Shown in pieces: positions 1 to 64,000 of a stretch of 64,000 nucleotides of DNA (within the stretch, counting starts at the first letter, position 1; the number at the start of each line of letters is the position of its first letter). The stretch is from NCBI RefSeq assembly GCF_037076455.1, contig NZ_AP028679.1:3859501-3923500 (forward strand). The letters are read 5' to 3'. Origin of the DNA: Desulfoferula mesophila. Lineage in GTDB: Bacteria > Desulfobacterota > Desulfarculia > Desulfarculales > Desulfarculaceae. The position numbers were made by a program, and so were the translations under genes. The notes under the pieces were generated by a model. That model had not been told where the DNA came from and made no database searches. It saw only the letters and a list, made by a program, of their open reading frames with translations.

Positions 1-236
1 ACCCCCTGCACCATGTTGGCGATCAACGAACGGAACAGTCCCCACAGGCCCCGGGCCTTGAGGGATTCGTCGATGGGGGAGATGACGACCTTGCCGTCCT
101 GCTGCTCCACCTTCACCAGGGGGTGCAATTCGCGGCTGAGGGTGCCCTTGGGACCCTTGACCTCTATTTTGCCGTCCTCGATGGTCACCTGCACCCCGTT
201 GGGCAGGTCCACCGGTTTTTTACCTACGCGAGACAT
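1..236 (-). CDS. rplF: 50S ribosomal protein L6, N-terminal part (cut by window edge)
   Basis: The frame opens with [19 protein letters not shown] at 236 and runs off the left edge, so only about 78 residues are visible. This N-terminal beta-sheet segment is typical of L6, which binds 23S rRNA near the factor-binding site of the large subunit. It is the last visible gene of the spc operon and follows rpsH by 17 bases, the usual bacterial order S8-L6. The C-terminal half cannot be judged. Confidence 0.95.
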
Positions 237-253
237 TGCTTAACTCCCATCCC

Positions 254-649
254 CTACCACACGGTGCAGAGAATTTCACCGCCCACCTTGGCCGTGCGAG
301 CGGTCTTGTCGCTCATGACGCCCTTGGGGGTGGAGAGGATGCTGATGCCCAAGCCGCTGCGCACCTTGGGGATCTCGTCGTAACCCACGTAAACCCGGCA
401 GCTGGGCTTGGAGACCCTCTGGATGCCCTCGATGACCGGCACGCCGGCAACGTAGCGCAATTTGATGGTCAACAGTCCCTGCTTGTCGTCGGCCTGCACC
501 GAAAAATCGGCGACATAGCCTTCTTCCACGAGCACCTTGGCCACCGCGGCCTTGAGCTTGGAGGAAGGAATGGTCACCTCGTCCTGATGGGCCATCATCG
601 CGTTACGCACGCGAGTGAGCAGGTCGGCCACGGGATCTTGCATAGACAT
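254..649 (-). CDS. rpsH: 30S ribosomal protein S8
   Basis: 131 residues starting [17 protein letters not shown], the usual length of S8, which binds the central domain of 16S rRNA during small-subunit assembly. An upstream in-frame ATG at 769 would add 40 residues overlapping rpsN and is rejected; the start at 649 has a GGAGAA Shine-Dalgarno seven bases upstream and matches the family start. In many bacteria S8 also represses the spc operon; no clear operator was resolved here. Confidence 0.97.
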
Positions 650-660
650 GGCGACTTCTC

Positions 661-846
661 CTACCAGCTCGACTTGATCACGCCGGGAATCTCGCCCCGA
701 AGCGACATGTTCCGAAAGCAAATGCGGCAGATGCCGAACTTGCGTATAAAGGCCCTGGGCCGGCCGCAAATGGGGCAGCGGTTGTAGGCCCGCACCTTGA
801 ATTTGGGCTTACTCTTGGCCTTGTTTCTCAATGCTGTCTTGGCCAA
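661..846 (-). CDS. rpsN: 30S ribosomal protein S14, zinc-binding type
   Basis: 61 residues, the length of the short zinc (type Z) form. Two CxxC pairs, C24-P-I-C27 and C40-R-I-C43, would hold one zinc ion. S14 sits in the head of the 30S subunit. The start codon is TTG at 846, behind GGGAGG eight bases upstream; no ATG gives a family-like N-terminus. The gene lies between rplE and rpsH as expected for spc. No zinc-free paralogue is in this window, so a zinc-starvation swap cannot be judged. Confidence 0.96.
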
Positions 847-861
847 CTTACTCGCCTCCCA

Positions 862-1419
862 CTAATTCGCCTTAAAAGGCATGCCCAGCAGCTTAAGCAG
901 GGCCCGTCCCTCCTCATCGGTAGGGGCGGTGGTTACGATAGTGATGTTCATCCCTTTGACCTTGTCGATCTTGTCGTACTCGATCTCCGGGAAAATGATG
1001 TGCTCCTTGATGCCCAGGGTGTAGTTTCCCCGGCCGTCGAAGGCTTTGGGGCTCACCCCGCGGAAGTCGCGCACCCGGGGCAGGGCAATGTGCATCAGCT
1101 TATCCAGGAAGTACCACATGTTCTCGTGACGCAGGGTCACGGAGGTACCCACCGGCATGCCTTCCCTCAACTTGAAGGAGGCGATGGAGCGCTTGGCCCG
1201 GTTGATCATGGCCTTCTGGCCGGCGATCTGGGTCAGCTCCTCGGCGGCGGCGTCGAGCACCTTGATGTTCTGGATAGCTTCACCCACGCCCATGTTGAGC
1301 ACGGTCTTGACCACGCGGGGCACCCGCATGATGTTGTCGTAGTTGAAGCTCTCCATAAGCTGGGGCACTACCTGCTCATCGTAGTAGCTGCGCAGCCTGG
1401 GTTTGGCTTTTTGTTCCAT
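862..1419 (-). CDS. rplE: 50S ribosomal protein L5
   Basis: 185 residues, a little longer than the usual 178-180, with an N-terminal extension ([15 protein letters not shown]) before the conserved core. It contains the family stretches [10 protein letters not shown] and [12 protein letters not shown]5 binds 5S rRNA and contacts the P-site tRNA. Its start is 81 bases downstream of the rplX stop, one of the few sizeable gaps in this part of the cluster; I see no gene or clear hairpin in that gap. Confidence 0.97.
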
Positions 1420-1500
1420 CTTCCTCTAGCTCCTCTGTTGAAGCCGGTCTAGTGGTCCCGGCTCGTCCCAGGGGCCGGGCGCTCTGCCTGGGCAGCGCGC

Positions 1501-1824
1501 CTAGTTATCCATGAACTCGCCGCACTTTCTACAAAAGCGGGCGGACTTTCCGTTTTCCAGTTCCTTGCGGCCCCCGCGCACCGGTTGGTTGCACTTGGGG
1601 CACAACAGGGCCAGGTTGCTCAGGTCGAGCGGGGCTTCCCGCTCCAGGATGCCGCCCTGGCTGCTCTGTCCGGGACGGGTGTGGCGCTTGATCATGTTGA
1701 CCTTTTCCACCACCGCCCGGTCCTTGTCCGGGATAACCTTGAGCACCTTGCCCACTTTGCCCTTTTCGCGGCCGGCTATCACCAGGACCTTGTCGTCCTT
1801 TTTGACGCTGAACTTTTGCTTCAT
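1501..1824 (-). CDS. rplX: 50S ribosomal protein L24 with C-terminal CxxC ribbon
   Basis: 107 residues with the KOW motif near the N-terminus (KDDKVLVIAGREKGKVGKV), which binds 23S rRNA as an assembly initiator. The C-terminus carries two CxxC pairs (LLCPKCNQPV and FCRKCGE), enough for one zinc site; such a ribbon is common in bacterial L24 outside the gammaproteobacteria. I take ATG at 1824; a TTG two codons upstream (1830) is also possible. It begins 8 bases after the rplN stop. Confidence 0.96.
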   Translation of the reverse strand: MKQKFSVKKDDKVLVIAGREKGKVGKVLKVIPDKDRAVVEKVNMIKRHTRPGQSSQGGILEREAPLDLSNLALLCPKCNQPVRGGRKELENGKSARFCRKCGEFMDN

Positions 1825-1832
1825 GGCCAAAC

Positions 1833-2201
1833 CTACAGGACCTCGGGAGCCAGGGAGACGATCTTCATGAAGTTCTTCGCCCTGAGTTCCCTGGCCACCG
1901 GTCCGAAAATACGGGTTCCGATGGGCTCGCGGGCCTGGTTGATCAGGACCGCGGAGTTGTCGTCGAACTTGATGAAGGTGCCGTCGGGCCGGTGTACTTC
2001 CTTGGCCGTACGCACCACCACCGCTTTCATAACGTCGCCCTTTTTCACCTTGGAGTTGGGCAGGGCTTCCTTCACCGAAACCACGATGATGTCGCCCACC
2101 GAGGCATAGCGGCGCTTGGAACCGCCCAACACCTTGATGCAGTAGAGCCTCTTGGCGCCGCTGTTGTCGGCGGCCAGTAGATTCGTTTCAGGCTGGATCA
2201 T
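1833..2201 (-). CDS. rplN: 50S ribosomal protein L14
   Basis: 122 residues, exactly the family length, starting [18 protein letters not shown] and containing [21 protein letters not shown]14 lies at the subunit interface and forms bridges with 16S rRNA helix 14; it is also the docking site of the silencing factor RsfS. It is the first gene of the classical spc operon, but the 25-base gap to rpsQ shows no promoter, so transcription from the S10 operon probably continues through. Confidence 0.98.
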
Positions 2202-2226
2202 GGCGAATTGCTCCTAGCAGGGGCCC

Positions 2227-2490
2227 TTAGGCCACCCTCTCCAGCACCTTGCTGACGCGCCAACGTTTATGACGGCTCAAGGGGCGGCTCTGGCGAATAA
2301 GCACGGTGTCGCCCACCCGGCAATCGTTGCTCTCGTCGTGGGCCATGAACTTGGCCCGGCGGCGCACGTATTTCCTATAGACGGGGTGCTTCACCAGGCG
2401 TTCCACCTGGACCACCACCGTCTTGTCCATCTTGTCGCTTACCACCACCCCGGCCAAAGCCTTGGAGTTTCCGCGTTCCTTGTCGGCCAT
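2227..2490 (-). CDS. rpsQ: 30S ribosomal protein S17
   Basis: 87 residues, starting [20 protein letters not shown], with the OB-fold core of S17 ([17 protein letters not shown], then [19 protein letters not shown]). S17 binds 16S rRNA helices 7 and 11 early in assembly. It follows rpmC by 13 bases, and GGGAGTAGG precedes its ATG. Last gene of the S10 operon in the standard order. Confidence 0.97.
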
Positions 2491-2503
2491 GGAATCCTAC
2501 TCC

Positions 2504-2701
2504 CTAAAGAGCCTGGGCCTGGCGCTGATTGATAAAGGTCAGCACCCTGGCGATGTCTTTTTTGGTCTGTTTAACCCGCATGGGGTTTTCCAACTGACCG
2601 GTCGAATGCTGGAATTTGAGGTTGAACAGCTCTTGCCGTAAATCCTCCAGCTTCTGGGCCAGTTCCTCCTGCGAGAGTTCCGTGAGCTCAGTGGCCTTCA
2701 T
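2504..2701 (-). CDS. rpmC: 50S ribosomal protein L29
   Basis: 65 residues starting MKATELTELSQEELAQKLED, an all-helical protein near the exit of the peptide tunnel where trigger factor and SRP dock. The open frame extends six codons further to an ATG at 2719 that overlaps the rplP 3' end; I chose 2701 because it gives the conserved N-terminus. The remaining motif is RQELFNLKFQHSTGQLENP. Confidence 0.96.
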   Translation of the reverse strand: MKATELTELSQEELAQKLEDLRQELFNLKFQHSTGQLENPMRVKQTKKDIARVLTFINQRQAQAL

Positions 2702-2705
2702 GGCG

Positions 2706-3113
2706 TCAGCTCCTCTCAACTATCCGGCACTTGAAGGGCAGCTTGTGGCTGGCCAACCTCAGGGCCTCCAGGGCGACCTCGCGGGTCACACCGTCGATTT
2801 CAAAGATCATGCGCCCGGGACGGATGACCGCCACCCATCCCTCGGGAGCGCCTTTGCCCTTACCCATGCGGGTTTCCGCCGGCTTGGAGGTAAAGGGCTT
2901 GTCGGGGAACACCCGGATGAACACCTGCCCGCCGCGCTTGATGTGGCGGGTGATGGCGATACGGCCGGACTCGATCTGGTGGTTGTCCATCCACCCCCGG
3001 TCCAGGGCCTGCAGCCCGAACTGGCCGAAGCTCACCCGGTTGCCCTTTTGGGCCATGCCGCGCATACGCCCTTTTTGGACTTTGCGATGTCTTACTCTCT
3101 TTGGCGCCAGCAT
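2706..3113 (-). CDS. rplP: 50S ribosomal protein L16
   Basis: 135 residues starting [19 protein letters not shown], near the usual 136-138. L16 completes the A-site and peptidyl-transferase region late in 50S assembly. The conserved [13 protein letters not shown] segment is intact, including the R-x-x-R site region. It lies between rpsC and rpmC as in other bacteria; the stop is 4 bases ahead of the rpmC start, suggesting translational coupling. Confidence 0.97.
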
Positions 3114-3155
3114 TGTCTGCTATGCCTTTCCTTAGAACCTGAGCCGCGACGCGCC

Positions 3156-3806
3156 CTAGGCGTTTAGTTCGCGTTGGCTGTCGTCGAGGACCTCGCCCTT
3201 GAACACCAACACCTGCACCCCGATGATGCCGTAGGTGGTCTGCGCCTGGGTGAAGCCGACGTCGATGTCCGCCCGCAGGGTGTGCAAGGGCACCCGGCCC
3301 TCGCGGTACCACTCGCGCCGCGCCATCTCCGCGCCGCCCAAACGGCCGGCGCACTGGATGCGGATGCCCTGGGCGCCGAACTTCATGGCGCTCATGACCG
3401 CCCGCTTCATGGCCCGGCGGAAGGCGATGCGCCGAAGCAGCTGGCCCGCCACGTTCTCGGCCACCAGTTGGGCGTCGATCTCGGGCTTGCGCACCTCGTG
3501 GATGTCGACCATCACGTCGCGCTTGACCAGTTTCTCCAGCTCGCGCTTGAGCGACTCGATCTCCGAGCCCTTCTTGCCGATGACGATGCCCGGGCGCGCG
3601 GTGTGGATGCGCACCCTGGCCTTGTCGGCCGCCCGCTCGATCTCGATGCGGCTGACGCCGGCGTGCGCCAACTTCTTCTTAAGGAAGTTGCGGATCTGCC
3701 AGTCCTCGTAGACCAGGGCCGCGTAGTCCTTGTTGGCGAACCAACGGGAATCCCAGGTGCGGTTGATGCCCAGCCTGAATCCGACCGGATGTACCTTCTG
3801 ACCCAA
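3156..3806 (-). CDS. rpsC: 30S ribosomal protein S3
   Basis: 216 residues. It has the N-terminal S3 segment ([19 protein letters not shown]), the KH domain with the [15 protein letters not shown] signature around residue 75, and the C-terminal S3 domain ending in [13 protein letters not shown]3 forms the mRNA entry tunnel of the 30S head. The start codon is TTG at 3806 with GGAGAG seven bases upstream; the encoded MGQKVHP matches the family, so the non-ATG start is well supported. Confidence 0.97.
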
Positions 3807-3822
3807 AACCAGCTCTCCTTGC

Positions 3823-4155
3823 CTAGCGCTCGTCCAGCACCACGGTAATGTGGCTGGTCCGCTTGCGAATAATGTAGGCCCGGCCCATGGCCCGGGGGCG
3901 CCAACGCTTGAGGGTGGGGCCGCCGTCCACGAAGGCTTTTTTGATGTAGAGGTTGTCGGCGTCCACGTTGCTGTCGTTGGTGGCGTTGGCCACCGCGGAG
4001 CTGATCACCTTGCTGAACAGACCGGCCGCTTTTTTGGGCGTGAACTTAAGCTTGTTAAGCGCCTCGCCCACCTTCATTCCCCGCACCGCGTCGGCCACCA
4101 GGCGGGCCTTGCGGGGGGAGATGCGCACGAATTTGGCTTTGGCCACAGCTTCCAT
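3823..4155 (-). CDS. rplV: 50S ribosomal protein L22
   Basis: 110 residues from ATG at 4155, the normal length; a longer frame to 4197 would overlap rpsS and is rejected. The start [19 protein letters not shown] is characteristic. Its long beta-hairpin lines the peptide exit tunnel ([20 protein letters not shown]), the site of macrolide-resistance mutations; no obvious deletion there. Start is 4 bases after the rpsS stop. Confidence 0.97.
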
Positions 4156-4159
4156 GGGC

Positions 4160-4438
4160 CTACCTCTTCTTACCCTTCTTGTCCGAGGCGTGACCATAGT
4201 AGGTGCGGGAGGGAGAGAACTCGCCCAACTTGTGCCCCACCATGTTCTCGGTCACGAACACCGGGATGAACTTTTTGCCGTTGTGCACCGCGAAGGTGAG
4301 CCCCACGAAGTCGGGCATAATGGTGGAGCGACGGCTCCAGGTCTTGATGACCTTGCGGCTGCCCGAGGACTGGGTTTGCTCGACCTTCTCGGCCAGATGT
4401 CCGTCCACGAAGGGACCTTTTTTAAGGCTACGCGACAT
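4160..4438 (-). CDS. rpsS: 30S ribosomal protein S19
   Basis: 92 residues, the family length, starting [19 protein letters not shown] and including the conserved [14 protein letters not shown] and [17 protein letters not shown]19 sits in the 30S head with S13 near the A site. Placed between rplB and rplV as in almost all bacteria, with 12 bases to the rplB stop. Confidence 0.98.
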
Positions 4439-4450
4439 GGCTGGCTCCTA

Positions 4451-5275
4451 CTACTGATAACGCCGGCGGACGATGAAGTTGTCCGAAGGCTTCTTCTTGC
4501 GGGTGCGGTAGCCCTTGGACGGCTGGCCCCAGGGGCTGCAGGGGTGGCGACCACCGCTGCTGCGGCCCTCGCCGCCGCCCATGGGGTGGTCCACCGGGTT
4601 CATGGCCACGCCGCGAACCTTGGGCCGCTTGCCCAACCAACGGGTGCGGCCGGCTTTGCCCCAGTTGAAATTGTCATGCTGCTCGTTGCCCACCTCGCCG
4701 ATGGTGGCGCGGCAGTTAACGTGCACCCGGCGCATCTCGCCCGAAGGCAGCTTCAAGGTGGCGTAACCGCTTTCCTTGGCCATGAGCTGGGCGTAGGTGC
4801 CGGCCGAACGCACGATCTGGCCGCCGGCTCCGATCTTGAGCTCCACGTTGTGCACGTGGGTACCCAAGGGGATGTTGACCAGGGGCATGGCGTTGCCCGG
4901 CACGATGTCGGCCTTGTCGCCGCTGACCACCATGGTGCCCACGGTCAGGCCCTTGGGGGCCAGGATGTAGCGCTTCTCGCCGTCCAGATAATGCAGCAGG
5001 GCGATGTTGGAGCTGCGGTTGGGATCGTACTCGATGCTGGCCACCTTGGCCGGCACGCCGAACTTATCCCGCTTGAAATCGATGCGCCGATAACGCCGCT
5101 TGTGCCCGCCGCCCCGGTGACGGGAGGTGACCCGCCCGTAGTTGTTGCGCCCGCCGGTTTTGCGGATGGGCTCCAACAAGCTCTTTTCCGGTTCGGTCCG
5201 GGTTACTTCCCCGCGGTCCAGGTAAGTCCTGAAACGCCGCCCCGGCGTAGTCGGTTTATATTTCTTAATGGCCAT
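4451..5275 (-). CDS. rplB: 50S ribosomal protein L2
   Basis: 274 residues, the usual length. It carries the RNA-binding OB/SH3 core ([16 protein letters not shown]) and the C-terminal [20 protein letters not shown] loop near residue 230, whose histidine lies close to the peptidyl transferase centre. One of the earliest and most conserved 50S proteins. The ATG at 5275 follows the rplW stop by 30 bases. Confidence 0.98.
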
Positions 5276-5305
5276 GGTCCAGGTCCTCTCTCGGCTGAAG
5301 GGCTT

Positions 5306-5596
5306 TTACGCCCCCTCGAAGAACTCCACGCTGTGGCCGGGGGCCAGGGTGACGTAGGCCTTCTTCCAGTCGCTGCGCCGGCCCATAATCTTGCCCATGC
5401 GCTTGTTTTTACCGGTGCAGCTGGTGGTACGCACCTTGAGCACCTTGACCTCGAAGAGCTGCTCCACCGCCTGGCGAATCTCCACCTTGGTGGCCCGCTT
5501 GTCGACCTCGAAGAGAAGCTGGTTGCCCAGTTCCTTGACGATGGTCCCCTTTTCGGTGACCAGAGGCCGGCGGATGACTTCCCTAAGATTTTTCAC
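5306..5596 (-). CDS. rplW: 50S ribosomal protein L23
   Basis: 96 residues, ending in VTLAPGHSVEFFEGA. The start codon is GTG at 5596, overlapping the rplD stop by four bases (GTGA), with GAGGAGG upstream, so translation is probably coupled to L4. L23 forms the docking site for trigger factor and SRP at the exit tunnel. The conserved RRPLVTEKGTIVKE start region and the KVRTTSCTGKNKRMGK loop are present. The same frame is open further upstream, but that part is antisense-phase to rplD and not coding. Confidence 0.96.
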   Translation of the reverse strand: MKNLREVIRRPLVTEKGTIVKELGNQLLFEVDKRATKVEIRQAVEQLFEVKVLKVRTTSCTGKNKRMGKIMGRRSDWKKAYVTLAPGHSVEFFEGA

Positions 5597-6213
5597 GACA
5601 GGGCCTCCTCGATGCCGGCCACCGCGCCCTCGAGCAGCAGAAGCCGGTCGTATTTGAGGATGTCGTAGACGTTTAGCCCCTCGGCCCTGAGCACCTTCAC
5701 CTTGGGCACGTTGCGCCCGCTTTTTTCCACCATGTCGTCGGCGGTGGGGATCACCACCAGGCAATCGGAGGTGGACAGGTTGCTCAAAACGGCCACGAAG
5801 TCCTTGGTCTTGATGGACTCCAGGTCGAAGCCCTTGAGCACGGTCAGCTTTTCCTCGCCCAGCTTGCTGGACAGGGCCGAACGCAGGGCGGCCTTCTTGA
5901 CCTTCTTGGGCACGGTGTAGTTGTAGTCGCGGGGCTTGGGCCCGAAGATGGTGCCGCCGCCACGCCACAGGGGGCTGCGCCGGGAGCCCGAGCGGGCCCG
6001 GCCGGTGCCCTTTTGCCGCCAGGGCTTGCGGCCACCGCCGCGGACTTCCTTGCGGATTTTGGTGCAGGCGGTGCCGGCGCGGCGCTTGGCCAGCTGCCAA
6101 ACCACCACTTCGTGCAGCAGGTGCGGCTTGACTTCGGCCCCAAAGACGGCCTCGGACAGCTCGACCTGGCCGACCTTTTGATTATTGCGGTCTATTACAT
6201 CCAACGTAGGCAT
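5593..6213 (-). CDS. rplD: 50S ribosomal protein L4
   Basis: 206 residues starting [19 protein letters not shown]. The extended loop reaching the exit tunnel is intact ([20 protein letters not shown] at about residues 65-85). In E. coli L4 also represses the S10 operon through its leader; the 67-base gap between tuf and rpsJ here is too short for the E. coli-type leader, so that control is unlikely to exist in the same form. Confidence 0.97.
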
Positions 6214-6232
6214 TTAAATCACCTAAGTGTGC

Positions 6233-6853
6233 TTAAGCCTTCTCGATGAAGACGATGCCGCCCTTGGCTCCGGGCACGGCGCCCTTTACCAGGACCAGGT
6301 TCTCTTCGGGGCGAACGTCCACCACCGCCAGGTTGCGGACCTGCATGCGCTCGAAGCCGTAGCGGCCCGGCATGCGCCGTCCCTTGACCACCCGGGCGGG
6401 ATCGGCGCTCTGGCCGATGGAGCCGGGAAGGTCGTGGGTGGTGCAACCGTGGGTCTTGCGACCGCCGCTGAAACCGTGGCGCTTGACAACGCCGGAGAAG
6501 CCGCGACCCTTGGTGCGACCGGTCACGTTGACCTTGTCGCCGCGGGTGAACAGCTCGGCGGTGATTTCCTGACCCACCTCGAACTCGGCGGTGTCGTCGA
6601 CCTTGAACTCCTTGAGAACCGCCTTGGGGTCAACCCCGGCCTTGGCGAAATGACCGGTGGCGGGCTTGCTCACCCGCGCGGCTTTCTTTTCGCCGAAGCC
6701 CAGTTGCAGGGCGTTATAACTCTCTTTGTCCGAGGTCTTGACCTGCACCACGGTGCAGGGCCCCACCTGGAGCACCGTTACGGGAACCGCCACGCCCTCG
6801 TTGAGGAACAGGCGGGTCATCCCGATCTTTTTTCCTATCAATCCCTTGAGCAT
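6233..6853 (-). CDS. rplC: 50S ribosomal protein L3
   Basis: 206 residues starting [16 protein letters not shown]. It contains the conserved [20 protein letters not shown] loop (about residues 122-141), the central extension reaching the peptidyl transferase centre, whose glutamine equivalent is methylated in some bacteria. L3 starts 50S assembly at the 3' end of 23S rRNA. Second gene of the S10 operon, 17 bases after rpsJ. Confidence 0.97.
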
Positions 6854-6870
6854 GAGTCGCCTCGCGACGC

Positions 6871-7182
<312 letters not shown>

Positions 7183-7249
7183 GAGGCCAACTCCTCGGCT
7201 AACTCTATCTCGCGCGCCCTTGCGGCGGACTAAGTGTCTCCCTACTCGC

Positions 7250-8449
<1,200 letters not shown>

Positions 8450-8475
8450 GATCCCTTATCCTCCTAATCGGCTCT

Positions 8476-10584
8476 TCAAGCCGCCAGGCCGCGTTGCCGG
8501 GCCTCGCGTTCTTCGCGCGCCCGTTCGATGACCTCTTGGGCCATGGAAGCGGGCACCGGGTCGTAGTGAGAAAATTCCATGCTAAAAGTGGCCCGGCCCT
8601 GGGTGGCCGAACGCAAGTCTCCGGCATAGCCGAACATTCCGGCCAGAGGCGCGGTGGCGTTTACAACCTGCACCCCGGGACGCGACTCCATGGAGGCCAC
8701 CCGGCCCCGGCGGGAGCTCAGGTCGCCCATAACGTCGCCCATGTACTCCTCGGGGGTGGTGATCTCCAGCTTCATGATGGGCTCCTTGAGTTGGGCGCCG
8801 GCCTTGGCCGCCGCCGCCTTGAGGCCCATGGAGGCCGCGATCATGAAGGCGCGTTCGTTGGAGTCCACCTCGTGGTAGGAACCGTCGTACAGGGTCACTT
8901 CCACGTCTTCCAGGGGGAAGCCGGCCAGAACGCCCTTTTGGCAAGCCTCGCGGATGCCGCGTTCGATGGCCGTGAAGTACTCCTTGGGCACCGTGCCGCC
9001 CACGATCTTCTCGGTGAAGATAACGCCGCTGCCCGCCTCGGCCGGGGAGATGCGCAGCTTCACGTGACCGTACTGGCCCCGGCCGCCGCTCTGCTTCACA
9101 TAGCGGCCCTCGGCCTCGGCCTCGCGGGTGATGGACTCGCGGTAGGCCACCTGGGGGGCGCCCACCTCGGCGGCCACCTTGAACTCCCTGAGGAGGCGGT
9201 CCACGATGATTTCCAGGTGCAGCTCGCCCATACCCCGGATAACGGTCTGATTGGTCTCGTTGTCGTAGTCCACCCGGAAGCTGGGGTCCTCGTCGGCCAG
9301 GCGCTTGAGGGCCAGGCCCAGCTTCTCCACCATGGGCTGGGAAGCGGGCTTGATGGCCACGGCCACCACCGGCTCGGGCACGAACAGGCTCTCCAGGACC
9401 ACGGGGTGGTTGGAGTCGCACAGGGTGTCGCCGGTGGCCACGTTTTTGAGGCCCACCACGGCTACGATGTCGCCGGCGCCCACCTCGCTGATCTCCTCAC
9501 GCTGGTTGGCGTGCATCTTCAGCAGGCGGCCCACCCTCTCGCGCTTGTCCTTGTTGGCGTTGAGCACGCTGTCGCCGCTGTTGAGGCGGCCGGAGTAGAC
9601 CCGCAGGAAGGTCAGGTGACCCACGTAGGGGTCGCTCATCAGCTTGAAGGCCAGGGCGGCGAAGGGGGCGTCGTCGTCGGCCGGGCGCTCGCTGGGCTCG
9701 CCCTGGGGGTCCTGGCCCACGATGGCCTTGACCTCGGTGGGCGAAGGCAGATAGGCGATGACCGAGTCCAACAGGGGCTGGATGCCCTTGTTCTTAAAGG
9801 CCGAGCCCATGAGCACGGGCACCACCGCCGAGGCCAATACGCCCTTGCGCAGGGCGGCGGCGATCTCGGCCGGGGAAAGCTCTTCGCCTTCCAGGTAGCG
9901 CTCCATCAATTCGTCGTCAAACTCGCACACCGTGTCGATGAGCTCGGTGCGCAGGGTCTGATACTCTTCGGCCAGCTCGGCGGGGACCGGACCGCGATTG
10001 ACGGTCATGCCCTGGGAAGCTTCGTCCCAGGTCAGGGCCTCGCCGGTGATAAGATCCACCACGCCGCCGAAGTTTTCGCCCTCGCCCATGGGCAATTGCA
10101 AAGGCAGCGGGCGGGCGCCCAGGCGGGTGTGGATCATCTCCACGCAACGGCGCCAGTCGGCGCCCACGCGGTCCATCTTATTTATAAAGGCTATGCGGGG
10201 CACCCCGTAGCGGTCGGCTTGGCGCCACACCGTCTCGGACTGGGGCTGCACTCCGCCCACCGCGCAGAACACCGCGATAACACCATCCAAAACCCTCAGG
10301 CTGCGCTCCACCTCGATGGTGAAGTCCACGTGGCCGGGGGTGTCGATGATGTTGATGCGGTGGTCCTTCCAGAAACAGGTTGTGGCGGCGCTGGTAATGG
10401 TGATGCCCCGTTCTTGTTCCTGGGCCATCCAGTCCATCACGGCCTGACCGTCGTGCACCTCTCCCAGCCGATGGCTCACCCCGGTGTAAAACAGGATGCG
10501 CTCGGTGGTTGTGGTCTTGCCCGCATCGATGTGGGCCATCAGGCCCAGGTTGCGTTGGCGGGTTATGGGAACGGTGCGTGCCAC
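8476..10584 (-). CDS. fusA: Elongation factor G
   Basis: 702 residues, a canonical EF-G that translocates tRNA and mRNA and, with RRF, recycles ribosomes. G domain motifs: AHIDAGKTT near residue 18, DTPGHVDFT near residue 81, NKMDR near residue 135. Domain IV keeps the [16 protein letters not shown] segment. The start codon is GTG at 10584 behind GAGGAAATTTCAG; no other start fits. It lies between rpsG and tuf in the standard str order. Confidence 0.98.
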
Positions 10585-10613
10585 CTGAAATTTCCTCTTT
10601 CCGGCTCCGCCGC

Positions 10614-11084
10614 TTACCAGCGGTAATGGGCAAAGGCCTTGTTGGCCTCGGCCATGCGGTGGGTGTCTTCTTTCTTCTTCACGGTCGTGCCGCGGCCGCT
10701 AGCCGCGTCCATCAACTCGAAGGCCAGTCGCTCGGCCATGGTCTTCTCGCCGCGGGCGCGCGAATAGTTGATCAGCCAGCGCATGGCCAAGGCCTGACGC
10801 CGCTCCGGCCGGATCTCCACGGGCACCTGATAGGTGGAGCCGCCAACCCGGCGGGACTTCACCTCGACCATGGGGCGGGCGTTGTCCAAGGCCTTCTCGA
10901 ACAACTTCAGAGGATCCTCGCTAGTCCGATCGGCGATAATATCCATGGCTCCGTACATAATCCGCTCCGCCGTGGACTTTTTGCCCTTCAGCATGAGCTT
11001 GTTTATGAACCGGGCCAGCTTCTGGCTGCCATAGCGGGGGTCGGGAATGATCACCCGCTTGGGAACTTCACGTCTCCTGGGCAT
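10614..11084 (-). CDS. rpsG: 30S ribosomal protein S7
   Basis: 156 residues starting [20 protein letters not shown], the usual length. S7 nucleates assembly of the 30S head and contacts E-site tRNA; in E. coli it represses its own operon by binding the rpsL-rpsG intergenic RNA. Here that intergenic segment (11085-11194) holds two hairpins, consistent with, but not proof of, the same control. Confidence 0.98.
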
Positions 11085-11127
11085 GGGCTCCTACCAGCTT
11101 GCTCCGTTACTTTCTGCCCTTACGACA

Positions 11128-11179
11128 GATGCCCCTCAGTAATCGCAAGGGGCATCGCCGCTCCCCGCCAAACGCGGGG
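11128..11179 (-). promoter_or_regulatory. Two hairpins in the rpsL-rpsG intergenic RNA, possible S7 operator
   Basis: A perfect 9-bp stem (11128-11136 with 11148-11156, 11-base loop) and a 6-bp stem (11163-11168 with 11174-11179) sit between the S12 stop and the S7 start. In E. coli the S12-S7 intergenic RNA is the S7 binding site. No U-run follows, so termination is unlikely. Assignment as an operator is inference. Confidence 0.45.
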
Positions 11180-11194
11180 AATTCACCAGCTAAC

Positions 11195-11566
11195 TTACTT
11201 GGGACGCTTGGCGCCGTATTTGGAACGGCCTTGACGCCGATCCGCCACGCCCACCGCGTCCAAGGTGCCGCGGATGATGTGGTAGCGCACACCGGGAAGG
11301 TCCTTTACGCGGCCTCCGCGGATAAGCACCACCGAGTGCTCCTGCAGGTTGTGCCCCTCACCGGGGATGTAGCTGGACACCTCGATGCCGTTGGTCAGCC
11401 TCACCCTGGCCACCTTACGAAGCGCCGAGTTGGGCTTCTTGGGGGTGGTGGTGTAAACGCGGATGCAAACACCGCGCTTCTGGGGGCAATTCTGCAACGC
11501 GGGCGTAGTCTTCTTTTTGCGCTGCTGCTCGCGCCCCTTGCGCACGAGCTGGTTGATGGTCGGCAA
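11195..11566 (-). CDS. rpsL: 30S ribosomal protein S12
   Basis: 123 residues. The decoding-site loops are wild type for streptomycin sensitivity: the lysine in [13 protein letters not shown] and the [14 protein letters not shown] loop with its methylthiolation aspartate. The start codon is TTG at 11566 (encoded [11 protein letters not shown]), behind GGCGAGG. First gene of the str operon, 219 bases after rpoC, with a promoter-like pair of boxes just behind the rpoC stop. Confidence 0.97.
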
Positions 11567-11730
11567 AGCCTCGCCTCCAAATCAACTATTAGCTACGGGC
11601 GGTTAAACCCTGGCCGGGCATCGCCCGACCTCGCCTGTTTTGGGTTCCTAGAACCCGATTAAAGCACGTTCGCCCCCTCTTTGCCCCGTGTGAGGGCAAC
11701 TGGTTAGGGGGCCAGTCAATGGAATTCCTA

Positions 11731-11759
11731 TATCTACCCTGACTGCCGCCTGCTGTCAA
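11731..11759 (-). promoter_or_regulatory. Promoter of the str operon (rpsL)
   Basis: On the minus strand TTGACA (11754-11759) is followed after 17 bases by TAGATA (11731-11736). The -35 box is a perfect sigma-70 match, the -10 box is partial. The transcript would begin near 11724 with a leader of about 160 bases before rpsL. It lies only 30 bases past the rpoC stop, with no terminator seen between them, so rpoBC read-through may add to expression. Confidence 0.6.
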
Positions 11760-11785
11760 GAGGCATAGTGGCGATTTCGCCGGCC

Positions 11786-15994
<4,209 letters not shown>

Positions 15995-16006
15995 GGGATA
16001 TCTCCT

Positions 16007-20161
<4,155 letters not shown>

Positions 20162-20387
20162 GAAATCTCCTTGGCGGGCATAGCCCGAAACCTAGGAAAA
20201 GGGACATTTGCGTGGCCTTGGCCTGGGGCCCAGGGCCACGGACGCACGGCGGCCCCGGGGCCGTGTCCGGCTAGGTCACGGCCCGGAACCACCGGGATTC
20301 GCCCTATATAACCCGCCTCCGCCCCCGGGGCCCTAAACGGACGCCGGGGCGCGGAGCAGGGGTGGTTTGCTAATCGTCGCGAAGTCC
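20162..20387 (-). promoter_or_regulatory. rplL-rpoB intergenic region with GC-rich inverted repeats
   Basis: 226 bases without a gene. It contains several GC-rich self-complementary blocks, including repeated runs of CCCCGGGG and GGCCC, and a TATATA stretch near 20305. In E. coli the same gap holds an attenuator and an RNase III site that lower rpoBC expression relative to L7/L12. That role here is inference from position and folding potential; no U-run terminator was seen. Confidence 0.35.
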
Positions 20388-20771
<384 letters not shown>

Positions 20772-20843
20772 GACTTATCCGTATCCTTTCCATGGTGCCG
20801 GCACGCGGCCGGCCAACGCAAAAAACGTTTGTACGCCGGGGGC

Positions 20844-21368
20844 TTAGGCCGCCTCGGCTTTTTGATCCTCAATAGCCTTGAGCACGTTCAACAGGCTGCG
20901 CACTATGCCGGCCATGACCGTGACCAGACCCTGGGGCACCGCGTTCATGGTACCCATGAGCTGGGCCAGCAGCACTTCGCGGCTGGGCAGCTTGGACAGG
21001 GCCTCTACCTGGGCCGTATCGATGACATGCCCCTCGAGCAGGCCTTTTTTGACCTCGAACTTGGGGTTGTCCTTGGCGAACTCGGTGAGGACCTTGGCCA
21101 GGTCCACCGGGTCGTCGTAGCCCACGGCCATTCCGTTGGGCCCTTCGAGCCCTTCCAGCAGAGCCTCGGTGGGGGTGCCGGAAGCGGCCAGGCGCAACAG
21201 CGTGTTCTTGACCACCATGTAGTCCAGGCCCTTGGCGGTGAGTTGATGCCGCAGTTCGGTCATCTGCTCCACCTTGAGGCCCCGGAAGTCGGTCAAGACC
21301 ACGGCCCGCGCGCGCGACAGCCGTTCGCTCACATTGGCGACGACGGCTTCTTTTTGCTCGCGGTTCAC
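20844..21368 (-). CDS. rplJ: 50S ribosomal protein L10
   Basis: 174 residues. N-terminal 23S-binding domain (RAVVLTDFRGLKVEQMTELR, with the KNTLLR motif) and a C-terminal helix that binds L7/L12 dimers. The start codon is GTG at 21368, behind a strong AAAGGAGGT. L10 with L7/L12 usually represses its own mRNA through the long leader, and a 231-base leader is present here. Confidence 0.97.
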   Translation of the reverse strand: MNREQKEAVVANVSERLSRARAVVLTDFRGLKVEQMTELRHQLTAKGLDYMVVKNTLLRLAASGTPTEALLEGLEGPNGMAVGYDDPVDLAKVLTEFAKDNPKFEVKKGLLEGHVIDTAQVEALSKLPSREVLLAQLMGTMNAVPQGLVTVMAGIVRSLLNVLKAIEDQKAEAA

Positions 21369-21379
21369 GTGATTCCACC

Positions 21380-21599
21380 TCCTTTACGGGTTTGCCTGGA
21401 CCGGCCTCGGTATCAGAACCGCGGCACCGGATCGGAAACGTCTTCGCGTCACCTGCCTAGCTTCGGTCTCGGCGGGCGCTCCGGGGAGGAGCCTTAAGGC
21501 CTCTGGCGGCCACCTGCTATCTCTGAATCCCGCGCGACAGGTCCAGTTTGGTTTACCTATGTATTTGCGTCAGGGCGGTCTTGCCGCCGCTTAAAAAAC
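21380..21599 (-). promoter_or_regulatory. Probable ribosomal protein L10 leader
   Basis: A 231-base untranslated gap between rplA and rplJ, with inverted segments such as GGTGGCCGCCAGAGGCC. Position, length and the strong rplJ ribosome site agree with the L10(L12)4-binding leader found widely in bacteria (Rfam L10_leader). I did not resolve the kink-turn base by base, so the call rests mainly on context. Confidence 0.5.
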
Positions 21600-22307
<708 letters not shown>

Positions 22308-22391
22308 TATCTGTCTCCGTCATGGTTGCGGAGCGCCGTGTGCGCGCGGCCCGGCCGGGGCCTCCACGGGCTCGAATAAATAAGGGGCTGA

Positions 22392-22817
22392 CTAGCGAAT
22401 GACATCCAGGCCCATGGAGCGGGCGGTGCCCATGATGGTGCGCACGGCCTGGTCCAGGTCCCGGGTATTCAGGTCTTTCATCTTCAGCTCGGCGATCTCG
22501 CGGACCTTGGCCATGGAGATCTTGCCCACCTTCTCGAGGTTGGGTACGCCCGAGCCCTTGGGCACGCCCGCGGCCTTGCGCAACAGCACCGCAGCCGGCG
22601 GGGTCTTGGTGATGAAGGAGAAGCTGCGGTCGGCGTAGACGGTGATCACCACCGGGATGATGGTGTCGCCCTCGTTCTGGGTCCGGGCGTTGAAAGCCTT
22701 GCAGAACTCCATGATGTTGGCCCCGTGGGGGCTAAGGGCCGGACCCACCGGCGGGCTGGGGTTGGCCTTGCCCGCGGGGATTTGCAGCTTTATGTTGGCA
22801 ACGACTTTCTTAGCCAT
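22392..22817 (-). CDS. rplK: 50S ribosomal protein L11
   Basis: 141 residues. N-terminal domain with the proline-rich [20 protein letters not shown], the thiostrepton-binding and RelA-sensing side, and C-terminal rRNA-binding domain with [11 protein letters not shown]. It sits at the GTPase-associated centre. It follows nusG by 38 bases, the normal order. Confidence 0.98.
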
Positions 22818-22855
22818 GAAATCACCTCTTTGTCACCGGCCGACCGGGCCGGGAA

Positions 22856-23389
22856 CTATATCTTGGAGACCTGCACGAACTCCAACTCCACGGGGGTGGC
22901 CCGGCCGAAGATGCTGATGAGCACCCTCAGCTTGCCCTTCTCGGGGAAGACCTCCTCCACGGTGCCGTTAAAGTTGTTGAAGGGGCCGTCGATGACCCGC
23001 ACCTCGTCGCCCTCGCGGAAGCTGTACTTGGGCTTGGGCTGCTTGGCGCCTTCGGCCATCTGGTTCATCAGACGGGCCACTTCCTCTTCGGTGATGGGGG
23101 TGGGGCGGGTTTCGTTGCCCCCCACGAAGCCCGTGACCTTGGCCGTGTTCTTGACCAGGTGCCAGGTTTCGTCGTTTATCTCCATCTCCACCACGATGTA
23201 GCCGGGGTAGAACTTGCGCTGCGACTCGCGGCGCTGGCCCTTGACCATCTCCACCACCTTCTCCATGGGCACCAGGACCTGGCCGAAATAGTCGGTCAGG
23301 CCGTGGCTTTTGATGCGCTCCAGCAGGGCGTCGCGCACCTTGTTTTCAAACCCTGAGTAGGTATGGACGATGTACCAATTCTTGGCCAC
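22856..23389 (-). CDS. nusG: Transcription elongation/antitermination factor NusG
   Basis: 177 residues: NGN domain ([20 protein letters not shown]) binding the RNA polymerase clamp, then KOW domain ([19 protein letters not shown]) that contacts Rho or S10. The start codon is GTG at 23389 with AGGGGG upstream; the frame open to 23581 overlaps secE and is not coding there. No extra domain between NGN and KOW. Confidence 0.97.
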
Positions 23390-23397
23390 GTTTCCCC

Positions 23398-23712
23398 CTA
23401 ACCGATTATCAGCCGGACCAACCTGGACAGGGCGAAATCCACCACGCCCAGGAAGACGGCAACCAAAATGACCAGAGCCAGGACCACTCCGGTGGTGGAG
23501 AGGGTCTGGCGGCGCGAGGGCCAGGTGACCCTTTTCAGCTCCTGGACCACTTCGCGCAAGAACTGGCTGGCGCGCGTCCAAAGCCCCGCGGTCTGGGCCG
23601 CCTTGGCGGACTTGGCGGCCGCGGGCTTCTTGGCCGCCTTGACCGGCCGCTTGGCCGGCTTGGGAGCCTTGGCGGGTTTGGGCTTTTCGGCTTTCGGTTT
23701 ATTTGTGGCCAT
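23398..23712 (-). CDS. secE: Protein translocase subunit SecE
   Basis: 104 residues. An N-terminal Lys/Ala/Pro-rich tail (about residues 1-42) precedes the conserved amphipathic helix ([20 protein letters not shown]) and a single membrane segment at the C-terminus. This is the short, one-helix form of SecE, which clamps SecY. I start at ATG 23712; a longer frame to 23754 is unsupported. The low-complexity basic tail is longer than in most one-helix SecE proteins. Eight bases separate its stop from nusG. Confidence 0.95.
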
Positions 23713-23923
23713 CAAAAACTTCCCCGGCGGCGCGCGCGGGCTCTCCCGCCACAAGCACTATTAGCCTTCGACCGCGCGACCCCTGGCGCAGGGTGCACCG
23801 CCCAAGGCGATAAACTTACACTGGACTTGAGCAAAATGCCCGCCGCCCGCTATTTAGACTCTCTCCCGCCTCGAGACCCGCCTCCCGCCCAGAGTGCGGC
23901 GTGGAGGACTTTTACGTTAAGTT

Positions 23924-24001
23924 TGGCAGGCCTGGAGGGAATCGAACCCCCAGCCTTCGGATTTGGAGTCCGACGCTCTAGCCTAGTTGAGCTACAGGCC
24001 T
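23924..24001 (-). tRNA. tRNA-Trp (CCA)
   Basis: Reverse strand folds to a full cloverleaf: acceptor stem AGGCCTG/CAGGCCT, anticodon loop ACTCCAAAT with CCA, T arm GGTTCGATTCC, and encoded 3' CCA. It lies between rpmG and secE, a common place for trpT in this operon. Confidence 0.95.
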
Positions 24002-24019
24002 GCAAGCAAACATGGGAAC

Positions 24020-24172
24020 CTATTTACCCTCTTTGTGCAGGGTATGGTTGCCGCAGAAGCGGCAGTACTTCTTGAACTCGAGCTTGTCCGGGGTGCGCCG
24101 TTTGTTCTTGGTGGTGCTGTAGTTCTTGCGCTTGCACTGGGTGCACACCAGTTGGATTATGTCGCGTGCCAT
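24020..24172 (-). CDS. rpmG: 50S ribosomal protein L33, zinc-binding form
   Basis: 50 residues, starting [20 protein letters not shown], with two CxxC pairs (C10/C13 and C37/C40) that make it the zinc-containing form. L33 lies near the E site. The gene is between tuf and tRNA-Trp, as usual upstream of secE, 11 bases downstream of the tuf stop. Start ATG at 24172, stop TAG at 24020. Confidence 0.96.
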
Positions 24173-24183
24173 TATTGCTCCGC

Positions 24184-25383
<1,200 letters not shown>

Positions 25384-25455
25384 GACGACACTCCTTGGGG
25401 AGTTAGGGTTTGCGGGCCGGGGGCCGCCGGCTGCCGCCACCAAATCAACAAATTT

Positions 25456-25532
25456 TGGAGCCCACGATCGGGCTTGAACCGATGAACCTCTTCCTTACCA
25501 AGGAAGTGCTCTACCTGCTGAGCTACGTGGGC
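25456..25532 (-). tRNA. tRNA-Thr (GGT)
   Basis: Cloverleaf on the reverse strand with acceptor GCCCACG/CGTGGGC, D arm TAGCTCAGCAGGTAGAGC, anticodon loop CTTGGTAAG (GGT), T arm GGTTCAAGCCC and encoded CCA. It is directly upstream of tuf copy 2, the place of thrT in E. coli. Confidence 0.95.
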
Positions 25533-25599
25533 TTGGGTGTTCCTCGTTGTGTATCCGTGCCGCCCGCGGCCGCCGGCCCGGGCAGAGCAAACTATTTTT

Positions 25600-25684
<85 letters not shown>

Positions 25685-25810
25685 ATTTATTTTCTAAGCG
25701 CCTCGCGGCCGTTGCCCTCGGAGCAGGCCCGCCCGACCGCGAGCCCTGGGGCCCTTGCCGGCCGGAAGCCTTTATTTCCGCTCACCGCCTCGCCGCGTCG
25801 CCTGCATGGC

Positions 25811-25886
25811 TGGAGCTGGCGATGGGACTTGAACCCGCAACCTTCTGATTACAAATCAGATGCTCTGCCAGTTGAGCTACGCCAGC
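25811..25886 (-). tRNA. tRNA-Thr (TGT)
   Basis: Cloverleaf on the reverse strand: acceptor GCTGGCG/CGCCAGC, anticodon loop ATTTGTAAT (TGT), T arm GGTTCAAGTCC, encoded CCA. First tRNA of the operon, about 16 bases from the -10 box of the promoter. With the GGT tRNA it covers most threonine codons. Confidence 0.95.
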
Positions 25887-25901
25887 GATTAAGTGCGCAG
25901 A

Positions 25902-25930
25902 AATATACCCCACCGTTCACCCGGAGGCAA
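25902..25930 (-). promoter_or_regulatory. Promoter P1 of the tRNA-tuf operon
   Basis: On the minus strand TTGCCT (25925-25930), 17 bases, then TATATT (25902-25907): four of six and five of six matches to sigma-70 boxes at ideal spacing. The predicted start is about 10 bases before the 5' end of tRNA-Thr(TGT), typical for tRNA operons. Confidence 0.75.
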
Positions 25931-25988
25931 CCTTTTGCCGTTGAAAAGGGGCCGACCCTCCGGCTGAGGACGGGTGGCAAACTAGGGG

Positions 25989-26018
25989 ATTATTACACCA
26001 AGGCAGGACCATTTTCAA
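25989..26018 (-). promoter_or_regulatory. Possible second promoter P2 of the tRNA-tuf operon
   Basis: TTGAAA (26013-26018) and AATAAT (25989-25994) with an 18-base spacer on the minus strand, about 90 bases upstream of P1. Tandem promoters are common for stable RNA operons. Boxes are good but the region is AT-rich, so chance matches are possible. Confidence 0.45.
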
Positions 26019-26054
26019 GGCCGCGCCCCAAAAAATATACGGCAAGCCGCCGCC

Positions 26055-26083
26055 TTGCGACCGGGGGCCGGGATTCTTATATT
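26055..26083 (+). promoter_or_regulatory. Promoter of the ClpX-like gene
   Basis: TTGCGA (26055-26060), 17 bases, TATATT (26078-26083). Points away from the tRNA-tuf promoters. The predicted transcript starts near 26090 and begins almost at once with the hairpin 26096-26129. Confidence 0.6.
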
Positions 26084-26095
26084 GATAGTATAGCC

Positions 26096-26129
26096 GACCC
26101 GCCGGGCCCGCCAAGGGCCTAGGCGGGTC
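26096..26129 (+). promoter_or_regulatory. Hairpin in the 5' leader of the ClpX-like gene
   Basis: Perfect 8-bp GC stem (26096-26103 with 26122-26129) enclosing further GC pairing, ending six bases before the first possible ATG at 26136. It could shield the ribosome site or stabilise the mRNA; no U-run follows. Function is inference. Confidence 0.4.
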
Positions 26130-26135
26130 AATCAC

Positions 26136-27953
26136 ATGTCTACGAAAGTAGGTTCCCATATGAGCCAGAGCAAAAACAACCTGGACAACGGCGACAAGAA
26201 CAAGCGCGGCGCCCCCGACCCCAAGCATTTGGAGCGCCAGCTAACCGATTATCTTGCCAAAAAGTACTCCGACAAGGCCCGCCAGACCGCGCCCGGCTTC
26301 TGCCCCCTGCCCGATGTGGACGACGGCGGCGAGGACGGGGTGTGGTCGCGCATCAACTTCGACATGCGCCCCGAGGAGCTGGTTGCCTACCTCGACCAAT
26401 ATATAGTGCGCCAGGACGAGGCCAAGGCCGTCTTGGCCACCAAGATATGCACCCACTTCAACCGGGCTAAATACTTGAGCAAACGCGCGGGCACCGACCC
26501 GGCGGACGGCGTGGGGCTCATCAAGAACAACGTCCTTTTGATAGGCCCCACCGGGGTGGGCAAGACCTATCTGGTCAAACTCATCGCCGCCAAGCTGGGG
26601 GTGCCCTTTGTCAAGGGCGACGCCACCAAGTTCAGCGAAACCGGCTACGTGGGCGGCGACGTGGAGGACCTGGTGCGCGATCTGGTGCACGAGGCCGACG
26701 AGGACATCGAGCTGGCCCAATACGGCATCGTCTATGTGGACGAGATCGACAAGATCGCGGCCAGCCACAACCTGGTGGGCCCGGACGTGAGCCGCACCGG
26801 GGTGCAGCGGGCGCTACTCAAGCCCATGGAAGAGACCGAGGTGGACCTCAAGGTGGCCCACGACCCCATCAGCCAGATCCAGGCCATCGAGACCTACCGC
26901 AAGACCGGCAAGCGCGAGAAGCGCGCCGTGAACACCCGCCACATCCTGTTCGTGATGTCCGGGGCCTTCGGCGACCTGCCCGAGGTGATCAAGCGGCGGC
27001 TGAACAAGAAGGAGCTGGGCTTCGGGGCCAAGGTGGCCGATCCCGCGGAGGACCAGGCCTACATGCACGAGATAACCCCCCAGGACCTGGTGGAGTACGG
27101 CTTTGAGACCGAGTTCGTGGGCCGCCTGCCGGTGAGCGTGGTGTTGGAGGAGCTTAGCGCCGACGACCTGCACCAGATATTGCGCAACCCCAACAACCCG
27201 GTGATCATCAGCAAAAAGCGCGACTTCGCGGCCTACAACATCGACCTGCGCTTCGAGGACGCGGCCCTCAAGGCCCTGGCCGAGCGCGCCGCCCAGATGA
27301 AGACCGGGGCCCGGGCCCTGGTCACGGTGGTGGAAAAGGCCCTGCTGCCCTTTGAGCGGACGCTGCCCAGCACCGACATCGCCCAGCTTTTGGTGACCCC
27401 GGAGCTGGTGGCCGAACCCAAGGCCGAGCTGGAGCTGGTCTTGGCCCAGGCCGAGGACCCGGCCCGGGAGGAGCGCTTCGAGACGGCGGGCCGCGCCGAG
27501 CGCATGGAACTACTTAAGATGATCGCCAAGCGCGAGATCATGTACGCCGAGCAGCTGGAGGCCCCGCTCACCCCGGCGCGCATGGATTTGATCGCCGACG
27601 AATACTACCGCAGCGGCATGAGCCTGGGCACGGCCTTTGACCAGGTTATCGAGCGCCTGCGCCAGGTGCGGGAGTTCGAGGTCGCCTTCTTGGACCGCTA
27701 TGGTATAAAGATCAAGTTCAGCGAGGCGGCCGAGGTGGCCATTTTGGCCGGGGCGGCCGCCGAGGGCTGCGGCGTGCGCGACTACGGCCAGCGCCTGAGC
27801 CAGGTGCTGGAGCCGGGCCTGCGCCTGGTGCGCGACCGCACCGGCCAGGGCGAGTTCCTCCTGCCCGAGGAGGCGGTGTACGACACCGAAAAGTACTTGC
27901 ACGGCCTGTTCCAGGCGCACTACAGCGCCACCCTGGAGTCGCGTACTAGTTAG
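26136..27953 (+). CDS. ClpX-like AAA+ ATPase with C-terminal extension
   Basis: 605 residues, against about 420 for ClpX. The AAA+ module is clear: Walker A GPTGVGKT (137-144), pore loop GYVG (170-173), Walker B IVYVDEID (198-205), EFVGRLP (about 326-332) and sensor-2 TGARAL (390-395). The ClpX N-terminal zinc-binding domain (four cysteines) is missing. The loop that docks ClpX on ClpP, IGF in E. coli, appears as LGF at 294-296, so peptidase docking is possible. Residues about 430-605 are an extension I do not recognise, largely helical and charged. ATG at 26160 is an alternative start. No clpP is adjacent. Unfolding of proteins is likely from the family; substrate unknown. Confidence 0.8.
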   Translation: MSTKVGSHMSQSKNNLDNGDKNKRGAPDPKHLERQLTDYLAKKYSDKARQTAPGFCPLPDVDDGGEDGVWSRINFDMRPEELVAYLDQYIVRQDEAKAVLATKICTHFNRAKYLSKRAGTDPADGVGLIKNNVLLIGPTGVGKTYLVKLIAAKLGVPFVKGDATKFSETGYVGGDVEDLVRDLVHEADEDIELAQYGIVYVDEIDKIAASHNLVGPDVSRTGVQRALLKPMEETEVDLKVAHDPISQIQAIETYRKTGKREKRAVNTRHILFVMSGAFGDLPEVIKRRLNKKELGFGAKVADPAEDQAYMHEITPQDLVEYGFETEFVGRLPVSVVLEELSADDLHQILRNPNNPVIISKKRDFAAYNIDLRFEDAALKALAERAAQMKTGARALVTVVEKALLPFERTLPSTDIAQLLVTPELVAEPKAELELVLAQAEDPAREERFETAGRAERMELLKMIAKREIMYAEQLEAPLTPARMDLIADEYYRSGMSLGTAFDQVIERLRQVREFEVAFLDRYGIKIKFSEAAEVAILAGAAAEGCGVRDYGQRLSQVLEPGLRLVRDRTGQGEFLLPEEAVYDTEKYLHGLFQAHYSATLESRTS

Positions 27954-27998
27954 AGCAAACGCTTTAACTTTGGTGGAAGCAAAACCTAACCTCTCCCT

Positions 27999-28023
27999 GG
28001 CCACGGCCCCGCGCCGTGGCCGG
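27999..28023 (+). other. GC-rich hairpin between the ClpX-like gene and ahbC
   Basis: GGCCACGG and CCGTGGCC flank a short CCCGCG loop region. It has no following T-run, so it is at best a weak or Rho-assisted terminator or an mRNA 3'-end stabiliser. Confidence 0.35.
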
Positions 28024-28091
28024 GGATATTTGCGAAGGGAGCAGCGGAGGGAAGGCTTTCGACCCCAGTCCCCCTCCCGTGTCCACAGCTT

Positions 28092-29276
28092 ATGATCGGC
28101 ATTTCCAAGCTATATTGCGGTACGGTGGAGCCCAGCGACGCTTTGCGTTACGGCAGGCATTCCAAAGACTTGCCCAGCCACTTGCTACAGTTCGCCGAGG
28201 ACAAGAAGCCGGTGGTGGTCTGGAACATGACCAAGGCCTGCAACCTCAAATGCATGCACTGCTATGCCCACGCCACCGCCGGGCCGGCCGAACAGGAGCT
28301 TTCCACCGCCGAGGCCAAGGTCATGATCGACGACCTGGCCAACTTCGGCGCGCCGGTGATCCTCTTTTCCGGCGGCGAGCCCCTGATGCGCCCCGACCTG
28401 CCCGAGCTGGCCCGCTACGCCGTGGGCAAGGGCATGCGGGCGGTCATAAGCACCAACGGCACCCTGATTACCCCTGACAAGGCCAAGGAACTCAAGGACA
28501 TAGGCCTGAGCTACGTGGGCGTGAGCCTGGACGGCACCAAGGCCATCCACGACAAGTTCCGGGGGGTGGACGGCGCCTTCGAGCAAGCGCTTGAAGGTAT
28601 CCGCAACTCCATGGCCGCCGGGCTCAAGGTGGGGCTCAGGTTCACCGTGTTCCAGCACAACGCCGCCGAGGTGCCCGCCCTGTTCGACATCCTGGAAACC
28701 GAAGGCATCCCGCGCATTTGCTTCTACCACCTGGTCTACGCCGGACGGGGCAGCAAGCTGATGGACGAGGACCTGGGCCACCAGGGCACCCGCGAGCTCT
28801 TGGACCTGATCATGGACCGCACCAAGGCGCTGTTTGACAAGGGCATGTGCCCCGAGGTGCTCACCGTGGACAACCACGCCGACGGCCCCTACGTGTACCA
28901 GCGCCTGTTGCGCGAAGACCCCAAGCGGGCCGCCGAGGTGTTGGAGCTCCTTAGCTGGAACGAGGGCAACAGCTCCGGGCGGGGCATCGGGTGCGTGTCC
29001 TGGGACGGCAAGGTGCATCCGGACCAGTTCTGGCGGCATCTGGAGCTGGGCAACGTGCGCGAGCGGCCCTTCAGCGAGATTTGGTCCGACACCAGCCACC
29101 CGGTGCTGGGCAAGCTCAAGGACAAGCGCCCCTACGTTACCGGGCGCTGCGCCACCTGCCGGTGGCTGGATATCTGCGGGGGCAACTTCCGGGTGCGGGC
29201 CGAGGCCGCCACCGGCGACCTGTGGGCCCCGGACCCGGCGTGCTACTTGACGGACGAGGAGATCGCAGTTAGGTAG
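28092..29276 (+). CDS. ahbC: Radical SAM protein, probable AhbC (12,18-didecarboxysiroheme deacetylase)
   Basis: 394 residues. Radical-SAM 4Fe-4S site C50-x3-C54-x2-C57 (KACNLKCMHC), SAM-contacting FSGGEPLMR, and a C-terminal SPASM-type cluster with C353, C356, C362 and C384. The start MIGISKLYCGTVEPSDALRY is, from memory, the signature of the NirJ-like enzyme that removes acetate side chains from didecarboxysiroheme in the alternative heme pathway. hemB lies downstream, which supports tetrapyrrole synthesis. AhbD (heme b synthase) or NirJ are the alternatives. No good ribosome site precedes the ATG. The stop codon touches the stop codon of the opposing AT-rich gene with no base between. Confidence 0.75.
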   Translation: MIGISKLYCGTVEPSDALRYGRHSKDLPSHLLQFAEDKKPVVVWNMTKACNLKCMHCYAHATAGPAEQELSTAEAKVMIDDLANFGAPVILFSGGEPLMRPDLPELARYAVGKGMRAVISTNGTLITPDKAKELKDIGLSYVGVSLDGTKAIHDKFRGVDGAFEQALEGIRNSMAAGLKVGLRFTVFQHNAAEVPALFDILETEGIPRICFYHLVYAGRGSKLMDEDLGHQGTRELLDLIMDRTKALFDKGMCPEVLTVDNHADGPYVYQRLLREDPKRAAEVLELLSWNEGNSSGRGIGCVSWDGKVHPDQFWRHLELGNVRERPFSEIWSDTSHPVLGKLKDKRPYVTGRCATCRWLDICGGNFRVRAEAATGDLWAPDPACYLTDEEIAVR

Positions 29277-30287
29277 TTAGGAAATAAGTTCCTTAGGCAA
29301 CAAGTACTTGCCTAGTCCTATGGTAGCTTCAATTCTCTTTGTCAGATCGTCTTTTAATTGTGGTAAGTTTCCTTGACTCCACTTTATGCACTTGTATTGT
29401 CTGACATCGAAGTGCAAGTATTTAAAATGGTCCTCTCTACAAGTCCAAATTACTGGAATGTTCCTTCCCTGAGCGAAGCCAGCTTCATAATAAACACCGC
29501 CTCTGTGGCCGGTTAAGTCGGCCACTAAAAACCGACTTCTTTTTATTTCAAAAAGTATTCTCTCATCGATTCTTTCATTAAATTCCGCGAGATCTATTTT
29601 CATTGGACTATATTGAGCAGCAAGAATAGCTGGCTCAAAACCATGCAGCCATGCTTCTTCCGTTTTTGGTGAAAACCACATCGCCACAAAAGCTTGCTGA
29701 CTTCCCTGGCCTCCCTCCTTGAGCTGTTCTACTTTTACAGTCCCTTTTGATGTTAGCTTTACGTCCGTATGAATAAATGCATCGGAGTCGTCCATAGTTC
29801 CGGCAGGCAAAACGCCCCCCTTTATAAATCCCTTTTCCGCTAGGCTTTCGAAAATATGTTCAAGCTCTCGTTGGTTTACAGCCCAGGCCCTAGCTTCTAA
29901 TTCTTTCTTTTTAGTATCCCAATCAAACCTCTGCCCAACGAATTCAATATTTTCACTCAAGGCCACGAGAAGCCGTTCTTCCTTTTCCTCAAAGGTTGGC
30001 ATCTTCGCATTCTTAAACAGCTTACCAAGAGGATTGTTTGGGTCGTTAAAGAACGTCGAATGAATCATTTCAGGTGGTTCATTTTCTCTCAACCAGGAAG
30101 ATAGCATTGCCCTTTCTTTACTACCTCTTTCTTTGAATTCCTCTGTATCGGGATGAATCATACGCGAGGCAGTGTGTGAAATATTGAAAATTCCGCATCT
30201 CGGACAACTCACATGATACCAATCTCCATTGTTGCGCCAGTTGTCGTCCATTGGCTCATAACAGACAGGGCACGGTGGATTTGGCAT
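29277..30287 (-). CDS. Zinc-ribbon protein with C-terminal nucleoside deoxyribosyltransferase/TIR-like domain
   Basis: 336 residues, clearly richer in A and T than its neighbours, which suggests recent transfer. N-terminal zinc ribbon C6-x2-C9 and C28-x2-C31; a middle helical part (about 40-190) that I do not recognise; C-terminal domain about 198-303 with AFVAMWFSP, KIDLAEFNERIDERI, RSRFLVADLTG and GGVYYEAGFAQG. The last pattern is that of NDT-like enzymes, with E268 in the place of the catalytic glutamate and D257 nearby, related to TIR-type NAD-cleaving folds. Such stand-alone proteins occur often in defence and mobile regions. The ATG at 30287 has GAGGGGGG upstream. A defence role is inference. 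Confidence 0.6.
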   Translation of the reverse strand: MPNPPCPVCYEPMDDNWRNNGDWYHVSCPRCGIFNISHTASRMIHPDTEEFKERGSKERAMLSSWLRENEPPEMIHSTFFNDPNNPLGKLFKNAKMPTFEEKEERLLVALSENIEFVGQRFDWDTKKKELEARAWAVNQRELEHIFESLAEKGFIKGGVLPAGTMDDSDAFIHTDVKLTSKGTVKVEQLKEGGQGSQQAFVAMWFSPKTEEAWLHGFEPAILAAQYSPMKIDLAEFNERIDERILFEIKRSRFLVADLTGHRGGVYYEAGFAQGRNIPVIWTCREDHFKYLHFDVRQYKCIKWSQGNLPQLKDDLTKRIEATIGLGKYLLPKELIS

Positions 30288-30325
30288 GGGCCCCCCTCGG
30301 CTATCTGAAAGGGAATAAAGTTAAA

Positions 30326-30331
30326 ATTATA
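30326..30331 (-). promoter_or_regulatory. Possible -10 box of the NDT/TIR-like gene
   Basis: A perfect TATAAT on the minus strand about 40 bases before the ATG at 30287. No matching -35 box at 16-18 bases, so it may need an activator or be a chance match in AT-rich DNA. Confidence 0.35.
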
Positions 30332-30365
30332 GCCCATATTGCCTTATTGCGTGCTTTTCTCCCCA

Positions 30366-30395
30366 TTGACCCCTCCCCCCCTCTCCGGTAATACT
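30366..30395 (+). promoter_or_regulatory. Possible promoter of hemB
   Basis: TTGACC (30366-30371), then AATACT (30390-30395) at 18 bases. Four to five matches in the first box, four in the second. A dedicated promoter would be needed because the opposing gene separates hemB from ahbC. Confidence 0.45.
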
Positions 30396-30433
30396 GTGCT
30401 CACGCACACTTAATCGACATTTGGAGGCATCTC

Positions 30434-31411
30434 ATGTCCTTCCCCTTGGTGCGCATGCGCCGCCTGCGCAAGACCGAGGCCCTGCGGCGGTTGGTGGCCG
30501 AGACGGTCCTCACCCCCGACGACCTCATCTATCCCATGTTCGTCTGCCCCGGCGACGACGTCTGCCAGGGCATCGGCTCCATGCCCGGCGTGAACCGCTA
30601 CAGCATCGACGCGCTGGTGGAGGAATGCCGCAAGGTGGCCGACCTGGGCGTGCCGGGCGTGATCCTCTTCGGCATCCCGGAGAAAAAAGACGCCCTGGGC
30701 ACCGAGGGCTACTCGCCCAAGGGCATCATCCCCCGGGCGGTGCGCGCCGTGAAAAAGGCCCTGCCCAACCTCATCGTGATGTGCGACGTGTGCCTGTGCG
30801 AATACACCAGCCACGGCCACTGCGGCATCCTGGAAAAGGGCCACGTGCACAACGACGCCACGCTGGAGCTGTTGGCCCGCGCCTCGGTGGTATACGCCCA
30901 GGCCGGGGCCGACGTGGTGGCCCCCAGCGACATGATGGACGGCCGGGTGTTGGCCATCCGCGAGGGCCTGGAAGAGGCCGGGCTGGACGACGTCATCCTG
31001 TTGTCCTACGCCGCCAAGTACGCCAGCGCCTTTTACGGCCCCTTCCGCGAGGCGGCCGACAGCACCCCCCAAGAGGGCGACCGCCGGGGCTATCAGATGG
31101 ACCCGCCCAACTTCCGCGAGGCCATGCGCGAGGTGGCCATGGACGTGGAGGAGGGCGCGGACATGCTCATGGTCAAGCCCGCCCTGCCCTACCTGGACGT
31201 GCTTAGCGCGGTGCGCCAGGAGTTCGACCTGCCGCTGAGCGCCTATCAGGTGAGCGGCGAGTTCGCCATGATCAAGGCGGCGGGCCAGCAGGGTTGGATC
31301 GACGAACAGCGGGTGATGATGGAGAGCCTCATCAGCATCAAGCGGGCGGGGGCGGACTTCATCTTCACCTACTTCGCCAAGGAAGCCGCCGCCCTGGTGG
31401 GAGGCCGCTGA
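30434..31411 (+). CDS. hemB: Delta-aminolevulinic acid dehydratase (porphobilinogen synthase)
   Basis: 325 residues. Condenses two aminolevulinate molecules to porphobilinogen, the first common step to siroheme, heme and cobalamin. Zinc-type active site with C120, C122 and C130 ([14 protein letters not shown]) and the two Schiff-base lysines K195 ([13 protein letters not shown]) and K248 ([10 protein letters not shown]). Ribosome site TTTGGAGG lies 8 bases before ATG. Its stop overlaps the next ATG by one base. Location near ahbC fits a tetrapyrrole cluster. Confidence 0.96.
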
Positions 31412-32430
31412 TGCGCCTGGCCCTTTGCGGCATGCCCGGCGCGGGCAAGTCCACCCTGTTCACCGCCCTGGCCGGACGCCGGGCCGGGGGAGCCGGGCGC
31501 GGCGAGGCCAACATGGCGCTCTTAAACGTGCCCGACGAGCGGGTGGACAAACTCAGCGCCCTGTACAAGCCCAAGAAGACCACCTACGCCCAGATCACCT
31601 TTGTGGACCCGCCGCCGCCCCCGGCCAAGCCCGAGGACCCGGCGGCCAAGCTGCCGGCCGAGTTGGGCCACGCCGACGGCCTTTTGCAGGTGGTGCGCAA
31701 CTTCGACGGCGGCCTGGGCGCGCCGGACCCGGCCGGGGAGTATCGCGACTTCCTGGACGAGCTGATCCTGCACGACCTCATCACCGTGGAGCGCCGCCTG
31801 GAGCGCATCGCGCTGGACCGCCAGCGGGGCCGCGACGTGGATGGCGAGGAGCTGGCTCTGTTGACCCGCGCCCAGGAGATGCTCAACGCCGAGCAGCTGC
31901 TGGACGCCGACGAGGAGATACCCGACCACCCCAAGCTCAGGGGCTTCGGGCTACTCACGGCCAAGCCGCGCATCGTGGTGGCCAACAACGCCGAGGACGA
32001 CCCCGAGCCGCCGGATTTGGGCGACGGGGTCGCGCCGGTGGTGGCCCGCGCGGCCATCGAGGCCGAGCTGGCCGAGCTGGAGCCCGAGGAGGCGGCCGAG
32101 TTCATGGCCGACCTGGGCATGGCCGAAAGCGCCCTGGATCGCCTGATCTTCGCGGCCTACGCCGCCTGCCGCCTCATCAGCTTCTTCACCGTGGGCGAGG
32201 ACGAGGTGCGCGCCTGGACCATCACCCAGGGCACCCTGGCCCAGCAGGCCGCCGGGGTGATCCACTCCGACCTGGAGCGCGGCTTCATCCGGGCCGAGAT
32301 CATGCGCCACCAGGACATTTTGGAGATGGGCTCCGAGGCGGCGGTCAAGAAGGCGGGGCTCATGAAGGTGGTGGGCAAGGACCATCTGGTGAGCGACGGC
32401 GAGGTCCTCCACGTGCGTTTCAACGTATAA
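31411..32430 (+). CDS. Divergent YchF-like (DUF933/TGS) GTPase
   Basis: 339 residues. P-loop GMPGAGKST at 7-15 and a C-terminal TGS/DUF933-like part with SFFTVGEDEVRAW, AAGVIHSDLERGFIRAE and HLVSDGEVLHVRFNV, the end typical of YchF/OLA1. The DxxG switch (DIAGL in YchF) is replaced by a proline-rich stretch (DPPPPPAKPEDP), and the N-(K/M)-x-E base-recognition motif is only vaguely present as ANNAEDD. The normal YchF is well conserved, so this is probably a paralogue with a changed nucleotide site. Overlaps hemB by one base (TGATG), hence co-translated. Confidence 0.75.
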   Translation: MRLALCGMPGAGKSTLFTALAGRRAGGAGRGEANMALLNVPDERVDKLSALYKPKKTTYAQITFVDPPPPPAKPEDPAAKLPAELGHADGLLQVVRNFDGGLGAPDPAGEYRDFLDELILHDLITVERRLERIALDRQRGRDVDGEELALLTRAQEMLNAEQLLDADEEIPDHPKLRGFGLLTAKPRIVVANNAEDDPEPPDLGDGVAPVVARAAIEAELAELEPEEAAEFMADLGMAESALDRLIFAAYAACRLISFFTVGEDEVRAWTITQGTLAQQAAGVIHSDLERGFIRAEIMRHQDILEMGSEAAVKKAGLMKVVGKDHLVSDGEVLHVRFNV

Positions 32431-32454
32431 TAGGGCTTAAGGGGCGTCTAACAC

Positions 32455-32483
32455 TTGACAGAAGCGCCCCCACGCACTAAATA
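32455..32483 (+). promoter_or_regulatory. Promoter of tRNA-Met
   Basis: TTGACA (32455-32460, perfect), 17 bases, TAAATA (32478-32483, four of six). Ends 11 bases before the tRNA, as expected for a stable RNA gene. Confidence 0.75.
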
Positions 32484-32494
32484 TTAGCCTCTCT

Positions 32495-32571
32495 GGCGAT
32501 GTAGCTCAGATGGTGAGAGCATGCGGCTCATATCCGCAGTGTCCGGGGTTCAAGTCCCTGCATCGCCACCA
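32495..32571 (+). tRNA. tRNA-Met (CAT), probably elongator
   Basis: 77 bases, acceptor GGCGATG/CATCGCC, D arm TAGCTCAGATGGTGAGAGC, anticodon stem TGCGG/CCGCA with loop CTCATAT, T arm GGTTCAAGTCC, encoded CCA. The acceptor starts with a paired G, unlike initiator tRNA, so elongator Met is likely; a lysidine-modified tRNA-Ile (CAT) is not excluded. Confidence 0.88.
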
Positions 32572-32582
32572 TAGCCAGCACG

Positions 32583-32613
32583 ACCAGCCGCTTTCGGGCG
32601 GCTGGTTTTTTTA
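32583..32613 (+). terminator. Rho-independent terminator after tRNA-Met
   Basis: Perfect 9-bp stem (32583-32591 with 32598-32606), six-base loop TTTCGG, followed by a run of seven T. Confidence 0.9.
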
Positions 32614-32721
32614 GTGCTCCCGCTCTGTATATGGCGGGGTCGCTCGGCCCAGGCGGAAAAGAGCCGCGCCCCTCGGGCCTGGTTTTAGCGAGAGCCCCCC
32701 GGCCGAGACGGAGCCGGCCCT

Positions 32722-33551
32722 TCAGTCCAAGGTGACCCTTCCCCGGGTGGTGCCGCCCTGGCGCACCATTATGGCTCGCACCAGAACTCCATGTTCTTGC
32801 CCCGGCTCCAGCACCTCCACCGCGTACACCCCCGGGACCAGGGCGAAATGCCCCGGCGATCGGGCCCGGCCTGCCCCTCGGTCAGGTAGTAGCCGTCGTC
32901 GCGGTACACCTTGATATTGGCCTGCACCGGCCGCCCCCCTTTGACGGCCTCCACCTCCAGCCAGCCCTGCACGAACTCGGCGCCAAGCTCCACTCGGCCG
33001 CCCGGCTCCAACCGGAAGGGCGCCAGCCGCACGGTGGGGCCGTCGGGCAGGCCGGTGTGCAGCACCACGGCGCGGTAGCGGCCCGGGGGCAGTTTTAGCT
33101 CCACCCAGCCGCGGGGAGGCACGGCCATATCCTTGACCAGTCCGTCCCCCGGCTGCCGGTACACGTACAAGCGCCCGAAGGTGGGGCGCCCGTTCATGCG
33201 CACCGCGACCCGCAGCCGGGCCGCCTGGTTGGGGGCCGCCGCCTTGGGCTCCACCTGCACCCGCATCCCAGGAGACAAAGGTACGACCACCCGGCGCTCG
33301 GCCAAAAGCAGCCGCTCCCCCCGCTGCTCCACCACCTCCCACTCGCCCAGAAGCATGGGCAGGCCGCCGGCCAAATACACCAACTCCACCCGGCTGCCTG
33401 GGGCGAGTTCGGCGGGGACCTCCAGTTTGAGGCTGGCCCGGCCTTGGCCCGACTTGGCCACCTGGGCGGTTAGCCCGGCCAGGGCCGCCGCCGGAACCAG
33501 CAACAAAACCAGCCAGAGGCACCAGACGATCAGAGTCGCGCGCACGGCCAT
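32722..33551 (-). pseudogene. Secreted beta-rich protein, interrupted by a frameshift near 32850
   Basis: From ATG 33551 (MAVRATLIVWCLWLVLLLVP) the frame has a clear signal peptide, then about 220 residues of beta-rich sequence (VELKLPPGRYRAVVLHTGLP, VQANIKVYRDDGYYLTEG). After ...GPDRR the frame runs into unlikely text, while the next frame continues sensibly with HFALVPGVYAVEVLEPGQE to a stop at 32722. One missing base in the GGGG run near 32850 would join them. It may be a true pseudogene or a sequencing error. Repeated pattern 'PPGRY / VPGVYAVEV' suggests carboxypeptidase-regulatory-like or PEGA-type folds. Function unknown. An upstream ATG at 33590 is possible. Confidence 0.6.
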
Positions 33552-33805
33552 AATTGTGCCTTTCCCGAAAACCCGGACGATATTGGGCATTGCGTTTTCG
33601 GCCCCGGTAATCTACAAACAAATCAGTTGCAATATACCATCGCGGGGGCCGGCTAATGAAACCTCCCATCCCTCCTTAAGACGACTCCTAACAAATAAAG
33701 CCTTCCGGCAGGAATTACCTATACCAAGCCCTGTTTCTTCCATCTTCCAGCGCGCACCGGCTTGCCCCTCTGATTCATGGAAAGACCTGCAAAGAGGAGA
33801 AACCC

Positions 33806-35041
33806 ATGAGATTCTTCCGCCTATTCTGCCTATTCCTGTTTTGCCTGCTCCTTTGGTCCCCAACCGCCACTGCCGAGACCCTGCAGGAATGCGTCAATCG
33901 CTATTGTCCCGCCTGCGCCAACTCGGTCAGCCTGTTGGGCCAGTCCACCTCCCGTGATTGCGAGGCCTGCAAAGCCCAGCGAAGCAATGAGATCTCCCGA
34001 TGCGCCCAACCCGCCTCGCCCGGTGGCGGAGGTGGCGGAGGTGGCGGGGGCGGAGGTGGCGGGGGCGGAGGAGGCGGTGGTGGCGGCCGGGTGCCGGCCC
34101 TGGGCGCGGGCCAGGACGGCGGCCGTTGCTATGTGGGCTCGCGGCCGGGTACCAATCCCACCCAGTATGCGGTGGCATGCGACGGCAACGACGGGCCGGG
34201 GACCTGGAAGCTGAGCAACCACGGCGCCTACCACATAGAGCTGGGGCCCACCACCTGGGCGGCGTGCTGGAACTACGTCAACGCGCGCCGCACCGATCCC
34301 AGCGGGGGGCGCTGCTATGTGGGTTACAACCCCAGCACCCGGCGCTACGCCGTGGCCTGCGACGGCAACGACGGCACCGCCGGACAAAAGCTGGCCAGCC
34401 AGGGCTACACCAGCATCGTCAAGGGCCCGAGCACCTGGAACCAGTGCTGGACCTATGTGCGCAACAAACAACCCGGAGGGAAACCGGTCAACCCCACCGG
34501 CCGCTGTTTCGTGGGCTATAATCCGGCGACCAAGCGCTATGCCGTGGCCTGCGACGGCAACGACGGCACCGCCGGACAAAAGCTGGCCAGCCAGGGCTAC
34601 ACCAGCATCGTCAAGGGCCCGAGCACCTGGAACCAGTGCTGGACCTATGTGCGCAACAAACAACCCGGAGGGAAACCGGTCAACCCCACCGGCCGCTGTT
34701 TCGTGGGCTATAATCCGGCGACCAAGCGCTACGCCGTGGCCTGCGACGGCAACGACGGCACCGGCTCCCACAAGCTCGTCACTCATGGCTATACCGCCAT
34801 CGTTCGCGGACCCACCTCCTGGGACAACTGCCAGCGTTACGTCAAGGCGGTGAACAAGCCTCCCACCTGCCTGGTGGGCTTCAACCGCGACACCGGGCGC
34901 TACCTGGCGGTAATGGACGATCCCGCGGGTTCGGCCAGCGGCAAGTTGGTGCGCGGGGGCTACAACGTGATGGTGTTCCGGGGCAAAAACATGAACGAAT
35001 GCCAAAGCTTCATCCGCTCCAAGTTGCAAGGTAACCGCTGA
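33806..35041 (+). CDS. Secreted Cys-repeat protein with polyglycine linker
   Basis: 411 residues. Signal peptide 1-23, then a small Cys-rich head (C29, C34, C37, C52, C55, C66), a run of 22 glycines at 73-94 and five tandem repeats of about 60-64 residues to the C-terminus. Repeats 1-4 share C-Y/F-V-G, YAVACDGNDG, KL, GY, GP and W..C..YV with three cysteines each; the fifth has two and lost CDGNDG. Repeats 2 and 3 are copies of one 192-base unit identical over 191 bases. Ribosome site GAGGAG precedes ATG. I recognise no family. Likely periplasmic or extracellular and disulfide-bonded, with calcium binding by the Asp-rich motif possible. Confidence 0.8.
   Translation: MRFFRLFCLFLFCLLLWSPTATAETLQECVNRYCPACANSVSLLGQSTSRDCEACKAQRSNEISRCAQPASPGGGGGGGGGGGGGGGGGGGGGGRVPALGAGQDGGRCYVGSRPGTNPTQYAVACDGNDGPGTWKLSNHGAYHIELGPTTWAACWNYVNARRTDPSGGRCYVGYNPSTRRYAVACDGNDGTAGQKLASQGYTSIVKGPSTWNQCWTYVRNKQPGGKPVNPTGRCFVGYNPATKRYAVACDGNDGTAGQKLASQGYTSIVKGPSTWNQCWTYVRNKQPGGKPVNPTGRCFVGYNPATKRYAVACDGNDGTGSHKLVTHGYTAIVRGPTSWDNCQRYVKAVNKPPTCLVGFNRDTGRYLAVMDDPAGSASGKLVRGGYNVMVFRGKNMNECQSFIRSKLQGNR
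34022..34087 (+). repeat. GGN microsatellite encoding 22 glycines
   Basis: Twenty-two consecutive GGT/GGC/GGA/GGG codons with internal triplet-pair repetition (GGTGGCGGA). Such a tract can change length by slippage in steps of three bases, changing the linker without breaking the frame. Confidence 0.9.
34349..34732 (+). repeat. Tandem 192-bp direct repeats within the Cys-repeat gene
   Basis: Units 34349-34540 and 34541-34732 are identical over 191 bases; similarity runs on into a third, more diverged unit. This signals recent unequal duplication of one protein domain. Confidence 0.9.
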
Positions 35042-35113
35042 CCCGGCCCCCGGAGGCCTCAGACCACCCCTGGCCGCGAGAGGACCCCGCGGCCGCCAGC
35101 CGGAGAAGAGATC

Positions 35114-36808
35114 ATGCGTGTGCCCAGAGTGCCGGTTCTGGCCTTGTGCCTCGGCCTGACCCTCGTCGTTGCCTGCACCCAGACCAGTCCCCCCGCCCCG
35201 GAGCGGACCGCGCCGCCGGCCTCGGCCAAGGCGCAGCCCCCGGCCTCACCGCCGCCAGCCCCCCAGCCGAAGCTGACCCCGGCCAACGCCCCGGCTCTAA
35301 TGGGCGACACGGGCAGGTCGCGGCGCATTGTGGAAGCGGCCCCGGGGGCCGCGGCCGTGCAACGCATGCCCAGCCAACCCACCGACCGGGAGACCTACCA
35401 GGAGATATCCTCCAACCCGGTGCGCCGGGTGGCCGAGCACCCGGTATCCACCTTCAGCGCGGACGTGGACACCGGGGCTTACGCCAACGTGCGCCGTTTC
35501 CTGCGCGAGGGCCGTCTGCCCCCCAGGGACGCGGTGCGCATCGAAGAGATGATCAACTACTTCCCCTACGCTTACCCAGGTCCCCGCGACACAAAGGTCC
35601 CCTTTGCCGCCGCGGTGGAGATCGCCCCCACCCCCTGGAATCCCCACACCCTGCTTTTGCGCCTGGGCATCAAGGGCTATGAGGTCCAGGCGGCCCAGCG
35701 CCCCGCCGCCAACCTGGTGTTTTTGATCGACGTCTCCGGCTCCATGCGCAGCCCGGACAAACTGCCCCTGCTCAAGAAAGCCCTGGGGTTGCTGGTGCGG
35801 CAGCTGCAGCCCAGGGACCGGGTGAGCATCGTGGTTTACTCCGGAGCCTCCGGGGTAGCGCTGCCGCCCACCCCCGGCGACCAACAGGCGGTCATACTGG
35901 CCGCAGTGAACGGCCTGCGCGCCGCGGGCAGCACCGCCGGGGGCCAGGGCCTGCAACTGGCCTACGACCTGGCCCGCCAAGCCTTCATTCCCCAGGGGGT
36001 CAACCGCATCCTCCTGGCCACCGACGGCGACTTCAACGTGGGCATCACCAATTACCGCCAGCTCATGGACCTAGTGGCCGGCCAGCGCAAGACCGGGGTA
36101 GGCCTGACCACCCTGGGCTTCGGCCGGGGCAACTACAACGAGCGGCTCATGGAGCGCCTAGCCGACGTGGGCAACGGCAACTACTTTTATATCGACAACC
36201 TGAACGAGGCCCAGAAGGTGCTGGTGGACCAGCTTGCCGCCACCATGCTCACCATCGCCCAGGACGTGAAAATCCAGGTGGAGTTCAATCCGGTGGTGGT
36301 GGCCGAGTACCGCCTGATCGGCTACGAGAACCGCCTGCTCAAGCGCGAGGACTTCACCAACGACCAGGTGGACGCCGGGGAAGTAGGCGCGGGGCACACG
36401 GTCACGGCCCTGTATGAGATCGCCCTGGTGGGTAGCCAGGGGATGCGCCTGGAGCCCCTGCGCTATGCCCCGGCGGCTGCATCCCCGGCCTCCCCCGCCG
36501 CCCGTAAGGAGCTGGCCTTCCTGAAGATCCGCTACAAGCTGCCCGGGCAGCAAAAGAGCCTTCTAATGCAGACCCCCATTGCCCGCAGCCAGGTGCGCCG
36601 CGACTTGGCCGCCGCCCCGGCCGACTTCCGCTGGGCCGCGGCGGTGGCGGCCTTTGGCGAGATCCTGCGGGGTGGAGTATATACCGGAGAGTTCAGTTAC
36701 CCGCAGGTGCTGGCCCTGGCCCAGGGAGCCAAAGGCGACGACCCTTACGGCTACCGGGGCGAAATGCATAGCCTGGTGCGCCTGGCCCAGAGCCTGGACC
36801 ATCGCTGA
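35114..36808 (+). CDS. VWA-domain lipoprotein, YfbK-like
   Basis: 564 residues. Lipoprotein signal with VVAC lipobox at about residue 21, Pro/Ala-rich linker (about 25-60), an N-terminal VWF_N-like part with VSTFSADVDTGAYANVRRFL, a von Willebrand factor A domain with the complete metal site DVSGSM, and a C-terminal YfbK-like part (about 400-564, LKREDFTNDQVDAGEVGAGH). YfbK homologues are widespread but of unknown function; surface protein-protein binding is likely. It lies 72 bases after the Cys-repeat gene, and both encode secreted proteins. GGAGAAG precedes ATG. Confidence 0.9.
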   Translation: MRVPRVPVLALCLGLTLVVACTQTSPPAPERTAPPASAKAQPPASPPPAPQPKLTPANAPALMGDTGRSRRIVEAAPGAAAVQRMPSQPTDRETYQEISSNPVRRVAEHPVSTFSADVDTGAYANVRRFLREGRLPPRDAVRIEEMINYFPYAYPGPRDTKVPFAAAVEIAPTPWNPHTLLLRLGIKGYEVQAAQRPAANLVFLIDVSGSMRSPDKLPLLKKALGLLVRQLQPRDRVSIVVYSGASGVALPPTPGDQQAVILAAVNGLRAAGSTAGGQGLQLAYDLARQAFIPQGVNRILLATDGDFNVGITNYRQLMDLVAGQRKTGVGLTTLGFGRGNYNERLMERLADVGNGNYFYIDNLNEAQKVLVDQLAATMLTIAQDVKIQVEFNPVVVAEYRLIGYENRLLKREDFTNDQVDAGEVGAGHTVTALYEIALVGSQGMRLEPLRYAPAAASPASPAARKELAFLKIRYKLPGQQKSLLMQTPIARSQVRRDLAAAPADFRWAAAVAAFGEILRGGVYTGEFSYPQVLALAQGAKGDDPYGYRGEMHSLVRLAQSLDHR

Positions 36809-36827
36809 ATTCGACCTTGTTCATCCC

Positions 36828-36859
36828 GGAGCCGCCCGCCGGGGCGGCTCCTTTTTTTT
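36828..36859 (+). terminator. Terminator of the VWA gene
   Basis: GGAGCCGCCC pairs with GGGCGGCTCC around a CGCCGG-type centre, followed by eight T. Confidence 0.9.
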
Positions 36860-36909
36860 GGCCCGCGAGGGGGCGGAGCGCACCGGGTCGTTTTGAGCAA
36901 CCGTGATTG

Positions 36910-38070
36910 ATGCGCTACTACTTTTTCCTCATAGCCCTGCTTTCGGCCTTTCCCGCCCTTAGCACCGACATGTACCTGCCGGCCCTGCCGGTATTGCAGG
37001 AAACCTGGGGCCAGCCCCTGGCCACGGAGAACCTCACCCTGATCTCCTTCTTCGTAACCTATTGCCTTTTCATGCTCATCTACGGGCCGGTCTCCGACCG
37101 CATCGGCCGGCGCAAGCCTCTTTTGGTGGGCATCGCCGGCTATGTGGTGGCCTGCGCCGCCTGCGCCGCCTCCAGCGGGGTGTGGATGATGGTGGGGTTT
37201 AGGGCCCTGCAGGCGGCCGGGGCTGCCTCGGCCTCGGCACTGGCCCTGGCCATCGCCAAGGACGTCTTCGAGTCCGAGAAGCGGGCCCAGATCATTGCCT
37301 ACGTCTCGGTGATCATCGCCCTGGCCCCCATGCTGGCCCCCATCATCGGCGGCTGGATCATGACCCTGCTGGACTGGCCCTGGGTTTTCGCCGTCCAGGG
37401 CCTCCTGGGCCTGGTGGCCCTGGCCGCGGTGTGGCGCATGCCCGAGCCGCTCAGGGTCTTTTCCGACGACAAGCTCTCGGCCACCCTGACCTTGTACGTG
37501 CGCATCCTGGCCAACCTCCGCTTCACCGGACTGAACCTGTCCACCGCCCTTATGGGCCTGCCCTTTTTCGCCTTCATCGCCGCCTCCTCGGACATCTACA
37601 TCACCCGCTTCGGCCTTAGCGAAACCGACTTCGGCTACTTCTTCGCCTTCAACGCCCTGTCGTTGATGAGCGGCTCGTTCGCCTTCACCCGCCTGTCGCG
37701 CCTGCTCTCCACCAAGCACGTGCTGACCCTGAGCTTCGCGGGCATCTTCGCCGCCGGGCTGTGGATGAGCCTGGGCAGCCACGCCGGGCCCTGGGACCTG
37801 GCCCTGCCCATGTGGGTGCTGGGGTTTTGCCTGGGCTTGTCGCGCCCCCCGGCCACCAACCTCATCCTGGACCAGGTGGATCACGACACCGGCAGCGCTT
37901 CCTCGCTCATCGCCTTCAGCTTCATGATGCTGGGGGCGTTGGGCATGTTTCTGGTGTCGTTGGATTGGGCCGACAAGATCACGGTCATCGGCGTGCTGGG
38001 GGTATTGGTGGGCGGGGTGGACTTGATATTCTGGGGTCTATCCGCCAAGCGCCTCGCCAAAAAAGCCTGA
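36910..38070 (+). CDS. MFS efflux transporter, Bcr/CflA type
   Basis: 386 residues with about 12 membrane helices. The start (FPALSTDMYLPALPVLQ) and motif A (GPVSDRIGRRKPLL, near residue 60) are typical of Bcr/CflA drug:proton antiporters, with the acidic D in helix 1. Substrate cannot be read from sequence. I start at ATG 36910; TTG one codon earlier is also open. The ribosome site is weak. Stands alone after the preceding terminator. Confidence 0.9.
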   Translation: MRYYFFLIALLSAFPALSTDMYLPALPVLQETWGQPLATENLTLISFFVTYCLFMLIYGPVSDRIGRRKPLLVGIAGYVVACAACAASSGVWMMVGFRALQAAGAASASALALAIAKDVFESEKRAQIIAYVSVIIALAPMLAPIIGGWIMTLLDWPWVFAVQGLLGLVALAAVWRMPEPLRVFSDDKLSATLTLYVRILANLRFTGLNLSTALMGLPFFAFIAASSDIYITRFGLSETDFGYFFAFNALSLMSGSFAFTRLSRLLSTKHVLTLSFAGIFAAGLWMSLGSHAGPWDLALPMWVLGFCLGLSRPPATNLILDQVDHDTGSASSLIAFSFMMLGALGMFLVSLDWADKITVIGVLGVLVGGVDLIFWGLSAKRLAKKA

Positions 38071-38278
38071 ACCTTATCTCCCGGCAAAATGGCCTTCCGC
38101 AGGCGCCAGCCGTCCCAATTTGATTGCAAAAATATCACCAGGTACGCGCTTAAAAAATCAGCGCTCAGCCCCACCATTTTTCCCCGAAGCGGCCATTCAC
38201 TACTAAAAAGAAAGTATTTGGAATAGGGGGCTTATTGTGTGATCATATGCGAGCTTAAGCGGACCAAGGGAGCAGGGC

Positions 38279-39067
38279 ATGCACAGGTTTGCCAACGGGT
38301 TGTGGGCAACAATTTCTCGCTCAGCAATGATCATTGCGTACTTCGGCAGTGCAGCTATCTGCCTGTGGAGCCTATCCATAGCATGGGAGATGGGCACTAT
38401 TACCTTTGCCTTGACAATAACACTCCCAGTCATAGCCCAAATCATTTTAGCAATAATAACGTGGCATGCTACCGGAACCTTCTTTAACTGGTACACCATG
38501 GGAGTGGCCCTTTGCGCCGTATGTGTTCCAGTTATACAATTATCTTCAGCAGTTACAGATTTTAAGGTGACGGATATAGGGTTGGTCATCGCTAAAATAT
38601 TAGCGGGTATTACCATAGTCACTTTAGCGGCGGCCCTGGCATTTTCAATCCTGCTCAATCCATCCAGCCGCCTATACTACGATAAAATATTGTCTCCACG
38701 CACCGCCAAAGGACAAGAGCATACCAAAAATTACAACCCGGAAAACATCGTCAATGCCTTTCTCCGCGCAGCATTATCAGGAGACAAATTCTCTGAAACA
38801 GGACTGGGAATCAATCTCAAGGAATATGACTATAAGCACTTCAAAGGCGATTTGCAGGAGCTGACAGGTTTTTTATCCGACGCATACAAATTTTCGCTGC
38901 AGGCCACTGACGGGTACCTTGAAGAAATCGGAGCCGGTTTTACGGGAAGATGGCGCAATGGTGTCCAAGCTTATTCAAATTTGATGGACGATGGATTAAA
39001 TAATTTTAATGCCGGAAATCTCAAATGGACATCAAGGGACCAAGAGCCATTGGTGGATCCCAAATAG
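38279..39067 (+). CDS. Unknown membrane protein, AT-rich
   Basis: 262 residues. Four hydrophobic helices in the first 130 residues (for example SAMIIAYFGSAAICLWSLSI), then a soluble, helical C-terminal part with DLQELTGFLSDAYKFSLQA. Base composition is much more AT-rich than its neighbours, and codon use (AAT, ATA, TTA) differs, so it was probably acquired. Ribosome site GGGAGCAGGG precedes ATG. I do not recognise a family; the layout of a membrane anchor with a cytosolic tail resembles some accessory effector proteins, but nothing more can be said. Confidence 0.65.
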   Translation: MHRFANGLWATISRSAMIIAYFGSAAICLWSLSIAWEMGTITFALTITLPVIAQIILAIITWHATGTFFNWYTMGVALCAVCVPVIQLSSAVTDFKVTDIGLVIAKILAGITIVTLAAALAFSILLNPSSRLYYDKILSPRTAKGQEHTKNYNPENIVNAFLRAALSGDKFSETGLGINLKEYDYKHFKGDLQELTGFLSDAYKFSLQATDGYLEEIGAGFTGRWRNGVQAYSNLMDDGLNNFNAGNLKWTSRDQEPLVDPK

Positions 39068-39170
39068 CATTTCGCCCTCAAAACAGGCAAAAACTGTAGT
39101 CGTAATATTAAGCGGCAAAGCTTTCCCGGACTTCCGCCCACCGAGCTCGCGCTTAATTTTTTTCGCCGCC

Positions 39171-39207
39171 AAAAAACGAGGGGAGCGGCCCGAGGCCGCT
39201 CCCCTAG
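39171..39207 (-). terminator. Terminator of the acidic protein gene
   Basis: On the minus strand AGGGGAGCGGCC pairs with GGCCGCTCCCCT, followed by CGTTTTTT. It is 20 bases past the stop at 39227. Confidence 0.85.
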
Positions 39208-39226
39208 AGCCGCTCGGGGGCGAGGG

Positions 39227-39634
39227 TTACTCTTCGCCCAACACCACCAAAGCTTCCTGCTCCTCTTCCTCGTCCTCGGGCAGGATCTCGTAGACGATGA
39301 TGCCGTCGCTCTCCTCGCTGTAGGGGGCCATGCCGCCCACGAAACTGTAGTCGCCCTGCATCACCTTGCAGTCGAGCATCACCCCCTGGGCCGGGAGCTC
39401 CTCGATCTCCACGATCTCCTCGATGGCGATGGCGTCGCCCGCCGAGAAGGGCTCGCCGTCCAGGGGCAGCTTGGCGAACTCGGCGGCGCACACATCGCCC
39501 ACCTCCTCCACCGAGTTGGCCCGGAGCATGTAGCTGAAGTAGCAGGAACGGTCTTCGCCGTCCTCGCTGGGTTTCATTTCGGCATAGCAATAAACCATGA
39601 ACAGCTTGCCGGGCTCTTGGTTCGCAGAAGCCAT
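39227..39634 (-). CDS. Unknown acidic protein
   Basis: 135 residues, strongly acidic, with a C-terminal EDEEEEQ stretch. Starts MASANQEPGKLFMVYCYAEM with an AAGGCGGTG ribosome site. Contains alternating hydrophobic residues typical of beta-rich folds. No signal peptide, so cytoplasmic. Between this start and the divergent 39762 gene are TATATA-type AT-rich bases that may hold promoters for both. No family recognised. Confidence 0.75.
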   Translation of the reverse strand: MASANQEPGKLFMVYCYAEMKPSEDGEDRSCYFSYMLRANSVEEVGDVCAAEFAKLPLDGEPFSAGDAIAIEEIVEIEELPAQGVMLDCKVMQGDYSFVGGMAPYSEESDGIIVYEILPEDEEEEQEALVVLGEE

Positions 39635-39761
39635 GTGGCACCGCCTTTTTTTAGAGTTTGTGGACCGCCATGCGGTTGGTGGTCATTTGCCGGTACTATA
39701 TACCCTGAGGGCCATGGCGCAAGTAAAGCAACCACCTTAAAGGTGTCGGGAAAGTGAAAAC

Positions 39762-40115
39762 ATGCTGAGCTGGCAGGAATTGAAGGCGCGCCCGGAGATC
39801 GTGGGCGCCATCGATTGGGAGATAACCCCGGCCCAGGCCTTTGAGGCCTTTCAGATCAAGTCCACCACCGCCCAGCGGGGCCTGGGCACGGTCTACTACT
39901 TCTACCTCTCCACCTGGCGGGGCGAAAACCAGGTGCTGTTGGTGGAGCGCACCTACGTGGACAGTGAAGAGGTGGCCCGGGCCCCGGTGCCCCAGGAGTT
40001 GGTGGCGGCCGCCGCCCGGGCGGGCGAGGGCCAGGACATGCCTCGGGGCCAACTGGCCCTGAGCCCGGAGATCAAAGGCTGGCTGCGCCGGGAGCTGGGG
40101 TTGGAAAAGGCCTAG
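39762..40115 (+). CDS. Unknown small protein
   Basis: 117 residues starting MLSWQELKARPEIVGAIDWE, mixed alpha/beta with VYYFYLSTWRGENQVLLVER. No signal peptide or cysteines. GGGAAAGTG precedes ATG. The last four bases overlap the end of the opposing Rho_N-like gene. Function unknown. Confidence 0.75.
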   Translation: MLSWQELKARPEIVGAIDWEITPAQAFEAFQIKSTTAQRGLGTVYYFYLSTWRGENQVLLVERTYVDSEEVARAPVPQELVAAAARAGEGQDMPRGQLALSPEIKGWLRRELGLEKA

Positions 40116-40375
40116 CGTCCCTGGCAGGGGGCGATCCAGGCGCAGTCGTCCTGGCGGCAGTCCTGGATTTGTCCGTAGCAGGGATGGTTGCCTTCGGCCA
40201 CCTGCACCGCGCGGATCAGCTCGTCCTCGGGCAGCTTGGCGAAGTTCTTCACCTTCAGTTTGCGGGCGCATTCATAAAGCTGAATCAGGCGGCTGAGGTC
40301 GTCCTTTTTGAGCTTGCTGTACCTGGGGATTTTCAGCTTGCGGGCGGTTTCTTTTAGTTCTTTGAGCGTGGCCAT
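40112..40375 (-). CDS. Small protein with two Rho_N-like motifs and a Cys-rich tail
   Basis: 87 residues. Two copies of a Rho N-terminal (SAP-like) helix motif: LKELKETARKLKIPRYSKLK (about 4-23) and CARKLKVKNFAKLPEDEL (about 36-53). The tail has four cysteines (C66, C73, C78, C84 or near), enough for a metal site. The Rho_N fold can bind nucleic acid. GGGGAAAAG precedes ATG. Convergent with the 39762 gene. Nucleic acid binding is inferred. Confidence 0.7.
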   Translation of the reverse strand: MATLKELKETARKLKIPRYSKLKKDDLSRLIQLYECARKLKVKNFAKLPEDELIRAVQVAEGNHPCYGQIQDCRQDDCAWIAPCQGR

Positions 40376-40485
40376 GGTCTTTTCCCCTTTAGGTATAACG
40401 GCGCACTTGGCGCGCCTCTATCCTTAAAAGTATCCGACCATATCGTCCGTCTGGCAAGGGGCATTTGGGGGGCCGCGCGGCGCGT

Positions 40486-42321
40486 CTATTCGCAGCCCGA
40501 GGCCCCGCAGAAGGAGCAGGCCAGGCAGCCGCCGTCGGTCTTGAGCAGGCCGCCGCAGCGGGGGCAGTGGCCGGAGTGGTGCACCGCCGGCGGGGCCTCG
40601 CGTCCGGGCAGGGGCAACAGCTCCAGCACCTGGCGGCCCCGGCAGCCGGAGCGGAACACCGTGACCCCCTTGAGGCCCAGGGCGTGGGCCCTGGTAAAGA
40701 CTCGGCGCACCTGCTCGGGGCCGGCCTGGGCGTCCAGGTTCACCGTCTTGCTCACCCCGTTGTCGGTGGAGGCCTGGAAGGCGGCCTGCATGGCCAGGTG
40801 GGCCTCGGGGTCGATCTCGTGGGCCGTGGCGAATACCTGGCCCAGCTCTGGCGGCAGGCCCTGGATCGCCGTGGCGTTGCCCGAGGCGGCCAGGGTCCGG
40901 CGCTGCTCCGGGGTGTCCAGACCCAGAGCGGCCAGGCGGGCCAGGAAGCGGGGGTTGAACTCCACCAGATCCCGCTCCTCAAGCACCCGGCGGGTGTAGG
41001 CCAGGGCGAAGTAGGGCTCTATGCCCGAGGAGCAGCCCAACAGCAGCGACAGGGTGCCGGTGGGGGCCACGGTGGTCACCGTGGCGTTGCGCATGTGACT
41101 CCAGCCCCCGGCCAGGCGGCTGGCCGCGAAGGCCGGGAAGCTGCCACGCCTTTGGCCCAGCTCGGCGCTGGCCGCCCGGGCGGCGGCGGCGATGCGGGCC
41201 ATGACCTCCCGGCCCAGGGCCGCCGCCTCCGGCGAATCGTAGGGCAGCTCCAGGTCGGCCAGCAAATCGGCCAGGCCCATGACCCCCAGTCCTATCTTGC
41301 GGGTCAGGCGGCTGGCCCGGGCCACCTGGGGCAGGGGGTGGCGGTTTATCTCGATCACGTCGTCTAGAAAGCGCACCGCCAGGGCCGCCGCCTCCTCCAG
41401 GGTTGGGAAGTCCACCTCACCGTCCTTGAGAAAACGGGGCAGCACCAGGGAGCCCAGATTGCAGGACTCGTGGGGCAGCAGGGGCTGCTCGCCGCAGGGA
41501 TTGGTGGCCTCCAGGGGCCCCAGGCCTGGGGTGGGGTTGCCCCGGTTGATGGCCTCGTAAAAGGCCAGGCCCGGCTCGCCGCTCTGGTGGGCCGCCTGGA
41601 CCATCTGCTCCAGCAGCCCGGCGGCGGACACGGTGCGCGCCACCGCGCCGTCGCGGGGGTTGACCAGTTGCCAGGGCCCGTCCGCCCGGGCGGCGGCCAT
41701 GAAGGCGTCGTTGACCAGCACCGAGATGTTGAAGTTCTCCAGCACCCCGGGGCGGCGCTTGGCCGCGATGAAGGCCTCGATGTCCGGGTGGCTCACCGCC
41801 AGGATGCCCATGTTGGCCCCCCGGCGGGTGCCCCCCTGCTTCACCGCCTCGGTGGCCATGTCGAACACCCGCATGAAGCTCACCGGGCCGGAGCTGACCC
41901 CCCGGGTGGAGGCCACCACGTCGCCCGCCGGGCGCAGGTGGGAAAAGCTGAAGCCGGTGCCCCCGCCGGACTTGTGGATCAGGGCGGTTTCCTTGACCGC
42001 CTCGAAGATGCTCTCCAGGCTGTCCTCCACCGGGATGACGAAGCAGGCGCTGAGCTGGCCCAGCTCACGGCCCGCGTTCATCAGGGTGGGGCTGTTGGGT
42101 AAAAAGAGGCCCTGGCTCATCAGGCCCAGAAAGGCCCGCTCCATCTCCCGCGCCGCGGCCGCCCCGCCCCAGGGCTCTTCGCCCCGGGCCACGGCCCCGG
42201 CCACCCGCGCCAGCATCTGCTCCGGGGTCTCCACCACCCGGCCCTCGGCGTCGCGGGCCAGGTAGCGGCGGCGCAGAACCGGCAGGGCATGGGGCCCGAA
42301 TGGGAAAGGCGTGGCATCCAT
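40486..42321 (-). CDS. nrdJ: Adenosylcobalamin-dependent (class II) ribonucleotide reductase
   Basis: 611 residues. Reduces ribonucleotides using adenosylcobalamin, without need for or harm from oxygen. Active-site residues are in place: C93 (SACFVIP) and C287 (SCNLGS) as the redox pair, N274-P-C276-G-E278 with the thiyl-radical cysteine and glutamate, and the phosphate loop APTGTLS. The C-terminus has a Cys-rich ribbon (CPRCGG, CLACSFCGASGC) that likely re-reduces the active site. The N-terminal ATP-cone domain is absent, so activity control by dATP is not expected. No cobalamin riboswitch seen upstream. Confidence 0.93.
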   Translation of the reverse strand: MDATPFPFGPHALPVLRRRYLARDAEGRVVETPEQMLARVAGAVARGEEPWGGAAAAREMERAFLGLMSQGLFLPNSPTLMNAGRELGQLSACFVIPVEDSLESIFEAVKETALIHKSGGGTGFSFSHLRPAGDVVASTRGVSSGPVSFMRVFDMATEAVKQGGTRRGANMGILAVSHPDIEAFIAAKRRPGVLENFNISVLVNDAFMAAARADGPWQLVNPRDGAVARTVSAAGLLEQMVQAAHQSGEPGLAFYEAINRGNPTPGLGPLEATNPCGEQPLLPHESCNLGSLVLPRFLKDGEVDFPTLEEAAALAVRFLDDVIEINRHPLPQVARASRLTRKIGLGVMGLADLLADLELPYDSPEAAALGREVMARIAAAARAASAELGQRRGSFPAFAASRLAGGWSHMRNATVTTVAPTGTLSLLLGCSSGIEPYFALAYTRRVLEERDLVEFNPRFLARLAALGLDTPEQRRTLAASGNATAIQGLPPELGQVFATAHEIDPEAHLAMQAAFQASTDNGVSKTVNLDAQAGPEQVRRVFTRAHALGLKGVTVFRSGCRGRQVLELLPLPGREAPPAVHHSGHCPRCGGLLKTDGGCLACSFCGASGCE

Positions 42322-42432
42322 GACTCTAACTTAACGCCAAAGCGGGGGGGCAAGGCAAGAGCATGCGAGAACACCCGGCTCAGTTATTGGAAGGCAACTG
42401 CAGGGTAATTCTGGCGGCAGGGAATTGAACCA

Positions 42433-42723
42433 TCAAGGATTGAAGGAAACCGTCTTTTCCATATCCTGCAATTTTCCTATGGCCTCATCACCGTATTCGG
42501 TCCAAACCACGACGCTACTTACGGGGATGCATCTCGGGCAGCAAAAGCTGGTAACCGTTATGCTGGCTTCAATTTGTCTCCCCTGTTCCGGATGTTCCAC
42601 AGAGTGGTAAGCCGCGAGAAGGACTATGCTTCCGTCTCCAATTGTGATGGTGCGCCTCCAGGCCTCAACGGCCTGTCGGTCGGAAAGCTTCTTTGGATCC
42701 AATGTGTCCGGATATACTGCCAT
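42433..42723 (-). CDS. Unknown small protein
   Basis: 96 residues starting MAVYPDTLDPKKLSDRQAVE, less GC-rich than NrdJ. Contains ASITVTSFCCPRCIPVSSVV with three cysteines. GGAG precedes ATG. No signal peptide. May be an independent acquired gene; function unknown. Confidence 0.6.
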   Translation of the reverse strand: MAVYPDTLDPKKLSDRQAVEAWRRTITIGDGSIVLLAAYHSVEHPEQGRQIEASITVTSFCCPRCIPVSSVVVWTEYGDEAIGKLQDMEKTVSFNP

Positions 42724-42881
42724 CGGAAATCTCCGCGTGTAGAATTAATTGCCATCCCTTATTTCGATAATAAAGCATCTTGCCCGATAAAATATAGATA
42801 CCCCCGGAACGGGTCGTGGATTTGCATGACGGCCCCAGGCGATCTATTCATATTTTTTCAGTCAAAATAGGTTATAGCGGC

Positions 42882-42928
42882 TGCAGCATGAGGCCTCTCT
42901 TGCCCTCAGCGGCCGCAGCCTGCATGAT
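42882..42928 (+). promoter_or_regulatory. Stem-loop in the leader of the DUF6790 gene
   Basis: GGCTGC and TGAGG on the left pair with CCTCA and GCAGCC on the right, in the 60 bases before ATG 42952. Possibly a control element; only folding potential is seen. Confidence 0.3.
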
Positions 42929-42951
42929 AGGGATATCATCGGAGGGTATTT

Positions 42952-43431
42952 ATGATCGCCTTGCTGTATCTGGCCGTGTTCATCGCCGGGTCCTGGTTGT
43001 CCATGAGCCTGGCACCCAGCCCCTTGACCTTCAACGCCGGGGTGAACATCCTCATCAAATGGCTGCTGGTGGCCTTCCCCGGCCTGGGCGGCCTGCTGGC
43101 CGCCTATGCCCACACCGTCCGGGCCGACAAGACCGCCGCCTTCATCGGCTGGCAGCCGGGCAGCCCCTTCCAGTTCGAGATCGGCATGGCCAACCTGGCC
43201 CTGGGAGTGGCCGGGTTGATGTGCCTGTGGATGAGCCCCGGCTTCCAGGCGGGCACCGGGGTGATCTTCAGCATCTTCGCCCTGGGCGCGGGGCGGGGGC
43301 ACCTGGATCAGCGCAAGGAGTTGGGCAACCAGGCGCCGGGCAACTCGGGCATCTTCGTGTGGGTCAACGACATCGCCGCCCCGGCGGCTATTTTGGTGCT
43401 GTTGGCCATACGCGGAATCTTCGGCTCTTAA
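42952..43431 (+). CDS. Integral membrane protein, DUF6790-like
   Basis: 159 residues with about four to five membrane helices. The central IGWQPGSPFQFEIGMANLAL and the later ELGNQAPGNSGIF pattern match my memory of DUF6790 proteins, which have no known function. Ribosome site TCGGAGGG precedes ATG. A palindromic element follows the stop codon at once. Confidence 0.75.
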   Translation: MIALLYLAVFIAGSWLSMSLAPSPLTFNAGVNILIKWLLVAFPGLGGLLAAYAHTVRADKTAAFIGWQPGSPFQFEIGMANLALGVAGLMCLWMSPGFQAGTGVIFSIFALGAGRGHLDQRKELGNQAPGNSGIFVWVNDIAAPAAILVLLAIRGIFGS

Positions 43432-43432
43432 T

Positions 43433-43554
43433 CCGGCACAGCCAGGGGGCGGCATACTGCGTTGCCGGCTTCGCTTAGGCCTCGACGTAGCTTGGGCTAC
43501 GCCTGCGGCCTGCGCTCGCCGGACGCCTTGTCTGCCGCCCCCTGGCTGTGCCGG
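43433..43554 (+). repeat. 122-bp palindromic repeat element, copy 1
   Basis: A perfect 22-bp terminal inverted repeat (43433-43454 with 43533-43554) encloses a second, imperfect palindrome with GCGTTGCCGGCT / GCTCGCCGGACGC and AGGCCT / CGGCCT, closing on GTAGCTTGGGCTAC. The whole element can fold into one long hairpin. Related copies are at 44589-44700 and 45518-45643. It lies between convergent genes (42952 gene and sod). Confidence 0.85.
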
Positions 43555-43646
43555 ACATGTGCTAGGAGAGCATAGAACTTAGTTTTTTTGGCCTGCCGCG
43601 CAGAATGGGACAACGCAGCATCCCGCCGTCTGGCGAAACCGGGAAA

Positions 43647-43673
43647 TATAAAAGGAGCCCCGGCCGGGGCTCC
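43647..43673 (-). terminator. Terminator of the superoxide dismutase gene
   Basis: Perfect palindrome 43654-43673 (GGAGCCCCGG/CCGGGGCTCC) followed on the minus strand by TTTTATATTT. Confidence 0.85.
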
Positions 43674-43699
43674 CTACTATTTTGGCCGCCTGCCTGAAA

Positions 43700-44401
43700 T
43701 CAGGATTTCAGGTTTTGGGCCGCGAAGTCCCAGTTGATCAGGTGCTCCATCACCCCCTTGAGGTAGTCCCCCCGCCGGTTCTGGTAATCCAGGTAATAGG
43801 CGTGTTCCCACACGTCGATGGTCAACAGCGGCTTCATGCCGTCGACCATGGGGTTCAGGGCGTTGCTGCTGCTGACCACCACCAGCTTGCCGTCCTTGAG
43901 ACACAGCCAGCCCCAGCCCGAGCCGAAGCGTTTGGCCGAGGCCTCCTGGAGCTGCTGGAGACAGGTCTCCACCGAGCCGAACTGGGCCACCATGCCCGCG
44001 GCCAGGTCGCCGGTGGGCCGTCCCCCGCCGCCGGGCTTGAGGCTGTTCCAATAGAAGGTGTGGTTCCACACCTGGGCCGCGTTGTTGAACAGGAAGTCGT
44101 CCTTGCCGTAGGAGCCCAGGATGATCTCCTCCAGGCTCTTGGCGGCCCAGGGGGTGCCCTTGATGGCTCCGTTGAGCTTCTTCACGTAACCGGCGTGGTG
44201 CTTGCCGTAGTGGAACTTGATGGTACGGGCGCTGATGTAGGGCTCCAGGGCGTTTTCGGCCCAGGGCAGAGGGGCCAGCTTGAAGGTCTCGGCCCGGGCC
44301 ACGCCGGGCAGCGACGCCCCCAGGCCCAGGGCCACGGTCCCCAGGGCGGCGGTTTTGAGAAAACTGCGGCGATCCATGCCAATAGCGGCCTTGGCTTGCA
44401 T
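43700..44401 (-). CDS. sodB: Fe-type superoxide dismutase with Tat signal peptide
   Basis: 233 residues. Twin-arginine signal (DRRSFLK at 10-16, hydrophobic 17-34, cleavage after ARA at about 37), so the enzyme should fold with its metal in the cytoplasm and act in the periplasm. Metal ligands H64 (FHYGKHH), H114 (WNHTFYW), D196 and H200 (DVWEH). AAQVWNHTFYWNSL is typical of the iron form; cambialistic use is possible. ATG at 44401 has GGAGGAA upstream. Converts superoxide to oxygen and peroxide, protecting outer compartments on exposure to air. Confidence 0.93.
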   Translation of the reverse strand: MQAKAAIGMDRRSFLKTAALGTVALGLGASLPGVARAETFKLAPLPWAENALEPYISARTIKFHYGKHHAGYVKKLNGAIKGTPWAAKSLEEIILGSYGKDDFLFNNAAQVWNHTFYWNSLKPGGGGRPTGDLAAGMVAQFGSVETCLQQLQEASAKRFGSGWGWLCLKDGKLVVVSSSNALNPMVDGMKPLLTIDVWEHAYYLDYQNRRGDYLKGVMEHLINWDFAAQNLKS

Positions 44402-44721
44402 TAATTCCTCCGTTGCTTTGCGCGGCCCGCGCGGGCCTGGTTGTTCCCCTCTCTAATTAGGGTAAGCCCGCCGATAGCCCGACCACAATCTATTTTTCCG
44501 GATGGGGCAGCCCGCAGGACTTGGACGACAACCGGTCTTGGCAAAAGCTTTGGGAAAGTTAGCCGCCCGCGCAAGCCGCGCGTCCAACCGGCACAGCCGG
44601 CCGCCGCAGGGCAAGGCGTCCGGCGAGCGCAGACCGCAGGCGTCGTCTACCTGCACCGAGGACCGAATGATGCCGGCAACGCCGTATGGCGGTGGCTGGC
44701 GAAGCGGCGATGGTGTGTCGG
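44402..44721. other. 320-base gap between ttcA-like gene and sod
   Basis: No convincing open frame. It holds the sod ribosome site at its left end, AT-richer bases around 44455-44500 that may contain the sod promoter, and the second palindromic repeat copy. I could not fix promoter boxes. Confidence 0.6.
44589..44700 (-). repeat. Palindromic repeat element, copy 2 (diverged)
   Basis: About 112 bases. Carries CGGCACAGCC at its left end and, in the opposite orientation to copy 1, GGCGTCCGGCGAGCGCAG and GCCGGCAACGC around a degenerate centre. More decayed than copy 1. Confidence 0.65.
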
Positions 44722-45489
44722 CTATTTTGACCTAGGACGACCCAGACGCTGGGTAGTAGGCGGAGTGGGCAGGCGGGCCGAGCCGGAGTGGGTCAGGGCG
44801 TGCCACAGGTTGGGGCGTAGCTTCTTGTTCTCCCGGTGCAGCTGCTCCAGCAGCTCGCGCACCCGGCCCCGGCGGCCCTCCCCGGCGCTGGGGCAACAGG
44901 GCGGTTGCACCGGCAGCTCCTTGGCCGCGCAGAAGCGGCGGGTGATGTCGGCGCTCATCAGGCTCAGCGGGCGGATGAGCACCAGGTCGCCGTGGAAAAG
45001 GGGCTGCACCGGCAGCATGGTGGAGATGCTGCCCGAGTAGAACATGTTCATCAGGGTGGTCTCGAAGATGTCGTCCTGGTGGTGGGCCAGGGCCAGCTTG
45101 CCGCAGCCCGCCTGACCCGCGGCCTTAAACAGCTCCTGGCGGCGCTTGAGGGCGCAGAAGAAGCAGGGGCTTTTCTCGCGGTTCTCCGGGGTGTGGGCCC
45201 GGGGGCCGTAGTCGGTGGTGATGAGGCGGAACTCCACCCCCAGGCCATGGCAAAACTCGGCCAGGGCCTGGTGGTCGGTGGCCTTGAAGCCCATCTCCAC
45301 GTGGTAGGCGATCAGCTCGAAATCGATGGGCACCCGGCGGCGGCGTTCGGCCAACAGCCAGGTGAGCGACAGGCTGTCCTTGCCCCCCGAAAGCCCGATG
45401 GCCACCCGGTCGCCGTGGCGGATCATGGACCAGCCGTGCACCGCCTTGCCGCACAAGCTGATCGCTTGGCGTTCAATATAAGCAGCCAT
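44722..45489 (-). CDS. TtcA-like tRNA 2-thiocytidine synthetase / PP-loop ATPase
   Basis: 255 residues. PP-loop SGGKDS at 34-39 for ATP, iron-sulfur ligands C109-x2-C112 (SPCFFCALKRR) and C198/C199, the pattern of TtcA (C-x2-C plus a distal Cys), and HHQDDIFETTLMNMFYSG. TtcA adds sulfur to C32 of some tRNAs. TtcA-family members of unclear target are common in anaerobes, so the exact substrate is not certain. C-terminal tail (about 225-255) is basic and low in conservation. Confidence 0.85.
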   Translation of the reverse strand: MAAYIERQAISLCGKAVHGWSMIRHGDRVAIGLSGGKDSLSLTWLLAERRRRVPIDFELIAYHVEMGFKATDHQALAEFCHGLGVEFRLITTDYGPRAHTPENREKSPCFFCALKRRQELFKAAGQAGCGKLALAHHQDDIFETTLMNMFYSGSISTMLPVQPLFHGDLVLIRPLSLMSADITRRFCAAKELPVQPPCCPSAGEGRRGRVRELLEQLHRENKKLRPNLWHALTHSGSARLPTPPTTQRLGRPRSK

Positions 45490-45517
45490 TAGCCGCTAAC
45501 CTCGCCTGGTGGTAAGG

Positions 45518-45643
45518 CGCCGGCTTCGCCAGACGCCCGGAGGCTGCGTTGCCGGCGGCGCTCAGGCCTCGCTGTAGGCCCCCCTACACCTCCGGCCTTC
45601 GCTTGCCGGTCGCCTTGCCCGCAGCCGCCTGGCTGTGCCGGAC
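45518..45643 (+). repeat. Palindromic repeat element, copy 3 (diverged)
   Basis: About 126 bases. Same internal blocks as copy 1 in the same orientation: GCGTTGCCGGC, CTCAGGCCTCG, CGGCCTTCGCTTGCCGG, CGCCTTG, and the outer right arm CCTGGCTGTGCCGG. The outer left arm is degraded. Confidence 0.75.
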
Positions 45644-45746
45644 AAGAAACCATGGACCTCCCGTTCGGGAGGCAAGCCAAATGTCCGGCGTTTGTTTGAA
45701 GGGAGCGATTCAACATACCCTTGTCCGGCAGAGCGGCGGATGCGGG

Positions 45747-46574
45747 CTAAATTTCCAGGACGTTGCCCACTCCCAGATAGGCGAAGCGCTCGCCCAGGGC
45801 GGCCTGCATGCGCCCGGCCATGACCGGGCCGGTGCAGTGCCCGGCCACCACCCGGAGCCCCTGGCGGGAGCCCAACTCGGCCAGGGCGGCTTCTTGCTGG
45901 GCCGCCGGGGCCGGTCCCAGATGGGTACCGCCCACCAACAGCTCCACCGAAGCGCCCGCCTTTTCCTCGGCGTCCAGCAGGATGTTGACCACCCCGGAGT
46001 GGGCACAGCCGGTGAGCACCGCCCAGCCCTTGTCGCCGTGCACCAGGATGGACAAGTCGTCGTGAAAGGGGTCGGGCGACACCTGGCCGTCGCGCACGGT
46101 CACCAGGGCCGGGGCGGGCACCTCGTAGCCGGTGCGGCGGGGGATGTCGGCCAGCAGGGTGATCCCCGGCCAGGGCTCGGCGTGGCGCTCCACCAGGTGG
46201 AAGCGGGCCCCCAGGGCCTCATAGGCCGTCTGGGTCAGGGGCGGGCCCACCTCGCGGCGCTGCCCCTGGTTCTCGGACAGATGGGGGGCGAAGGCCTCGG
46301 CGTGGCAATACACCGGCAGGGGCTCGTTGCGCGTCCCCAGCAGGGCCTCCAGGCCGCCGGTGTGGTCGTAGTGGCCGTGGCTGAGCACCAGGGCGTCCAA
46401 CCGGTCGGGGTCCAGGTCCAGGGTCTTCAGATTGGGCAACAGGGCCCGGCCCATGCCCGTGTCGTAGAGGATGTTGCGTCCCTCGTGCTCCAGCCACATG
46501 CACAGGCCGTGTTCCCCATATAGGGAGCTGACGTGACCCACCAAGTTGTCCACCACCACGGTTACCCGGCTCAT
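45747..46574 (-). CDS. Metallo-beta-lactamase-fold hydrolase
   Basis: 275 residues. Metal site SHGHYDHTGG (near residue 67), later histidines in TGCAHSGVVN, GGTHLG and AGHCTG. The pattern fits the MBL subgroup related to the methanopterin-pathway protein and similar hydrolases; the substrate is unknown. The ATG at 46574 overlaps the stop of the 46571 gene (ATGA), so the proteins are translationally coupled. Last gene of a four-gene operon with ppiD and trmO. Confidence 0.85.
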   Translation of the reverse strand: MSRVTVVVDNLVGHVSSLYGEHGLCMWLEHEGRNILYDTGMGRALLPNLKTLDLDPDRLDALVLSHGHYDHTGGLEALLGTRNEPLPVYCHAEAFAPHLSENQGQRREVGPPLTQTAYEALGARFHLVERHAEPWPGITLLADIPRRTGYEVPAPALVTVRDGQVSPDPFHDDLSILVHGDKGWAVLTGCAHSGVVNILLDAEEKAGASVELLVGGTHLGPAPAAQQEAALAELGSRQGLRVVAGHCTGPVMAGRMQAALGERFAYLGVGNVLEI

Positions 46575-46849
46575 TTGCCCTCGCTCTCCTTGTCCCGGCG
46601 CACCTTTTCCAGGGTGTCCAATACCCGTTCCACCCGGCCCTGGGGCGGGGCCAGAAATTGTTCGCGCTCCTGGGGGGTGTAGTTTTCCTCCAGGAAGGCG
46701 GCCACGTCGAAATGGGGGGAAAAGCAGGTGAGCACCTTGGTGCAGGGCAGGCCCCCCTGCACCTTGCGGCAATAGGCGAACTTAATGGTCTGGCCCAGCT
46801 GGGGGCACCAGAAATGCTCCACCGCGTCGAATTGCTCGATGCCGCTCAT
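46571..46849 (-). CDS. Unknown small Cys-containing protein
   Basis: 92 residues starting MSGIEQFDAVEHFWCPQLGQ, with four cysteines in the first 43 residues (C15, C27, C36, C42) that could form a zinc or iron-sulfur site, then a helical charged tail. Coupled by ATGA overlaps to TrmO before it and the MBL hydrolase after it. I recall similar short proteins in sulfate reducers, none with known function. Confidence 0.75.
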   Translation of the reverse strand: MSGIEQFDAVEHFWCPQLGQTIKFAYCRKVQGGLPCTKVLTCFSPHFDVAAFLEENYTPQEREQFLAPPQGRVERVLDTLEKVRRDKESEGK

Positions 46850-47274
46850 GCCTGCTCTCCTCGGGGCTGGTCAATGTTCCCGGACCAGGGTTTGATGTCC
46901 AGCACCGGGGTGCCGTCGATCATCTCCAGGCCGCGCACGCGCAAACGGTTGCCCTCCAGGGCCTCCAGGCGCACCAGAGTGAGCGAAATGGGGTTGGGGC
47001 GGTGGGGACTGCGGCTGTTGAACAGCCCGGTGATGGGGCGGGAGCGGTCTCCCCGAGGATGCACCTTGAGCTTGGGCTCCTTGGCCCGGTCAAAAAGGCA
47101 CAGCACCCACAGCCAGCGGCCCGGAGCCAGGCCGTCCAGGCCCTCGCTCCAGGCCGGGTCCAGCTCGATCACCGCCTCGGTTCCCGCCTCGGGGCCCTGG
47201 GGAGGGGCCGCGTCCATGCTGGTCAGGGCGCTTTTCACCACCCCGATGGGCCGCAGGGAAAAGGTGGCGCCCAT
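46846..47274 (-). CDS. trmO: TrmO-like tRNA methyltransferase (TsaA/YaeB fold)
   Basis: 142 residues. Beta-barrel TrmO family: SLRPIGVVKSALTS at the N-terminus, then the signature FNSRSPHRPNPISLTLVRLE and LDIKPWSGNID. Uses S-adenosylmethionine to N6-methylate threonylcarbamoyladenosine (t6A) in tRNA-Thr. It lacks the C-terminal domain of E. coli TrmO, as many members do. Starts 4 bases after the ppiD stop. Confidence 0.9.
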   Translation of the reverse strand: MGATFSLRPIGVVKSALTSMDAAPPQGPEAGTEAVIELDPAWSEGLDGLAPGRWLWVLCLFDRAKEPKLKVHPRGDRSRPITGLFNSRSPHRPNPISLTLVRLEALEGNRLRVRGLEMIDGTPVLDIKPWSGNIDQPRGEQA

Positions 47275-47278
47275 GGCT

Positions 47279-49249
47279 CTACTTGGCCGAGGCCCTGGGG
47301 CTGCCCATGGGCACCCACTCCAAGGTGCTGCGCGAGTCGCAGCCGGGGATGGGGCTGCTGGTGGTTCCCTGCACCGGCACCAGAATCTCGGCCCTGGCCC
47401 TGAGGTCGCCCAGGAAGCCCTGCGCCGCCTGGCGGCGGGCCTCGGCCAGCAGGATCTCCTTGAACTGCTCGTGCTTGCTCTTCATCTCTTCGGGGTCGGC
47501 GGCCTGGCGTCCGGCCAGCACCGCGGCGGCGAAGATATCGCCCACCCGCACCGGCTGGGTCATCACCGGCTTTTTCTCCGGGCGCAGGAACAGCGCGCGC
47601 ACCAGGGCCGCGCTGCCGCTCACGTCCTTGATCTCGCCGCCCTGGGCCAGCCAGCCGGTCTGGCCGCTGCCGGGCATGCGGGTCAACTCGGCGGCGGGAT
47701 CCTTGACCTTGGCCAGATCGGTCAGCAGCTTGGCCGCCTCCGCCCGGGCCTTATCGGTGGCCAGCTGCTCTTCCACCGCCACCCGCACGTCTTCGGCCAC
47801 CTGGTCCAGGGGCTTGACGTGGGCGGGCACCCGTTCCTTGATTACCGCCACGATGGAGCCGTCGTTAAAGATCACCGCGGGCACCGGCTGGCCCTTGCCC
47901 AGATCCTTGGCCGCGGTAAAGAAGCCCTTGAGCCCGGGCAGGCCTTCCACCTTGCCGCCCTCGGCCACCTTGGGGCTGGTCTGCACCGAGCCGCCCTGCT
48001 GTTTGGCCAGCTTGGCCAGGCTCTCGCCCATGGCCAGCTTGTCGAAGGCGCGCTCGGCCGCGGCCTGGGCCAGGTTCTTGGCTTGGGTGTCCCCCAGGCG
48101 CCCCTTGATCTCCACCTTGACCTCTTCAAGGGGGGTCACCGAGGCCTGCTCGTGGCCGGTGACCTTGACCACGTGCCAGCCGAACTGGGTGCGCACCAGG
48201 CCGATCTCGCCGGGCTTCATCTTGAAGGCCAGCTCCTCGAAGGGGCCCACCATGGAGCCCCGGCGGAACCAGCCCAGGTCGCCGCCCTTGGGGGCGCTGG
48301 GGCCCTGGGAATACTTTTTGGCCAGGGCCGCGAAATCGGCCCCCTTCTTCTTGGCCAGGGCCATCACCTCTTCGGCCTTTTTCTTGGCCGCCTCCACCTC
48401 GGCGGGCGAGGGCTTCTCGGGCAGGGTGATGAGAATGTGGCTGGCCTTGACCTGCTCGGGCTTGGAGTAGCGGTCGCGCTCCATGTCGTAGGTGTCGGCC
48501 ACGTCGCGATCGCTGATCTTGACCTGGTCGCGCTGGGCGCTGACCGGGAACACCAGATAGTCGAAGGTCACGGTGGCCGGAGCCATGTAGGCGCTTTGGT
48601 TCTTCTGGTAGTAGTCCTTGATCTGCTGCTCGGTGGCCTTGACTTCCTTGCGGTAGTCCTCGGGCTTGAACAGGCGGTAGACTCCCTTGACCTTGGCCAG
48701 GCGGCGGGACATGACGTCGTTCACCTCCTGGGGGGTCACCTGGCCGGCGCCGGCCACCAGGGCGGCCAGCTTTTCCATGCGCAGTTCCTGGCGCAGCCCG
48801 GCCTCGTAGTCGGCGGGGGTCAGGCGGTTGCGCTCCAGGATGATCCGGTAGAGGCGCTCGTCGAAGCGGCCGTCCTTTTGGAACATGGGGGTGGAAGCCA
48901 CCCGCGCGGCCACCTCCTGGTTGCTCACCTGCACGGCCAACTGGTTGGCCGCCTGGGTGAGTAGCACCTGGTCCACCAACTGGTCCAGGGCCTGCTGGCG
49001 CAGGTTGAGCAGGGGGGCCACCTGGTCGAACTGGGCTCCGAAGCGCTGCTTGCCCTGCTCCATCAGGTTGGCGTAGACCTCCGAGGCCCTGGCCTCGGAG
49101 ATGGTCTCCCCGTTGACCTTGACCGCCACGCGGGCCGGTCCTTCGCCGTAGTTGTAAACGCCCCAACTCAGGGCGAAAGCCAGGGCGATGGCGCCCAATA
49201 GGATTTTGATCATCCAGTTGCCGGCGTGCTTGCGCATCAATTGCAGCAT
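47279..49249 (-). CDS. ppiD: PpiD-like membrane-anchored peptidyl-prolyl isomerase
   Basis: 656 residues. One N-terminal membrane helix (MIKILLGAIALAFALSWGVY), a SurA/PpiD-type N-terminal chaperone region (GETISEARASEVYANLMEQG), a parvulin domain around residues 265-365 with VKASHILITLPEKPS, GDLGWFRRGSMVGPFEELAF and TQFGWHVVKV, and a degenerate second parvulin-like region. It assists folding of exported proteins at the periplasmic face of the inner membrane. ATG at 49249 is chosen because the charged LMRKHAGN precedes the anchor; a frame to 49297 is open. First gene of its operon. Confidence 0.92.
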   Translation of the reverse strand: MLQLMRKHAGNWMIKILLGAIALAFALSWGVYNYGEGPARVAVKVNGETISEARASEVYANLMEQGKQRFGAQFDQVAPLLNLRQQALDQLVDQVLLTQAANQLAVQVSNQEVAARVASTPMFQKDGRFDERLYRIILERNRLTPADYEAGLRQELRMEKLAALVAGAGQVTPQEVNDVMSRRLAKVKGVYRLFKPEDYRKEVKATEQQIKDYYQKNQSAYMAPATVTFDYLVFPVSAQRDQVKISDRDVADTYDMERDRYSKPEQVKASHILITLPEKPSPAEVEAAKKKAEEVMALAKKKGADFAALAKKYSQGPSAPKGGDLGWFRRGSMVGPFEELAFKMKPGEIGLVRTQFGWHVVKVTGHEQASVTPLEEVKVEIKGRLGDTQAKNLAQAAAERAFDKLAMGESLAKLAKQQGGSVQTSPKVAEGGKVEGLPGLKGFFTAAKDLGKGQPVPAVIFNDGSIVAVIKERVPAHVKPLDQVAEDVRVAVEEQLATDKARAEAAKLLTDLAKVKDPAAELTRMPGSGQTGWLAQGGEIKDVSGSAALVRALFLRPEKKPVMTQPVRVGDIFAAAVLAGRQAADPEEMKSKHEQFKEILLAEARRQAAQGFLGDLRARAEILVPVQGTTSSPIPGCDSRSTLEWVPMGSPRASAK

Positions 49250-49306
49250 GGCAGGTGGTCTCCCGCTGGTTTTCCAATTCTCTCGGGCCGTTATCAATAG
49301 AGGCCA

Positions 49307-49335
49307 AAGCTATCACGCCGTAGCCTCTCAGTCAA
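49307..49335 (-). promoter_or_regulatory. Possible promoter of the ppiD operon
   Basis: TTGACT (49330-49335), 17 bases, TAGCTT (49307-49312) on the minus strand. Good -35, poor -10. Divergent from the strong promoter at 49359. Confidence 0.4.
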
Positions 49336-49358
49336 CGCGCAGAGGACGCATCCTGTGC

Positions 49359-49387
49359 TTGGCCCCGGCGCGCACCTGGCATATAAT
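49359..49387 (+). promoter_or_regulatory. Promoter of the 49425 operon
   Basis: TTGGCC (49359-49364), exactly 17 bases, then a perfect TATAAT (49382-49387). The ATG follows 37 bases later with AAGGAG between. Confidence 0.8.
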
Positions 49388-49424
49388 TGCCCAACTTCCC
49401 ATGGACTAAGGAGCAGCACCACCC

Positions 49425-49847
49425 ATGGCCCGTCGCACCGACATCTGTGCCCAACAGTTGCCCACCGTGGCCATGTCCCTGGTGGATGCAGGAAGCCTTG
49501 CCCCCCTAACCTCCGATGCCACCGTTCGTTTGCACACCGTTACCAAGACCGGGGTCGAGCTGATCCTCAAGCGGCCTTTTATCGACGGATCCCACGTGCT
49601 TATGGACGTACACAACATCACCCAGAAGTTGATCCAGGTGACCTTGCCCGGCGGGGAGGGCGAGGCGCCGGAAGGCCTGCGCCTTTGGGGAGACGTGGTG
49701 CGTTTCAACCGCCTGGAAGGGGCCGAGGGGCCCTGCTTTTTGGTGGAGCTGGCCTGGATCAAAGACAAGCCGGCCAGAGACGTCCGCCAGCGCCTGCTCA
49801 AGCGTCTGGGACGTTTGAACAGGAGCGGTGGGGAGCGGGCCTCCTGA
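49425..49847 (+). CDS. Unknown protein, PilZ-like features
   Basis: 140 residues. The middle (TVTKTGVELILKRPFIDGSH, then LRLWGDVVRFNRLEGAE and FLVELAWI) has the rhythm of a PilZ beta-barrel, but the N-terminal RxxxR that binds cyclic-di-GMP is not evident, so ligand binding is doubtful. No signal peptide. Its stop overlaps the next ATG by one base (TGATG). Confidence 0.6.
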   Translation: MARRTDICAQQLPTVAMSLVDAGSLAPLTSDATVRLHTVTKTGVELILKRPFIDGSHVLMDVHNITQKLIQVTLPGGEGEAPEGLRLWGDVVRFNRLEGAEGPCFLVELAWIKDKPARDVRQRLLKRLGRLNRSGGERAS

Positions 49848-50833
49848 TGTTCCGCCGTTTTCCGGTCCTGTTTCTTTGCCTCGCCGCCCTTTGCCTGACG
49901 GCCCCCTTCGCCTGGGCCGCCCCAAAGCAAGAATTTTATTTCCGGGTGCTGGACAGCCACGACCGGCTGATCAAGGACGCCCGCATGGAGGTCACGCCCC
50001 TGGCCGGAAAGCCGGAGGGAGGCCCCGGCTTCTCCATGGACAAGGACGGGGTGATCCGCCTGTGGTGGCTGCCCCGGGGCCAGGAGGCCATACCGGGAGC
50101 CAGCGACCAGGTGATTCGCTGGACCAGCGCCTTTCACTGGCGCATCAGCGCGCCCGGCTTTCTTGCCGCCGTGGGCACCATCAACCGGCAGTCCACCACC
50201 CGCACCATGTCCGACCCCCTCTTGGCCAAGCTGAACCAGGACCCCGACACCGTGGCCCACGGCGAAAACGTGCTTTTGCGCCGCCCGGAGGAGATGTTCG
50301 CCTGGGATCCCAAGGCCCATCCCCCCAGCGGCCCCTTGAGCCAGGCCTGCGGGAAGCTGCACCTCAAGGAGGCCCGGGTGGCCCGCCGCCTGGGGGCCTC
50401 TTTCGCCTGGCCCGCCTTCGACCTCAAGGGCGACACCCTGGAGATCCATTTCGATTGGGTGGGGGCTCCCTGGGGCAACCAGGCCCAGGCCCCGCTCACC
50501 GGCAAGGTGGCTCTCTTGACCGGCCTGCCCCTGATGATCGCCGTGGGCCAGGACCTGCCCCCCCTGCCCCAGGTGAAAAACCTGCGCCTGGTCTTCCACA
50601 GCTCCATCTCCCCGCCGGACGACCCCTACGCCATGCCGACGCCCGCCCAGGTCATCATGCAAGCCCCGCTCAGCGAGGTGCGCCGCCTGGGCCAAGGGGA
50701 GACGGGCGCCCGTGAATTCATGGCCGCCCACCCACCCCGGATGGAAGGCGGCCCCCCGCCCGCTAAAAAGCCCGCGCGCGAGGCGCAGACCGCTCCCAAG
50801 CCGGGCCCGCCCCAGGGGAAGAAGCAGCCATGA
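49847..50833 (+). CDS. Unknown secreted protein
   Basis: 328 residues. Signal peptide MFRRFPVLFLCLAALCLTAP up to AWA (about residue 24), then a mature part starting with beta-rich FYFRVLDSHDRLIKDARMEV, reminiscent of carboxypeptidase-regulatory folds, and a Pro/Lys-rich low-complexity tail (about 290-328). Located between two coupled small genes in one operon. No family recognised. Confidence 0.75.
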   Translation: MFRRFPVLFLCLAALCLTAPFAWAAPKQEFYFRVLDSHDRLIKDARMEVTPLAGKPEGGPGFSMDKDGVIRLWWLPRGQEAIPGASDQVIRWTSAFHWRISAPGFLAAVGTINRQSTTRTMSDPLLAKLNQDPDTVAHGENVLLRRPEEMFAWDPKAHPPSGPLSQACGKLHLKEARVARRLGASFAWPAFDLKGDTLEIHFDWVGAPWGNQAQAPLTGKVALLTGLPLMIAVGQDLPPLPQVKNLRLVFHSSISPPDDPYAMPTPAQVIMQAPLSEVRRLGQGETGAREFMAAHPPRMEGGPPPAKKPAREAQTAPKPGPPQGKKQP

Positions 50834-51099
50834 AGCAAGACGTACTGCAAAAGGCCCACCTGCTCTATGAACTAGAAGGCCGCCGCCTAGAGAGCCTGCT
50901 GGAGCGCGACCCCACCTACAGCGGGGTGCTGGAGCGCCTGACCCAGGCCGAGCGCCGCCTGGCGGGCAACGACCAGGCCGGAGCCCAGGCCATGGCCGAG
51001 GCCCGAGCCCTGCTCTTGGAGATGGCCCGGGAGACCAGCTTCAAGATGGGCTACCTCCTGGCCCACGACTATCCCCTGGAAGAGGCGTTCGGCATCTGA
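50830..51099 (+). CDS. Unknown small helical protein
   Basis: 89 residues, nearly all helix-forming, with a likely coiled coil (LLYELEGRRLESLLERDPTY and onward). Overlaps the preceding gene by four bases (ATGA). No cysteines, no signal. Unknown function; probably works with the upstream operon genes. Confidence 0.7.
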   Translation: MKQDVLQKAHLLYELEGRRLESLLERDPTYSGVLERLTQAERRLAGNDQAGAQAMAEARALLLEMARETSFKMGYLLAHDYPLEEAFGI

Positions 51100-51133
51100 T
51101 CGCCGCCCATCTGCCTGGCCGAGGAAACAACCC

Positions 51134-51622
51134 ATGTCCTATGGCATCGAACCCATGCTCCCGGAACACGGCCCGGCGGTGCTGGCCGTACTGAATCATC
51201 ACATCTCCAGCGGGTTCGCCGCCTATCCCAGCACCCCCCTGCCCAACGAGGCCTGGGGGCGTTTCATGCAGGCCTTGGGCGGCTACCCGGCCTACGTGGT
51301 CAAGCACCAGGCCGAGGTGGTGGATTTCGGCGCGCTCAAGCCCTATCTCATGCCCGACACCCTGGCCCGCACCGCCGAGGTGAGCTATTTCATCCTGCCC
51401 GGGCACACCGGCCAGGGCCTGGGAGCGCGCTTGTTGGACACCCTCATCGGCGAGGCTCGGGCCAGGGGCGTAGACAACCTGCTGGCCAACGTTTCCTCGC
51501 TCAACGAGGGCAGCCTGCGCTTTCATGAACGCCACGGCTTCGTGCAGGTGGGACGATTCCCCAAGGTGGGGCGCAAGTGGGACCAGGATTTCGATCTGAT
51601 CTGGTTGCAGAAGGCGCTGTAG
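51134..51622 (+). CDS. GNAT-family N-acetyltransferase
   Basis: 162 residues. Acetyl-CoA motif GHTGQGLGARLLDTLIGEAR (motif A, Q/R-x-x-G-x-G/A), N-terminal MLPEHGPAVLAVLN and NVSSLNEGSLRFHERHGFVQ (motif B, N-x-x-S/H-F-H-E). The layout resembles phosphinothricin acetyltransferase (PAT/YncA) relatives. Substrate unknown. It follows the previous gene by 34 bases and may be part of its operon. Confidence 0.88.
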   Translation: MSYGIEPMLPEHGPAVLAVLNHHISSGFAAYPSTPLPNEAWGRFMQALGGYPAYVVKHQAEVVDFGALKPYLMPDTLARTAEVSYFILPGHTGQGLGARLLDTLIGEARARGVDNLLANVSSLNEGSLRFHERHGFVQVGRFPKVGRKWDQDFDLIWLQKAL

Positions 51623-51660
51623 GTATCGCCCGGTTGCGGGACGGGAAGCCTTCTACCCAA

Positions 51661-51687
51661 CCTACGCGTTTTCCGAGATAGCGTAGG
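51661..51687 (+). terminator. Possible terminator after the GNAT gene
   Basis: Perfect 7-bp stem CCTACGC/GCGTAGG (51661-51667 with 51681-51687) with a 13-base loop, followed only by TCGCTTT. Weak. Confidence 0.4.
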
Positions 51688-51729
51688 TCGCTTTAAGCGC
51701 GGCCAAGCCCGACAATTCCCCCGGCACCC

Positions 51730-51764
51730 AAAAGAAACGCCCCGCCCGAAACCGGGCGGGGCGC
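51730..51764 (-). terminator. Terminator of the phenylacetate-CoA ligase gene
   Basis: GCGCCCCGCCCG pairs with CGGGCGGGGCGT around GTTT, then TTTCTTTT on the minus strand. About 20 bases past the stop at 51786. Confidence 0.85.
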
Positions 51765-51785
51765 TGATGATTCAAGCTTAGCGGT

Positions 51786-53084
51786 CTAGAGCTTGCGGGC
51801 GTCGAAGACCCGCTTGGCCTTGCCCTCGGAGCGCTCGATGCTCTTGGGCGGCACGGCGCGCACCTTGACCCCGATGCCGATGATGCCCCGGATGCGGCTC
51901 TCGATGTCCTTTTCCACCTCGCGCAGCTTTTCCTCGCCCAGGTCGTAGACCTCGGGCTTGGCTTCCACGTCCACGCTCAGGGCGTCCAGGTAGCCCTTCT
52001 TGCGGATGATCAGGACGTACTGGGGCTCCACCTCGGGAACCTCCAGGAGGATGGACTCTATCTGGCTGGGGAAGACGTTGACCCCGCTGATGATGAGCAT
52101 GTCGTCGGAGCGGCCGAAGACCTTCTTCATCTTGAGCAGGGTGCGCCCGCAGGAGCACTTCTCGCGCTTGAGCTCGGTGATGTCGCGGGTGCGGTAGCGG
52201 ATCATGGGCATGGCCCGCCGTTGGATGGCGGTGAACACCAGCTCGCCCTTTTCGCCCAGGGGCAGCACTTCCTCGGTGACCGGGTCGATGATCTCGGCCA
52301 GGATGTGGTCCTCGTTTACGTGCAGATAGCCGTCTTTGGCCGGGCAGGAGAAGGCGGTGCCCGGCCCGCCCAGCTCGGTGAGACCGTAGGCCTCGCAGGC
52401 GTCGATGCCCATGCGCTGCTCGATCTCGTCGCGCATCTCCACCGTCCAGGGCTCGGCCCCGAACACGCCCACCCTGAGCGGCAGCTCGCGGATGTCCACG
52501 CCCATGTCCGAGGCCTTCTCGGCGATGGTCAGGGCGTAGGATGGGGTGCTGAACAGCACCGTGGAGCCGAAGTCCTTCATCAGGGTTATCTGGCGTTCGG
52601 TCATGCCCGAAGAGGCGGGGATCACCGTGCAGCCCAGCTTTTCGGCCCCCTGGTGGAAGCCCAGGCCGCCGGTGAACAGGCCCAGGCCGTAGGCGTTCTG
52701 CACGATGTCGTCGCCGGTGATGCCCGCGGCGTCCATGTTGCGGGCCATGCACTCGGCCCACTGGTCCAGATCCTCGGCGGTGTAGGGGCCGGTGATGGGC
52801 TTGCCGGTGGTGCCCGAGGAGGCGTGCACCCGAACCACCTGGTTCATGGGCACCGCGCACAGGCCGAAGGGGTAGTTATCCCTCAGGTCGGTCTTTACCG
52901 TAAAGGGCAGGCGCCCCAGGTCCTCCAGGCTTTTCACGTCCTGGGGACTGACCCCCACCTCGTCGAATTTCTTTTTGTAAAAAGGAATTCGCTCGTAGAC
53001 CCAGGCCACGGTTTCCTTCAGCTTGTCCAGCTGAAAGGCCTGCATCTCGTCGGTGGACATGGTCTCGAATTTTTCGTCCCACAT
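51786..53084 (-). CDS. paaK: Phenylacetate-CoA ligase family protein
   Basis: 432 residues, a complete ANL-superfamily enzyme of the PaaK type: ATP loop HASSGTTGKPITGPY (about residue 90), AYGLTELGGPG (about 245), YRTRDIT (about 320) and the C-terminal hinge FGRSDDMLIISGVNVFPSQ. Activates an aryl or indole acetate to its CoA ester. In anaerobes several paralogues exist, including indoleacetate- and benzoate-related ones, so the acid is uncertain. Start ATG 53084 behind GGGAGGGA. Confidence 0.9.
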   Translation of the reverse strand: MWDEKFETMSTDEMQAFQLDKLKETVAWVYERIPFYKKKFDEVGVSPQDVKSLEDLGRLPFTVKTDLRDNYPFGLCAVPMNQVVRVHASSGTTGKPITGPYTAEDLDQWAECMARNMDAAGITGDDIVQNAYGLGLFTGGLGFHQGAEKLGCTVIPASSGMTERQITLMKDFGSTVLFSTPSYALTIAEKASDMGVDIRELPLRVGVFGAEPWTVEMRDEIEQRMGIDACEAYGLTELGGPGTAFSCPAKDGYLHVNEDHILAEIIDPVTEEVLPLGEKGELVFTAIQRRAMPMIRYRTRDITELKREKCSCGRTLLKMKKVFGRSDDMLIISGVNVFPSQIESILLEVPEVEPQYVLIIRKKGYLDALSVDVEAKPEVYDLGEEKLREVEKDIESRIRGIIGIGVKVRAVPPKSIERSEGKAKRVFDARKL

Positions 53085-53315
53085 AAACCAATCCCTCCCT
53101 GAGGCTGAAGGCGCGCAAGGGCCGTTTCGGCGACCCCCGGCCGCCCCAAAGCCCTGCGCCAAACAACTAGCGACTACTAACCCCTCTGGGCTTTTTTAGC
53201 ACAGCGGCCAAGAAATGAGCAAGCTACTTTTTAGCTAAATTGTAACTTCGCGGCCCCGGAACCAAAGTGGCATCCTTCATAATAATGTGATTGTTTTCCA
53301 ACGTTTACGCGGAAA

Positions 53316-54644
53316 CTACCCGTCGAGGCCTTTTCCTTGCAGATTCGCGGCGTTGGCCATGAGCGCGGCCACCGGCTCCAGGCCGTAGGCGCTATGCTGC
53401 TCGATGGCCTTGAGCACAGAACCGCCGCCGGTGAAGAAGTAGTATTGCGCGTTGTCCAGCACCGACAGATACAGGCCGGGGCACAGGTCCTTGAACTCCT
53501 GCAGGGTGTCGCCGCCGCCGTAGAGCTTGGCCGCCGCCCGGTTGGCGTCGATGGTGGTGTCCAGGGCCCGGCTGCCATCGGTGAAGTGGGGGGTGAAGCC
53601 CATCACCGCGTTGACGAAGATGCTGGCCGCCTGGCCCAGGGCCAAGGCCACCGCCGGGGCTTCGAAGCTCTTGGGGTCGATGTCCAACACGTAGCCCAGC
53701 TCCATGCCCGGCTTCAGCTCGCTCAGGGCCCGGGTGCGGTACTTGCCCTCCTCGCGGCCCAAGATGTCGCTTTCCACGATGTAGGGCAGCTCGATGATCT
53801 TGCCCGCCTCGGCGTCGGCGGTCACCAGGTCCCGGGCCGCGGCGATGTCCTCCTCGGCCACCCCGGCGATCTTCACCCCGTACTTGGCGCACAGATAGGT
53901 ATTGTAGATCACCCCGCCCAGGATGAGGCGGTCCACCTGCTGATACAGGGCCTGCAAGGGGCCGATCTTGGTGTCGTACTTGGCCCCGGCCACCACCCCC
54001 ACAAAGGGCCGGGCCGGGTTGAGCACCAGCTCCAGATGGCGCATCTCGTCTTGCAACAGATAGCCCGCGTAGGAGGGCAGGTGCTTGGTCACGTCGAAGG
54101 TGGAGGCGTGGGGCTGCCAGGAGCCGAAGGCGTCGTTGACGTACACGTCGGCCAGCCCGGCCAGCTGCAGGGCGAAGTCCTCGCGGGCCTCCCCCTTGGC
54201 CTCCTCGCCCGCGAACCAGCGGGTGTTGGGCAGATAGATGCCCGCGATCTCGCCCTCGCGCAGGCGGCGGATGTTGTGGTTGATGCTGGTGTCGATGGCC
54301 GTGATGCCCTGTTCCCCGGCCGGGAAGGAGGGCACCTCGATCTTCACGTGCAGCTTGCTCTCCAGGTAGGCCACGATGGGCTCCACCCCGCTGTCGGCGC
54401 TCACCTTGATCGTGCCGGCCTTCTTGTCCCGGGGGCGGCCCACGTGGGTCATCATGATGGGCTTGCCCCCCTGGGCCACGATGTAGAACAGGGTGCCCAG
54501 GGTGCGGTCGATGCGGAAGGGGTCGTTGATGATCCCCTTCTTGACCACGTTGTGGTCGAAGCGCACCAAGACCACCTTGTCCCTCAGCGAGGCCTGCTGC
54601 ACCAGGGGCAGCCTCTGATCCAAACTAGCCAACTCCATGGCCAC
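53316..54644 (-). CDS. pgk: Divergent phosphoglycerate kinase
   Basis: 442 residues, against about 390-400 for typical PGK. Recognisable PGK blocks: VVLVRFDHNV (usually RVDFNVP), MTHVGRPRDKK, NTRWFAGEE, VYVNDAFGSWQPHAST, VGVVAGAKYDTKIG, LYGGGDTLQEF and FFTGGGSVLKAIE. Two nucleotide-site motifs are altered: WNGPMGVFE is replaced by VNAVMGFTPH, and STGGGA by FTGGGS. It may still act in glycolysis/gluconeogenesis, or be a specialised paralogue. ATG at 54644 (a second ATG two codons later is possible). Confidence 0.8.
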   Translation of the reverse strand: MAMELASLDQRLPLVQQASLRDKVVLVRFDHNVVKKGIINDPFRIDRTLGTLFYIVAQGGKPIMMTHVGRPRDKKAGTIKVSADSGVEPIVAYLESKLHVKIEVPSFPAGEQGITAIDTSINHNIRRLREGEIAGIYLPNTRWFAGEEAKGEAREDFALQLAGLADVYVNDAFGSWQPHASTFDVTKHLPSYAGYLLQDEMRHLELVLNPARPFVGVVAGAKYDTKIGPLQALYQQVDRLILGGVIYNTYLCAKYGVKIAGVAEEDIAAARDLVTADAEAGKIIELPYIVESDILGREEGKYRTRALSELKPGMELGYVLDIDPKSFEAPAVALALGQAASIFVNAVMGFTPHFTDGSRALDTTIDANRAAAKLYGGGDTLQEFKDLCPGLYLSVLDNAQYYFFTGGGSVLKAIEQHSAYGLEPVAALMANAANLQGKGLDG

Positions 54645-54797
54645 CTTCTCCTTGTCGGCCCCTTCGGGCGGGGCGTCGCGCGCGGTTGGTTGGGTTTACC
54701 CCATCATTGTAATGCAAGCGCCCGGCCCAGCGAAGCGCATACGCAACGGATACGCCCGGCAACGCGGCTATCGGCCACCTGGCCAAGCCGGCCGGGC

Positions 54798-54830
54798 AAA
54801 AAAATAAGGCCCCGCCCTGTGGGCGAGACC
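54798..54830 (-). terminator. Terminator of the 55-residue membrane protein gene
   Basis: 10-bp stem with GT pairs (54808-54817 with 54821-54830), three-base loop, followed by TTATTTTTTT on the minus strand. Confidence 0.85.
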
Positions 54831-54854
54831 CCCTAACCAAACCCCGCTTGGGGC

Positions 54855-55022
54855 TCAGGCGTCGAGCTTTTTGATGCGGTCGCCGGCCACGGCCATGGCC
54901 AGCACCGAGATGATGAACATGGGGAAGGTCACCCAGAAGCGCTCCAAGCTGCTGGCCAGGATGTAGAGCCCCGTGAAAACCGCCGAACCTATCAAGCCGT
55001 AAACCACCTGCATCGTTTTCAT
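54855..55022 (-). CDS. Small membrane protein
   Basis: 55 residues starting MKTMQVVYGLIGSAVFTGLY, with two hydrophobic helices (about 5-20 and 28-45) and a charged end DRIKKLDA. Start ATG 55022 is fixed by AAGGAGG eight bases upstream; a longer frame to 55067 is rejected. Unknown function. Confidence 0.7.
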   Translation of the reverse strand: MKTMQVVYGLIGSAVFTGLYILASSLERFWVTFPMFIISVLAMAVAGDRIKKLDA

Positions 55023-55073
55023 GGGGCCGCCTCCTTGCTCCGGTTGTTCTTGCTTACCTATGACCATAGCACA

Positions 55074-56171
55074 TTAGCGCCCCGTCTCCAAAAGCACCCG
55101 CCCCCCCACGGGCATAAGCAGCACCCGGCCGCGCCACTGGGGATGCTTGGCCACGTAGTTATTTATGTCCTGGGCGGGCCAGGCGGCGGGGCCGTCGCCC
55201 AGATCGAGCACTCCCCACTGGGTGGGCACCAGGCGCCGCGCCCCCAGATCGGCGAAGGCTTGGAACAGCTCGGGCACGTCCATGTGGGCGTAGTGCATGA
55301 ACCAGCGCGGCTGGTAGGCCCCGGCCCCCAACAGCGCCAGGTCGATGTCCGGCCAGCGGCGGCCGATCTCCTTGAAGCCCTTGAAGTAGCCGCTGTCCCC
55401 GCCGTAGTAGATTTTCTCCCCGCCCCGCTCCAGCATCCACGAGCCCCACAGGCTCTCGTTGTAGCCCTGGCCCAGGCGGCGGCTCCAGTGCTGGGTGGGC
55501 AGGAAGGTGAAGGTGGCGCCGCCCACCTCCGTGCTCTGCCACCAGTCCAGCTCCCGCACCTGTTTGGCCCCCATCTCCCGGAGCAGCTCCCCCAGGCCCA
55601 GTGGGCACAGGAACAGCGCCTCCCGCCCGGCCAGGGCGGCCACCGAGTCGGAATCCAGGTGGTCGTAGTGGTTGTGGCTGATGAGCACCACCACCCCCCG
55701 GGGCAGGGCCCGGGGCCCGAAGGCCGGGGGCACCAGGCGGCTCACTATGGCCGCCCTTTGGGAGAAAAAGGGATCGGTGATCACCACCTGGCCGCCCCAC
55801 TGCACCACGTAGGTGGCATGGCCCACCCAGGTCAGGCTGGCCGGGGCCGCCGGGTCGCGCAGATAGGCCCCGTCGTTGGCCACGGTGGGGGTGGGAAAGT
55901 CCGCGTCGTTCAGGTCGCCCAGGCTGGAGCGGCTAAGCCACCAGCGAAAGAGGTCCCAGCTGGACTTGTCTTGGGGCAGCCAGGGATTGAAATAGCGGCC
56001 CTCGGCGTCCTGGTGGGGGGCGTGGAGTTTGGCCGGATCGGTGGCGGTCACGGTCTTATGCCAGGCGGCTTCGTCAAAGGGCTTGGGGCTCAGGCACCCC
56101 ACCCCCAACAAGAGCAGGGCCATCGCCAGCCCCGTGCCCAGGCGGCGGCGTATGCGGGCGTAGTTGCACAT
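55074..56171 (-). CDS. Lipoprotein metallo-beta-lactamase, NAPE-PLD-like
   Basis: 365 residues. Lipoprotein signal with LGVGC lipobox (C at about 26). MBL fold: WVGHATYVVQWGGQVVITDP, ISHNHYDHLD, LPTQHWSRR, YYGGDSGYF and the late MDVPELFQAF. This is the pattern of N-acyl-phosphatidylethanolamine phospholipase D and its bacterial relatives, often outer-membrane attached. A phospholipid phosphodiesterase role is plausible but not proven. 51 bases separate it from the small membrane protein gene downstream. Confidence 0.85.
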   Translation of the reverse strand: MCNYARIRRRLGTGLAMALLLLGVGCLSPKPFDEAAWHKTVTATDPAKLHAPHQDAEGRYFNPWLPQDKSSWDLFRWWLSRSSLGDLNDADFPTPTVANDGAYLRDPAAPASLTWVGHATYVVQWGGQVVITDPFFSQRAAIVSRLVPPAFGPRALPRGVVVLISHNHYDHLDSDSVAALAGREALFLCPLGLGELLREMGAKQVRELDWWQSTEVGGATFTFLPTQHWSRRLGQGYNESLWGSWMLERGGEKIYYGGDSGYFKGFKEIGRRWPDIDLALLGAGAYQPRWFMHYAHMDVPELFQAFADLGARRLVPTQWGVLDLGDGPAAWPAQDINNYVAKHPQWRGRVLLMPVGGRVLLETGR

Positions 56172-56220
56172 AATTTATACAATGACCCGGATCGCGAACT
56201 TAGGCAATAGCCAAGCCGCC

Positions 56221-58134
56221 TCAGGCCTTCCAGCGGCCCCGGTCCAGTTCCCGTAGCTTGCCCTCCAACAAGCGGGCCAGGTCTTCCAGGTTGTCCCGCC
56301 CGCCCAAGAGGTTGCCGTGGATCTCCACGTGCAGTTTCACCGCCGGGGCCGCCGCCCCCTCCCGCGAAAACCCCTGGTTAAGCGCCTTGAGCGCCGGCAG
56401 GCTGGCGGCGGTCACCGCCTCCGAGCGCACCACGTACTCGCCCCGCCGGGCGATGAGCGGCACCTCGTCGTGGGCCAGCGAGCTTATCAGCGCCCCGGCG
56501 CGGGCCTTGGGCCAGCCCATCACCCGGCCCCCCTGGTGCATCGTCAGCATCTCCATGCCGCCGCTGCCCTGGGAAAACGCCGCGCCTCCGCCGTCGCTGG
56601 TGGTGATCTTCATCGTCCCGCCCGCGCCTTTCACCTGCTTCATGCTGCCTATCAGGCCCTTGATGGCCTGGGTGCCGTCCTGGGCTCCCTTGGTGAGCCC
56701 GCCCAGCGTCTTGCTCACGAAAGAGTCGAGCGCCTGGTCGAACTGCGCGGCCTCCTGCCCGCCGCTTTGGAAGCTCTCGGCCAGCCCCCATATCTCCTCG
56801 CGGAAGGCCCGGGCCTCCTCGCCGGTGAGCCCCAAACGCTGGGCCAGCTCGTCGATGCGCTTGTCGTAATTCCTGGCCGCCGTGTCGCTCATGGCGAAGC
56901 TGTTGATGGACAGGTTCATGGACTCCACCAGCCCGGTCACCTCGTTCTCCAGGCTGTTGGCCGCCTGGCCCGAGGCCACGAACTCCTGGGACAGCGGGTC
57001 CAGCGAGGCCACCAGGGCGTCCACCTGCTCCTGGGAATAGCCGGCCACGTTCTTCAGGTGCTCCAGGGCCTCGGCCGCCTGTTTGGCCGATTCGCTGAAC
57101 AGGGTGAAGTTGTAGCCGGTACCGGCCGACAGCTCATCCACCCCCGCCCCGCGCAGCTCGGCCACGCTGTTTTTCATGAAGTTGGCGTTGGTTTGCCAGT
57201 TGGCCTTGGCCGTCTCGGGGCTCATGGTGTTTTCGATGCCCAAAAGGTCGTTGATCTGGCTGTGGAACAACGCGCCGACCATCCCCGGCGCGAGCCCTAT
57301 GGCAAACGCGCCCGCCGGGCTGGCCAGGGCCGCCCCCGCGCCGCTCAGCAGCGAGCTGGAGGAACCGGCCCCCTCGGTCGCGGCGGTCACCCCCGCGAAC
57401 TCACCTGCCATATCGACCCCATAGGCAGCAGCCATATCGGCGGCGGACTTGGTAATGGCCTCCATGGCCGCGCCGGAAATTACCTCGGCGCCCCCCCCGA
57501 ACAGCGAGCCAACCCAGGAGGTGATGCCTTCCACCGCCCCCAGGCCCGGCAGGGCCGCGAACTCCCAGGCCTCGGTAAAAGTGGCTCCGTCCTTTATGGC
57601 CTCCAGGAAACCGCCCGCGCCGCCGTCCCAGCCTTCGCCGAATATGGCCGGGATGACGTCGAACAGGCCGAAGCCGTCGCCGGAGAACAGCCCGGTGAAC
57701 CAGTCCGACACCGGGTCGAACACCAGTTTCTTGAACATGTTCTGCACCCCGGTGAGGGCGCGGTCCAGGGGCGCGCCCAAGAGCTTGTCCCACAGGCCCT
57801 CCAGCTTGGTGCCCATGTCGTCCCAGGACTTTTCCCAGATGTCGCCCACCTTGTCCATTTCGCCGTCAAAGGCCGCCGAGACCGTGCCCTTGAGGGCGTT
57901 TTTGGTGGAGTCCTTCACCACCTTTTCCGCGTCGTTCCAGGTTTTGACCACGTCCGTGGCCATGCCGGACATGAACAGGTCGAATTGGCGGCCGGCGGAT
58001 GTTCCGATTGTGTCAAGGGCGCTTTCAAATTGGCCTACCCATTTTTTCAATTCTGAACCGGCGCTAACTAAACTTTGAGGATTAAGCTGCGCATTTAATT
58101 GTAAATTCATTGAAATTGTATTGCTCGGACTCAT
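56221..58134 (-). CDS. Phage tail tape-measure-like protein, orphan
   Basis: 637 residues from ATG 58134 (GGGAGAG upstream; a GTG at 58206 is also open). N-terminal helices with an amphipathic, phage-like pattern, a central Gly/Ala-rich hydrophobic zone (about 240-300, typical of tape-measure membrane segments), further helices, and a C-terminal MHQGGRVMGWPKAR ... RRGEYVVRSEA part that many tail tape-measure proteins share. No other tail, capsid, integrase or lysis gene is nearby. It is either a prophage remnant or a protein reused by the host. Confidence 0.6.
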   Translation of the reverse strand: MSPSNTISMNLQLNAQLNPQSLVSAGSELKKWVGQFESALDTIGTSAGRQFDLFMSGMATDVVKTWNDAEKVVKDSTKNALKGTVSAAFDGEMDKVGDIWEKSWDDMGTKLEGLWDKLLGAPLDRALTGVQNMFKKLVFDPVSDWFTGLFSGDGFGLFDVIPAIFGEGWDGGAGGFLEAIKDGATFTEAWEFAALPGLGAVEGITSWVGSLFGGGAEVISGAAMEAITKSAADMAAAYGVDMAGEFAGVTAATEGAGSSSSLLSGAGAALASPAGAFAIGLAPGMVGALFHSQINDLLGIENTMSPETAKANWQTNANFMKNSVAELRGAGVDELSAGTGYNFTLFSESAKQAAEALEHLKNVAGYSQEQVDALVASLDPLSQEFVASGQAANSLENEVTGLVESMNLSINSFAMSDTAARNYDKRIDELAQRLGLTGEEARAFREEIWGLAESFQSGGQEAAQFDQALDSFVSKTLGGLTKGAQDGTQAIKGLIGSMKQVKGAGGTMKITTSDGGGAAFSQGSGGMEMLTMHQGGRVMGWPKARAGALISSLAHDEVPLIARRGEYVVRSEAVTAASLPALKALNQGFSREGAAAPAVKLHVEIHGNLLGGRDNLEDLARLLEGKLRELDRGRWKA

Positions 58135-58206
58135 GCTGTGCTCTCCCAGCAAGGGTTTCCTGATTTTCTGCACAAGCTCCGGAGCCCTTCCATCACTCCA
58201 ACTCAC

Positions 58207-58296
58207 AAAAATATTTCCTCAACAAATATTTAGTGTTATGCTAATTAGGTACATTGTGCATATTTAATCCAAATTTTTCCAGCACCGGGGGGACGC
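58207..58296. promoter_or_regulatory. AT-rich divergent control region of the paralogue array
   Basis: 90 bases, much richer in A and T than either side, between the divergent tape-measure-like gene and the first array gene. Promoters for both directions are likely here, but I could not choose box pairs. ACCGGGGGGACGC directly before ATG 58297 is the ribosome site. Confidence 0.45.
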
Positions 58297-59073
58297 ATGA
58301 AAGCTATAAATATCATTGCCATAATCGCTATTTCCTTCGTCGCCGGAATGTTCGGCGGGGCCTTTTCAGAGCGTGTTTTCGCCAATCCCAAAGCAGAAGC
58401 GAAAATCCAAGAGCAGATCCTCGCCCGTGGATTTTTTTTGGTTGATGAAAATAACAGGCCTCGAGCGGGTATGTCTTTTGATAAGGGCGGCAATCCTGTC
58501 GTGTACGTACGAGACCAATCTGGAAACATTCGGGGCTACCTGGTTGATTTACAAGGCGGCCCCATGCTGGCGCTTACAGACGAGAAGGGACGGGATTCAG
58601 TTGTCATGGGGGCGGGCGATGACGGTAAGTCAACAATCGGAATGATGGCGGCCAACAACAAGCCACGTGTAGCAATCAACTACACTCCCGGCCGTGGTCC
58701 GGGCCTAGCACTTTTTGACGACGACAACGTGGGCAAGGCAGGGCTGGCTATCATCCACGGAAAGCCGGTTATCGGACTCAACAAGGCAGATGGCACTCCA
58801 GCTATCGCAATGTCCTACGACCCAAAAAGGGAAGCGGCTCTGCTCGGCTTCTTGAACAGCCGCAACGAGGCCAAGGCCGGTTTTGGCCTCATGAACGACA
58901 AGCCCCTGCTTTTCGCCTACCGCCCCGACGACACCGGCCTGCTGTTCAACATCCAGCGCGACGGCCGCCCGGCCCTGGGCCTGCTCACCGAGGGCCGCCC
59001 CGAGTGGTCCGCCACCGGCACCGTGCCCCAAATGCCCGCCCTAGACGGCATCCTGGATCAGGTCTTGCGCTAG
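58297..59073 (+). CDS. Tandem paralogue 1: membrane-anchored repeat protein
   Basis: 258 residues. N-terminal hydrophobic segment (INIIAIIAISFVAGMFGGAF, 4-23) as anchor or uncleaved signal, then FSERVFANPKAEAKIQEQIL, then repeated beta units of about 20-24 residues of the form 'RAG.SF..GG.PVVYV.D..G..RGY' through to residue about 190, and a constant C-terminal part ending LDGILDQVLR. Similar 'Gly-Lys-x-Arg-Ala' beta repeats occur in many uncharacterised bacterial proteins and may form a solenoid. First of four adjacent genes with the same length and layout. Function unknown. Confidence 0.8.
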   Translation: MKAINIIAIIAISFVAGMFGGAFSERVFANPKAEAKIQEQILARGFFLVDENNRPRAGMSFDKGGNPVVYVRDQSGNIRGYLVDLQGGPMLALTDEKGRDSVVMGAGDDGKSTIGMMAANNKPRVAINYTPGRGPGLALFDDDNVGKAGLAIIHGKPVIGLNKADGTPAIAMSYDPKREAALLGFLNSRNEAKAGFGLMNDKPLLFAYRPDDTGLLFNIQRDGRPALGLLTEGRPEWSATGTVPQMPALDGILDQVLR

Positions 59074-59098
59074 CTCAATTGACATACGGGGGGAAGTC
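59074..59098 (+). repeat. Conserved spacer 1 of the array
   Basis: 25 bases, CTCAATTGACATACGGGGGG then AAGTC. Identical to spacer 3 and nearly identical to spacer 2; carries the ribosome site GGGGGGA. Confidence 0.9.
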
Positions 59099-59875
59099 AT
59101 GAAAGCCATCCACATCGTCGCCATAATCGCCATTTCCTTCGTCACCGGGATGTTTGGCGGGACTTTCTCGGAGAGGGTTTTCGCCAATCCCAAAGCAGAA
59201 ACGAAAATCCACGACCATATCCTCGCCCGTGCTTTTAATCTGGTTGATGAAAAAAGCAAAATTAGAGCAAGCATAGCTTTTTCTGGTGATGGCCAACCTA
59301 TGTTGTGCGTCGGAGACGAAACCGGGAAGCCTAGGGGCTTCCTATCTTGTGCCGTCGATGGGCCAATATTTGCCCTCGTGGACAAGGCGGGCGAGTCAAA
59401 CGTGTTTTTGAAGGCCAACGACGATGGCAGTTCGATGATGGCCCTGATGAAAGACGCGAACCACGCGCGCCTAATGATGAGGTACAGCCCCGGCCGGGGT
59501 CCGGGAATGGTTCTTTTTGATGACGACAACGTAGGTAAGGCAGCAGTGGCCATAATAGAAGGTCAGCCGACCTTCGCCGTGAACCAACCGAACGGCAAAC
59601 CGGCAATTACCATGTCTTACGACCCCAAGAGAAAAGCGTCCCTGCTGGGCTTCCTAAACAGCCGCAACGAGGCCAAGGCCGGTTTCGGCCTCATGAACGA
59701 CAAACCCCTGCTCTTCGCCTACCGCCCCGACGACACTGGCCTGCTGTTCAACATCCAGCGCGACGGCCGCCCGGCCCTGGGCCTGCTCACCGAGGGCCGC
59801 CCCGAGTGGTCCGCCACAGGCACCGTGCCCCAAATGCCCGCCCTGGACGGCATCCTGGATCAAGTCTTGCGCTAG
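59099..59875 (+). CDS. Tandem paralogue 2: membrane-anchored repeat protein
   Basis: 258 residues. The first 45 residues match paralogue 1 closely, as do the last 75 (from LLGFLNSRNEAKAGFGLMND). Its centre is the most different of the four (RASIAFSGDGQPMLCVGDET and later NVFLKANDDGSSMMALMKDA). PGRGPG and DDDNVGKA are kept. The centre is less GC-rich than the constant ends. Confidence 0.8.
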   Translation: MKAIHIVAIIAISFVTGMFGGTFSERVFANPKAETKIHDHILARAFNLVDEKSKIRASIAFSGDGQPMLCVGDETGKPRGFLSCAVDGPIFALVDKAGESNVFLKANDDGSSMMALMKDANHARLMMRYSPGRGPGMVLFDDDNVGKAAVAIIEGQPTFAVNQPNGKPAITMSYDPKRKASLLGFLNSRNEAKAGFGLMNDKPLLFAYRPDDTGLLFNIQRDGRPALGLLTEGRPEWSATGTVPQMPALDGILDQVLR

Positions 59876-59899
59876 CTCAATCGACATACGGGGGGAGCC
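59876..59899 (+). repeat. Conserved spacer 2 of the array
   Basis: 24 bases with CTCAATCGACATACGGGGGG then AGCC. One change and one base fewer than spacers 1 and 3. Confidence 0.9.
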
Positions 59900-60673
59900 A
59901 TGAAAGCTCATCACATCGTCGCCATAATCGCCATTTCCTTCATCGCCGGGATGTTCGGCGGGACCTTTTCGGAACGTGTTTTCGCCAATCCCAAAGCAGA
60001 AGCGAAAATCCAAGAGCAGGTAATCGCCCGTGGATTTTTTTTGGTTGATGAAAATGACAGACCCCGCGCAGGCATGTCCTTTGACCCTGCTGGTCAGCCC
60101 GTAATCTATGTAAAAGATAACGTGGGGAAAGTTCGTGGTTACTTGGGGTGCGAGCAAAGGGGACCCATGCTGGCGCTTAACGACGAAAACGAGAAAAAAT
60201 CTGTACTTCTTAGCGCGTTAAACGGTGGCAAGTCGATGATAGGGCTGATGGGTAAAGAAGAACAAGCACGTATAACAATGACTTATGATCCAGAGCAGAG
60301 TACGGCTTTAATTCTAAGCGACGACGAAAATATAGCAAAGGCACTCGTGTCAGTTACCAACGGCAAACCGAGTGTTTTTCTCACGCAGGGGGACAAAAAA
60401 CCTGCCGTGGCTATGCTCTGGGGGTCTAACCGGGGAGCCCTGCTGGGGTTCTGGAACAGCCACAACGAAGGCAAGGTGGCTCTGGGCTTGAAAGACGACA
60501 AACCGATTCTCTTCGCCTACCGCCCCGACGACACCGGTCTACTGTTCAACATCCAGCGTGACGGCCGCCCGGCCCTGGGCCTGCTCACCGAGGGCCGCCC
60601 CGAGTGGTCCGCCACCGGCACCGTGCCCCAAATGCCCACCCTGGACGGCATCCTGGATCAGGTCTTGCGCTAG
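59900..60673 (+). CDS. Tandem paralogue 3: membrane-anchored repeat protein
   Basis: 257 residues, same plan. Its centre (MSFDPAGQPVIYVKDNVGKV, RITMTYDPEQSTALILSDDE) is nearest to paralogue 4. It is the only copy with changes in the start of the constant end (FWNSHNEGKVALGLKDDKP), so exchange between copies is patchy. Confidence 0.8.
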   Translation: MKAHHIVAIIAISFIAGMFGGTFSERVFANPKAEAKIQEQVIARGFFLVDENDRPRAGMSFDPAGQPVIYVKDNVGKVRGYLGCEQRGPMLALNDENEKKSVLLSALNGGKSMIGLMGKEEQARITMTYDPEQSTALILSDDENIAKALVSVTNGKPSVFLTQGDKKPAVAMLWGSNRGALLGFWNSHNEGKVALGLKDDKPILFAYRPDDTGLLFNIQRDGRPALGLLTEGRPEWSATGTVPQMPTLDGILDQVLR

Positions 60674-60698
60674 CTCAATTGACATACGGGGGGAAGTC
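60674..60698 (+). repeat. Conserved spacer 3 of the array
   Basis: 25 bases identical to spacer 1. Confidence 0.9.
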
Positions 60699-61472
60699 AT
60701 GAAAGCCATCCACATCGTCGCCATAATCGCTATTTCCTTCATCGCCGGCATGTTCGGCGGGACCTTTTCGGAACGTGTTTTCGCCAATCCCAAAGCAGAA
60801 GCGAAAATCCACGAGCAGATAATCGCCCGTGGATTTTTTTTGGTTGATGAAAATAAAAAAACCCGTGCAGGCATGTCCTTTGACCCTACTGGTCAGCCCG
60901 TAATTTACGTAAAAGACAAAAATGGAGCGGTTAGGGCCTACATGGCTTGCGAGAAAGGTGGGCCGCTGGTCGCCCTGAATAACAGCAGGGAAGAGATGTC
61001 CGCGTACATGGAGGCAGATGGCGATGGTAGCTGCTCAATGGGACTTATGGGAGCAAAAGAAAAAGCGCGGCTAACGATAGTCTACAAGCCAAATAAGGGG
61101 CCTATGCTGGGGATGTTCGACGAAAACAACATATCCAAAGCGTTTATGATGGTTGCTCGCGGTAAACCGAGCATATCCCTTCTCCAAGACGACAAGAAGC
61201 CGGCAATAACTATGCTTTGGGGGCCTAACCGGGGTGCTTTGCTGGGGTTCTGGAACAGCCGCAACGAGGCCAAGGCGGGTTTCGGCCTCATGAACGACAA
61301 GCCCCTACTTTTTGCCTACCGCCCCGACGACACCGGCCTGCTGTTCAACATCCAGCGCGACGGCCGCCCGGCCCTGGGCCTGCTCACCGAGGGCCGCCCC
61401 GAGTGGTCCGCCACCGGCACCGTGCCTCAGATGCCCGCCCTGGACGGCATCCTGGATCAGGTCTTGCGCTAG
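60699..61472 (+). CDS. Tandem paralogue 4: membrane-anchored repeat protein
   Basis: 257 residues from ATG 60699. N-terminal 60 residues nearly equal to paralogue 3, centre distinct (YMACEKGGPLVALNNSREEM, KPNKGPMLGMFDENNISKAF), C-terminal 75 residues equal to paralogues 1 and 2. A frame open further upstream overlaps paralogue 3 and is not coding. Its last four bases overlap the opposing Cys-rich gene. No terminator seen between them. Confidence 0.8.
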   Translation: MKAIHIVAIIAISFIAGMFGGTFSERVFANPKAEAKIHEQIIARGFFLVDENKKTRAGMSFDPTGQPVIYVKDKNGAVRAYMACEKGGPLVALNNSREEMSAYMEADGDGSCSMGLMGAKEKARLTIVYKPNKGPMLGMFDENNISKAFMMVARGKPSISLLQDDKKPAITMLWGPNRGALLGFWNSRNEAKAGFGLMNDKPLLFAYRPDDTGLLFNIQRDGRPALGLLTEGRPEWSATGTVPQMPALDGILDQVLR

Positions 61473-62257
61473 AGCAGGGACCGCCAGCGGGCCAGCTCCG
61501 CCGGGCGCGCCCGGCGGCGGCCGCTGAGCCGGTGCCAGGCCTTGGCCTCCCACTCGCCGCACAGGGCGTGCAGGGGCTCGCCCTGCTCGTGGGGCGGGTT
61601 GGGGCCCAGGCGCTGGGCCAGGGCCTCGGCCTCCCCGGCCAGGCGTTGGTGCAGATCGGGCCAAGCCAGGGCCGCCGCGCCCCAGGCCTCCAGCCGCCGG
61701 GCCAACAGCCAGCCCCAGGCGGGCGGCGCGTCCGTCAGCCAACCCCAGGCGGCCAACTCCTCCCGCGAGCCCGGGCCCAGCCCCGCCGCCGTGGTGGCCA
61801 CCTCCGGGCCGAAGGCCAACAGGCGCATCACCGGGTTTCGGCGCGGGCTGCCGAAGGCCAGGCTCTCCAGCCCCGCGCACAGCTCCAGCAGGGCCTCGCG
61901 CGCCGGTTGCTCCAGGGCGGCGAAGGCCCGGGCCGGGGGGCAGCTCTCCCGGGCGCACTTTTCCTGGAACCCGGTGGGCCCTCGCAGGTCGCGGCCCTGG
62001 TTGTGGGCCGGGTGCAACAGGCAGCCCGCCACCCGCCCCCGTTGGTCCAGATAGCCCAGGCCGGGGCACCAGTAGCCGGTGATGGGCTTGGTGGGCGGCC
62101 CCTCTTCGCGCATCCGGCGGGTGTTGTCGGCCAAGAGGCGGCGCAGGCTGCCCAGGTGGTCGGCGTGGTCGTAGCCCGCCGGGCGGATGGGCGGGCAGCA
62201 GGCCACGCAGCTAAGCCCCCGCCCCGGCGAGCACAACAGCAGACCGCTGTGCTTCAC
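61469..62257 (-). CDS. Cys-rich protein, YkgJ-like N-terminus
   Basis: 262 residues. N-terminal half has nine cysteines in a pattern reminiscent of YkgJ-type iron/zinc-binding proteins (LLLCSPGRGLSCVACCPP; then YWCPGLGYLDQRGRVAGCLL and EKCARESCPP). C-terminal half is Ala/Leu/Arg-rich and helical. The ATG at 62257 overlaps the stop of the ATP-grasp gene (ATGA), so it is the third gene of a coupled operon. Function unknown. Confidence 0.7.
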   Translation of the reverse strand: MKHSGLLLCSPGRGLSCVACCPPIRPAGYDHADHLGSLRRLLADNTRRMREEGPPTKPITGYWCPGLGYLDQRGRVAGCLLHPAHNQGRDLRGPTGFQEKCARESCPPARAFAALEQPAREALLELCAGLESLAFGSPRRNPVMRLLAFGPEVATTAAGLGPGSREELAAWGWLTDAPPAWGWLLARRLEAWGAAALAWPDLHQRLAGEAEALAQRLGPNPPHEQGEPLHALCGEWEAKAWHRLSGRRRARPAELARWRSLL

Positions 62258-63126
62258 AGGTCGTCCTGGGCCGGGCGCACCCGCGCCGGGTCCAGCCCCT
62301 GGTGGGCCAGCCAGCGGCGCACCGCGTTCAGATAGCGGGCCAAAAACACCTCGTGCCCCCCCAGGGCCCGGCGGCCGAAAAAGAAGTTGATCTCCAAAAG
62401 CAGCGCCTCGCCCTCGGCGGTGATGAGCACGTCCACCCCGGCCAGGTCCAGCCCGGCCGCCGCTTGCAGCCGCCGGGCCAGGCCCACCGCCGCCGCCCGC
62501 TCCTCAGGCGGGCCGTCCTTGACGAGCGTGCCGCCCTGGCACAGGTTGGCCCGAAACTCCTCCTCCCGCGCCCGCCGCCAATACACGTCGGCCGCGTCGT
62601 GCAACAGCTCCACCCTGATATCCACCGCGCCGGGGTGGTAGCGCTGCAACACCAGGCCCGAGGGCCCCCGGTGACACCAGGTCTCCAGCCGCCCGGCCAG
62701 GCCCCGCAGCTCGGCGGGATCGCTGACCAAAAACACGTTCTCCCCCATGCCGCCGCCCGCGCCCTTGGCCACCAGCGGCGCGCCCAGGGCGGCCACCTCG
62801 GCCCGGCCCGCCTCCCAGGCCGCGGCCGCGCTCTCCAGGTCGGCGAACTCCAGCGTGGCCGGATGGGGCAGGCCCAAGTCACGGAACAGGCGGTAGTTGC
62901 CCACCTTGCCGTCGTGGCTCAGATGCACCGCCGGATTGGGGAAAAAGGGCGCGCCGGAGGCTTGGGCCAGCTCGAACAGGTCGGCCCGGCAGATCTGGGG
63001 CAACAGGATGGCCGCCGCCTGGCCGGTGGCTTCGCGGTCGCGCTCGTCCAGGGGACGCTGCGACACCAGCATCAGGTTGATATCGGCCTCCAGGCCGGGA
63101 TGATAGCTTACGATGGGCCGGGGCAT
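62254..63126 (-). CDS. ATP-grasp ligase, RimK/glutathione-synthetase-like
   Basis: 290 residues. ATP-grasp features: SHDGKVGNYRLFRDLGLPHP (A domain linker), APLVAKGAGGGMGENVFLV (phosphate-binding loop, about 118-136), VDIRVELL, LDLAGVDVLI and LLLEINFFFGRRALGG with metal ligands E and N. RimK-like enzymes join an amino acid or peptide carboxylate to an amine. Start ATG 63126 is chosen; the frame is open to 63219 but overlaps the upstream gene. Substrate is unknown. Confidence 0.8.
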   Translation of the reverse strand: MPRPIVSYHPGLEADINLMLVSQRPLDERDREATGQAAAILLPQICRADLFELAQASGAPFFPNPAVHLSHDGKVGNYRLFRDLGLPHPATLEFADLESAAAAWEAGRAEVAALGAPLVAKGAGGGMGENVFLVSDPAELRGLAGRLETWCHRGPSGLVLQRYHPGAVDIRVELLHDAADVYWRRAREEEFRANLCQGGTLVKDGPPEERAAAVGLARRLQAAAGLDLAGVDVLITAEGEALLLEINFFFGRRALGGHEVFLARYLNAVRRWLAHQGLDPARVRPAQDDL

Positions 63127-63148
63127 GGTTTCCTCCCGTGGGGGGAGT

Positions 63149-63862
63149 CTAGCGCCCCTGGTACAGGCGGTCCACCCCCGCCTCCAGACCGGCCTCGGCC
63201 AGCAACCGGGCCTCGGCATCCAAGTCCCACTCCAGGCGCACGATCTCGGCCCGGGGCTCCGCGCCCAGCTCGATCAGGGCGTAGGAAGCCCGGGGGTCGC
63301 CGTCCTTGGCCTTGCCCACGCTGCCGGGGTTCACCACCAGGCCGCCGCCCACCCGGCGCACGAAAGGCAGGTGGGTGTGGCCCAGGCACAGGATGGCCGC
63401 CCCTGCCCGCTCCAACCAGGCGGCCAGCTCGGCCTCGGGATGGTCGGGATAGACGTACTGGCGCACCGCGTCCGGGCTGCCGTGGGTGGCCACCAGGCGG
63501 CCCGCCGGGGTCTGAAGCTCTATCTCATGGGGAAGCTTGGACAAAAAATCGCGGGTGTCGTCCCGCACCCGCCGCTCGGTCCAGGCGAACACCGCCCTGG
63601 GCTCCGGGCCGATGCCCCGGCGCAGGAAGTCGTCAACCCCCTGCTCCCCCCCGGCCAGCACCGCCAGGTCGTAATTGCCGGCCACGCAGGGCCAGCCGGA
63701 GCGGGCCACGGCCCGGGCCACCTGGTTGGGACGGGCCAGATAGCCCACCAAGTCGCCCAGCACCAGGACTTGTTCTACGTTGCGCCGCGCCAGGTCGGCT
63801 TGCACCGCCCTCAGGGCGCTGAGGTTGGCGTGCAGGTCGCTCAGGACCGCCAGGGCCGTCAC
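63149..63862 (-). CDS. Metallophosphoesterase, YfcE/MJ0936-like
   Basis: 237 residues. Calcineurin-type motifs: SDLHANLSAL (D-x-H), GDLVGYLA (GD), GNYD (GN-H/D), THGSP, and CLGHTHLPF (G-H-x-H), with NPGSVGKAKDGD near the end. Such proteins hydrolyse phosphodiesters or phosphomonoesters, often nucleotides. It starts 12 bases after the stop of the 63875 frame and ends 22 bases before the ATP-grasp start, so it leads a three-gene operon. Confidence 0.9.
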   Translation of the reverse strand: MTALAVLSDLHANLSALRAVQADLARRNVEQVLVLGDLVGYLARPNQVARAVARSGWPCVAGNYDLAVLAGGEQGVDDFLRRGIGPEPRAVFAWTERRVRDDTRDFLSKLPHEIELQTPAGRLVATHGSPDAVRQYVYPDHPEAELAAWLERAGAAILCLGHTHLPFVRRVGGGLVVNPGSVGKAKDGDPRASYALIELGAEPRAEIVRLEWDLDAEARLLAEAGLEAGVDRLYQGR

Positions 63863-63874
63863 GAAGCCTGGGGC

Positions 63875-64000
63875 CTAGAAATAGCCGGGGCGAAACACCT
63901 TGCCCGCCGGTTTCTGATCGCCGCCCGCGCCGCCGGAGCCCTTGTCGTCGTAGTGCGCCTGCACCTTGGCCTTGAGCACCCGGGAGGGCCGGAAGGTCAC
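63875..64000 (-). CDS. C-terminal end of a gene cut by the window edge, possibly HU/IHF-like
   Basis: Only 41 residues are visible: TFRPSRVLKAKVQAHY, a Gly-rich stretch (GSGGAGGDQ), then KPAGKVFRPGYF and a TAG stop. FRPSRVLK recalls the C-terminus of HU/IHF-family DNA-binding proteins (FRPSKVLK), with an added tail. Too short for a firm call. Confidence 0.4.
   Translation of the reverse strand: MTFRPSRVLKAKVQAHYDDKGSGGAGGDQKPAGKVFRPGYF

Follow-up and report, generated by a model that had tools for sequence, protein, structure and literature searches.

The gene at positions 33806-35041 (+) encodes a protein of 411 aa in which neighboring repeats are almost identical, and it raises the questions of how an exported protein comes by a further domain and what a chain of such domains might do. 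It was found in a window of 64,000 nucleotides from Desulfoferula mesophila, the whole stretch of DNA analyzed here, and the features discussed below are listed in Table 1. A first-pass annotation of the sequence had proposed a surface or periplasmic protein with five CDGNDG domains behind a polyglycine tract.

Table 1. Features of the repeat gene and its surroundings, in window coordinates
Feature	Position	Strand	Basis or remark
tRNA-Met (CAT), left border of variable site	32495..32571	+	ARAGORN
Species-specific cassette, ~4.3 kb, tRNA-Met to MFS gene	32572..36909	.	Comparison with five relatives
Exported-type gene, reading frame broken	32722..33590	-	Weak A2M bait-region similarity, below Pfam cut-off
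Signal peptide, residues 1-23	33806..33874	+	Read from sequence, putative cleavage after ATA; hydropathy peak at residues 3-21
N-terminal segment, residues 24-72, six cysteines	33875..34021	+	Sequence
22-glycine linker, residues 73-94, mixed GGN codons	34022..34087	+	
Domain 1	34118-34303	+	
Domain 2	34304-34495	+	
192-bp tandem duplication, 2.2 copies	34342-34763	+	Tandem Repeats Finder: 99% matches, score 837
38-bp block, likely crossover site	34342-34379	+	Identical to domain 4 (34726-34763), 1 base off domain 3 (34534-34571)
Domain 3, hybrid: domain 4 head and domain 2 tail	34496-34687	+	
Domain 4	34688-34858	+	
Domain 5, most divergent; without CDGNDG and without middle cysteine	34859-35038	+	
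YfbK-type vWA lipoprotein, 72 bp downstream of repeat gene	35114..36808	+	Pfam YfbK_C 3.7e-67, vWF_A 1.4e-36; lipobox by eye

Architecture and export of the repeat protein

The mature part of the protein (~40.6 kDa, calculated pI 9.4, 20 cysteines) comprises a cysteine-bearing N-terminal segment, for which no relative was found elsewhere in the same genome, a glycine linker and five related domains of 57-64 aa each. The annotated number of domains is correct; the CDGNDG motif after which the repeats had been named is confined to domains 1-4, domain 5 having MDDPAGS at that place. That the domains bear cysteines was borne out: two cysteines occur in all five and a third in domains 1-4 only, and since the latter have three cysteines each, one of these may be free or paired elsewhere. 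The domain had not been recognized in the annotation, in agreement with the lack of any accepted Pfam or NCBIfam family. Four regular expressions for the calcium-loop spacing of EF-hand, dockerin and RTX proteins were compared with CDGNDG, which fits none of them, other types of calcium site being possible.

Export is supported by the signal peptide, which was read from the sequence and ends in ATA-E. No hydrophobic segment follows after residue 24 (best 19-residue mean 0.42). As to the surface location proposed as one possibility, no lipobox, LPXTG motif or C-terminal hydrophobic segment was seen in the protein. Likewise, neither an anchor nor a stalk domain of the kind that marks an anchored adhesin was found among accepted Pfam and NCBIfam domains. 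A search for a sigma-70-like promoter gave none.

A young duplication and a hybrid domain

The repeats agree exactly over 191 bp (34349-34539 and 34541-34731), and the sole odd base, 34540 in the middle copy, falls in a tyrosine codon and is silent. The annotated identity of the units over 191 of 192 bases was thus right and is far beyond chance. Within the duplicated stretch the heads of domains 3 and 4 show no difference in 38 positions and the tails of domains 2 and 3 none in 116; the heads of domains 2 and 3 differ at 16 of 38 positions, and the ungapped tails of domains 3 and 4 at 42 of 92. In the 38-bp core, domains 2 and 4 are identical as well (0/38). By this pattern of identity domain 3 is of hybrid origin, and four domains are the simplest assumption for the ancestor.

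A single unequal crossover in the 38-bp block would fit the step from four domains to five, to judge from the aligned copies, and a similar trace would be expected from gene conversion or from replication slippage in that block. One base has changed since the duplication, and the domain pairs outside the duplicated stretch are much older. With its hybrid domain and 38-bp core, in which the putative crossover itself becomes visible, the gene would offer a clean, datable snapshot of an exported multi-domain protein gaining a module. The first-pass annotation went further and held that domain number is changing now. The duplication is indeed young, but ongoing change was not seen, and length variation is not visible because, among the genomes searched, the gene occurs in the window's genome only. 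An assembly error behind the duplication is unlikely, because the genome is a single 4.48-Mb contig and one base distinguishes the copies.

Comparison of the domains with each other gave dN < dS in all six pairs among domains 1-4 and in three of the four pairs with domain 5, the exception being the pair of domains 1 and 5 (dN 1.01, dS 0.84); these values come from small site counts with several dS near saturation, and the pairs of domains 2/3 and 3/4, which take in the duplicated stretch, are not independent.

The glycine linker

The 22 glycine codons of the linker are mixed (6 GGT, 9 GGC, 5 GGA and 2 GGG), and Tandem Repeats Finder reported units of 9, 15 and 24 bp, none of them a pure triplet. 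Because of this mixture the tract is no clean microsatellite of triplets, and the slippage-prone triplet repeat that had been proposed here is weakly supported; the repeat structure suggests past expansion by longer units instead. GGN runs of such length (at least about 18 codons) occur at one place in the genome (five overlapping matches) and in none of 19 relatives. The protein may have a tunable reach, as was also proposed at first.

A species-specific cassette beside tRNA-Met

New here is that the repeat gene belongs to a cassette of 4.3 kb with tRNA-Met on one side and an MFS gene on the other. To the left of the cassette lie hemB, a YchF-like gene (identified by Pfam) and tRNA-Met; hemB was found in five of the seven other genomes of the genus, and the block of these three is colinear in all five. 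Beyond tRNA-Met the five relatives differ. The site is nearly empty in two of them, with 97 bp (G006) and 93 bp (G001) between tRNA-Met and the MFS gene. In a third, G005, the site measures 5.2 kb and encodes a glycosyltransferase of 1025 aa as well as a protein with a radical SAM counterpart (Pfam-tested in G006); a fourth, G002, has a 992-aa Eco57I-type restriction-modification gene, and the fifth, G003, has genes for a tyrosine integrase and for a resolvase. The MFS gene was not found in the 6.8 kb of G002 and the 10.2 kb of G003 that were covered. This differing content shows the site to be variable, its genes changing from one closely related species to another.

A protein of 418 aa, which Pfam places among the radical SAM proteins in locus L052, precedes the MFS gene in G005 and follows it in G006 and G001. 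Its coordinates are 6072-7328 in L051 (turned), 3513-4769 in L052 and 3584-4840 in L053, and it has no match in positions 36910-42361 of the window.

The site resembles tRNA-associated genomic islands in that it exists in occupied and near-empty versions, varies in gene content immediately downstream of a tRNA gene and holds an integrase in one relative, G003. It differs from them in the window itself: there is no integrase among the three genes of the cassette (the minus-strand gene with the broken frame, the repeat gene and the YfbK-type vWA lipoprotein gene), the end of tRNA-Met (its last 12 bases or more) was not found again in 32001-39500, and the G+C content of the cassette (0.672) is like that of its flanks (0.668 and 0.630). 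Just inside both cassette ends, at 32584-32612 and 36828-36859, strong hairpins with T runs that resemble terminators were noticed by eye.

The minus-strand gene contains a frameshift, real or from sequencing, and no relative of it was found in 19 other genomes of the family. Its 273-aa frame (32769-33590) has an odd tail, and an overlapping frame (32722-33669) has a plausible C-terminal end. The gene downstream of the repeat gene belongs to the YfbK-type vWA lipoproteins (PF12034, PF12450), to which the repeat protein itself does not belong. In the same 19 genomes the YfbK-type protein has one full-length relative (G011, 62%) and partial vWA matches in seven. In the 1.5 kb upstream of the G011 relative another gene starts and no repeat protein is encoded, from which it follows that the YfbK-type and repeat genes need not work together.

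Search for relatives of the repeat protein

A profile of the domain matched the genome of origin only, both within its class (none of 62 other genomes) and in a sample of its phylum (none of 394 others, with at most 16 candidates scored per genome), and it had no match in 396 genomes of the phylum of genome G441, scored with the same limit. The full-length protein gave matches in 4 of 60 relatives, its own genome included; the other three (G050, G047 and G008) were dropped, their matches being glycine-rich or proline/glycine low-complexity stretches or containing internal stops. A scan of 84,980 species genomes, which is insensitive as it used one 10-residue pattern only, yielded 11 stretches. 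One of them is a 15-residue match in Nocardia that overlaps with an opposite-strand frame of 789 aa and was judged to be due to chance.

Viral contigs and phages yielded no relative of the domain. Two weak plasmid matches were rejected, one from Halomonas (E 9e-3) that lies on the strand opposite an annotated gene and one from Sinorhizobium (E 0.7) whose frame differs from that of the local long ORF. PHROGs gave five weak matches, the best to phrog_18588 (unknown function) at 0.0057. With the whole protein, Pfam returned eight families, all below the cut-offs (best E 0.023), and with the five domains searched singly no family at E <= 10. No NCBIfam family was found for the protein and no sequence match to the five domains in the PDB; two PDB profile matches (0.38 and 0.86) were at chance level. 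Literature searches turned up no paper on the protein or its domain. Within the genomes, plasmids, phages and profile libraries searched, the repeat protein is, by sequence comparison, an orphan.

Predicted structure and possible function

A structural model made from the five domains has a beta-beta-alpha-beta-alpha fold (mean pLDDT 84.9, pTM 0.70). A model of two domains (mean pLDDT 76.0, pTM 0.45) predicts two compact domains with a linker of low confidence between them (residues 57-64), an arrangement like beads on a string.

The account that we favor, with our confidence evenly divided, is that of an orphan exported protein in which a flexible 22-glycine linker joins the N-terminal six-cysteine segment to five small modules of this predicted fold, with a binding or adhesive role, perhaps together with the vWA lipoprotein. 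The modules would be stabilized by disulphides, as the cysteine pair in all five suggests, and would serve, in a periplasmic or extracellular location, as a series of binding or adhesive units that the linker holds off the N-terminal part; an unequal crossover, or slippage, in the 38-bp block would have raised their number from four to five. The vWA lipoprotein gene, which starts 72 bp further on, is possibly co-transcribed with the repeat gene, and the two products may act together in an envelope or surface interaction. Judged from architecture alone, a binding or adhesive role seems the most likely one, and we propose it with modest confidence.

With the general class of bacterial exported tandem-domain proteins, such as fibrillar adhesins and Rib-domain proteins, the repeat protein shares a signal peptide, a linker and near-identical tandem domains that expand by recombination. 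It differs in having five small domains only, no recognized anchor or stalk family, a neighborhood of Gram-negative type and no relatives found. The repeat protein is of local interest and not a new kind of system.

Occurrence in one genome only, next to a gene with a broken frame and at a tRNA-linked site of the kind that collects cargo, might also be expected if the gene were lineage-specific filler, either a young orphan or selfish cargo without selected function, or if the duplication were partly an assembly artefact. Yet the ORF, the signal peptide and the domains are intact, the predicted fold is confident and dN lies below dS in every pair among domains 1-4, and the single contig and the distinguishing base mentioned above argue against an artefact. 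We consider this explanation rather unlikely.

Comparison of the domain with MbtH-like proteins

To our knowledge, the MbtH-like fold is known only from cytoplasmic helpers of peptide synthetases. The domain might be a very distant descendant of such a protein that was exported, acquired disulphides, was multiplied and lost its role in NRPS. When 323 Foldseek candidates were re-aligned to the domain model with VIA, MbtH proteins made up the 12 best rows and 13 of the best 25 of 323. The best of them (6eby_A) reached Z 5.9 with an rmsd of 1.9 over 48 aligned residues of 54, compared to Z 3.6 for the best non-MbtH row. For the two-domain model MbtH proteins ranked 1, 2, 3 and 5 among 24 rows (best Z 5.2). 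A profile comparison with 11 MbtH sequences scored 19.84, which was reached by none of 200 column shuffles (best 16.86), the reversed profile scoring 10.15, and the pattern G[YW]..[IV].....C..Y[VI] was recognized by eye as common to the domain and MbtH.

Nevertheless, all Z scores are below 8, and Foldseek itself returned nothing at E <= 0.001 from the PDB or viral models and no MbtH protein among the 50 matches listed. The hhalign probability with MbtH is 12.9%, in a register that pairs strand 2 of the domain with strand 1 of MbtH, unlike the structural alignment, and MbtH was picked for comparison once the fold result had been seen. Pfam searches with single domains did not recognize MbtH (PF03621), which has no match in the genome of origin (G000) or in the other 117 genomes of the phylum searched, and the signal peptide argues against activation of NRPS adenylation domains. 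Three conserved tryptophans are given as a hallmark of the MbtH family in PMC3537567, and pocket residues of MbtH are dealt with in PMC7539972. The tryptophans invariant in the 11 sequences (W26, W36 and W56) have no matching tryptophan in the aligned region of any of the five domains, and the domain was therefore not filed as MbtH.

The domain is similar to MbtH-like proteins in size and has, at similar places, a last-helix cysteine and Y[VI], and they gave the best structural re-alignment of its predicted form (Z 5.9, 48 residues); unlike them, it is exported, stands in tandem, has three or two cysteines and lacks the MbtH tryptophans. Given the differing register, the Z scores below 8, the post hoc comparison and the missing tryptophans, MbtH is a possible fold relative and membership in the family is not indicated; descent from an MbtH-like protein seems to us doubtful. 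The fuller proposal, an MbtH-like fold re-used outside the cell as a disulphide-stabilized tandem module, with a conserved DNA core as the site of the unequal crossover that multiplied it, and carried as tRNA-side cargo, is speculative and would be a distinctly unlikely outcome. If the link were proven, a fold of cytoplasmic helpers of enzymes would turn out to occur in exported tandem modules as well.

Possible similarity to defence proteins

HEPN-type proteins are known as an all-helical, cytoplasmic kind of protein. They enter the discussion through PADLOC, in which PDC-M05B matched the whole repeat protein at 2e-6 and its five-domain part at 5e-7, next to a REase_II match at 1.5e-5; PMC12988326 describes PDC-M05 as a nucleotidyltransferase with a HEPN-domain protein. 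Together with the Eco57I-type restriction-modification gene in G002 and the integrase in G003, these matches might suggest that the cassette lies at a hotspot of mobile elements and forms an anti-phage or toxin-antitoxin module. We regard this as very improbable: only one of the five domains matches PDC-M05B alone, the REase_II match spans two neighboring domains, the exported domain with its predicted alpha/beta fold and three strands is unlike a HEPN-type protein, and the other cassette genes, one with a broken frame and no family and one for the YfbK-type lipoprotein, have no PADLOC match at 0.1 and include no nucleotidyltransferase. In our judgement the PADLOC matches are weak ones summed over repeats, and they were rejected. 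Three MbtH controls did not match PDC-M05B. The E-value of this match improves with the number of domains submitted, from 0.0011 for one to 1.7e-5 for two and 5e-7 for five, which may serve as a warning about E-values of repeat proteins or may reflect an unexplained similarity.

What the first reader, a model, noticed from the sequence alone, without database searches (positions are those of the whole stretch)
58297..61472. Four tandem paralogues with constant ends, constant 24-25 base spacers and variable centres
Four genes of 257-258 residues follow each other in one direction. The first about 50 residues, the last about 75 residues and the intergenic spacers are almost identical in DNA, while the central about 130 residues differ and are less GC-rich. 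All copies keep the same length. The pattern looks like a cassette array: constant anchor, constant C-terminal module, diversified beta-repeat middle. Homogenisation of the ends by gene conversion, or selection for diverse middles (binding partners, surface variation), would both give it. The centre has a beta unit of about 22 residues built on G-x-P-x-x-x-V-x-D, so a solenoid is likely. I know no described family for the full architecture.
Basis: partly seen in the sequence, partly recalled or inferred. Interest (0 to 1): 0.75.

Follow-up and report, generated by a model that had tools for sequence, protein, structure and literature searches.

The report
Hairpin-protein array beside orphan phage gene
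Four side-by-side genes for membrane-anchored, sheet-shaped proteins share nearly identical ends because recombination keeps copying the ends between neighbours, while their old, different middles persist; the array sits head-to-head with a lone gene related to phage tail-length proteins, a pairing seen only in this bacterial family and with no known function.

Summary
Four intact tandem genes (58297-61472) have near-identical ends and 24-25 bp spacers around a divergent centre. Silent sites show this is recombination, not protein constraint: among amino-acid-conserved codons, 29/35 differ silently in the centre, 15/59 in the C-terminus and 8/30 in the N-terminus.

Centres have orthologues in other species while C-terminal ends cluster within each genome, independently in several congeners. 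This is concerted evolution of the ends with old, retained centres. Centre dN/dS is about 0.2-0.4, so there is no sign of positive selection.

The proteins have a signal/anchor helix and nine 22-residue beta-hairpins, predicted as an OspA/MORN-like single-layer sheet rather than a solenoid.

The array is divergent from an orphan phage tape-measure-like gene (56221-58134), found only in Desulfarculaceae. An AT-rich variable core spans both 5' ends with sharp GC3 steps. Relatives carry units of hairpin gene plus truncated tape-measure 5' end, at either of two chromosomal sites.

Tandem paralogues with conserved ends and a variable centre are known from tipC immunity arrays (PMC9484751). The hairpin/tape-measure pairing appears undescribed; its function is inferred only.

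The parts
58297..59073 (+). hairpin-repeat membrane-anchored protein g1 (258 aa)
   Evidence: TM/signal helix 2-18, 22-residue hairpins; centre orthologous to the frameshifted second copy of congener G005
59099..59875 (+). hairpin protein g2 (258 aa)
   Evidence: centre 96-140 is 79% DNA-identical to G005 copy 1, clade support 0.95
59900..60673 (+). hairpin protein g3 (257 aa)
   Evidence: still diverged at codons 186-210, so homogenisation is incomplete
60699..61472 (+). hairpin protein g4 (257 aa); the 304-aa ORF in the list starts upstream at a spurious GTG
   Evidence: ATG at 60699
59074..59098 (.). constant spacer 1, CTCAATTGACATACGGGGGGAAGTC, with ribosome-binding-site-like GGGGGGAA
59876..59899 (.). 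constant spacer 2
60674..60698 (.). constant spacer 3, identical to spacer 1
58135..58296 (.). divergent intergenic region between the tape-measure-like gene (taking its ATG at 58134) and g1; AT-rich (GC about 0.41); presumed promoter region of both directions
   Evidence: terminator-like sites in the array region are no more than expected by chance
56221..58134 (-). orphan phage tape-measure-like gene (637 aa from the ATG conserved in relatives; GTG at 58206 is also possible)
   Evidence: PHROG tape-measure hits 1e-5; homologous to residues 676-1195 of a 1270-aa prophage tape-measure protein, E 3e-44; C-terminal motif in a phage tail locus
57985..58134 (-). first 50 codons of the tape-measure-like gene: AT-rich variable core (GC3 0.32-0.44 against about 0.9 in the rest)
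58447..58851 (+). variable, low-GC3 centre of g1 (codons 51-185); the equivalent stretch is present in g2-g4
55074..56171 (-). metallo-beta-lactamase-fold protein flanking site A (not part of the module)
61469..62257 (-). uncharacterised 262-aa gene flanking site A on the other side; its stop overlaps the stop of g4

Best explanation
The four genes are a tandem array of inner-membrane-anchored or exported proteins (N-terminal signal/anchor helix followed by an OspA/MORN-like single-layer sheet of nine 22-residue beta-hairpins). The array evolves by birth-and-death plus homologous recombination (gene conversion and unequal crossing-over) through constant end blocks. [Shown] The C-terminal block, together with the spacer and, in this genome, the next N-terminus, is homogenised within each genome, while the centres are old paralogues that persist across species. 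[Shown] The array is one half of a two-gene module whose other half is a divergent orphan gene related to the C-terminal part of a siphophage tape-measure protein (TMP). An AT-rich variable core covers the first ~50 TMP codons, the divergent promoter region and the hairpin N-terminus/centre, flanked by GC-rich conserved arms; in congeners G006 and G001 the duplicated unit is this whole core plus arms. [Inferred, moderate] The constant blocks act as homology arms that let units be gained, lost and swapped while diverse centres are kept as a repertoire. [Inferred, weak] The repertoire serves recognition of variable partners at the cell envelope. My first guess is phage TMPs arriving during genome injection, i.e. 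a superinfection-exclusion-type function; the alternative is an immunity-like array matched to the TMP-like protein. The confidence given is for the evolutionary mechanism and module; the functional step alone is about 0.15-0.2.
For: Silent-site test: conserved-aa codons differing silently, centre against C-terminus: own 29/35 vs 15/59 (p=5e-8), G006 25/31 vs 11/62 (p=8e-9), G001 30/53 vs 8/63 (p=5e-7), G004 43/72 vs 10/59 (p=9e-7). Segment trees conflict: centre groups g2+G005_1 (0.95) and g1+G005_2 (0.88); the C-terminal block groups own (0.93), G006 (0.97) and G001 (0.94) by genome. Silent-fragment permutation: 20 of 2000 reach the observed value. GC3 steps at TMP codon ~50 (own, G001, G004, G005, G006) and hairpin codon ~175-185 (these and G002), also in the hairpin gene of G014 and the lone site-A hairpin gene of G006. 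TMP-like gene beside a hairpin gene in own, G001, G002, G004, G005, G006, G009, G010, G015. G006 has four units, three with TMP truncated at the same junction, implying one founding duplication then amplification. Fold. Literature basis for tape-measure recognition at the membrane: SNIPE (PMC13190303), Ltp (PMC3952083, abstract), HK97 gp15 (cited in PMC13190303).
Against: Function rests only on gene neighbourhood and analogy. No binding, toxin or defence domain was found. Class-mates carry a single-copy hairpin protein without the TMP-like gene, beside ordinary metabolic genes, so the ancestral role of the hairpin protein is not tied to tape-measure proteins. The TMP-like gene in G016 has no detectable hairpin neighbour. 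Co-segregation of TMP N-termini with hairpin variants is only weak (Mantel r 0.40, p 0.009, confounded by species). Low GC3 also occurs in apparently single-copy relatives, so it is not a by-product of conversion. The fold model is moderate (mean pLDDT 66; about 82-92 over residues 51-150, low in the C-terminal third). The Sawyer-type maximum-fragment statistic was not significant (133 of 2000). Between genomes the C-terminus also changes more slowly at silent sites than the centre (p 0.001-0.003), so part of the contrast is a rate effect.
Confidence: 0.72

Rival explanations
1. Ordinary tandem gene family: ends conserved by purifying selection on the anchor and C-terminal module, centres drifting, no recombination.
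For: dN/dS below 1 throughout; the C-terminal block is also conserved between species at protein level.
Against: Synonymous sites are homogenised in the ends; C-terminal trees cluster by genome while centre trees do not; between-genome C-terminal divergence exceeds within-genome divergence.
Confidence: 0.07
2. Polymorphic effector/immunity locus: the TMP-like protein is an exported or injected effector with a variable N-terminus, and the hairpin genes are a string of membrane-anchored immunity proteins, as with tipC beside telC.
For: Tandem array with conserved 5' and 3' blocks and variable centre next to a partner gene with a variable terminus; duplicated units carry a truncated partner plus an intact hairpin gene; tipC precedent, a membrane-bound immunity protein (PMC9484751).
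Against: No toxin domain in the TMP-like protein; the variable part is only ~45 aa; partner genes are divergent, not an operon; co-segregation is weak.
Confidence: 0.2
3. Antigenic/phase variation: silent cassettes recombine into one expressed copy to vary a surface protein.
For: Constant ends flanking a variable centre, as in known pseudogene-donor systems (general knowledge); G006 has one full and three truncated TMP copies.
Against: All four hairpin genes here are intact with their own ribosome-binding-like spacers; no truncated donors in this genome (one search finds only these four); centres are old and shared between species rather than freshly shuffled.
Confidence: 0.12
4. Horizontal import: the AT-rich core was repeatedly acquired from AT-rich donors or phages by recombination in the GC-rich arms.
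For: Sharp GC3 steps on both sides in every congener examined; module present at alternative sites and absent from site A of G001 and from site B of own, G004 and G005; G009 shows a GC3-high N-terminus and C-terminus with a low centre.
Against: No relatives of the hairpin in IMG/VR, INPHARED or, beyond weak 24% hits, plasmids; centres track congeners, not unrelated taxa.
Confidence: 0.25

Closest known systems
tipC immunity-gene arrays beside telC (Streptococcus), and esaG arrays (S. aureus); PMC9484751
   Same: Tandem non-identical paralogues; tipC has conserved blocks at the 5' and 3' ends with a variable centre; evolve by recombination through the blocks; membrane-bound.
   Different: Unrelated proteins; Gram-positive type VII secretion context; no tape-measure partner; no divergent promoter or AT-rich core reported in what I read.
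S. aureus lpl tandem lipoprotein cluster (Tsuru and Kobayashi 2008, known here only through PMC9484751)
   Same: Tandem exported paralogues whose copy number changes by recombination in a conserved block.
   Different: There the conserved block (~130 nt) is in the gene centre; here it is the gene ends plus spacer.
OspA single-layer beta-sheet / MORN-repeat fold
   Same: Repeating ~22-23-residue beta-hairpins; best PDB matches by fold (E 8.5e-8) and by profile (OspA mutant, E 5e-5).
   Different: 10-15% identity, fold analogy only; OspA is a spirochaete lipoprotein with globular caps.
Siphophage tail tape-measure protein
   Same: The partner gene matches the C-terminal half of a prophage tape-measure protein (E 3e-44) and shares a C-terminal motif with a phage tail tape-measure ORF.
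   Different: Short, standalone, with no other tail genes beside it; conserved at chromosomal sites in one bacterial family.
Tape-measure-directed exclusion (SNIPE, Ltp, HK97 gp15)
   Same: Membrane-bound or surface-exposed proteins that act on, or are placed with, phage tape-measure proteins during injection (PMC13190303, PMC3952083).
   Different: No sequence relation tested or known; functional parallel only.

Membership tests
Recombining tandem paralogue array with homology blocks (tipC/esaG/lpl kind) | Tandem non-identical paralogues sharing blocks of high DNA identity | tested here: met
Recombining tandem paralogue array with homology blocks (tipC/esaG/lpl kind) | Recombination between paralogues through the blocks | tested here: met
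   silent-site test and segment-tree conflict
Recombining tandem paralogue array with homology blocks (tipC/esaG/lpl kind) | Copy-number variation between related genomes | tested here: met
   own 4; G004 2; G005 2 (one frameshifted); G002 at least 1 (contig end); G001 2; G006 4 at site B plus 1 at site A
Polymorphic toxin-immunity locus | Adjacent toxin or effector with a recognisable toxin domain | tested here: not met
   no toxin domain in the TMP-like protein by Pfam, NCBIfam, PHROGs or PADLOC
OspA/MORN-type single-layer beta-sheet | Regular hairpin repeat of about 22-23 residues forming an open single-layer sheet | tested here: inconclusive
   22-residue period and confident strands at 51-150; Foldseek OspA probability 1.0 but TM 0.48
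MORN repeat family (sequence) | Match to the Pfam MORN model | tested here: not met
   no MORN hit at E up to 1 or in the 23 relatives at E up to 0.1
Phage tape-measure protein (partner gene) | Sequence homology to tape-measure proteins | tested here: met
Phage tape-measure protein (partner gene) | Located in a tail gene cluster | tested here: not met
   flanked by chromosomal genes and the hairpin array only; whether it sets any tail length is not testable here
Superinfection exclusion / tape-measure-directed defence | Blocks phage genome entry through contact with the tape-measure protein | not testable with these tools
   needs experiment
Gene-conversion antigenic variation (one expressed copy plus silent donors) | Single expression site with truncated donor copies | tested here: not met
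   four intact genes and no further copies in this genome

The most novel reading that the evidence does not exclude
A family-specific two-component envelope system: a domesticated phage tape-measure fragment and a recombining repertoire of membrane-anchored hairpin-sheet proteins, evolving as swappable AT-rich cassettes between constant arms, that recognises tape-measure proteins of incoming phages (or the orphan one) and so excludes phages, with the variable centres setting specificity.
Probability: 0.15. Interest if true: 0.85.

Novelty: new variant of a known kind. Interest (0 to 1): 0.55.

Why it matters
It is a clean case of concerted evolution limited to gene ends in bacteria, seen independently in several congeners, with a sharp GC3 boundary that coincides with the homogenised C-terminal block; that makes it useful for testing whether recombination keeps GC high. 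If the link with the orphan tape-measure gene is functional, it would point to an undescribed envelope system in Desulfarculaceae and possibly a new form of diversified phage exclusion.

Tried and rejected
Beta-solenoid: the model and its Foldseek matches favour an open hairpin sheet. Sep15/SelM Pfam hint: far below cut-off. Positive selection in centres: dN/dS about 0.2-0.4 overall where dS is measurable, otherwise saturated. GC-biased conversion as the sole cause of the GC3 step: rejected, because apparently single-copy relatives show the same step; low GC3 as a property of the fold: not supported by one GC-rich class-mate with GC3 0.88-1.0. Phage or plasmid origin of the hairpin genes: no close relatives in IMG/VR, INPHARED or PLSDB. 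Prophage remnant: only the tape-measure-like gene is phage-like in this neighbourhood. Known defence system: none in PADLOC (weak ZorA hit E 0.017 to the tape-measure coil, ignored). Variability confined to loops: not so, strands vary nearly as much. Strict TMP/hairpin cassette co-segregation: only suggestive. A structure job for the tape-measure-like protein did not finish.
Full report
Observation. The four genes lie at 58297-59073, 59099-59875, 59900-60673 and 60699-61472 on the + strand, all intact, with 25/24/25-bp spacers. The genome is a single 4.48-Mb contig and these are its only four copies. Codon-wise comparison gives DNA identity 0.95-0.98 over codons 211-258, 0.83-0.94 over codons 1-32 and 0.51-0.62 over codons 51-185. 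Centre dS is 1.5 or more, or saturated, while C-terminal dS is 0.08-0.17; centre dN/dS is about 0.2-0.4 where measurable. So the centres are old and under net purifying constraint, and the ends have been homogenised.

Is it more than protein constraint? Restricting to codons whose amino acid is the same in all copies, silent differences are found in 29/35 centre codons, 15/59 C-terminal and 8/30 N-terminal codons (p=5e-8 and 6e-6). The same centre/C-terminus contrast holds inside G006, G001 and G004. Between genomes (own_g1 against G004_1, own_g2 against G005_1) the contrast is weaker but present (p about 0.001-0.003), so slower silent change in the GC-rich block contributes as well. A Sawyer-type silent-fragment statistic is reached by 20 of 2000 permutations, although the longest-run form is not significant (133 of 2000).

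Trees. With congener copies, the centre tree joins g2 with G005_1 (0.95), g1 with G005_2 (0.88) and G006_a with G001_b (0.90), while the C-terminal tree joins all own copies (0.93), all G006 copies (0.97) and both G001 copies (0.94). Sliding windows also show mosaic partners within the centre: g4 matches G004_2 at 0.82 over codons 151-170, but g3 at codons 166-185. This is concerted evolution of the ends with retained, partly shuffled old centres.

Protein. Each protein has one hydrophobic helix at residues ~2-21, then 18 strands in nine hairpins with 22-residue period, then a short C-terminal helix (mean pLDDT 66, 82-92 over residues 51-150). Foldseek's best PDB matches are OspA variants (E 8.5e-8), with Rhs shells and MORN proteins further down; giant-virus MORN proteins are frequent among the viral matches. 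The profile search independently finds an OspA mutant (E 5e-5). This is a fold analogy, not family membership: no Pfam, NCBIfam, PHROG or PADLOC family matches.

Neighbourhood. Upstream and divergent lies a 637-aa gene (56221-58134, -). It matches tape-measure PHROGs (1e-5) and residues 676-1195 of a 1270-aa tape-measure protein in a prophage of G005, which has portal, head and tail genes beside it (E 3e-44). Its C-terminal motif occurs in a phage tail locus in IMG/VR. No other tail gene is adjacent. The TMP-like gene is found in 15 of 60 relatives, all in the same family, and in a handful of 198 genomes drawn from the phylum, again only this family. It lies beside hairpin genes in own, G001, G002, G004, G005, G006, G009, G010 and G015; in G016 no hairpin neighbour was found, and in G007, G018 and G019 contig ends prevent judgement. 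The hairpin family is wider: class-mates have one ~200-aa copy beside nrdD, dxs and prenyl-synthesis genes, without the tape-measure gene.

Units and sites. In G006 four hairpin genes each have a divergent tape-measure 5' end, but only one is full length; the three truncated ones share the same junction and a terminator-like inverted repeat, implying one founding duplication followed by amplification. G001 has two units with a different truncation, an independent duplication. In both, tape-measure codons ~46 onwards form a second constant arm (98% DNA identity at codons 46-75 in G001 against about 45% over the first 30). The module sits either between the metallo-hydrolase and the 262-aa gene (site A) or between recR/MBL and DedA (site B); site A is empty in G001 and site B is empty in own, G004 and G005.

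Composition. GC3 is about 0.9 in flanking genes, in the tape-measure body and in hairpin C-termini, but 0.3-0.5 in tape-measure codons 1-50 and mostly 0.3-0.7 in hairpin codons 1-175, across the congeners, including hairpin genes outside such arrays. A GC-rich class-mate hairpin gene has GC3 0.88-1.0, so low GC3 is not inherent to the fold. The variable core is thus a discrete AT-rich island across both 5' ends, either imported or left outside recombination; I cannot decide which.

Mechanism and function. Shown: homogenised ends, old centres, unit duplication, alternative sites, family-specific pairing. Inferred: the constant blocks serve as homology arms maintaining a repertoire. Function is a guess: the pairing with a tape-measure-like gene and the membrane anchor suggest phage exclusion through tape-measure recognition (compare SNIPE, PMC13190303; Ltp, PMC3952083) or an immunity-like repertoire (compare tipC, PMC9484751). 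Co-segregation of tape-measure N-termini and hairpin variants is weak (r 0.40, p 0.009, confounded by species).

Novelty. Conserved-ends/variable-centre tandem arrays are known; the protein family, the tape-measure pairing and the two-sided AT-rich core appear undescribed in what I searched.

Noticed in passing
56221-58134 (-): Standalone phage tape-measure-like gene conserved across Desulfarculaceae with no neighbouring tail genes: an apparently domesticated tape-measure fragment.
   Followed up: partly
L063:1516-16106 (congener G005): A prophage with portal, head protease and a 1270-aa tape-measure protein that is the closest phage relative found of the orphan gene.
   Followed up: partly
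L026:5290-12261 (congener G006): Four hairpin genes alternate with divergent tape-measure 5' ends; three truncated copies share one junction and a terminator-like inverted repeat.
   Followed up: partly
L025 about 5218 (congener G005): The second hairpin copy is frameshifted in a poly-A run (MAG; assembly error possible).
   Followed up: no
L034:5496-6576 (G015): Several short hairpin-family ORF pieces after the intact gene look like decayed array copies.
   Followed up: no
   Followed up: partly
61469-61472: The stop codons of g4 and of the convergent 262-aa gene overlap; the same tight tail-to-tail junction is kept in G004 and G005.
   Followed up: no
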